Virus record (IMG/VR): IMGVR_UViG_3300020477_000077
Coordinates: 1-34,562 of that record
Direction: 5' to 3' (one strand)
DNA: 34,562 nt
Source of the DNA: a virus
Of the stretch, positions 1-34,562 are shown in pieces (the stretch's first letter is position 1; each line of letters starts with the position of its first letter). The position numbers were made by a program, and so were the translations under genes. The notes beneath the pieces were generated by a model. It had not been told where the DNA came from. It was given only the letters and a program-made list of their open reading frames with translations, and did not search any database.

Positions 1-1
1 C

Positions 2-3000
2 GGTGTAGGACATGCAGTAGCAAATCAGAAAATGAAATTAAATGCAGCTGGTGTACATGTTTATGCAAACCATACATCTTCATACGCATACTTGTACAGC
101 GGCGGTGTTCAAATAGTATCAGCATCAGTTCAAAGAGCGTTATTTGGATCTACAACAACAATTGGTAATACTTCATATGAACATGTTGAGATAACAGACA
201 CAGCATTAAAATTAAAAGACGGCGGAACGACAAGGGTTACAATGGATTCAACTGGAATTACAATGGGAAATCATATCTCAATTAATTCCTCAGGAAATGC
301 ATCATTCTCTGGTGAGTTAACTATTGGTGCATTAGGGCAGGTTTCAGATGTTGCTTCAGTTTCTTCAAGTGCTGCACAAGCAGCCGCAATAGCATCAGCT
401 GCATCACACGCATCTACTTCTGCAAGTGCTGCACAGACAGCTGCGGAGTCAACTGCGGCAACTTATGTATCTAATACAGAAATTTCAGCTTCAAATCTTG
501 CTGCGTCACACGCAAATGCATCAGCAAGCGCTGCATCTGCATCCGTGGCATCAGGAGTATCTGCAGCATCACAATCATCGGCTGCAAATATAACAACAGC
601 CCAATCAACAGCAACTACAGCTGAATCGAATGCCCAGACAGGAATATCAAATGCTGCAACAGCACAGTCAACTGCAAATACAGCTAATACAAATGCAAGT
701 AATGCACAATCTACAGCTAATACTGCAACAGGATCAGCTAATGATGCTTCTGCATCAGCTGCAAATGCAATTAATAATGCCGCGACAGCTCAATCAGCTA
801 TTGACACAATGGAAACTCAAGTAGTATTAAATTCAGGTGGAATGCATTTAAGGAATAGTTCAGCTGTTAATATAGCATCATACGGAACAACAACTTATTT
901 TTATGATGGAGTAGGCCACGCAGAGGCAAACCAGAAGATGAAATTAAATGCAGCTGGTGTTCATGTATACGCAAATCATACATCGTCTTATGCTTATCTG
1001 TATAATGGTGGACTTCAAATAGTATCAGCATCAGTTCAAAGGGCATTGTTCGGATCGACAGTTTATATTGGTAATACTTCATATGAGCATGTTGAGATAA
1101 CAGATTCTGCATTAAAATTAAAGGATGGTGGGACAACAAGATTAACGATGGACTCAAGCGGTATTGCGATGGGATCACAATTTAGTGTAGATTCATCTGG
1201 TAACGCATCATTTTCCGGAACATTATCAATTGGCAGTCTTCCGTCAGGAACAGTTAGTGCATCAACACAGCTCTCTGGAGATTTTGATTCAGCAGGCAGT
1301 GCTGCATCTGCACAAGCAGCCGCAATAGCATCAGCTGCATCACACGCATCTACTTCTGCAAGTGCGGCGCAAACAGCTGCGGAGTCAACTGCAGCAACTT
1401 ATGTATCTAATACAGAAATTTCAGCTTCAAACTTAGCAGCATCACATGCAAATGCATCCGCAAGTGCAGCTTCAGCTTCAGTGGCATCAGGTGTGTCTGC
1501 AGCTTCACAATCATCAGCTGCCAATATAACTACAGCTCAAAATGCGGCAAACAGCGCACAGTCGACTGCAAACACAGCTACGGGATCTGCAAATGATGCG
1601 TCCTCATCAGCTGCAAGTGCAATTAATAATGCGGCGACAGCACAATCAGCCATAGATACAATGGAGACGCAGGTCGTACTTGATTCAGGCGGAATGGAGT
1701 TACGTAATGCTTCAAATCAAAAAGTTGCTAAGTATGGAACAACAACATATTTTTATGACGGAACAGCATCAGAAAATGTAAAATTACAGTTACAAGCTGC
1801 AGGTGTAAAGGCATTTGGCGCAACTGCTGCAGGTGCACATGACGCAAATACGTACTCTTATGTCTATAGTGAAGGAATGCAAGTTGTATCTGCATCAACA
1901 CAGGTTGGTCTCTTTGGGTCGAATACTGTAATAGGACCAGTTGGTGCAGGACTTAGTAATGTTAGAATTTATAACGGTGTACTTGCATTTAGAAATAATG
2001 CAACTGTAAAGATGCAGATAGATGCAACAGGCGCAATATCTGCTAGTGGTTGGATGATTGATGCTCAAGGAGGTTTTACAGCAAGTAATGCAGACTTATC
2101 AGGCAAGGTAACTGCTACATCTGGTCAAATAGCAAAATGGTCAATAATGAGTCAGGCAATGAGTTCAAGCGCTGGTGCAGGTTTGGCATTTGCAGTAGCA
2201 GATCCTGATACAAACCCTGCTAATGAATTTAATATTGATGAGGACGGCGCACTAGGTATTGTCTTTAATGCGTATAGAAATCCTGCAGGATCAGTTTTCA
2301 CAAAGAACACATCAAATATGGATCTAGAGAATACATCTGATTATCCAAATATTTGGGTAATGGGATCTGCAACAGATAATCAAAATGTACTCTTTAGGGT
2401 TGGAGATTCTAGCAATTATCTGAGATCTGATCAATCTGGCTTTGCAATTAGTTCATCAAAATTTCATGTAGCAACAACTGGCAATGTTACAATGAATGAT
2501 GTCACTGCTTCAAATATAAATGCTAGTGGTAAGATAACAGCAACCACTGGTACAATAGGTGGATTTGTTATTACAGGTACCGCGATGGGATCCTCAGCAG
2601 GAAATTTTATATTAAGTGGATCAGCAGGGATAATGAGACTTGGTGGAGGCTTATCAGGAGGCGCAAATTCAATAGTCATACTTAACGCAGCATCAACAGG
2701 AACAGACTCATATAGAATTACTGTAGGTAGTGCAACAGAAAAGACAGCACCATTTAGAGTCAGCGGCTCAGGAAAAATGTTTGCAACAGATGCTGAAATA
2801 ACTGGTAAGATTACGGCTACAAGTGGTGAAATTGGTGGTTTTGGGATAAGTTCTGCTACAATTAGTAGTTCTAATAATAATATAATATTAAGAGATAATG
2901 GCCAATTGACTGGTTCTGCTTTACTTTTTAATAACTCAATATCAACAGGAACATCCAAATTTTCAGTGACTGGCGGTGGTACACCCTTTGCACAATTTGG

Positions 3001-4837
3001 AAACGTAGTACCAATAGCGACTGGAGGCTCTGGCCGTGGTTTATATATGTCTGGATCAACAACAGTAAATATTCACAATGCTGACGTCCATAATGGGTGG
3101 TTTCTATCAGAGTATGAAATGTACTTTGGCATGCCACCACAAGGTTCATATGAAAAAACTATCTATGATACTGTAGGTCATCAATTAGGCTCCCAAGCGG
3201 ATGAGGGGAGTCATGCTATAATAACGTATAGCAACGACCTATTTGTAGGTTGTATAGGTACAGGTTCTAATTCAACATATACTACGCCACTTATAAAATT
3301 TAGGGCACACGGAGCTAGTTCTTATGATGGAACAATTATGTTTCTAAAAGCAGGCACAGAAGGTAATGCTACAAAGCAATGGATGAATATGAATGCGAAT
3401 GGTATAGTAATAAATGAAAATAGTGAAGCTACGCATGATGTTAGAATGGAAAGTGATAGTAATACCCATATGTTTTTTCTTGATTCTGGTGCTAATGTAA
3501 TCGGTCTCAATAAAAGTGATCCAGCTTATACATTAGATGTTACAGGTGACATACGAGTATCAGATGATTTGTTTGTAAATGATTTTGCCAGAATAGATGC
3601 CCTTAGGGTTGGAACAACGACTACAGATCCTGGTGATGGCAATCTTTATGTTGAAGGTTGGTTAAGGGTAAACGGAGATTTAGATGTAAATGGAGATATT
3701 GTTGGTGATGATAGTACAGATATAACAAATATAAACCAGATCTATTGTGATAATGTTATTCATGATGGTGATACTGACACAGCTATCAATTTTGGCGCTG
3801 ATAAGATACAGCTTGAAGCAGGTGGTACAACTATAGCTGCAATGAATGCTACTGATTTCTTTGTAAAGACAGATTTTTATGTAACAGCAGATGATCTTTC
3901 AGATGGATCATATACAGTAACTGATGCCATTAGGCTACACAATAATAGTAGCAATAATTATTTCGATTTTAATGGTGGTCATCTTTATATAAGAGATAAT
4001 GGCAATACAGCTTTTTTTATTGAAGATACTACTAAAGATGTGGGTATTGGTTCAACAAGCCCAACAGCTAGACTACACGTAGCTGATTCTGATCCAAACC
4101 AGCATGTCCTGAAAGCTGTTGGAGCCGGTAGTACAAATATGCCACTTGTAAAATTTAATCATAGTGAACCCGACCTAGATACCAATGATATAATTTTAGA
4201 TTTAGATTTTGATGATGACACTAGCATTGAATCAGACAATTATTTTATATATTTTCAAAACCAAGATGGTGGTGTTGGAAGCATAAATAATGAAATAACA
4301 TATAATACTTTTACTGGAGCTCATATTTCCCAAAGACCAAGTGGTTCAGATTTTTCTGATTGGAAAACTGGAATGATTGTAAAATCTACTGGTGAAATTC
4401 TACAACCGCCAAATAGCTTAAGCGGAAGTATATCAATGGCATGGCCAGTTGTTGAAAGAACTACATCTCAAAAAGATAAAGCAGTTATGGGTGTTTTTAC
4501 GACAATAAATTCTGCGCCAGTAGAACATCCAAACTATACAACTAGTTCAAAGGATGTTGGAAGAATGGCAGGGTTGGATGATAATGCACCACAGATCAAC
4601 TATAATTCAATTGGTGAGGGAAAAATACTGGTAACAGATACAAATGGAAATATAGAAACGGGTGATTATATTTGTTCATCAGCTAGAACTGGACACGGAG
4701 AAAAGCAAGATGATGATTTATTACACAATTACACAGTGGCAAAAGCTACACAACCTTATAATTTTGCATCAGCTAGCGTTGATGCTGATTTAGGGTATAA
4801 ATCTGTATTGATTGCTTGTACTTATCATTGCGGATAA
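2..4837 (+). CDS. Giant tail-fibre / virion adhesin, 5'-truncated by window edge
   Basis: The reading frame is open from base 2. The ten codons before the first ATG (32) encode GVGHAVANQK, which matches GVGHAEANQK in the second internal repeat, so the ATG at 32 is internal and the true start lies upstream. About 1611 residues are visible. Counting from the ATG at 32, residues ~1-250 and ~303-545 are two copies of one unit: a beta-rich block (AAGVHVYANHTSSYAYLY) followed by an Ala/Ser/Thr-rich stretch that looks like a trimeric coiled-coil shaft. A third, divergent beta block starts near base 1694. Next come repeats of the type GKITATTGTIGGF and GKITATSGEIGGF. The C-terminus (last ~190 residues: NGNIETGDYICSS, GHGEKQDDDLLHNY, terminal ACTYHCG) resembles the end domain of other marine phage fibres. 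Role inferred: host recognition on the virion. Exact fibre type unknown. Confidence 0.85.
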   Translation, partial: GVGHAVANQKMKLNAAGVHVYANHTSSYAYLYSGGVQIVSASVQRALFGSTTTIGNTSYEHVEITDTALKLKDGGTTRVTMDSTGITMGNHISINSSGNASFSGELTIGALGQVSDVASVSSSAAQAAAIASAASHASTSASAAQTAAESTAATYVSNTEISASNLAASHANASASAASASVASGVSAASQSSAANITTAQSTATTAESNAQTGISNAATAQSTANTANTNASNAQSTANTATGSANDASASAANAINNAATAQSAIDTMETQVVLNSGGMHLRNSSAVNIASYGTTTYFYDGVGHAEANQKMKLNAAGVHVYANHTSSYAYLYNGGLQIVSASVQRALFGSTVYIGNTSYEHVEITDSALKLKDGGTTRLTMDSSGIAMGSQFSVDSSGNASFSGTLSIGSLPSGTVSASTQLSGDFDSAGSAASAQAAAIASAASHASTSASAAQTAAESTAATYVSNTEISASNLAASHANASASAASASVASGVSAASQSSAANITTAQNAANSAQSTANTATGSANDASSSAASAINNAATAQSAIDTMETQVVLDSGGMELRNASNQKVAKYGTTTYFYDGTASENVKLQLQAAGVKAFGATAAGAHDANTYSYVYSEGMQVVSASTQVGLFGSNTVIGPVGAGLSNVRIYNGVLAFRNNATVKMQIDATGAISASGWMIDAQGGFTASNADLSGKVTATSGQIAKWSIMSQAMSSSAGAGLAFAVADPDTNPANEFNIDEDGALGIVFNAYRNPAGSVFTKNTSNMDLENTSDYPNIWVMGSATDNQNVLFRVGDSSNYLRSDQSGFAISSSKFHVATTGNVTMNDVTASNINASGKITATTGTIGGFVITGTAMGSSAGNFILSGSAGIMRLGGGLSGGANSIVILNAASTGTDSYRITVGSATEKTAPFRVSGSGKMFATDAEITGKITATSGEIGGFGISSATISSSNNNIILRDNGQLTGSALLFNNSISTGTSKFSVTGGGTPFAQFGNVVPIATGGSGRGLYMSGSTTVNIHNADVHNGWFLSEYEMYFGMPPQGSYEKTIYDTVGHQLGSQADEGSHAIITYSNDLFVGCIGTGSNSTYTTPLIKFRAHGASSYDGTIMFLKAGTEGNATKQWMNMNANGIVINENSEATHDVRMESDSNTHMFFLDSGANVIGLNKSDPAYTLDVTGDIRVSDDLFVNDFARIDALRVGTTTTDPGDGNLYVEGWLRVNGDLDVNGDIVGDDSTDITNINQIYCDNVIHDGDTDTAINFGADKIQLEAGGTTIAAMNATDFFVKTDFYVTADDLSDGSYTVTDAIRLHNNSSNNYFDFNGGHLYIRDNGNTAFFIEDTTKDVGIGSTSPTARLHVADSDPNQHVLKAVGAGSTNMPLVKFNHSEPDLDTNDIILDLDFDDDTSIESDNYFIYFQNQDGGVGSINNEITYNTFTGAHISQRPSGSDFSDWKTGMIVKSTGEILQPPNSLSGSISMAWPVVERTTSQKDKAVMGVFTTINSAPVEHPNYTTSSKDVGRMAGLDDNAPQINYNSIGEGKILVTDTNGNIETGDYICSSARTGHGEKQDDDLLHNYTVAKATQPYNFASASVDADLGYKSVLIACTYHCG
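374..1365 (+). repeat. Two-copy internal duplication inside the fibre gene
   Basis: The Ala-rich shaft is present twice at DNA level. Bases 374-429 and 1310-1365 are identical over 56 bases, and similarity continues beyond this with scattered, mostly silent changes. The preceding beta block is also duplicated (ATG at 32 matches ATG at 938, offset 906 nt). The offset rises to 936 nt in the shaft because copy 2 has a 30-nt insertion before it. Only scattered silent changes separate the copies, which suggests a fairly recent duplication or ongoing gene conversion. Confidence 0.85.
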
Positions 4838-4858
4838 TTAATAAAAAGGAGAAAAATA

Positions 4859-5335
4859 ATGAAAATAACTTTTGATGAGATAATAGAGGTAGTTCTACAT
4901 CACGAGGGTGGTTATGTAAATGACCCTAAAGATCCCGGTGGTGAGACTAATTTTGGTATTTCTAAACGAGCGTACCCAGATGTTGATATGAAAACTCTCA
5001 CTAAAGAGGGCGCAAAAGATATTTATAAAAGAGATTATTGGGATAAATACAAATGCGAAGATCTCCCAAAAGATCTACGTCACATTTATTTTGATATGTG
5101 TGTAAATATGGGTGCTGGACGTGCTACAAAAATTATGCAACAGACAGCAAACGCTAAAGGAGCGAATCTAAAAGTCGATGGTTACATCGGACCCAAAACA
5201 ATCTCGGCACTAAGCGGTGTAGAACTTGAAAGAGTTCGAGCATATAGAGTAAAGTATTATGTAAATTTGGTTGAACGTAAACCAAGCTTAGAAAAATTTT
5301 ACTTTGGATGGTTTAGAAGAAGCTTAGAAGTCTAA
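4859..5335 (+). CDS. GH108-type lysozyme (N-acetylmuramidase endolysin)
   Basis: This 158-residue protein would cut the glycan backbone of peptidoglycan at lysis. The N-terminus has the glycosyl hydrolase 108 signature HHEGGYVNDPKDPGGETNFG, with E16 of EGGY as the expected catalytic acid. The C-terminal part (from about residue 103: VDGYIGPKTISAL) matches the peptidoglycan-binding-3 half normally paired with GH108. Length is typical of the family. No signal peptide or membrane segment is seen, so export would need a holin, which I did not find here. The start is well supported by AAGGAG at 4846-4851. It follows the fibre gene by 21 nt. T4's own lysozyme (gene e, GH24) is a different family. 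Confidence 0.92.
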   Translation: MKITFDEIIEVVLHHEGGYVNDPKDPGGETNFGISKRAYPDVDMKTLTKEGAKDIYKRDYWDKYKCEDLPKDLRHIYFDMCVNMGAGRATKIMQQTANAKGANLKVDGYIGPKTISALSGVELERVRAYRVKYYVNLVERKPSLEKFYFGWFRRSLEV

Positions 5336-5345
5336 GGAGACTATA

Positions 5346-5393
5346 TTGATAATTTTTAAAAAAGTCCTTTACTTTTACGAAAAAAAGTATTAG
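5346..5393 (+). other. Possible 15-codon leader ORF with overlapping hairpin
   Basis: A TTG codon at 5346 sits 6 nt after AAGGAG (5334-5339) and opens a 15-codon frame ending with TAG at 5391-5393, 12 nt before the next gene. A 7-bp stem (TACTTTT 5370-5376 with AAAAGTA 5383-5389) overlaps its 3' half. The next gene has almost no Shine-Dalgarno sequence of its own, so translational coupling is conceivable. The frame is short enough to be chance. Confidence 0.2.
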
Positions 5394-5405
5394 ATTCTAT
5401 ATAAG

Positions 5406-8400
5406 ATGAAGAGACTGTATAAAAATATTGCATATGAAGCCATGTATGGTGAAGGTTGTATTGTGCTAGATAATGAACTAGTCAAACAGTATATTGACGA
5501 GTCTGAGAGAATTAGCGAAGGCAGTCAAGTACAGGGTGTATATTCAGATGAAGGATTGTATGATTTTTTCGCTAGCTTTCGTGACTATAGAAGAGTTACA
5601 AAATTAAAAGCTACACAAGTTATAGGATGGCCAGTTGTAGAATACTTACTGGACAAAAAGGCTTCTGATCCGTTCTATGAACTAGGTATGATGGAAGATG
5701 ATGGCTCTGGAATGAAAGGACGTGCAGATTCTGTCTCCTATGGGGGCGCTGTTATTATGGGTGATGAAAATCCATTAGCGTCAGATAGAAAATATATGAA
5801 AGAGATGGAAAATATCATATCAGAGTTAGGCTGGGAAATTATAAAATGGATGGGTGTTGGCCCAAATAGAAAAAGTCAAGTTATTGTTATACCTTCATAC
5901 AAGCTAGGTGAAGAACCTGGAAAATTAAATGAAGATGTAGTAATATTAGTCGAGTTTAAAGAAGAGTTTGGAGCACCTGCAGGATTATTACCGTCACCAA
6001 GCAGAAAAGAAATTGAAAAAGCTAAGAAGAGAAAAGATAAGTCAATATACGCAGAAAAAGAAAATAAGATTGATAAATTAATTGCAATATACCCAGGAAG
6101 ATTCCAACCCTTTGGCCCACATCACAAAGAACAATATAAGTTTTTAAAGAAAAGATTTGATACAGTTTACGTAGTGACAAGTAATAAATCAGGTGGAAGC
6201 AGACATCCAATGAATTTTTCTCAAAAAAAGAGACACATGCAGAAGATGGGAATACCTGGAAGCGCTATTAAAATGGAAAACCAACCGTACATTCCAAAGG
6301 GAATTCTAAATAAAGAGAATGGTGACACAACAGCAGTGATATTTGCAGTTGGTGAAAAAGATGAAGGAAGACTATCAGGCGGAAAATACTTTAAGCAATA
6401 CAGACAAAATTATAATAGGTTAGAGGGATTCGATCACCACGGTTATACACTAAAATTACCGCACACAAGTATCAGGGTTGGAGGTATGGAATTAAGTGGA
6501 ACAACTATGCGTAAGTTACTTGGCTCTGATAAATTTGATATTAAATCAAAACAAAAATTTTTCAAAAGCATGTTTGGATATTTTGATCAAAAAACATTTA
6601 ATAATTTTGTAAAATCTTTTAAAGAAGAAATTAAATTAGATGTAGAAATTGGTGATACAATATTAGTAGGAAGATTTAAAAATAAAAGAATGGTTGTAAA
6701 AGATATTGGTGTTGATAAACACGGTATGCCAACTATTAACGGAAGAAAAGTTACAACATTTAGATATACAAAAGATCCTAATGCATTTAATGAATCATTC
6801 ACTGCAGTCAATAATGATACAGGAAATACTTCTATATTCGATACAGAAGATGCAAGAGACGCTGCAATAAAAAAAGGAACCCATTCTAAAGTGAAGGCTA
6901 AAAAGCCAAAAATTAAAATGCCAAAATTTACAATGCCTAAGATGCCTTCTATAGCAGATAAAATGAAAAAAGACGCAGAAAGAAAAAGGAAGTATGGTGG
7001 AAAGAAAAGAGAACAAAATATAGTTGATGGTGTTGACACAATCAGAGATGAAGATGATTTAGATCATTTTAAACATCAGTTTCTGAAAGAAGGCGATACA
7101 GTAGCGGACATGGATGAGTATGAAAAGCGTGTAGCTGAACAGTATAGAAAACAAAAAGAAAGTATGCCCGAAGAGGAACGTAGACAATTAGAAGATGATG
7201 CTAAGAGTTGGAAACAGCATGGAGGTTATGAAGCTATACAAATTGCAATAAGAGATGGTGATATTACTGAGCAAGATATACTTGACAGAAATGAAAGAAT
7301 GAGTGAAACTGCACATGAAAGCGTAGTGACTGTTGAACAACCTATAGAGCGTGGAATATCAATCCCAGCAGAAGATGCAGATGCATTTTTAGAACGATTT
7401 GTAGAAGGTGAAATTGTTGAAATACCAGATGAAAAAGGGCATGGTTCTAGTGGATTTAGTTTGAGTTCAGATACTGCTAGATTTTTTAGCAGGGCAGAAA
7501 AAGATAATGAAACAGACGACGTTTCTATTCTTATACGTATACAACCAAATGAAAAGGGTGAAATGAGAGGTTTGTATATAGACGGAGAAGACGCAGAGTT
7601 TAGTAGTGAAATGGAAATAATACGTAGCTCTAAATCTAAAGCAAAGGTAATATCAGTAGAGCGAGTAAAATATCCAAACGGTAAAATGGTAATTATAATA
7701 ACGCTACAAGAACCAGATAATTTAACAGAGTCTGATTCTTTTATCGGAAAGATGCTAGCACAGCAAGAAGATGATACACTCTCTAAAAAATATTTAGAAG
7801 GACCATTAAATCCAAGACCAAAAAATTTAACAAAAGAAAATAAAAAGGAGTTATTGCTTATGGGAGGAGCCTACGGACACATGGCACACCCGTTTGATGA
7901 TTACGCATTGACCTTCGGAGAACTGAAGGAAATAATAGACTTAGGGTTACAGGGTAAATTAGACAAAGAAGAATCTGTCACAGAAAAATTAGATGGACAA
8001 AATATAATGATTTCGTGTATAGATGGTATTGCAAAAGCAGCTAGAAATAAAGGTGATTTAAAATCTGGTGGTATGAATTTAAAAGGAGTTAAAGCTAAAT
8101 TCGCAAATCATTTACCAAGTGTTCGAGATGCATTTGTATTCTCTATGAAGGATATTGCTTCTTCTGTTGAGAGAATGTCTAAAAAAGATCAAGAAGCTCT
8201 ATTTGCAAATGGAAAAAATTGGGCAAATATAGAGATAATTTATCCAGGAAATAAGAATGTAATAGACTATGATGGGCCTGCAACAATAGTTTTTCACGGA
8301 ATACTAAAATATAATCAGGCTTGGGTACCTTCTGGAATGGTAAAATCTGGTGGCGCAAAATTATCTGCAATTATTAATGCTGTTAATAAAGGCATTAAGA

Positions 8401-9092
8401 CAAAATTCGCTTTTAAAGGTCCAAATGTGCTAAAATTGCATAAAGTAAAAGACTACACTGCTACCAAGTCAAAATATATTAGCTCTTTGAATAAGTTGCA
8501 GAATATATATAGATTAAAGGATAGCGATGAGCTATCGTTATGGCATCAACACTTTTGGTTAGAATACATATTAGCTGGAGCAAACTCAACGGATTACAGA
8601 AGTATTCCGGACAATGTTTTATACCCACTCATGAAAAGATGGGCATTCTCAGATAAGTCATATAAGATGACAGAAATTAACAAATTAAAGACTGATCATC
8701 CCAATTTCGTTGACTGGGTAAGAACAACAGAAAAATTAGATCATGCTGGTATGTTAAAAGCTAATATGGCACCATTTGAAGAAATATTTTTTGGTGTAGG
8801 AGCTGAGATATTAGCAAACGCAAGCAATTATCTATCAGTAAACCCATCACACACATCACAAAAATTAAGAAATGATTTAGAGGCAGCAGCAAAAGCATTA
8901 AGATCAAAGAAAGATTTTTCCAACATAGGCAAATTAAAAGCGCAACTTAGAAAGTTAAAAGCAATGCCAAGTATTAGTAAGGCTGCACCAACTGAAGGAT
9001 TAGTTTTCAAATACAAAGGAAAAGTATTTAAATTTACAGGTTTCTTTGCACCAATTAATCAAATTTTAGGTTTACAAAAATTTAGTAGGTAA
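5406..9092 (+). CDS. Multidomain NMNAT-like / ADP-ribosyltransferase-like / ligase-like protein
   Basis: This is a 1228-residue protein. Residues 1-220 are unrecognised. Residues ~224-400 form a HIGH-superfamily nucleotidyltransferase (NMNAT/cytidylyltransferase-like), with GRFQPFGPHH at 231-240 and SGTTMRK at 364-370, equivalent to the ISSTxxR motif. Residues ~495-540 are Lys-rich (PKIKMPKFTMPKMPS). Residues ~640-770 fit the R-S-E pattern of ADP-ribosyltransferases: R649 in IERGISIP, GFSLSSD at 683-689, and E735-M-E737. Residues ~790-1228 carry covalent nucleotidyltransferase (DNA/RNA ligase) motifs: K861-L-D-G864 (motif I), R880, E943 in a motif-III-like strand, EGLVFK at 1197-1202 (motif IV) and KVFKF at 1206-1210 (motif V). 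The individual domains are recognised from motifs; substrates are unknown. NAD+ synthesis, protein or RNA modification, or nucleic-acid repair are all possible. The start has a poor ribosome binding site. Confidence 0.75.
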   Translation: MKRLYKNIAYEAMYGEGCIVLDNELVKQYIDESERISEGSQVQGVYSDEGLYDFFASFRDYRRVTKLKATQVIGWPVVEYLLDKKASDPFYELGMMEDDGSGMKGRADSVSYGGAVIMGDENPLASDRKYMKEMENIISELGWEIIKWMGVGPNRKSQVIVIPSYKLGEEPGKLNEDVVILVEFKEEFGAPAGLLPSPSRKEIEKAKKRKDKSIYAEKENKIDKLIAIYPGRFQPFGPHHKEQYKFLKKRFDTVYVVTSNKSGGSRHPMNFSQKKRHMQKMGIPGSAIKMENQPYIPKGILNKENGDTTAVIFAVGEKDEGRLSGGKYFKQYRQNYNRLEGFDHHGYTLKLPHTSIRVGGMELSGTTMRKLLGSDKFDIKSKQKFFKSMFGYFDQKTFNNFVKSFKEEIKLDVEIGDTILVGRFKNKRMVVKDIGVDKHGMPTINGRKVTTFRYTKDPNAFNESFTAVNNDTGNTSIFDTEDARDAAIKKGTHSKVKAKKPKIKMPKFTMPKMPSIADKMKKDAERKRKYGGKKREQNIVDGVDTIRDEDDLDHFKHQFLKEGDTVADMDEYEKRVAEQYRKQKESMPEEERRQLEDDAKSWKQHGGYEAIQIAIRDGDITEQDILDRNERMSETAHESVVTVEQPIERGISIPAEDADAFLERFVEGEIVEIPDEKGHGSSGFSLSSDTARFFSRAEKDNETDDVSILIRIQPNEKGEMRGLYIDGEDAEFSSEMEIIRSSKSKAKVISVERVKYPNGKMVIIITLQEPDNLTESDSFIGKMLAQQEDDTLSKKYLEGPLNPRPKNLTKENKKELLLMGGAYGHMAHPFDDYALTFGELKEIIDLGLQGKLDKEESVTEKLDGQNIMISCIDGIAKAARNKGDLKSGGMNLKGVKAKFANHLPSVRDAFVFSMKDIASSVERMSKKDQEALFANGKNWANIEIIYPGNKNVIDYDGPATIVFHGILKYNQAWVPSGMVKSGGAKLSAIINAVNKGIKTKFAFKGPNVLKLHKVKDYTATKSKYISSLNKLQNIYRLKDSDELSLWHQHFWLEYILAGANSTDYRSIPDNVLYPLMKRWAFSDKSYKMTEINKLKTDHPNFVDWVRTTEKLDHAGMLKANMAPFEEIFFGVGAEILANASNYLSVNPSHTSQKLRNDLEAAAKALRSKKDFSNIGKLKAQLRKLKAMPSISKAAPTEGLVFKYKGKVFKFTGFFAPINQILGLQKFSR

Positions 9093-9094
9093 TT

Positions 9095-9628
9095 ATGAAT
9101 AGTGAAGATAAATATTTAGCCAGTATAATGGCAGGAACGCCACTTGAAAAGAAAGTCATGGTTGGCTATGAAGGTAAAAAAGAAAAGTCTGGCGATAAGA
9201 AAAGCCACCTAACAGATATAATGGCTGAAGTGAGAATGCCGTGGTTTTGCCCAAAATGTGACAAAGTAATGAAACACAAGAACGATAATAAAATGTGGAC
9301 ATTGTTTGGTCATTGTTTTGATTGCCAAATAGAATTTGAGCATGAATTACGTGTAACAGGAAAATATGAAGCGTGGGAAGAAGAAAGAATTTTAAGAAAT
9401 AAGATAGCAATGATTAAGGGTGATATTGAAGAATTGACTGAGTGGAAAAATAATAAAAATTATCAAACAATAGAGCCTGTGAATGTCGATACAGGTTATG
9501 TACACGTTGACAACTTCGAACTCACAGATAAAATGGTTAAAGAGGCCGAAGATGCAATTAATATGCTAGAAGAAAAATTAGAAGGTTTCACTAATAGGCT
9601 AAAAGAGATACAAGATGGCGACGAATAA
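9095..9628 (+). CDS. Zinc-ribbon protein in the small-terminase position
   Basis: This 177-residue protein has a four-cysteine zinc-ribbon: C52-P-K-C55 and C74-F-D-C77. An acidic, helical, coiled-coil-like half follows from about residue 90 to the end. It begins 2 nt after the preceding stop and overlaps the start of the terminase large subunit by 14 nt. In T4 that slot holds gene 16, the small terminase (164 residues), but I see no clear sequence match to gp16, and gp16 is not known for a zinc ribbon. A DNA-recognition or packaging-accessory role is inferred from position and the metal-binding site only. It could equally be an unrelated late regulator. Confidence 0.8.
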   Translation: MNSEDKYLASIMAGTPLEKKVMVGYEGKKEKSGDKKSHLTDIMAEVRMPWFCPKCDKVMKHKNDNKMWTLFGHCFDCQIEFEHELRVTGKYEAWEEERILRNKIAMIKGDIEELTEWKNNKNYQTIEPVNVDTGYVHVDNFELTDKMVKEAEDAINMLEEKLEGFTNRLKEIQDGDE

Positions 9629-11192
9629 GCAGATAAAAGATAAGCTTAGGGAGGAATATGTAAAGTGTGCAACTGATCCGACATATTTTATGAGAGAATA
9701 TTGTTATATTCAACATCCTGTAAAAGGCAAAATGAAATTTGATTTATATGCATTTCAGGAACGTACACTTAAAGATTTTAAAGACAAAGATTATAATATT
9801 ATTCTGAAGGCACGCCAACTTGGAATATCAACACTAACAGCAGGGTATTCATTATGGTTAATGAATTTTCATAATGATAAGAACATTCTTGTAATTGCTA
9901 CAAAACAAGAGGTAGCAAAAAATCTTGTTACAAAAGTTCGTGTAATGCACAAAATGATGCCAGAATGGCTGAAACAAGGATGTGTTGAGGATAACAAGTT
10001 ATCATTAAGATACAAAAATGGTTCACAAATAAAAGCTATATCATCAACCAGTGAAGCAGGTCGTTCTGAAGCGTTATCACTTTTAGTTATGGATGAGGCT
10101 GCATTTATTAAGAATATTGATGAAATATGGGCAGCATCTCAACAGACACTAGCTACTGGAGGTAAATGTATTGCGCTGTCAACACCTAATGGTATGGGAA
10201 ATTGGTTTCATAAAACATGGACAGAGGCAGAAGAAGGAACAAATAGTTTTAATTTTATAAGATTACACTGGACAGTTCATCCTGAAAGAGGTGATGAATG
10301 GCGTAATGAACAAAATAAATTATTAGGGCCTGATATGGCAGCACAAGAATGTGATTGTGATTTCATAAGTTCAGGACAATCAGTAATACCAGCAGCAATT
10401 ATTAAAGAATATCAAGATAATTCTATATGTGAACCAATTGAAAAGAGGTATCATGATGACATGTGGGTATGGAAAAATCCAAGTCAGCAATCAAAATACA
10501 TAATATCTGCTGACGTTGCTAGAGGTGATGGAAGCGACTATTCAGCTTTTCATGTGTTAGATGTAGAAACATTAGAGCAGGTAGCAGAATTTAAATCAAA
10601 AGTTGACACCACAAGATATGCAAATATTCTAATGTCAGTAGGTACAGAGTATAATGACGCTATTCTAGTTGTTGAGAATAATAATGTTGGCTGGGCAGTG
10701 CTGCAAGTTTTACTAGATAGGGAATATAGAAATTTATTCTGGATGAAGAGAGATGTTAAATACATAGATTCAAAGACACAGTATACAAATAAATACAGAA
10801 GTGAAGAAAAGAATATGATTCCAGGGTTCACAACTAGTATGAAAAGTCGACCACTAATTATAGAAAAACTTTCAAAATTTGTTAGAGAAAAACAAGTAAA
10901 AATAAATTCAATCAGATTGATTGATGAATTATATGTTTTTATATTTAATAATGGGAGAGCGGAAGCTTTCAAAGGCTATAATGACGATTTAGTCATGAGT
11001 ATGGCAATAGGACTCTGGATAAGAGAAACTAGTTTACGTCTTCATGAAGAGAATATGAGGATAACAAAAGAGACAATGAGTAAAATGGGAGGAAATTCTG
11101 GCGTTTACATAGTTGAAGAAGAAGATGATTATGGTTGGTCACACCAAGTAGGCGACAAAAAAGAATCACTCACATGGTTAATTAATAATTAA
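9615..11192 (+). CDS. gp17: Terminase large subunit (gp17-like packaging ATPase/nuclease)
   Basis: This motor protein pumps DNA into the prohead and cuts concatemers. The N-terminal ATPase has a Walker-A-like loop KARQLGIST at 65-73, Walker B LLVMDE at 156-161 (D160, E161) and coupling motif LSTPNG at 189-194. The C-terminal RNase-H-fold nuclease has D300 in SADVARGDGSDYS, E354 in LVVENNNVGW and D457/D458 in GYNDDLVMS. These match the spacing logic of the T4 triad D401/E458/D542. At 525 residues it is somewhat shorter than T4 gp17 (610). It overlaps the zinc-ribbon gene and is followed 11 nt later by the portal gene; T4 has sheath and tube genes in between. Confidence 0.97.
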   Translation: MATNKQIKDKLREEYVKCATDPTYFMREYCYIQHPVKGKMKFDLYAFQERTLKDFKDKDYNIILKARQLGISTLTAGYSLWLMNFHNDKNILVIATKQEVAKNLVTKVRVMHKMMPEWLKQGCVEDNKLSLRYKNGSQIKAISSTSEAGRSEALSLLVMDEAAFIKNIDEIWAASQQTLATGGKCIALSTPNGMGNWFHKTWTEAEEGTNSFNFIRLHWTVHPERGDEWRNEQNKLLGPDMAAQECDCDFISSGQSVIPAAIIKEYQDNSICEPIEKRYHDDMWVWKNPSQQSKYIISADVARGDGSDYSAFHVLDVETLEQVAEFKSKVDTTRYANILMSVGTEYNDAILVVENNNVGWAVLQVLLDREYRNLFWMKRDVKYIDSKTQYTNKYRSEEKNMIPGFTTSMKSRPLIIEKLSKFVREKQVKINSIRLIDELYVFIFNNGRAEAFKGYNDDLVMSMAIGLWIRETSLRLHEENMRITKETMSKMGGNSGVYIVEEEDDYGWSHQVGDKKESLTWLINN

Positions 11193-11203
11193 TAGGTAAT
11201 AAT

Positions 11204-12994
11204 ATGGCAAAACAAGATACATTTTACGATCGAATACAACGACTCTTTTCAACAGGAGTTATTGTAAGAAATGTTGGCGGAAGAAAATTAAAAATTGTAG
11301 ATACAGATGATATATTTCAAGGGTCCAAAACACTTATGGACAGGTATACACGTTTGTATTCTTCTGGCGGCGCGGGTCTTGGGTCTTATCATGGTTATAG
11401 CGGTGAATTAGCTAAAGCTCAACGTATAGCACTATTTAGAGACTATGAAGCAATGGATGATGATCCAATTATATCTTCAGCAATGGATGTATACGCAGAT
11501 GAATCAACTATGAAGTCTGAGTATGGAAATGTTTTAGAAATCAAAGCAAACAACCCACAGATTCATGAAATATTACACAATCTTTTTTATGATATATTGA
11601 ATATAGAATTTAATCTTTGGCCGTGGATACGAAATATGTGTAAATACGGTGATTTCTTTCTTAATTTAGATATAAAAGAAAAGTACGGAATCATAAATGT
11701 TTCACCATTGTCAGCTTATGATGTTTCACGTGTTGAAGACTTTAACCCAGAAAATCCATACGAAGTTAAATTTATTTTAGATGCAACTGATCCACGTAAT
11801 TTACCAACAAATGCAGCAAAGAATGAATTAGAAAATTTTGAAGTAGCACATTTCAGATTATTATCTGATTCAAATTATGCGCCTTATGGTAAATCAATGA
11901 TTGAAGGTGGTAGAAGAGTTTGGAAACAGTTATCTCTTATGGAAGATGCAATGTTAATTCATAGAATTATGAGGGCACCTGAAAAAAGAGTCTTTAAGAT
12001 TGATATAGGAAACTTACCTCCAAATGAAGTTGACACTTACATGAAAAGAATTATAGATAAGATGAAAAAAGCGCCAGTTGTAGATGAAACAACAGGAGAC
12101 TATAATTTAAAGTACAATATGCAAAATTTAACAGAAGACTTCTACTTACCAGTTAGAGGTGGAGATAGTGGAACAGGAATTGAATCTCTTCCAGGTTTAA
12201 CTTATGAGGCAACAGAAGATATAGAGTATTTAAAAAATAAACTACTTTCTGCGTTAAAAATTCCAAAGGCATTCTTAGGATTTGAAGAAAATATTGGTTC
12301 CAAAGCTACATTGGCTGCAGAAGATGTTAGATTTGCAAGAACAATTGAAAGAATACAGAGAATCGTATTAAGTGAATTAACTAAAATTGCAGTTGTTCAT
12401 TTATATTCACAAGGGTATACTGATGCTGCATTGGTTGATTTTGATTTAGAATTAACTAGCCCATCAACAATATATGAACAAGAAAGATTAGATCTCTGGG
12501 AAAGAAAAAATAATATTGCTGAGGCTATGAAACGTGAAGCGTTGGTCTCAAAGAAATGGATATACGATAATATCTTTAATTTTACAGATGAATCAGTTTC
12601 TGATATTGAAAATCAAGTAATTGATGACAAAAAAGAGATGTTTAGACATAGCTCAATAGAAAATGAAGGTCATGATCCGGCTCAACCAGCACAGGAAGGT
12701 CAAATGAAATCACAATCTCAGTATCAAGATGAAGATAGTGATAAAGATGATGAAAGAAAACGAGACAAAGAAGATAGGGAAACATATGATGTACGTGATG
12801 TTTTAGGAAAACATGACTATTTACACTCAAATGAGAGAGAAGAAAACCCTATAAAACATAAGTTTAGAAAGAGCCCACTTGCATTAGCTCATTTTGATGC
12901 AATGAAAAATCATTTTGACAAGAAAGAAACACAGCTATTAAAAGAAGTTGATGATATGGATGAACAACTTAATGGAACTAATAAGAAAACTTAA
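11204..12994 (+). CDS. gp20: Portal vertex protein (gp20-like)
   Basis: This 596-residue protein forms the ring through which DNA enters and leaves the head. The N-terminal two thirds read as a T4-like portal: RYTRLYSSGGAGLGSY, YEAMDDDPIISSAMDVYADE, PWIRNMCKYGDFFLNLD and FEENIGSKATLAAEDVRFAR are typical stretches. It exceeds T4 gp20 (524) because of a highly charged tail from about residue 500 (DEDSDKDDERKRDKEDRE) of unknown role. It lies directly after the terminase, which fits a packaging motor unit. Confidence 0.96.
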   Translation: MAKQDTFYDRIQRLFSTGVIVRNVGGRKLKIVDTDDIFQGSKTLMDRYTRLYSSGGAGLGSYHGYSGELAKAQRIALFRDYEAMDDDPIISSAMDVYADESTMKSEYGNVLEIKANNPQIHEILHNLFYDILNIEFNLWPWIRNMCKYGDFFLNLDIKEKYGIINVSPLSAYDVSRVEDFNPENPYEVKFILDATDPRNLPTNAAKNELENFEVAHFRLLSDSNYAPYGKSMIEGGRRVWKQLSLMEDAMLIHRIMRAPEKRVFKIDIGNLPPNEVDTYMKRIIDKMKKAPVVDETTGDYNLKYNMQNLTEDFYLPVRGGDSGTGIESLPGLTYEATEDIEYLKNKLLSALKIPKAFLGFEENIGSKATLAAEDVRFARTIERIQRIVLSELTKIAVVHLYSQGYTDAALVDFDLELTSPSTIYEQERLDLWERKNNIAEAMKREALVSKKWIYDNIFNFTDESVSDIENQVIDDKKEMFRHSSIENEGHDPAQPAQEGQMKSQSQYQDEDSDKDDERKRDKEDRETYDVRDVLGKHDYLHSNEREENPIKHKFRKSPLALAHFDAMKNHFDKKETQLLKEVDDMDEQLNGTNKKT

Positions 12995-13001
12995 TTTCTG
13001 T

Positions 13002-13012
13002 ATATTTATTAA
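13002..13012 (+). promoter_or_regulatory. Possible late promoter upstream of prohead cluster
   Basis: ATATTTATTAA in the 50-nt gap after the portal gene resembles the ATATTTATAAAC sites at 19504 and 25656. It lies about 34 nt before the ATG at 13046. It is weaker than the other sites because the AAAC end is not conserved. T4 late promoters have TATAAATA. Confidence 0.3.
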
Positions 13013-13045
13013 TGAACTCATAAAATGCTTAGCTAAGGGTTGAGA

Positions 13046-13885
13046 ATGAAACATTCGAAATATAAAAATGGTGGTTTATTGTTTGAACTACTAACAAGAC
13101 AGATTACAGCAGATGCTCTAGAGAATAGTAAAACATCACCTGCAACAAAGTTGGTTAAAGAATATTTTAATAAAGATTCTGAACTAATTAAAGAGGCACA
13201 AATTTTTACTATGCTGCAACAGACAAAAGTTGTTAATGAAGAAAAAGCAAAACATTTAATTGAAACAACAATTAAAGCATACCAAAAAAATATAAATCAC
13301 AATAAACTTAAAAAAGAAAAGTATAATCTTATTAAGTCAATAAAAGAAAATCTCACGTCAGAAGATTTCTTTAGATCAAAGATACCAAATTACAAGTTAT
13401 TGGCATCAATTTATAATGTATTAACAGAAAATTTAGATGATCCAGTATCTGCAAATAAAAGCTACTTTACAGTTCTAGAACATATTTCTTCTACAGCAGT
13501 TAAACAAGAAAATTCTGTATTGAAAGAACTAAAAAGGCAGAATAAAGATCTAAGAACGCTTGCATATACAATATTGGTAGAAAAATTTAATAAAAAATAT
13601 GAATCATTCTCATCAGAACAAAAAACAGTTTTAAGAGAATACATTAATAGCATATCAAATACAAACGGTTTAAAAGAATTTTTAGACTTACAGTTTAAAC
13701 ATGTTTTATATGAGCTCAAAAAGGCATACAAAAAGATTGATAATAAAATCATAAAGATAAAAATTGCTGAGTGTGTTAAGCTATTAAATGAAACTAAAGT
13801 TACGACTCCAAAAACATCACAGGTATTAAAGTTAATGAGATTTTATCAATTGGTATCTGAAATTAGGAAGTGTAATGCAAAGTAA
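13046..13885 (+). CDS. Conserved-looking late protein of unknown function (prohead cluster)
   Basis: I do not recognise this 279-residue protein. It is basic, Lys-rich and predicted almost entirely helical (KHSKYKNGGLLFELLTRQI at the N-terminus, KLKKEKYNLIKSIKENL mid-protein), without membrane segments. I chose the ATG at 13046, which has TAAGGG at 13034-13039 as its ribosome binding site; a TTG at 13040 would add two residues but overlaps that site. Position between portal and prohead protease is where T4 keeps small prohead core genes 67 and 68, but this protein is much larger. A head-assembly or core role is inferred from context only. A 10-bp palindrome (13028-13037) overlaps the ribosome binding site. 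Confidence 0.85.
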   Translation: MKHSKYKNGGLLFELLTRQITADALENSKTSPATKLVKEYFNKDSELIKEAQIFTMLQQTKVVNEEKAKHLIETTIKAYQKNINHNKLKKEKYNLIKSIKENLTSEDFFRSKIPNYKLLASIYNVLTENLDDPVSANKSYFTVLEHISSTAVKQENSVLKELKRQNKDLRTLAYTILVEKFNKKYESFSSEQKTVLREYINSISNTNGLKEFLDLQFKHVLYELKKAYKKIDNKIIKIKIAECVKLLNETKVTTPKTSQVLKLMRFYQLVSEIRKCNAK

Positions 13886-14321
13886 AAACCAAAAATTAAT
13901 TGAGTTTATAAAAGATCTAATCAGAAATGAAATACTTGAAATGAGCTCTACAGCCACTGCCGGCGGTGAATATTCAACACCAAAAGCTTTTAAAAAAGAT
14001 AATAAAGAAAAAGATGATGAAGAATTAAAATTATCTGATGGTATGTCTGTTATAAGAAGTATGGTTAAGGCTGAATTAAAAGAAAATTATTGGCATTATA
14101 GAAATGATGAGTCAATGACAACAAAACAAAAATTAGCTGCATCAATGACAAATATTAGGGAAGCATTATCTATGATCGAACGTTCAGTTAAGTATAACGT
14201 TAAACTTAAAAATGAAATGAAATTTGAATCTGATAATTATATGAAACGAACAAAAAATGCTCTTAATAAAATTTCTGAAAAATTGATAAGATTATCAACA
14301 AGAGTAAAGGATTTAGTATAA
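13875..14321 (+). CDS. Small helical prohead-cluster protein, function unknown
   Basis: This 148-residue protein starts with an ATG overlapping the previous gene by 11 nt and ends by sharing TAATG with gp21, so all three are probably translationally coupled. The N-terminal helix is followed by EMSSTATAGGEYSTPKAF at about residues 21-38, a Gly/Ser/Thr patch that I remember in other marine T4-like structural proteins. The rest is charged and helical. Prohead core or head protein is a contextual guess. Confidence 0.8.
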   Translation: MQSKNQKLIEFIKDLIRNEILEMSSTATAGGEYSTPKAFKKDNKEKDDEELKLSDGMSVIRSMVKAELKENYWHYRNDESMTTKQKLAASMTNIREALSMIERSVKYNVKLKNEMKFESDNYMKRTKNALNKISEKLIRLSTRVKDLV

Positions 14322-14914
14322 TGGATAGATCACTATTAATGGATGTCATACCTTTTGATGTCACACCAGATAAAATAAATGAATCAATCAAAGATAACGG
14401 CGGAAAATTAATTGTAAAAGGTGTGTTACAAAGAGCAGAATCACGAAACCAAAATGGAAGGGTTTATCCAAGAGAAATTTTAGTTCGTGAAGCTAAAAAA
14501 TACGCAGATGAATTTATTAGTGAAAGACGAGCTATGGGAGAATTAGATCATCCCGATAGTTCAGTAATAAATTTACAAAATGTTTCTCATAATGTATTGG
14601 AGATGCATTGGAATGGTAATGATCTTGTGGGAACAGTAGAAGTACTTTCTACGCCCGCAGGTAATATTTTAAAAGAACTTTTTAAAAGCGGAATAAAGCT
14701 TGGAATCAGCTCTAGAGGACTTGGGTCCATTAAGAATGAAACAAAGGGTGATGAAGTTCAAGATGATTTTGAATTAATAGGGTTTGATTTTGTTTCTAAT
14801 CCTTCAACGCACGGTGCTTTTTTGAGACCTGTAAACGAATCAGTTAAAAAAGGTACAACAAATAAATGGCAAGGTGTTGAAAATGCAATTAGAAGCATTT
14901 TAGCAGGAGAATAA
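14321..14914 (+). CDS. gp21: Prohead core protease (gp21-like, peptidase S80)
   Basis: This serine protease cleaves scaffold and capsid precursors inside the prohead. The 197-residue sequence carries the family's landmarks: GVLQRAESRNQNGRVYP at 34-50, RRAMGELDHP with the likely catalytic His at 77, and GISSRGLG at 128-135 with the likely catalytic Ser at 130 or 131. A C-terminal GFDFVSNPST follows. Length is close to T4 gp21 (212). It lies between core-type genes and upstream of gp22 and gp23, its expected substrates. The start codon overlaps the preceding stop by 1 nt. Confidence 0.95.
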   Translation: MDRSLLMDVIPFDVTPDKINESIKDNGGKLIVKGVLQRAESRNQNGRVYPREILVREAKKYADEFISERRAMGELDHPDSSVINLQNVSHNVLEMHWNGNDLVGTVEVLSTPAGNILKELFKSGIKLGISSRGLGSIKNETKGDEVQDDFELIGFDFVSNPSTHGAFLRPVNESVKKGTTNKWQGVENAIRSILAGE

Positions 14915-14916
14915 TT

Positions 14917-15408
14917 GTGAGTGATATAAAATTAAAGAAACTTTTAAATGAAACAATTGGAGGCGTTGTATCTAAAAACGCTTTTGATGTAGGATTATTT
15001 GAAAAAAATAATCATAGCTCTGGTGATCTGCTTAGAATTGCAAAAGAATTAGTTGCAAAAGAAGAAGATGAAAAATTAATGACAAAAGAAGATTTAGTTG
15101 AAAAAGTTCATAATTTTGCAAGTTATGGCCCATCAATTTATAAAAAACATAATTTAGCAGAAGTTGCAAGTATGTTTGTTGAAATTTCCAAATCAGCTCA
15201 AAAACATGTAGTTGATGAAACAGCAGATTGGTTTGATAAGGTAACAGTTCAAAGAAATATGAACGATCTTAAAAAACAAGCTGGTGGATTTGCTAAAATT
15301 GCAAACGAAGCTCAGGCTTTACAGGATAGAATGGCTGCCTTATATGAAGATATGGGCGGAATACTAAACAGATATTTTGAAATAAAAGAATTAAACGAGG
15401 AAGGATAA
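14917..15408 (+). CDS. Helical prohead-cluster protein, function unknown
   Basis: This 163-residue protein starts with GTG at 14917, supported by AGGAGA about 10 nt upstream and by the continuity of the frame (SDIKLKKLLNETIGG). It is charged and apparently all helical, with a probable coiled coil near the C-terminus (ANEAQALQDRMAALYEDMGG). No enzymatic motif is visible. It follows gp21 by 2 nt and shares TAATG with the next gene. A head core or scaffold accessory role is inferred from location. Confidence 0.8.
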   Translation: MSDIKLKKLLNETIGGVVSKNAFDVGLFEKNNHSSGDLLRIAKELVAKEEDEKLMTKEDLVEKVHNFASYGPSIYKKHNLAEVASMFVEISKSAQKHVVDETADWFDKVTVQRNMNDLKKQAGGFAKIANEAQALQDRMAALYEDMGGILNRYFEIKELNEEG

Positions 15409-16367
15409 TGCTACTCAAGGAATTCTATCAATCAATGTACGGTAAGGTCATTACCGAAGTAGATGATGACCAGATGATCAAATATAAAGATGCAGATGGT
15501 GAATCTAAAGAGATGTCTGCTAAAGCTGCTAAGCGCATGAAAAAAGATCATCCAGCTAAGATAGAATACGACAAGCTAAAAGGTGATGGTGATGGAGCTG
15601 CAGAGAAGGGCGTTAATATTTTTGATGAACCAAAGGCTGATGAACCAAAGGCTGATGAACCAAAAGGTGAAAGACCAGCAACAATTCATTTAGATTATGA
15701 TCAAGCAGATGATGATTTAGATGCGTTAAGATATTCTGGAGAATTATCAGATAATCCAGGTTTAGTTTCCAATATTGGTGATATGGTCAAACTTATACAA
15801 TCAGGCCATGCTACTGATGATGATATACAACGAGCAAATGATATTAGAGATACAATAGATAATATAGCTATGACTAATCCTGATGCTGGCTTAGATAAAG
15901 TGGATATGGCATTAAAAGCTGTTATAGATTCTCATGGTGAAAAATCATCTGATCCAGAACCTAAAGAAAAAGAAGAAGGCAGATTTGGAATCCCAAATCA
16001 AGATTTAAAAGATACGGTCTTACAAGATTTAAATCCGGATAGAAATGCAGATAGAGATGAGCTTGGCCTTCCTAATAATGAAGAAGATTGGGATAAGGAA
16101 ATGGATGAAGTAGAGTCTTTGTATAAAAAGGCAAGGGACTATCACGAAGATGTGATGAGAAAAGCGGCAGATGCGGCTTTTGGTGATGATGAAGAAGAAG
16201 CAGAATATTACGCGGATAAAGAAGAAGAAGCTGAAAAAGAATATAACAAGTATAAGGCTGTTAGAGATGCTTATGAAGAAAAAGGTCAAGAATTAGGTGT
16301 ATGGGAATCAATTCGAAAAGGATCCTTCAGTGTAATAAAAGAAAATTGGATTAAAAATAATTTGTAG
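15408..16367 (+). CDS. Acidic low-complexity prohead-cluster protein, function unknown
   Basis: This 319-residue protein is strongly acidic. It starts MLLKEFYQSMYGKVITEVDD with a good ribosome binding site (GAGGAAGG). Residues ~73-87 are three tandem copies of DEPKA/G encoded by 15-nt repeats at 15624-15668. The C-terminal third is a long acidic helix rich in Asp, Glu and Ala (GDDEEEAEYYADKEEEAEKE). It could be an internal head or core protein cleaved by gp21, as acidic core proteins are in T4, but no family is recognised. Confidence 0.8.
   Translation: MLLKEFYQSMYGKVITEVDDDQMIKYKDADGESKEMSAKAAKRMKKDHPAKIEYDKLKGDGDGAAEKGVNIFDEPKADEPKADEPKGERPATIHLDYDQADDDLDALRYSGELSDNPGLVSNIGDMVKLIQSGHATDDDIQRANDIRDTIDNIAMTNPDAGLDKVDMALKAVIDSHGEKSSDPEPKEKEEGRFGIPNQDLKDTVLQDLNPDRNADRDELGLPNNEEDWDKEMDEVESLYKKARDYHEDVMRKAADAAFGDDEEEAEYYADKEEEAEKEYNKYKAVRDAYEEKGQELGVWESIRKGSFSVIKENWIKNNL
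15624..15668 (+). repeat. 15-nt tandem repeat (3 copies, DEPKA/G)
   Basis: The unit GATGAACCAAAGGCT occurs at 15624 and 15639, with a variant ending AAAGGT at 15654. It encodes DEPKA, DEPKA, DEPKG in frame, so copy-number slippage would not disrupt the gene. Confidence 0.9.
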
Positions 16368-16375
16368 AGGTAAAG

Positions 16376-16573
16376 ATGGCAATATACATCAAGGTTATAG
16401 ATAATAAAGTAGAATACGCACTTAGAAAATTTAAGAAAAAAGTAAAAGAGTCAGGCGTTTTGCATGAGTTACAACAGAGACAATTCTATGTAAAACCTTC
16501 AGCATTGAATAGAGATCGAAGAGCAAAAGCAAGATTACGTGCACAAATTCGTTCAAAAAAAGCTGAACTTTAA
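16376..16573 (+). CDS. rpsU: Phage-encoded ribosomal protein bS21
   Basis: This 65-residue basic protein matches small-subunit ribosomal protein bS21. The core YALRKFKKKVKESGVLHELQ corresponds to the bacterial ALRRFKRxxEKxGVLxE, QRQFYVKPSALNRDRRAKAR to the RRREFYEKP...RKR segment, and an Arg/Lys-rich helix ends it. Bacterial bS21 is about 71 residues. In cells it binds near the anti-Shine-Dalgarno end of 16S rRNA and assists initiation, so a phage copy could enter host ribosomes and favour late mRNAs. It is embedded among head genes, 8 nt after the previous stop, with a GAGG ribosome binding site. Phage bS21 has been reported in other marine viruses, including Pelagibacter phages. Confidence 0.93.
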   Translation: MAIYIKVIDNKVEYALRKFKKKVKESGVLHELQQRQFYVKPSALNRDRRAKARLRAQIRSKKAEL

Positions 16574-16607
16574 ATATATTATACCATAATTATATAAAAA
16601 TATAATG

Positions 16608-16627
16608 CACCTACATTCGTTAGGTGT
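16608..16627 (+). terminator. Terminator-like hairpin after bS21
   Basis: CACCTA (16608-16613) pairs with TAGGTG (16621-16626) around a 7-nt loop, giving a 6-bp stem followed by only a short T run (TTTC). It could end the packaging/prohead transcript or stabilise an mRNA end. It is weak compared with the terminator after gp23. Confidence 0.4.
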
Positions 16628-16668
16628 TTCGAATTTAATCAATTCTGATTATAGTTCCCAAATAACTA

Positions 16669-16675
16669 TATAAAC
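16669..16675 (+). promoter_or_regulatory. Possible late promoter for gp22-gp23
   Basis: TATAAAC occurs 20 nt before the gp22 ATG. The same seven bases end the longer shared sites at 19510-19516 and 25662-25668. It sits in one of the two largest intergenic gaps and ahead of the genes expected to need the highest expression. Confidence 0.4.
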
Positions 16676-16695
16676 TCTCTTAGAGGAGAATCGTA

Positions 16696-17793
16696 ATGGA
16701 TAAACTATTACAAGAAGCAATTGCTGATGCAAAAGCTGTACGCGAAACTGCACTAGCGAATGCTAAAATTGCCCTCGAAGAGGCCTTTACTCCACATCTG
16801 AAATCAATGCTTTCTAAGAAGCTACATGCTGAAATGGAAGGCGACGATGAGGAACAAGCCGATGAAAGTTATCATAGCGAAGATGAAGAAGAAGAAGTTT
16901 CTGAAGAAATGGACTCTTCTGAAATCGGCGCAGCTGATAATAAGGAACCCCAAGCTGCTGCTTCTGAAGCAGACGCACAGGGACCTGAAGAAGAAGGCTC
17001 TCCAGCTGAAGCTGGCATGGAAGACGAAAATGCTGAAGAAACTGATCAACCTATGGGTGAGAATCAGGAATCTGGCATGGAAGACGAAAATGCTGAAGAA
17101 GCTCCTGAACAACCTATGGGTGAACAGGAAGAAGCTGGAATGGAAGACGAAGATGACGATGATCTCGCAGAGGTCCTACGTCAACTCGAACAGGAAATGG
17201 GCATGGAAGATGAAGATGAAGAAGAAATGGCAGCACCTGCAGAGCAGGAAGAAGCTGGCATGGAAGACGAAGATGAAGAAATGGCAGCAGCACCTGCAGA
17301 GCAGGAAGAACCTGGCATGGAAGACGAAGATGAAATTGATCTTGATGAAATCATAAAAGCCCTAACTGAAGAAGATGGTGAAGAAGGCATGGAAGACGAA
17401 GATGAAGAAGCTGCTCCTGCAGAAGAATCTGTCGCTGCTGAACTCGAAGAGTACAAGCAGACTGTACAGTATCTCAGGGATAAGCTTTCTGAAGTGAATC
17501 TTCTTAATGCTAAACTTCTTTATACGAATAAGCTTTTCAGAAGCAGAAACGTATCTGAAACTCAAAAAATGAAAGTTATTGAACAGTTTGATAGAGCTGC
17601 TAACGTACGCGAAGTTAAACTTGTTTATACTACATTTGCTGAGTCAATGAAACGTAAGCCTGTTAATGAATCTGCTAAACGTGTAAGTCAAGCTTCAAAA
17701 CCTGTAGCTTCAACACAGCCTAAGAAAAAGCCAATCATCGGTGAGCAGGTCGATTTTCAGACCCGCATGAAGAAACTAGCTAACATTATTTAA
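16696..17793 (+). CDS. gp22: Prohead core scaffold protein (gp22-like)
   Basis: This 365-residue protein would form the internal core on which the capsid assembles and would then be degraded by gp21. Residues 1-45 are helical (KLLQEAIADAKAVRETALAN). Residues ~46-250 are extremely acidic and include seven copies of a GMEDE[DN] unit, starting at bases 17014, 17074, 17137, 17200, 17257, 17314 and 17386. Residues ~255-325 are a helical, coiled-coil-like C-terminal region resembling T4-type gp22. T4 gp22 has 269 residues; the acidic repeats explain most of the excess. Candidate gp21 cleavage sites of the (I/L)xE type occur (for example LTE in IKALTEEDG). The ribosome binding site is GAGGAG. It is directly upstream of gp23, as in T4. 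Confidence 0.9.
   Translation: MDKLLQEAIADAKAVRETALANAKIALEEAFTPHLKSMLSKKLHAEMEGDDEEQADESYHSEDEEEEVSEEMDSSEIGAADNKEPQAAASEADAQGPEEEGSPAEAGMEDENAEETDQPMGENQESGMEDENAEEAPEQPMGEQEEAGMEDEDDDDLAEVLRQLEQEMGMEDEDEEEMAAPAEQEEAGMEDEDEEMAAAPAEQEEPGMEDEDEIDLDEIIKALTEEDGEEGMEDEDEEAAPAEESVAAELEEYKQTVQYLRDKLSEVNLLNAKLLYTNKLFRSRNVSETQKMKVIEQFDRAANVREVKLVYTTFAESMKRKPVNESAKRVSQASKPVASTQPKKKPIIGEQVDFQTRMKKLANII
17014..17400 (+). repeat. Seven GMEDE[DN] acidic repeats within gp22
   Basis: Units begin at 17014, 17074, 17137, 17200, 17257, 17314 and 17386 (spacing 60, 63, 63, 57, 57 and 72 nt, all multiples of three). Each starts GGCATGGAAGACGA or a close variant. The spacing and DNA similarity point to tandem duplication of a roughly 20-codon unit. 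Confidence 0.85.
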
Positions 17794-17808
17794 TTACGGA
17801 GAAAAAAC

Positions 17809-19422
17809 GTGTCTAATTATAATTCACAACTCAAAGACGTAATTGGTGGATACAATCCTCATAATGAGCTTCTGTCTTCCTCTCGTAAATTGGTATCTAA
17901 GTGGGAACCAACAGGCCTTTTAGAAGGAATGAAAAATGAGAGCGAAGTCGCTGGTATGGCTGTACTCTTGGAAAACCAAGCAAAACAGCTAATCGACGAA
18001 GCTTCAGCAACAGGAACTTCAGCAAATCAAGAACAGTGGAGTGGCGTAGCCCTTCCATTAGTTCGCAGAATTTTTGCTGAACTTTCTGCGCAGGAATTTG
18101 TTTCTGTACAACCAATGAACCTACCGTCTGGTCTAATTTTCTATTTAGACTTCAAATATGGTTCTGCACCTTCTGGTGGTTTAAATCAAGCAAGTGGATC
18201 TGACATCTACGGCAATACCTCCAGTTCTGGTGATCCTTCCGGCGGTCTTTATGGCGCTGGAAAATGGGCATATTCTGTTAACGATACTAAAGCATCTGGC
18301 GTAGCCTTTGGAACTGGATCAGTTTCAATAGCTGACATCAGAGGTGATAATAACTTGTCTGCTTCTCAAGCAGCTGGTGAATTAGTAAAAGTAACCGTTT
18401 CAGCTTCAGCCCTAACTACTCCTGATCTTGAAGGCGCAAAGTCATTTGCAATTTCAGGTTCTGGTACCGCTGAATTAACAGCATATTACCCTGCATTTAC
18501 ATCTGTATCTGATGATGATATTTTCATCAACTTTATAGTTGCAAATGCTGCAGCTATTGTACCTGGTACGATAGATGTTCACTACTCTAAACAACCAGCA
18601 GATACTTCACGTGGTGACTTCGAAGTGACTCACACCGTTGGTGCGGATCCTGAAGAAGCTAACGTTGGTATTCCTGAAGTTGACATCCAGATGCGTTCAG
18701 TCGCAATCACTGCTAAAACTCGTAAGTTGAAAGCTGTATGGACTCCTGAGCTTGCTCAAGACCTTAACGCTTATCATGCTGTCGATGCTGAAGCAGAATT
18801 GACTGCTATGCTTTCTGAGTATGTTACTATGGAAGTTGACTTAGAGATCATTGATATGTTAAAGCAGAACGCTGCTGCTAAGACAGAATACTGGTCAGCT
18901 GAAATGGGCTTTGAGTGGAATGGTTCCGCTTTTGCACAAACATCAGCTAACGTTGCTGCTTACACAAAAGGTGAGTGGTTTCAAACCCTTGGTAACAAGA
19001 TACAATCAGTTTCTAACGCAATCCATAAGAAAACACTCCGTGGTGGAGCAAACTTCATTGTCGTAAGCCCTGAAGTTGCTACAATCCTAGAGTCAATCCC
19101 AGGATTCGGTACTGATTCTGATGGTGATGCTACCAAGTCATATGCAATGGGTGTCCAAAAGATAGGCGCACTGAATAATAGGTTTAACGTATGGAAGAAT
19201 CCATATCTACAAGATGATCAAATTCTTGTTGGATTCAGAGGTGCTCAGTTCTTAGAAACTGGCGCTGTATACGCACCTTACGTGCCGTTGATCTTAACAC
19301 CAGTTGTTTATGATCCAACCAACTTCACACCTCGTAGAGGCGTGATGACTCGTTATGCTAAGAAAATGGTTCGTAACGAATTCTATGGCTTAGTTAACGT
19401 AGCAAAATCAAATCTTGTGTAA
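17809..19422 (+). CDS. gp23: Major capsid protein (gp23-like)
   Basis: This 537-residue HK97-fold capsid precursor is close in length to T4 gp23 (521). The N-terminus (VGxY-like VIGGYNPHNELL, WEPTGLLEG) and ALPLVRRIFAELSAQEFVSV, PMNLPSGLIFYLDFKYG are characteristic of T4-type capsids. The end, RRGVMTRYAKKMVRNEFYGL, is also typical. A candidate gp21 cleavage site I62-D63-E64 before A65 falls almost exactly where T4 gp23 is cut (after residue 65). The start is GTG with ACGGAG upstream. Codon choice here and in gp22 looks richer in C-ending codons than in neighbouring genes, as expected for very high expression. A strong terminator follows. Confidence 0.97.
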   Translation: MSNYNSQLKDVIGGYNPHNELLSSSRKLVSKWEPTGLLEGMKNESEVAGMAVLLENQAKQLIDEASATGTSANQEQWSGVALPLVRRIFAELSAQEFVSVQPMNLPSGLIFYLDFKYGSAPSGGLNQASGSDIYGNTSSSGDPSGGLYGAGKWAYSVNDTKASGVAFGTGSVSIADIRGDNNLSASQAAGELVKVTVSASALTTPDLEGAKSFAISGSGTAELTAYYPAFTSVSDDDIFINFIVANAAAIVPGTIDVHYSKQPADTSRGDFEVTHTVGADPEEANVGIPEVDIQMRSVAITAKTRKLKAVWTPELAQDLNAYHAVDAEAELTAMLSEYVTMEVDLEIIDMLKQNAAAKTEYWSAEMGFEWNGSAFAQTSANVAAYTKGEWFQTLGNKIQSVSNAIHKKTLRGGANFIVVSPEVATILESIPGFGTDSDGDATKSYAMGVQKIGALNNRFNVWKNPYLQDDQILVGFRGAQFLETGAVYAPYVPLILTPVVYDPTNFTPRRGVMTRYAKKMVRNEFYGLVNVAKSNLV

Positions 19423-19444
19423 GCTAGATTAGATTTTACGTCAT

Positions 19445-19480
19445 AAAAAAGGGGCTTCCGATTTTGGGGCCCCTTTTTTT
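19445..19480 (+). terminator. Strong rho-independent terminator after gp23
   Basis: AAAAAAGGGGC (19445-19455) pairs with GCCCCTTTTTT (19469-19479), giving an 11-bp stem with a GC core, a 13-nt loop and a 7-T tail. It lies 22 nt after the gp23 stop. The A-run and T-run symmetry would also let it act on transcripts from the opposite strand. Confidence 0.9.
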
Positions 19481-19503
19481 ATTTCTGTATTGTTTTACTT
19501 TGT

Positions 19504-19516
19504 GATATTTATAAAC
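19504..19516 (+). promoter_or_regulatory. Putative late promoter for gp13-gp14-gp15 genes
   Basis: GATATTTATAAAC is identical over 13 bases to 25656-25668, and the two sites lie 27 and 29 nt before the next ATG. Location directly after a terminator and before a gene cluster supports a promoter. The minus strand of the same motif reads TATAAATA, the exact T4 late-promoter box, so orientation is not proven. Confidence 0.5.
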
Positions 19517-19543
19517 GGAAACGTTTCTATTTGGAGAACATAA

Positions 19544-20698
19544 ATGGCAACTGAAATTTGGGCTGGAAGTAGTTCATTCGGAGCAGGTAATACACCGTAT
19601 GGGTTTTACGATTCAGATACAGCATTCACATCATCTGCAGATAATTTTGCAGACTGGTCAGCAAGAAGGCTAGGGTATCCTATTGTCGATATTGAACTAC
19701 AATCAGGCTCTTTCTACGCATGTTTTGAGGAGGCAGTGACTGAATACGCTGCTCAAGTCAATCAGTTTAATATAAGAGACAATCTGCTACACTTACAAGG
19801 ACAATCTACAGGTTCAAATTTAACTGGTAAAAGAGTTACCCCTACACTTGGAAGAACAGTCTTCTTAAGCCAACAGTATGGTACAGAAGCAGGTGTTGGA
19901 GGCTATGTTGATTGGAAAAAAGGTAGTGTTACAGTTGTTAGTGGATCACAAGAATATGATCTAAATGCACTTTGGGCGGCTGTATCAGAATCTAATAGTG
20001 GTTCGATAGAGATTAAAAAAGTTTATCATGAAGCGCCACCTGCAGTAAACAAATACTTCGACCCATATTCAACAACAGGATATGGAACAGCTAATTTTAC
20101 AGAAGGATTTGGTTTTGGAGATTACTCACCTGCTGTGTCGTTTGTTTTGATGCCAGTATTCGAAGATATTTTAAGAATGCAAGCAATAGAATTTAATGAT
20201 CAATTTAGAAAATCTGCATATTCTTTTACACTTGTTAATAATAAACTAAGATTATTCCCGATTCCTGAGAAAGCTGGAAGATTGTACTTTGATTATATAA
20301 TAACAAAGGACAGAGATAATTCACTACAAATGCCGTCAGGTTCAGACGCAAATCCAATATCAGATTATTCAAATGTACCGTATGACAATATGCAATATCA
20401 GTACATTAATGATGTTGGAAGACAATGGATCAGAAAATATGGCTTGGCATTAACTAAAGAACTATTAGGTACTATACGAAGTAAATTCGGAACAGTCCCA
20501 ATTCCAGGATCAGAATTATCAATGGATGGTGAAACTTTAAGAGCTGAGGCTACAACTGAAAAAGAAACTCTTATTGCACAACTTAGGGAGAATTTAGAGC
20601 AAACTAGCAGAAAAGTAATGATGGAGGCCGACAGCGAAGAAAGCTTGAGACTTCAAGAGAAATTGAACAAAGTTCCGCTAAATATATACGTAGGATAA
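19544..20698 (+). CDS. gp13: Neck / head-completion protein (gp13-like)
   Basis: This 384-residue protein is assigned to the gp13 neck family, which closes the packaged head and makes the tail-attachment site. Support is partly positional: it is followed by gp14-like and gp15-like genes in T4 order. Conserved-looking stretches include WSARRLGYPIVDIEL near residues 38-52, EEAVTEYAAQVNQFNIRDN, and the C-terminal RKYGLALTKELLGTIRSKFG, typical of neck/adaptor proteins in marine myoviruses. T4 gp13 is 309 residues. The ribosome binding site is TTGGAG. Confidence 0.75.
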   Translation: MATEIWAGSSSFGAGNTPYGFYDSDTAFTSSADNFADWSARRLGYPIVDIELQSGSFYACFEEAVTEYAAQVNQFNIRDNLLHLQGQSTGSNLTGKRVTPTLGRTVFLSQQYGTEAGVGGYVDWKKGSVTVVSGSQEYDLNALWAAVSESNSGSIEIKKVYHEAPPAVNKYFDPYSTTGYGTANFTEGFGFGDYSPAVSFVLMPVFEDILRMQAIEFNDQFRKSAYSFTLVNNKLRLFPIPEKAGRLYFDYIITKDRDNSLQMPSGSDANPISDYSNVPYDNMQYQYINDVGRQWIRKYGLALTKELLGTIRSKFGTVPIPGSELSMDGETLRAEATTEKETLIAQLRENLEQTSRKVMMEADSEESLRLQEKLNKVPLNIYVG

Positions 20699-20702
20699 GT
20701 CA

Positions 20703-21188
20703 ATGGCAGGTCGCTTTATAAGGTCAAGAGATAAAGATTTTTTTGATACTGTTAATAAAGAGCTCTTAGGAAATCCCCAGAGCAATAAAGATGGAATTAT
20801 AAACCAAGAGGTTATAGCATATAAAGTCTCTGTATATGAAACAGAAACAAATTTATATGGTGAGGCAGCTGCGGGAAAAAGATACCAAAATGGTGTAAAA
20901 CTAACGTGCCTTGTTACAGCAGAAGATTTTGATTTTGATACATCTGAGTTTGGTCCGGACGCAAATCAAAATGCATCATTTGCATTCCTAAGACAGCAGT
21001 TAATAGATGCTGATTTTGTTCCAGATATTGGTGACGTTATAGAATGGAATTATGCATTTTTTGAAATTAATAATATAAATGAAAATCAACTATTAGGTGG
21101 GATGGTAGACAATAATCATTCTGTAATTTGTAGCGGATTCTTAACAGACCCGACAGCAGTGGGCTTAAACAGAAATAGAGGCTATTAA
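20703..21188 (+). CDS. gp14: Neck protein (gp14-like)
   Basis: This 161-residue protein follows the gp13-like gene by 4 nt and overlaps the next start by 1 nt (TAATG). MAGRFIRSRDKDFFDTVNKE and GDVIEWNYAFFEINNINENQ resemble neck protein gp14, which forms the head-tail connector with gp13. It is much shorter than T4 gp14 (256), so it would be a compact version. Assignment rests on gene order plus limited similarity from memory. Confidence 0.7.
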   Translation: MAGRFIRSRDKDFFDTVNKELLGNPQSNKDGIINQEVIAYKVSVYETETNLYGEAAAGKRYQNGVKLTCLVTAEDFDFDTSEFGPDANQNASFAFLRQQLIDADFVPDIGDVIEWNYAFFEINNINENQLLGGMVDNNHSVICSGFLTDPTAVGLNRNRGY

Positions 21189-24100
21189 TGGCAGATAAAG
21201 CAACATTAAACAAAGGGAGAGAAGTATCACGCGCAGGTGATGATTTTAAAAGTGTGTCCGTTGGTTTAATGGACATAGATAAAGCAATTTTTTATTATTT
21301 TGAAAATGTTATAAAACCTGTCATTGTTGAGAATGGAGAACAGGTTAAGGTCCCAGTAATATATGCAAATCCTGAGAGGTGGGCAGCTTTACAGAAGCAA
21401 GGATATGTAAGAGATCATAAGCGTAAAGTTATGGCACCGTTAGTTGCATTTAGAAGAACAGGTTTTTCACGTGATGAAACAATGCCAGTTGATAAGCTTG
21501 ATCCAACAAATCCTCAATTACATGTTCATTTTGAGAAACAGTATACAAAAGAAAATAGATATGACAAATTAACAGCTCTAAAAGGAATATCACCTAAGAG
21601 AGAAATACACGCAGTTGCAGTTCCTGATTATGTATCTGTCACATATGATTTTATTGTTTGGACAAATTTTACAGATCATATGAATACAATAGTTGAAAAG
21701 ATTAATTGGTCAGAAGGCTCATATTGGGGAGAGCCTGGAAAATTTAGATTTAGGGCATCAATTGAAAGTTTCGAAGATGCTAGTGAATATGAGGTTCAAA
21801 GAAAAATTAAAACTAGTTTCTCTTTAAATTTAAAGGGATACTTGTTGCCAGATGAATATCCACCAACAGCAGTTAACACGCAAAAATTTATAACTCCAAA
21901 ACAGATCGTTCTGAATGATAATACAGATGTCAATGTTATGTCTCTTGTGGGCGTTGATGATGAAGGCGCAAAGACAATTACTGTTATTAATAATATGGGT
22001 GTTGCTGCTGGAGGCGGATCATCAGGAGGAGACGGCGGAACATATACAGCAGGCTCTGGTTTAAGCTTAAATGATGCAAATCAATTTAGTGTGACTGGTG
22101 ATGCAATAGGAAATGCATTTTTAGAATATGATACTGGGCAACATTTAACAACAACATCAGCACCATTATTTGCAGCAATATCTTCAAGCGGTGATGTAAG
22201 TGGTTCAGCTGCTTCAACTGGCTCTTTTGGTCAATTAGTAATTGGTAATGGTGGAGATATTATTTTAGAAGAAGACCAAAGAATATACTTTGAAGCAGAC
22301 AAAGCTACTTACATAGAAACACACGCCTCAGATTCATTTAGAATTGTTGCTGGTGCCAACCAAATGTTGCTATTAGATTATGATACTGGTAACAGAGCAG
22401 TATTTGGTAATGGAACTAAAGTTTATATAGGTGCTGACAATACTAAGCTGCCAGACAAAGAATTAGTGGTCGACGGTGATATAAGTGGTTCAGCTACTTC
22501 AACTGGTTCATTTGGCAAGGTAGAGGCAACGTCTTTTAGCGGTGATGGAACAAATATTACAGGCGTAACAGCAGAATGGGATGGAACACATGTGGGAACT
22601 GGAAGAATATCAGGATCAATGCATGTAAGTGCATCAGTTTCTACGTCTACAGCAATTTATACAAATAATATACAAAATGGTTATCCAACTTCTAATGAAT
22701 GGGGATCAAGCTTGGATGGAAGTTACTTTAATAATTTTAATAATACAACTCATGTAAGCGAAATTTTAAGATTTATGGCTGGTGTTCTTAGTCACTCACT
22801 TGATGTAGCTGATGCTGCACCAAATGCAAAGACGTTTGGAAGTGTAGATACAAATGAAAATAATTTAGGCGCAACAGATACAATTTCAGGTTATGTTCCA
22901 ACAAATTATAGCTCAATTAATAATAATACATTGACTTATTTAGTTGATAAAGATTGGGCTGGCGTTGGAACAACAATTTTTAGTGGAATAGATGTCTATC
23001 ATGATAACGGAAGTTCATATTTTGTAGATTTTGATTCTAATTCTGCCGGCTCAACAGACGTTTCGTCATCTGCAGATTCAGAATTATTTGGATTAGGTGG
23101 ACTAACTAGTGGGGGAGTAACGAACTTTAAGGTAAGAGTTCATGCAACACAATCATTCAGTGATACAGGAAGTGTTGCTACACCAGATGCAAGTTCTAAT
23201 ACTTATACAACACAATCAATTCTAGATTTAACTCAAAGTTCATTTACATCATCAAATGGTTTGACACTGGCAAAAATTAATACTGCACAACCTGCAGTAA
23301 TTCCAGCTGCATATCAAGATGCAAAATTTGAAAATGTTGGCGGCACAAGCCAAATGAGTGGATCATTATCAAGAAAATGGCATGCAACAAAAGGTGGCTT
23401 TACAAGCGTATCGTCAAGTGGGTATTATAGTATGCATGGCCTAAGCATAGGAATAGCTTCAGGATCAAGTGCATATCAATATGTTAGTGGAACAACAAAG
23501 ACAAATTTTTGGGCACCAGTTGATCAAATAGATTCTGATATTGGACTTAATTCTATATCGGATTCTGATACAACACACAGGGCAGTATCTGCGACATCAA
23601 GAAGCTTAAGTGGTGTGCCGTATTTAGTAGATGCAGTATATGAAGTATCAACAAAAATTACAGGATTATTTAACCCTATGTACGTTGCAGCAGTTAATAT
23701 AACAGATATGACAGCAGGTAATGTCGGTGCAGGTAGCGTATCAATAACAGCTGATAGAGTTTCTACAAGTGGTGGAACAATACAAACAAGTGGAAGGGTA
23801 TTTCAAAGTGATGGTACAACTGCAGTAAATAGTGGAGTTCCAAGATATAATGATATAGTAATATTGTCTGCATCTATTAGTTATGATAGTGAAAATGATA
23901 CTACTGTAGCACAATCAGGATCAAGTGACGCACAATTTTCAGTCCAGACAAAAGGAAAAAATAGAGAAGGAACTCAATCTACACTAGACGCACAAACAAT
24001 TTTATATCATACTGCAGGTAATTTTGGACAAGTCGCTGCAAGCGGAAGTTTACAAATTTATGGTAGGGCACAAGGATATGATGGAGGAACTTTGGCAGGA

Positions 24101-24730
24101 ACCAGTGAAGCATTTACAGGTGAAGATTTTAGAATAGTATTAGATAATAATGTTACAGCATTTAATGGAACTGCTTGGACAACAACATATCAAATTGGAA
24201 GTCAAATTGGAAATTATGATCTACAGGTGAAACCAGGTTACTTAGTAGATCCCGGTGGTGATTATAGGTATTGGTATCCTGAAAATCACGGATCTGGAAC
24301 ATATAAATATTATGTTAGAAGATTTCAAACAAGTGGAACAAAAACAAGTATGACAGTTAATATTGGATCTTCACTCGTTGCTTGGAATAGTACATCAAGT
24401 GGAATTGCAGTAGGATTAGTTTTTAAAAGCGCAGCAAGCGGCAGTGGCGGTAATTCTGAACAAAGTGTTTGTAGAATATATGATCCAAGTAAAACAAACG
24501 ATAATTTAATTGAAGCAAACATATCAAATGATAATTACAAAAATCCGTTTAGTTCAGCAATAAGTTTATATGGAAACACAGGCGGTAGCTTAGCTTCAAC
24601 AACCTATACAGTTCCAATAAGAAATGCTGATGGAATGTATTTAGATAGCACAGATAATGAACTGTATGTGATAATTAGATATAAAGGAGATCAGACTCCA
24701 ATTACATCTATTTCATTAAGTTTTAGCTAG
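21188..24730 (+). CDS. gp15: gp15-like tail-completion protein fused to a large fibre-like region
   Basis: This is a 1180-residue protein. Residues ~20-245 follow the pattern of T4 gp15 (tail sheath stabiliser, 272 residues): GEQVKVPVIYANPERWAAL, TYDFIVWTNFTDHMNTIVEK, then a helix-strand segment ending in FSLNLKGYLLPDEYPP. A Gly-rich hinge (AAGGGSSGGDGG, about residues 272-283) separates this from ~900 residues of fibre-like sequence. That part begins with AGSGLSLNDANQFSV and contains SGSAASTGSFG and SGSATSTGSFG. The distal region (YRYWYPENHGSGTYKYYVRR onward) is unrecognised and could be receptor-binding. Its place after gp13 and gp14 matches T4 order. Inference: a head-tail-junction protein carrying whisker-like fibres. 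The frame is continuous, with no sign of two genes. Confidence 0.7.
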   Translation: MADKATLNKGREVSRAGDDFKSVSVGLMDIDKAIFYYFENVIKPVIVENGEQVKVPVIYANPERWAALQKQGYVRDHKRKVMAPLVAFRRTGFSRDETMPVDKLDPTNPQLHVHFEKQYTKENRYDKLTALKGISPKREIHAVAVPDYVSVTYDFIVWTNFTDHMNTIVEKINWSEGSYWGEPGKFRFRASIESFEDASEYEVQRKIKTSFSLNLKGYLLPDEYPPTAVNTQKFITPKQIVLNDNTDVNVMSLVGVDDEGAKTITVINNMGVAAGGGSSGGDGGTYTAGSGLSLNDANQFSVTGDAIGNAFLEYDTGQHLTTTSAPLFAAISSSGDVSGSAASTGSFGQLVIGNGGDIILEEDQRIYFEADKATYIETHASDSFRIVAGANQMLLLDYDTGNRAVFGNGTKVYIGADNTKLPDKELVVDGDISGSATSTGSFGKVEATSFSGDGTNITGVTAEWDGTHVGTGRISGSMHVSASVSTSTAIYTNNIQNGYPTSNEWGSSLDGSYFNNFNNTTHVSEILRFMAGVLSHSLDVADAAPNAKTFGSVDTNENNLGATDTISGYVPTNYSSINNNTLTYLVDKDWAGVGTTIFSGIDVYHDNGSSYFVDFDSNSAGSTDVSSSADSELFGLGGLTSGGVTNFKVRVHATQSFSDTGSVATPDASSNTYTTQSILDLTQSSFTSSNGLTLAKINTAQPAVIPAAYQDAKFENVGGTSQMSGSLSRKWHATKGGFTSVSSSGYYSMHGLSIGIASGSSAYQYVSGTTKTNFWAPVDQIDSDIGLNSISDSDTTHRAVSATSRSLSGVPYLVDAVYEVSTKITGLFNPMYVAAVNITDMTAGNVGAGSVSITADRVSTSGGTIQTSGRVFQSDGTTAVNSGVPRYNDIVILSASISYDSENDTTVAQSGSSDAQFSVQTKGKNREGTQSTLDAQTILYHTAGNFGQVAASGSLQIYGRAQGYDGGTLAGTSEAFTGEDFRIVLDNNVTAFNGTAWTTTYQIGSQIGNYDLQVKPGYLVDPGGDYRYWYPENHGSGTYKYYVRRFQTSGTKTSMTVNIGSSLVAWNSTSSGIAVGLVFKSAASGSGGNSEQSVCRIYDPSKTNDNLIEANISNDNYKNPFSSAISLYGNTGGSLASTTYTVPIRNADGMYLDSTDNELYVIIRYKGDQTPITSISLSFS

Positions 24731-24738
24731 AGGTAAAT

Positions 24739-25650
24739 ATGGCAAAGATAGACAAAGAGAAAAAATCAAGCAGACTATTAGGATCAAGAAGATATACACA
24801 TGATACTCTTTTAGATTCTCAAGAAGCTTTTACTAATGTACTTGATCTTCGCGCAGAAGAAATATACACTGAAGCACACCTTGTTCCGTCGTCCTCACTT
24901 CCGTATAGTGGAAGTAGTCAAAATCAGTCAGTGTATCAAGTAGGCGGCAATAATATAGTAAAATATTGGTATAGACATAAGCTGACAAAGTCAAATTTAA
25001 ATAATGAAGCATGGTTCTTTTTAAGTCCAACTGGTAGTAATAGTGGGGTTGGTGCACAATTAATAAATGATAATCAAAAAACTGATTTTATTTCACCAAA
25101 ATATGCTTTATCATCATTAGCAAACTCAACAACTGAAGACACAACCCCCGGATATGGTGTTGTTGTATTTAAATCAACATCACTAAACTCTGGTTCACTT
25201 GGAAGTAGTGATATTGTTTCAACAAATGATTATACATTTGATTATAAAACTGGTATCTTGCAATTTAGCAGCTCTGCAGTAGATCCTTCGGACTCTCAAT
25301 ATATTTATATGACAGCATATCAATATTCAGGAACAACATTACGATCTGGTGTAGATGTTAGTGGAAATATAAAAGCAGAGGGCTCGACAACATTTGGTAA
25401 TGCAACAAGTGATGTACACCAAATTACAGGATCACTAGAGATTTCAGGATCATTAACAGTTTCAGGGCAAACAATTTTAGATAGCTATCACACAGGAAGT
25501 GAATCACTTATTGTTAGTGGCGCAATGTCAGTGGTGGACCAACAAGTATCGAGTAAAATAGCTAGTGCGTCTGTATTTATTAAAGGTCTAGGCACAGTGG
25601 CAACAACAGACCTATCTGGCGTAATTGATTTAGGCGATGGATTTCAATAA
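24739..25650 (+). CDS. Virion structural / fibre-associated protein, function unknown
   Basis: This 303-residue protein has GAGGTAA upstream and lies 8 nt after the gp15-fusion stop. The N-terminus is basic (KIDKEKKSSRLLGSRRYTHD). The middle is beta-rich (YTFDYKTGILQFSSS, YIYMTAYQYSGTTL), like a domain describing a folded adaptor. The C-terminus has fibre-type repeats (SGSLEISGSLTVSG). It lacks the full SGSATSTGSFG motif. It probably belongs to the same fibre complex as its neighbours; no family name can be given. Confidence 0.8.
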   Translation: MAKIDKEKKSSRLLGSRRYTHDTLLDSQEAFTNVLDLRAEEIYTEAHLVPSSSLPYSGSSQNQSVYQVGGNNIVKYWYRHKLTKSNLNNEAWFFLSPTGSNSGVGAQLINDNQKTDFISPKYALSSLANSTTEDTTPGYGVVVFKSTSLNSGSLGSSDIVSTNDYTFDYKTGILQFSSSAVDPSDSQYIYMTAYQYSGTTLRSGVDVSGNIKAEGSTTFGNATSDVHQITGSLEISGSLTVSGQTILDSYHTGSESLIVSGAMSVVDQQVSSKIASASVFIKGLGTVATTDLSGVIDLGDGFQ

Positions 25651-25655
25651 AAATC

Positions 25656-25668
25656 GATATTTATAAAC
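25656..25668 (+). promoter_or_regulatory. Putative late promoter for fibre genes
   Basis: GATATTTATAAAC is identical to the site at 19504-19516 and lies 29 nt before the ATG at 25698. It sits in a 47-nt intergenic gap. See the 19504 entry for the orientation caveat. Confidence 0.5.
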
Positions 25669-25697
25669 AAGACGTAAGTCGATAATGGGAAGTAAGA

Positions 25698-27581
25698 ATG
25701 GCTCAGATTATAAAACATAGAAGAGGTACAGCTGCACAGTTAAAGACTGTTACACTGCAAAAGGCAGAGTTAGGTGTATCAACTGGTTCAGTATCAGGTA
25801 TTACAACGCCAGTATTACATGTAGGTGATGGTACAAATGCAGCAGGTTTTGTTGTAGGAAGATTATTTCAAGGGTCAACAGTTCCAACACTTAATTCAGG
25901 TGATATTGGTTCAGCATTACAAGATATGCTGTTTCATGATTCAGCGACTTATAAGTTATACAAATTAAATTCAGGTGGAAATGAAAACTTAGATTTAACT
26001 GGTAACATTGCTAATAGAGCTGTTACTGGTAGTTTAACATTAACAGGCGCAGTTAATATAGAAGGAGCCGCTACATCGACTGCAATATCTGCTTCTGGCG
26101 AAATTACTGCTTCAAATATTTTAGCATCCGGAACTATTACTGGTACTTCATTAGTAGGGACATTAGGAACAGCTGCACAATCAAATGTAACAAGTCTTGG
26201 AACGTTAACCACACTTACTGTAGACAATGTGATCATAAATGGCACAACAATTGGCCATACATCAGATACAGACTTATTGACAGTAGCAAGTGGTAAGTTA
26301 ACTGTTGCAGGTGACTTAGATGTTATGGGGTCAACAACATTCGTTAGTTCATCACAAGTTGATATAGGCGATAGAATTATAGAATTGAATGCAACCAATG
26401 CATCAGGTGATGGAGGAATATATGTAAGAGATACTGATACTGCAGAAACAGGTTCATTGCTTTGGGACGTTAGTGAAGATAGGTGGATTGGAGGATTAAA
26501 GGATGCAGAGGTTAATTTAGTAACAATATCATCTACAGATACATTAACGAATAAAACACTGACAAGCCCTGATATTAATACCCCAGACCTCGATGGTGGA
26601 ACAATAGATGGTGCGACGATAGCAACATCAAACATAACAGTAGGATCAGGTAAATCATTAGATGTAAGCGGTGGAACACTTACATTAGCAGCAGACCAAA
26701 TTAGTGGTGATAAAGTTGAAGGTGGAACAATAGCTGCGACAACAATAACAACATTGACATCTACAACAATAAAAGATTTTACAAGTGCAAGTGGTTCTGC
26801 TGTATCATCTGGATCATTTGGTAGAGTAGACGCAACATCTTTTCACGGTGACGGAAGCAGCCTAACAGGTGTTGCTGACGCAGCTGCAATTAGTGGATCT
26901 TGGAGAGGTGAATTATCGTCAAGTGCAGTAACTGTAGTAGGAGGTGGTGTAAGTGGTTCAGCACTTTCATCAGGATCTTTTGCTAGACTTGACACAATAA
27001 CAACTGGTTCATTTGGATATGTTAAATCTACAGGTACTGGTTCATTTGGTAGGGTTGAGGCAACAACTTTAAATGGAACTCTAACAACAGCTGCACAAAC
27101 AAATATAACCTCAGTTGGAACAATTGGAACTGGAACGTGGGAAGGTACAACTATTGCAGTAGCACAAGGTGGTACAGGAGCAACAACATTAGATAATTTA
27201 ATTACATTATCTGACCACACAACTGGAAATTATGTAGCAACTTTAACTGGTGGAACTGGTATAACTTCTACAGGGGCTACAAGTGGTGAAGGAATAGCAC
27301 ATTCAATAAGTGTAGATGCTTCACAAACTCAAATAACAGCAATCGGAACTATTGCAACTGGTGTTTGGAATGGTACAGCAATTGCAAGTGCATATTTAGA
27401 TGCTGATACTGCGCATTTGACAACTGATCAAACTTTTAGTGGCAAGAAAACATTTTCTGCTCCAATAACAGCTAGCTCGCACGTAGAAGTAACTGGAAAT
27501 GTAAGCGGTTCAGCAACCTCAACTGGCTCATTCGGTCACATCATATTCACTACAGGAACTATTGATGGAGGTTCGTTCTAA
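25698..27581 (+). CDS. Tail-fibre-like structural protein
   Basis: This is a 627-residue protein. The first ~60 residues (IIKHRRGTAAQLKTV, AELGVSTGS, VLHVGDGTNAAG) resemble the short N-terminal module seen in phage tropism/fibre proteins that mounts the fibre on the virion. Fibre repeats follow: NKTLTSPDINTPDLDGG, GTAAQSNVTSLGTLTTL, IDGATIATSNITVGSG, and, near the end, several xSGSFG and GTGSFGRVEAT units plus a full SGSATSTGSFG near base 27510. It shares its architecture with the large gene at 27816. The role is an adhesin or fibre segment; the exact position on the virion is unknown. Confidence 0.85.
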   Translation: MAQIIKHRRGTAAQLKTVTLQKAELGVSTGSVSGITTPVLHVGDGTNAAGFVVGRLFQGSTVPTLNSGDIGSALQDMLFHDSATYKLYKLNSGGNENLDLTGNIANRAVTGSLTLTGAVNIEGAATSTAISASGEITASNILASGTITGTSLVGTLGTAAQSNVTSLGTLTTLTVDNVIINGTTIGHTSDTDLLTVASGKLTVAGDLDVMGSTTFVSSSQVDIGDRIIELNATNASGDGGIYVRDTDTAETGSLLWDVSEDRWIGGLKDAEVNLVTISSTDTLTNKTLTSPDINTPDLDGGTIDGATIATSNITVGSGKSLDVSGGTLTLAADQISGDKVEGGTIAATTITTLTSTTIKDFTSASGSAVSSGSFGRVDATSFHGDGSSLTGVADAAAISGSWRGELSSSAVTVVGGGVSGSALSSGSFARLDTITTGSFGYVKSTGTGSFGRVEATTLNGTLTTAAQTNITSVGTIGTGTWEGTTIAVAQGGTGATTLDNLITLSDHTTGNYVATLTGGTGITSTGATSGEGIAHSISVDASQTQITAIGTIATGVWNGTAIASAYLDADTAHLTTDQTFSGKKTFSAPITASSHVEVTGNVSGSATSTGSFGHIIFTTGTIDGGSF

Positions 27582-27772
27582 TGGATAAGAATATTTCTAG
27601 AGATGCAAAAGATATGATGGATGAGTTTGCTATCATGGGAAGAAAATTCTCACGATTAGTACAAGCAGCATCAAGAGAAGGTGACAAAAATCAAAATAGA
27701 CAGTTTGGAAAAGCTGCAAAAGCATATCAACAATTTTTTGGTGAATTAAAAAGGCTATATAGACTACTGTAG
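27581..27772 (+). CDS. Small helical protein between fibre genes
   Basis: This 63-residue, basic, apparently all-helical protein (DAKDMMDEFAIMGRKFSRLV, FGKAAKAYQQFFGELKRLYR) shares TAATG with the preceding fibre gene and has GGAGG about 9 nt upstream. It has no membrane segment. It might be a fibre chaperone or a small virion component, given its location between two fibre genes. This is a guess; no family is recognised. Confidence 0.7.
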   Translation: MDKNISRDAKDMMDEFAIMGRKFSRLVQAASREGDKNQNRQFGKAAKAYQQFFGELKRLYRLL

Positions 27773-27780
27773 TTAAACTC

Positions 27781-27792
27781 GGGTATATACCC
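27781..27792. promoter_or_regulatory. 12-bp perfect palindrome before giant fibre gene
   Basis: GGGTATATACCC is a perfect 12-bp palindrome in the 43-nt gap between the small gene and the giant fibre gene, 23 nt before the ATG at 27816. As DNA it could be an operator; as RNA it could form only a short 4-bp stem with an ATAT loop. No second copy was noticed in the window. Confidence 0.3.
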
Positions 27793-27815
27793 AAACATAG
27801 AGGAGCCGTTATATA

Positions 27816-30800
27816 ATGGCACAAATAGTAAAACTTAAACGTTCTGCTGTTGCAGGAAATGTACCGACAACATCAAGTTTAGAACTTGGTGAATTAGCAA
27901 TTAATACTATTGATGGAAGAGTATTTTTTGAAAAGTCAAGCTCCGCTGGTTATGAAATAAAGCATATAGTTACATCAGATTCAAAAACAACAGGCTCAAT
28001 AGAATTAACAGGAAACCTTAGCGGTTCAGCAACCTCAACTGGTTCTTTTGGTAGGACAGAAGTAGTTGATAACAGTCATGTAGGTGGAATATTAACTGTT
28101 GGTTCAACATCTACGCCAGATGCTACTTATGGTGATGGTTCTATCGAACTTTTTGGTGGAGGATCAACAGCACTTGTAATAAACGATACTCGTGCTAGTA
28201 ATAGACGACATGTTGTATTTGCTGATACTGGTGGTATGACAATATCATCTGATCCAAGTAATACAATTGGTGTAGGATATTTTAGAGTTAAAGTTGCAAA
28301 TAGTGAAGTTTTTCATATTGCCGAAGGTGGCAATACAGGAATTGGAGTTACTGATCCAGCTGTAAGAAATGGCTTACTCCAGCTCGGTAGTAGTGGTGGT
28401 ATATCATTACTAGCATCTGGGATTATAAGCGGTTCATCAACCTCAACTGGTTCCTTTGGTTCATTAGTTGTTGCAGGTGCTGTACAGGGTGATTTAACAG
28501 TTAACGGTGACATAATCGCAAATCAGTATATTGTATCATCTTCAGTTACACACTTAACTGCTTCAGCTATGAGTGGATCAACAATGTTTGGTGATACTTC
28601 TGATGACACACACCAATTTACTGGATCTTTATTATTAAGCGGAAGTATGACCCTTGATAAAAGTGTTAACCTCAGTGGCTCAGCAACCTCAACTGGTTCG
28701 TTTGGCATTGTTGAAAGTGGTAATGTAATAGCAAGTAGTAACATAAGCGGCTCAGCAAAATCAACTGGTTCGTTTGGCTACGGTCATATTGTAGATAAAT
28801 TAGGTATTGGGACTCAGAGTCCTGGTGCTCACCTAGAAATTAGAGATGATGTTAATGGTGGAGTATTACAATTAAATGGTAACGTATGGTCTGGATTAGA
28901 ACCTATTGGAACTATAGGATTTTACAACTTTCAAACTAATGTAACATCTTCAATGATAGTTACAAGGACTCCAAATTATAATACCAAAGGAGAACTGTTA
29001 TTTTATACAAATAATGCTGATGAAGCCGCTCCTCGTATTTCTGTTACAATGGACAGCAGCAAAAATGTAACTATCCATTCTGGTAGTTTAGAGGTGGCTG
29101 GAAAAATAAGTGGCTCATCAACATCAACTGGCTCATTTGGAGATGTAGTAACTGATACACTCTCTGTCAATGAGGGATTTACTACAGGTACAATTACTGT
29201 AACAAACTTAATTGCTACAAATATAACTGCTAGTGGAAATATAAGCTCTTCAGGCGCTGGTACTGCTTCGTATCAAAGAGCAGAATTTATAGATGATGAT
29301 TATGGCGGTCAAATAGAGCTAGGTGGAAAAGCATGGTCGGGATATGAGCCTGTTGGGCATATAGAATTTTATAACTATCAAACTAACGATATGTTAGGAA
29401 AAATAGAAGTTAGAATCCCAGATTTCAACACTAAAGGGGAAATGACATTTTATACAAATGGCGCTGAGGCAGACGATCCTCGTCCTGCTATGGTGCTTAG
29501 ATCAAATAAGAATGTTGATATTGTTACTGGTAGTTTACAAGTAGCTGGAAATATAAGCGGCTCATCAACATCAACTGGATCATTTGGATATGTTAATCTA
29601 CCAGGCACTGGTTCGTTTGGTAGATTAGAAGTAGCTTCTACTGGCTCATTTGGTGCTATTATCACAAGTAATATTTCATCTAGTGGAAATATAAGCGCTT
29701 CATACACTTCAACTGGTTCTTTTGGAAGAGTAGAAATTAGAAATAATGACGGTGGTGGTAACCTTAGACTAGCAGGCTCAGTATGGACGGGATATGAGTC
29801 TGTTGGAAATATAGAATTTTATAATCATCAAACTGCTAAAATTCTTAGCAAAATAGAATCGGAATCTCCAAATCTCAATAATAAAGGTCAATTACATTTC
29901 TTAACAATGACTGATGGAAATGGCCCATATCGTGCCATGACAATAACGGGTAATAAAGATGTTAATATTCTTTCTGGTAGTTTAGAAGTAGCTGGAAATA
30001 TAAGTGGCTCATCAACCTCAACTGGTTCATTTGGTGTTATACAAGTTGAAGGTGGTCACTTTACATCAGCTTCATTAGCATCCGGCGGTGGCGGCGGTGG
30101 AGGTGCAGTCGGCTCAATAACAAACGGTGCAAATAATAGAATAGCAACATTTAGTTCAGGTAATGATTTAAATGGTGAAGCCAATCTTACTTTCGATGGT
30201 TCAACATTAGGTTTGTCTGGTGCAATGACTGCAACTGGAAACATAAGTGGTTCAGCAACTACAACTGGTTCTTTTGGCTATGGTCATATTGTAGATAAAT
30301 TAGGCATTGGTGTTATAAATCCTGCTCAAGCTTTAGATGTTACAGGAGTTTTACAAATAAAAGCAAGCGGAACTCATATATTATTAGACACATTAGCTGA
30401 TAATCAAAATAATTGGATTACTTGGAAAGATAATGGTAACAATAAGTGGGAAGTAAACAAAGATACATCACATAATTTTAACATATATTCTTACGCTTCC
30501 TCAGCAAATATAATACAATTAGCAGCTGCAGGTACAGCTGCACAATTTAACGTTCCAATAACAGGAAGTCATTATAGCGGTTCAGCAACTTCAACTGGTT
30601 CGTTTGGTGCTGTTGGTATTGGAACTGGTACTCCTGCAACCATTTTTCATATTACTGAAAATACAAATAGTAATCTTGAATTTGACGGCTCTACTGCTGG
30701 TGAATTTAGAATAATATCAATCAATGATGCTAGAAATGCATATGAAGATTTAAAATTATATGGAGATAATGTAAATCTTAATACAAATGCATCTGGTAAA

Positions 30801-33647
30801 GTATTATTTTCAGCTTCAACATTAAGTGGCTCATCAACATCAACTGGCTCGTTTGGCTACGGCCATATTACAGATAAATTAGGCATTGGAAGACCTGATC
30901 CTGTTTTAGCCTTAGATGTAAAGGGCGGTGTTTTTCAAGCTCCAGCTACTAGTGGAGCTTCTATAAACGGTACTGCTAGATTTGGCCAATCAGCTGGTCA
31001 AGGTGCTTTAGACATTGGATTTCACGATAGCGGTACTGGTTATTCTTGGTTACAATCAAGAGCTTCAAATAATTATGCTTCAAATTATAATTTGGTTTTA
31101 CAGCAAAATGGCGGAAATGTTGGCATCGGAATAAATCTACCCACAGAAAAACTTCATGTTGCTGGAAATATATTTGCTACAGGAAGTATAAGCGGCTCAG
31201 CAACATCAACTGGTTCGTTTGGTTCATTAGTTGTTGCTGACGCTGTACAAGGAAATTTAACTGTTGAGGGAGATATAATTGCAAATCAGTATATTGTATC
31301 ATCTTCAGTTACACACTTAACTGCATCCGCAATGAGCGGATCAACAATGTTTGGTGATACATCAAGTGATACGCACCAGTTTACAGGATCATTATTAATC
31401 ACAGGTAGCTTAACAGTAGACAGTGGAAGTGTAAATCTTAATAATGCTGTTGATCTTAGTGGCTCAGCAACTTCAACTGCTTCGTTTGGAATGATTGGAG
31501 TGGGTATAGCAAGTCCCGCATCACTAATTCATGTACAAGCAGCTACAACCTCTGATGATGCAGGAATAACTCTTTCATCTGCACATCCATATCATTGGTC
31601 GTTAGGGTTGGATGCTGGAGATAGTCACTATTTAAAACTTACAAATGCAAGTACGCCAGGTGGTGGAACTGATTATTTTAGTATTGGTGGTAATAATATT
31701 GTCACCTCTCAAAATTTTACAGTTCAAGGTAATTTTTATGTTGCAAACAGGATTATTCATGAAGGTGAAAATGATGTTTCAATAGAATTTACATCAAATC
31801 AAATAGATTTTCAAGCTGATGATCAATCTATGCTACTCACACCAAATCACTTAAGTGGTTCTGCAACTAATGGTAAAGGTTTTAGTGGTTCATTTAGTCA
31901 TATCTTTGGAGCAGATACTATTAGTGGTTCAGCTACTTCAACAGGTTCATTTGGTAATGGCTATTTTGCTGGTAATTCAATAGTTTCTGGTTCAACAACT
32001 TCATATGGGCAGCTTACAGTTGAGAATGGTGCACCTCAAGTAGTAATAAAAAGCAATGATACAAGTGATGGTGATGCTACTTTATCACTTATTTCTGATA
32101 ATGGTGCAGCAAATGAAGATTATTGGAAAATCTATAATGAAGGTTCTGATAATGATTTATCTTTTAAGAATGGAAATTATGATCCAGTAGTTACGATAGC
32201 ACATACTACTGGTCATCTTACAACAACTGGTAGTATAATATCAAATCGTGTAGACGGAGTTATAAGTGGCTCAGCAACTTCAACTGGTTCGTTTGGTCAC
32301 GCCATGAGTCCTACTGCTGTTTTTTCAGATAGAATAGCAATAGGTCAAACAGATTTAGATTCAACATACGAATTAGATGTAACTGGACAAATTAATTCCA
32401 CATCTTATTCGATTTTTGGTGGAATAGTTGTAGGAAATGCAAGTAGGATATACGCATCAAGTGAAGCTTACCCATTCTTACAGTTTAATAGTACTACCGC
32501 ACAACTAACTGGTGGTGAGGCTGCTGGTAGACATATAGTAAATTTATTAAGACATTCAGGAACACATTTTCAAATAGTATCAGGCTCTACAACTTTATTT
32601 ACTGTTTCTGGAAGTAATGGATTAGAAGTTCCATTTGGAAACATAAGCGGCTCATCAACATCAACTGGCTCGTTTGGCATGCTTGCTTCAAGTGGTAGTG
32701 TTGGTGTTGGAACAGATAGCCCAACAAATCGTTTTACTGTATATGGACACGGAACTTCTAATGCAACGGCACCAGTTATTCAATTAAATAGTGGAACTGG
32801 AACACACCACTGGTCAGGTTTAAGATTTGCAAAGGGAGGTACAGATAAATGGGGAATTGTATCTGATTATGCCGCAAATGATACAAAAAATTTAGTAGTA
32901 TGGGAATATGAATCAGCTGCAGCTAGAATGTATTTTGAAACTGGTGGCAATGTTGGCATAGGAAATACAGATCCAGCACATAAATTAGATGTCACAGGTA
33001 CTGGTAGATTTACAGGGACATTAACAACTGCTGCAATTACAACAACAGGAATTACTTCAACAGGAAATATAAGTGGTTCAGCAACAACAACTGGTTCGTT
33101 TGGTTCGTTAGCTGTTAGGGATTCAGTTGGAATAGGAGATCCAAATCCTTATGGTATTTTAGAAATTAATTCAACAGTAACTGCGGAACCGTGGATTACA
33201 TTTACTGGTGATCAAGGTAATAGATTATATTTTAATCAAGAACTTATCGCAGCGCACAGATGGGGATTTAGGTCAGGAGATAGTGGAGAAGATATATTAG
33301 TAATCGATTCTGACAATGATAGAGTTGGTATAATGACAGATAATCCAGGGGTTGCTTTAGAAGTTGTTGGTTCAGTAAGTGCCTCAGCTGATTCAACTGG
33401 TTCGTTTGGTACTTATGGTAATGATTTAATCCCAAGCGCTGATAATTCTCTTGATCTAGGAGGATCATCAAATAGATGGGCAAACTTATATACTGCTGAC
33501 TTTCACCTATCAAATGAAGGAACTGATGGTAATGATGTTGATGGCACAGAAGGTAATTGGACAATACAAGAAGGTGAAGAAGATCTATATTTATTGAATA
33601 ATAAGAGCGGAAAAAAGTATAAATTCGTCTTACAGGAGATTGAATAA
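27816..33647 (+). CDS. Giant modular tail fibre (1943 aa) with SGSATSTGSFG repeats
   Basis: The N-terminal module (IVKLKRSAVAGNVPTTSSLE, LGELAINTIDGRVFFEKSS) matches fibre-mounting modules of marine phages and parallels the gene at 25698. About 18 copies of SGS[AS]xSTGSFG or close variants punctuate the protein at domain boundaries. Between them lie VGIGTxxPxxxLxV-type motifs (for example KLGIGTQSPGAHLEI, VGIGNTDPAHKLDVTG) common in trimeric fibres. A run of seven glycines (ASGGGGGGGAVG, near base 30085) looks like a hinge. The C-terminus (NRWANLYTADFHLSNEG, WTIQEGEEDLYLLNNKSGKK, FVLQEIE) is typical of marine T4-like fibre ends. It contains a three-copy ~82-residue module and two copies of a ~100-residue block. 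Ribosome binding site GAGGAG has long (~11 nt) spacing. Confidence 0.9.
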   Translation: MAQIVKLKRSAVAGNVPTTSSLELGELAINTIDGRVFFEKSSSAGYEIKHIVTSDSKTTGSIELTGNLSGSATSTGSFGRTEVVDNSHVGGILTVGSTSTPDATYGDGSIELFGGGSTALVINDTRASNRRHVVFADTGGMTISSDPSNTIGVGYFRVKVANSEVFHIAEGGNTGIGVTDPAVRNGLLQLGSSGGISLLASGIISGSSTSTGSFGSLVVAGAVQGDLTVNGDIIANQYIVSSSVTHLTASAMSGSTMFGDTSDDTHQFTGSLLLSGSMTLDKSVNLSGSATSTGSFGIVESGNVIASSNISGSAKSTGSFGYGHIVDKLGIGTQSPGAHLEIRDDVNGGVLQLNGNVWSGLEPIGTIGFYNFQTNVTSSMIVTRTPNYNTKGELLFYTNNADEAAPRISVTMDSSKNVTIHSGSLEVAGKISGSSTSTGSFGDVVTDTLSVNEGFTTGTITVTNLIATNITASGNISSSGAGTASYQRAEFIDDDYGGQIELGGKAWSGYEPVGHIEFYNYQTNDMLGKIEVRIPDFNTKGEMTFYTNGAEADDPRPAMVLRSNKNVDIVTGSLQVAGNISGSSTSTGSFGYVNLPGTGSFGRLEVASTGSFGAIITSNISSSGNISASYTSTGSFGRVEIRNNDGGGNLRLAGSVWTGYESVGNIEFYNHQTAKILSKIESESPNLNNKGQLHFLTMTDGNGPYRAMTITGNKDVNILSGSLEVAGNISGSSTSTGSFGVIQVEGGHFTSASLASGGGGGGGAVGSITNGANNRIATFSSGNDLNGEANLTFDGSTLGLSGAMTATGNISGSATTTGSFGYGHIVDKLGIGVINPAQALDVTGVLQIKASGTHILLDTLADNQNNWITWKDNGNNKWEVNKDTSHNFNIYSYASSANIIQLAAAGTAAQFNVPITGSHYSGSATSTGSFGAVGIGTGTPATIFHITENTNSNLEFDGSTAGEFRIISINDARNAYEDLKLYGDNVNLNTNASGKVLFSASTLSGSSTSTGSFGYGHITDKLGIGRPDPVLALDVKGGVFQAPATSGASINGTARFGQSAGQGALDIGFHDSGTGYSWLQSRASNNYASNYNLVLQQNGGNVGIGINLPTEKLHVAGNIFATGSISGSATSTGSFGSLVVADAVQGNLTVEGDIIANQYIVSSSVTHLTASAMSGSTMFGDTSSDTHQFTGSLLITGSLTVDSGSVNLNNAVDLSGSATSTASFGMIGVGIASPASLIHVQAATTSDDAGITLSSAHPYHWSLGLDAGDSHYLKLTNASTPGGGTDYFSIGGNNIVTSQNFTVQGNFYVANRIIHEGENDVSIEFTSNQIDFQADDQSMLLTPNHLSGSATNGKGFSGSFSHIFGADTISGSATSTGSFGNGYFAGNSIVSGSTTSYGQLTVENGAPQVVIKSNDTSDGDATLSLISDNGAANEDYWKIYNEGSDNDLSFKNGNYDPVVTIAHTTGHLTTTGSIISNRVDGVISGSATSTGSFGHAMSPTAVFSDRIAIGQTDLDSTYELDVTGQINSTSYSIFGGIVVGNASRIYASSEAYPFLQFNSTTAQLTGGEAAGRHIVNLLRHSGTHFQIVSGSTTLFTVSGSNGLEVPFGNISGSSTSTGSFGMLASSGSVGVGTDSPTNRFTVYGHGTSNATAPVIQLNSGTGTHHWSGLRFAKGGTDKWGIVSDYAANDTKNLVVWEYESAAARMYFETGGNVGIGNTDPAHKLDVTGTGRFTGTLTTAAITTTGITSTGNISGSATTTGSFGSLAVRDSVGIGDPNPYGILEINSTVTAEPWITFTGDQGNRLYFNQELIAAHRWGFRSGDSGEDILVIDSDNDRVGIMTDNPGVALEVVGSVSASADSTGSFGTYGNDLIPSADNSLDLGGSSNRWANLYTADFHLSNEGTDGNDVDGTEGNWTIQEGEEDLYLLNNKSGKKYKFVLQEIE
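28422..28705 (+). repeat. Shared fibre block, copy A
   Basis: This block encodes an SGSSTSTGSFG motif, GDIIANQYIVSSSVTHLTA, SAMSGSTMFGDTSDDTHQF and a closing SGSATSTGSFG. The same block recurs at 31188-31490 and, in the next gene, at 34013-34315. Copy A is shorter, lacking the VDSGSVNLNNAV segment. Confidence 0.85.
28857..29996 (+). repeat. Triplicated ~82-residue fibre module
   Basis: Copies lie at 28857-29102, 29304-29549 (both 246 nt) and 29754-29996 (243 nt). Shared features are GG-x-LxLxG, VWSG/TGxEP/SxGxIxFYNxQT, NTKG/NNKGxL, and SGSLEVAGxISGSS. Copies are clearly related but diverged in sequence, unlike the near-identical shaft duplication at 374. Confidence 0.85.
31188..31490 (+). 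repeat. Shared fibre block, copy B
   Basis: This copy matches the block at 34013-34315 in the next gene along its whole length, including GNLTVEGD, QYIVSSSVTHLTA, DTSSDTHQFTGSLLITGS, VDSGSVNLNNAV and the variant SGSATSTASFG in place of STGSFG. Confidence 0.85.
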
Positions 33648-34562
33648 TGGCAATAATTGCTACAGGTAATATAAGCGGTTCATCAATATCTACTGGTTCG
33701 TTTGGATCTGCTAGAATTGCGAACAATATAGCTTTTGGTGCTTCAAGTACAACAACAATTGGAAACGGTAGTGATACTAATCTTTCTTTTTATATTGCTG
33801 GTAATGAAAGATTTAAACTATACAATCATGGTGGTAATATTTATTTTGCTTCAAATAATGCTTCTGGTCCTAACATCTATAGTGCAGCTTCAAGTACAAC
33901 ACAAGCAACTTATTTAATTAGTGGAAGAACAAATACTGGCTGGGGAGGTGGAGTAGATAAGATAAGTGGTATCGTAGCTGGAACTGAAGTTTTACAGATA
34001 GCCGCTAATAATATAAGCGGTTCATCGACCTCAACTGGTTCGTTTGGTTCATTAGTTGTATCTGATGCAGTTCAAGGAAACTTAACTGTTGAAGGAGATG
34101 TAATAGCAAAACAATATATTGTATCTTCATCAGTTACGCATTTAACAGCTTCAGCTATGAGCGGATCAACAGTATTTGGCGACACATCAAGTGATACACA
34201 TCAATTCACGGGATCATTATTAATAACCGGAAGTATGACAGTAGACAGCGGAAGCGTGAATTTAAATAATGCTGTTAATCTTAGTGGCTCAGCAACCTCA
34301 ACTGCTTCGTTTGGTTCTGCGATTATCAATGGAGTTGGTGATAATGCTAAACTTTCAATTGGTAGAGCCACTCATGGTAGTGCGGATTTGACTGTTCAAG
34401 ATGGGCGAATAGATGCTGGATTAGGTGCAACCGATGGTTACAACTTTCACGATTTTGGGGCTAACTTTGGATTCAAGGGATTGACGTCTCCAAGTAGATT
34501 AGCAGTAGTATGGGATAGTACAGAAAGACTTACGGTTACAGATAATGTTAGAATAACAGGTA
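33647..34562 (+). CDS. Tail-fibre gene with SGSSTSTGSFG repeats, 3'-truncated by window edge
   Basis: The ATG at 33647 shares TAATG with the giant fibre stop, with AGGAGA upstream, and the frame stays open to the window end (305 codons visible). The protein starts MAIIATGNISGSSISTGSFG, so it lacks the N-terminal mounting module and begins directly with the repeat motif. It continues with a beta-rich block, SGSSTSTGSFGSLVVSDAVQ, the shared block also present in the preceding gene, and SGSATSTASFG. It is probably the next segment of the same fibre system or a paralogous fibre; the C-terminus is unseen. Confidence 0.9.
   Translation, partial: MAIIATGNISGSSISTGSFGSARIANNIAFGASSTTTIGNGSDTNLSFYIAGNERFKLYNHGGNIYFASNNASGPNIYSAASSTTQATYLISGRTNTGWGGGVDKISGIVAGTEVLQIAANNISGSSTSTGSFGSLVVSDAVQGNLTVEGDVIAKQYIVSSSVTHLTASAMSGSTVFGDTSSDTHQFTGSLLITGSMTVDSGSVNLNNAVNLSGSATSTASFGSAIINGVGDNAKLSIGRATHGSADLTVQDGRIDAGLGATDGYNFHDFGANFGFKGLTSPSRLAVVWDSTERLTVTDNVRITG
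34013..34315 (+). repeat. Shared fibre block, copy C
   Basis: Third copy of the block at 28422 and 31188, here in a different gene. It encodes IVSSSVTHLTASAMSGST and ends with SGSATSTASFG. The match to copy B is close at protein level with many silent DNA differences. Confidence 0.85.

What the first reader, a model, noticed from the sequence alone, without database searches (positions are those of the whole stretch)
5406..9092. One late-region phage protein appears to combine NMNAT-like, ADP-ribosyltransferase-like and ligase-like domains
Seen: HIGH-superfamily motifs (231-240, 364-370), an R-S-E set (R649, GFSLSSD 683-689, E735/E737) and ligase motifs I, IV and V (K861LDG, EGLVFK 1197, KVFKF 1206) in one uninterrupted frame. 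Known: NMNAT makes NAD+ from NMN and ATP, ARTs spend NAD+, and KxDG ligases form enzyme-AMP. Inference: a self-contained NAD/adenylate-handling effector. It could resupply NAD+ against NAD-depleting defences, modify host proteins or RNA, or repair cut nucleic acids. I know no characterised protein with this combination.
Basis: partly seen in the sequence, partly recalled or inferred. Interest (0 to 1): 0.88.

Follow-up and report, generated by a model that had tools for sequence, protein, structure and literature searches.

The report
Modular phage nucleotidyltransferase–ART–RNA-ligase protein
A marine virus of bacteria carries one large protein that joins a nucleotidyltransferase, an ADP-ribosyltransferase and an RNA-ligase-like enzyme; it belongs to a widespread, unstudied family of mix-and-match phage proteins whose constant core is the nucleotidyltransferase and the ligase, probably used to repair RNA during infection.

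Summary
Window 5406-9092 is one clean 1228-aa frame with a NadM-like HIGH nucleotidyltransferase (NTase), an R-S-E ADP-ribosyltransferase (ART) module and a C-terminal RNA-ligase-like domain. Profiles support the NTase, a good fold model the ligase; the ART rests on conserved residues plus a low-confidence model. Four other contigs share the architecture, so it is not an assembly join.

The reading as one closed NAD/adenylate circuit is weakened. Among 90 distinct complete family members the ligase is always last, the NTase is in 83 and the ART in only 5; others carry kinase, CCA-adding, Pol-beta-type or Nudix modules. The terminase gene follows in 55 of 56 testable contigs. The NTase signature HxGH is swapped to GxHH in 93 of 106 members, including this one, and no NadV was found in 12 related records.

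Best explanation: a late-region, polyvalent-type modular protein whose conserved job is end repair and sealing of nucleic acid, most likely RNA, with the ART as an exchangeable accessory. Activities, virion packaging and the NTase substrate are untested.

The parts
5406..9092 (+). Whole ORF, 1228 aa: ModA - NadM-like NTase - Kow - ART cassette - RNA-ligase-like domain
5466..5915 (+). ModA, residues 21-170: recurrent module without recognised fold or obvious catalytic residues; its position is shuffled between relatives
   Evidence: no Pfam match
6057..6626 (+). NadM-like HIGH-superfamily nucleotidyltransferase, residues 218-407
   Evidence: profile A3 vs PDB: 1f9a E=1.7e-5, 2qjt 8.5e-4; NCBIfam NMN adenylyltransferase models matched by 20 of 20 members, below cut-off
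6096..6125 (+). GRFQPFGPHH, swapped GxHH form of the HxGH signature, residues 231-240
   Evidence: GxHH in 93 of 106 distinct relatives, HxGH in 13
6492..6512 (+). LSGTTMR, the SGTxxR signature, residues 363-369
   Evidence: S364, G365, T366 and R369 invariant
6627..6788 (+). Kow, small (KOW/SH3-like by appearance) recurrent module, residues 408-461
   Evidence: in 51 of 90 complete members, position shuffled
6789..7814 (+). ART cassette, residues 462-803: tag, basic linker, ART core and YLEGPLNP joint; absent from close relatives, where Kow runs straight into the ligase domain
   Evidence: same cassette at the N-terminus of a different protein, L092
7323..7730 (+). R-S-E ADP-ribosyltransferase core, residues 640-775, with R649, S685/S687 and ExE 735-737
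7815..9089 (+). RNA-ligase-like adenylation domain, residues 804-1228: K861, N866, R880, E943, E1197, K1209, with a long helical insertion before motif IV
9095..9628 (+). Small gene with a zinc-ribbon-like CxxC...CxxC pattern, directly downstream in 138 of 156 testable relatives
9615..11192 (+). Terminase large subunit
   Evidence: phrog_2 4.5e-49; downstream of the ligase ORF in 55 of 56 testable relatives
4859..5335 (+). Endolysin (Glyco_hydro_108), upstream neighbour

Best explanation
The protein is a late-region, modular multi-enzyme protein of a T4-like marine phage, of the polyvalent-protein type. Its conserved core is a NadM-like nucleotidyltransferase plus a C-terminal Rnl2-like ligase. 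Proposed mechanism: the ligase takes AMP from ATP onto K861, moves it to a 5'-phosphate end and seals it to a 3'-OH, repairing nucleic acid cut during infection, most likely tRNA or other RNA cut by host defence nucleases. In related proteins the fused kinase, CCA-adding enzyme and Pol-beta-type NTase would prepare the ends. The ART in this version is an exchangeable accessory that would use NAD+ to ADP-ribosylate a host target, probably a protein arginine given the ExE motif. The NTase would adenylylate a small nucleotide such as NMN, possibly to support NAD+ supply. Shown here: domain relationships, motif conservation, modular architecture, conserved position by the terminase. Inferred: the activities, the RNA substrate, the timing and possible packaging in the virion.
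For: Ligase motifs I, Ia, IV and V together in 157 of 163 distinct relatives; the spacing from K861 to R880 (+19) resembles K35 to R55 of T4 Rnl2, whose roles are given in PMC3149579. The fold model (pLDDT 82) has RNA ligases or putative ligases as its first nine Foldseek hits, with weak E-values, and Naegleria RNA ligase at Z 8.0; BFVD relatives are phage 'cytidyltransferase-like' proteins and then annotated RNA ligases. Exchange modules fit end repair: P-loop kinase in 21 of 90, CCA/poly(A) polymerase (PF01743, 1.5e-29) in 3, Pol-beta type in 3, Nudix in 3; standalone kinase and CCA genes also lie nearby. Terminase-linked position in 55 of 56. ART is patchy and moves between proteins.
Against: No biochemistry. 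Foldseek E-values for the ligase are weak (best 0.07) and Pfam RNA_ligase stays below its cut-off, so DNA or another substrate is possible. The role of the almost constant NTase in RNA repair is not explained. The P-loop module matches zeta toxin/AAA_33 better than a proven polynucleotide kinase. No tRNA gene lies in the window. Virion packaging is untested.
Confidence: 0.5

Rival explanations
1. NAD+ upkeep effector: the NTase makes NAD+ from NMN to offset NAD-depleting defences and to feed the ART; the P-loop kinase of relatives would be a nicotinamide riboside kinase as in NadR and the Nudix module as in bifunctional NadM.
For: Closest solved matches of the NTase profile are NadM NMN adenylyltransferases and NadM-Nudix enzymes; all 20 members match NMN adenylyltransferase models; Nudix or a P-loop kinase is fused in some relatives; phage NadM-Nudix and NadR-kinase fusions are known (PMC9503650).
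Against: Scores lie far below the NadM equivalog cut-off, 13.1 vs 181.2 bits. HxGH is swapped to GxHH. No NAPRTase/NadV in 12 related records including the complete phage Mel-JY01, whereas PMC9503650 reports that every NadM phage also has NadV. It does not explain the constant ligase.
Confidence: 0.22
2. Late DNA processing: the ligase seals nicks or ends in phage DNA before or during packaging, working with the terminase encoded next door.
For: Strict synteny with the terminase and a zinc-ribbon-like gene; some DNA ligases appear among the fold matches.
Against: RNA ligases rank mostly above DNA ligases; the exchange modules (CCA-adding, Pol-beta type, kinase) point to RNA ends. Synteny can simply reflect late expression.
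Confidence: 0.15
3. Injected host-takeover effector in which the ART is the main activity, as in T4 Alt, and the rest serves delivery.
For: ART residues are conserved; polyvalent proteins and head-packaged ARTs are known (PMC5512222, PMC9503650).
Against: ART is in only 5 of 90 complete members and is patchy on the ligase tree, whereas the ligase keeps its catalytic set in nearly all.
Confidence: 0.08

Closest known systems
Polyvalent proteins of phages and conjugative elements (Iyer et al. 2017, PMC5512222)
   Same: Several unrelated enzyme domains in one late-region polypeptide, shuffled between relatives, with ART and metallopeptidase modules in the same pool
   Different: A constant C-terminal ligase plus HIGH NTase core was not found described there: a text search gave no NMNAT, and RNA ligases only as separate phage enzymes
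T4 RNA ligase 2 and related RNA ligases (Pfam PF09414)
   Same: Motif set KxDGxN, R, E, EGxV, K and nucleotidyltransferase fold; T4 Rnl2 (gp24.1) also lies among head genes (general knowledge)
   Different: Below the Pfam cut-off; long helical insertion before motif IV; N-terminal GGAYGHMAHPFDD signature; nearly always the last part of a larger protein
NadM NMN adenylyltransferase
   Same: GRFQP start and SGTxxR end motifs; best PDB profile match
   Different: HxGH swapped to GxHH in most members; far below equivalog cut-off; no NadV partner found
R-S-E mono-ADP-ribosyltransferases (fold matches: ExoS, Vis, C3larvin, HopU1, SidE mART)
   Same: R, SxS and ExE residues in order with a compatible secondary structure
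   Different: No Pfam ART family matched even at E 10; found in six phage contigs here
Microcystis phage Mel-JY01 'cytidylyltransferase like protein' WWT39297.1
   Same: NTase-ligase core, 639 aa, followed by the zinc-ribbon-like gene homologue and terminase
   Different: Lacks ModA, Kow and ART
IleRS2 with GXHH signature (PMC10485003)
   Same: The same exchange of first and third positions of HxGH in a HUP-fold enzyme, with activity retained
   Different: An aminoacyl-tRNA synthetase, not an NTase of this family

Membership tests
Polyvalent proteins | Two or more domains with disparate activities in one polypeptide | tested here: met
   NTase, ART and ligase in one frame; 27 module orders among 90 complete relatives
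Polyvalent proteins | Encoded near late/virion genes | tested here: met
   Terminase downstream in 55 of 56; portal, protease and capsid genes follow
Polyvalent proteins | Packaged in the virion and injected with DNA | not testable with these tools
   Needs virion proteomics
RNA ligase, Rnl2/PF09414 type | Motifs I, Ia, III, IV, V | tested here: met
   K861, N866, R880, E943, E1197, K1209; 157 of 163 relatives keep I, Ia, IV and V
RNA ligase, Rnl2/PF09414 type | Pfam gathering score | tested here: not met
   Best 18.9 bits vs cut-off 27; 19 of 41 members match weakly
RNA ligase, Rnl2/PF09414 type | Covalent nucleotidyltransferase fold | tested here: met
   Model pLDDT 82; RNA ligases fill the top ranks in Foldseek and VIA-align, Z up to 8.0 at 4.3 A over 186 residues; the score itself is middling
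RNA ligase, Rnl2/PF09414 type | Ligation of RNA | not testable with these tools
   Biochemistry needed
NadM NMN adenylyltransferase | HxGH signature | tested here: not met
   GPHH in this protein; HxGH in only 13 of 106 relatives
NadM NMN adenylyltransferase | SGTxxR signature | tested here: met
   LSGTTMR; invariant positions in 20 relatives
NadM NMN adenylyltransferase | NCBIfam equivalog score | tested here: not met
   TIGR01527 13.1 bits vs 181.2
NadM NMN adenylyltransferase | NadV partner in the phage genome | tested here: inconclusive
   PF04095 absent from 12 related records including complete Mel-JY01, but most records are fragments and the window's own genome is incomplete
R-S-E mono-ADP-ribosyltransferase | R, SxS and ExE catalytic residues | tested here: met
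   R649, S685, S687, E735, E737 invariant in 6 sequences
R-S-E mono-ADP-ribosyltransferase | ART fold | tested here: inconclusive
   Model pLDDT only 48.6, yet the first 17 Foldseek hits are all ARTs, best E 0.021; VIA Z up to 5.7
R-S-E mono-ADP-ribosyltransferase | Match to a Pfam ART family | tested here: not met
   No match up to E 10

The most novel reading that the evidence does not exclude
A large, uncharacterised phage protein family in which a HIGH nucleotidyltransferase with a naturally swapped GxHH active site is almost permanently coupled to an RNA ligase, forming a late, possibly virion-packaged nucleic-acid-repair multitool with plug-in modules (kinase, CCA-adding, Pol-beta type, Nudix, ART).
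Probability: 0.3. Interest if true: 0.8.

Novelty: new variant of a known kind. Interest (0 to 1): 0.62.

Why it matters
Phage RNA repair is known mainly as sets of separate enzymes in T4-like phages. If this family does the same as one modular protein made with the terminase, repair tools could be delivered or stockpiled as a single unit, and a gene found in several hundred marine phage contigs would gain a function. The shuffled modules are a natural record of which activities are useful together. The swapped GxHH signature, known to be compatible with activity in IleRS2 (PMC10485003), would be a second case in the same fold superfamily and is directly testable.

Tried and rejected
Assembly join of separate genes: rejected, four other contigs share the order and close relatives show the ART cassette as a clean insertion. 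KptA/Tpt1-like role for the ART: rejected on motif grounds, as R-S-E with ExE is present (KptA motif from general knowledge). Sequence search of PDB with the ligase profile gave only spurious matches (coiled coil of a fusion glycoprotein), and with the ART profile none of note. Pfam on the whole protein gives only a sub-threshold CTP_transf_like hit. Isolated Flavobacterium phage immuto has a terminase-linked protein with a HIGH NTase, and apparently Pol-beta and metallopeptidase motifs, but no detectable ligase domain. No tRNA or Rfam family in the window. Literature searches for this combination found nothing specific.

Full report
What is there. Window 5406-9092 (+) is a single 1228-codon frame. 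It lies in a T4-like late region: endolysin upstream; a small zinc-ribbon-like gene, large terminase, portal, prohead protease and major head protein downstream. The nearest terminases in isolated phages are those of Microcystis phage Mel-JY01 (54%) and Flavobacterium phage immuto (49%). The window is a 34.6-kb IMG/VR record.

Domain evidence. NTase: an alignment of 20 relatives has as its best PDB match the archaeal NMN adenylyltransferase MJ0541 (1.7e-5), then NadM-Nudix enzymes. All 20 match NMN adenylyltransferase models in NCBIfam, but below the cut-offs. Ligase: an AlphaFold model from 29 relatives has pLDDT 82. Its first nine Foldseek matches in PDB are RNA ligases or putative ligases, though with E of 0.07 or worse. 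VIA-align gives Naegleria RNA ligase at Z 8.0, then Trl1, T4 Rnl2, T4 Rnl1 and RNA editing ligase. In BFVD the top matches include phage 'cytidyltransferase-like' proteins, the same family, followed by RNA ligases. ART: only five sequences were available and the model is poor (pLDDT 48.6), yet the first 17 Foldseek matches are all ADP-ribosyltransferases and the VIA list is almost wholly the ART superfamily. R649, S685, S687, E735 and E737 are invariant in six sequences.

The family. After removing duplicates, 90 complete ORFs gave 27 module orders. The ligase is last in all 90. NTase is in 83, ModA in 82, Kow in 51, a P-loop kinase in 21, a short basic module (D5872 in my labels) in 16, ART in 5, an Ntn-hydrolase-like module in 5, CCA-adding in 3, Nudix in 3, Pol-beta type in 3, metallopeptidase in 1. 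The labels Ntn-hydrolase-like and metallopeptidase rest on motifs that I read in L092, and Pol-beta on motifs plus weak Pfam matches. The CCA-adding module is a strong Pfam match in L094 (1.5e-29) and the Nudix module in L076 (1.1e-14).

The ART is an inserted cassette. In relatives such as L007, L010 and L020 the Kow module runs directly into the ligase; in the window residues 462-803 lie between them. The same cassette is at the N-terminus of a different protein, L092, which has no NTase or ligase. On a ligase tree the ART needs three to four gains or losses; L179 is truncated and its ART state unknown, so this count is approximate.

Gene context. The zinc-ribbon-like gene is directly downstream in 138 of 156 testable loci and the terminase follows in 55 of 56. 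Standalone kinase ORFs lie near many members and a CCA ORF directly follows the ligase ORF in L047. Mel-JY01, a complete genome, also carries a separate RNA ligase gene beside an AAA gene and a tRNA gene.

The NTase active site. HxGH is replaced by GxHH in 93 of 106 distinct members and kept in 13. In IleRS2 the same swap is natural and active, because the third histidine takes over the position of the first (PMC10485003). So the swap does not show a dead enzyme, but it does prevent filing this as a standard NadM.

Mechanism. The best-supported reading is nucleic-acid end repair: a conserved ligase with exchangeable end-processing modules, encoded with the late genes. RNA is favoured over DNA by the ranking of fold matches and by the CCA-adding, Pol-beta-type and kinase modules; this is inference. 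The almost constant NTase is the main unexplained part. NAD+ supply is possible, but no NadV was found in 12 related records, whereas published phage NadM genes always occur with NadV (PMC9503650). The ART may modify a host target, as head-packaged phage ARTs are thought to do (PMC9503650).

Verdict. The functional unit, however, is NTase plus ligase, and the triple combination is one rare variant within a widespread modular family.

Noticed in passing
window 6096-6125 and relatives: NTase signature HxGH swapped to GxHH in 93 of 106 family members; 13 keep HxGH.
   Followed up: partly
L092:5566-9522: 1319-aa protein with the same ART cassette plus Pol-beta-type, Kow, Ntn-hydrolase-like, P-loop kinase and HExxH metallopeptidase modules, without NTase or ligase.
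   Followed up: partly
L094:835-6555: 1907-aa member on a contig binned as Flavobacteriales, with a CCA/poly(A) polymerase module (PF01743 1.5e-29).
   Followed up: no
window 9095-9628: Small zinc-ribbon-like gene strictly linked to the NTase-ligase gene and the terminase; function unknown, might stand in for a small terminase.
   Followed up: partly
window 7863-7901 (residues 820-832): Nearly invariant GGAYGHMAHPFDD signature before ligase motif I, modelled with low confidence; no role known.
   Followed up: no
window residues 796-803; also L042, L092: Recurrent joint sequence YLEGPLNP between modules, which may mark exchange points.
   Followed up: partly
L093: Close relative on a contig placed in a Euryarchaeota MAG; more likely a phage contig binned with it.
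   Followed up: no
L099:112-2835: Flavobacterium phage immuto 'NadR' protein: HIGH NTase with apparent Pol-beta and metallopeptidase motifs near the terminase, no ligase domain detected.
   Followed up: partly
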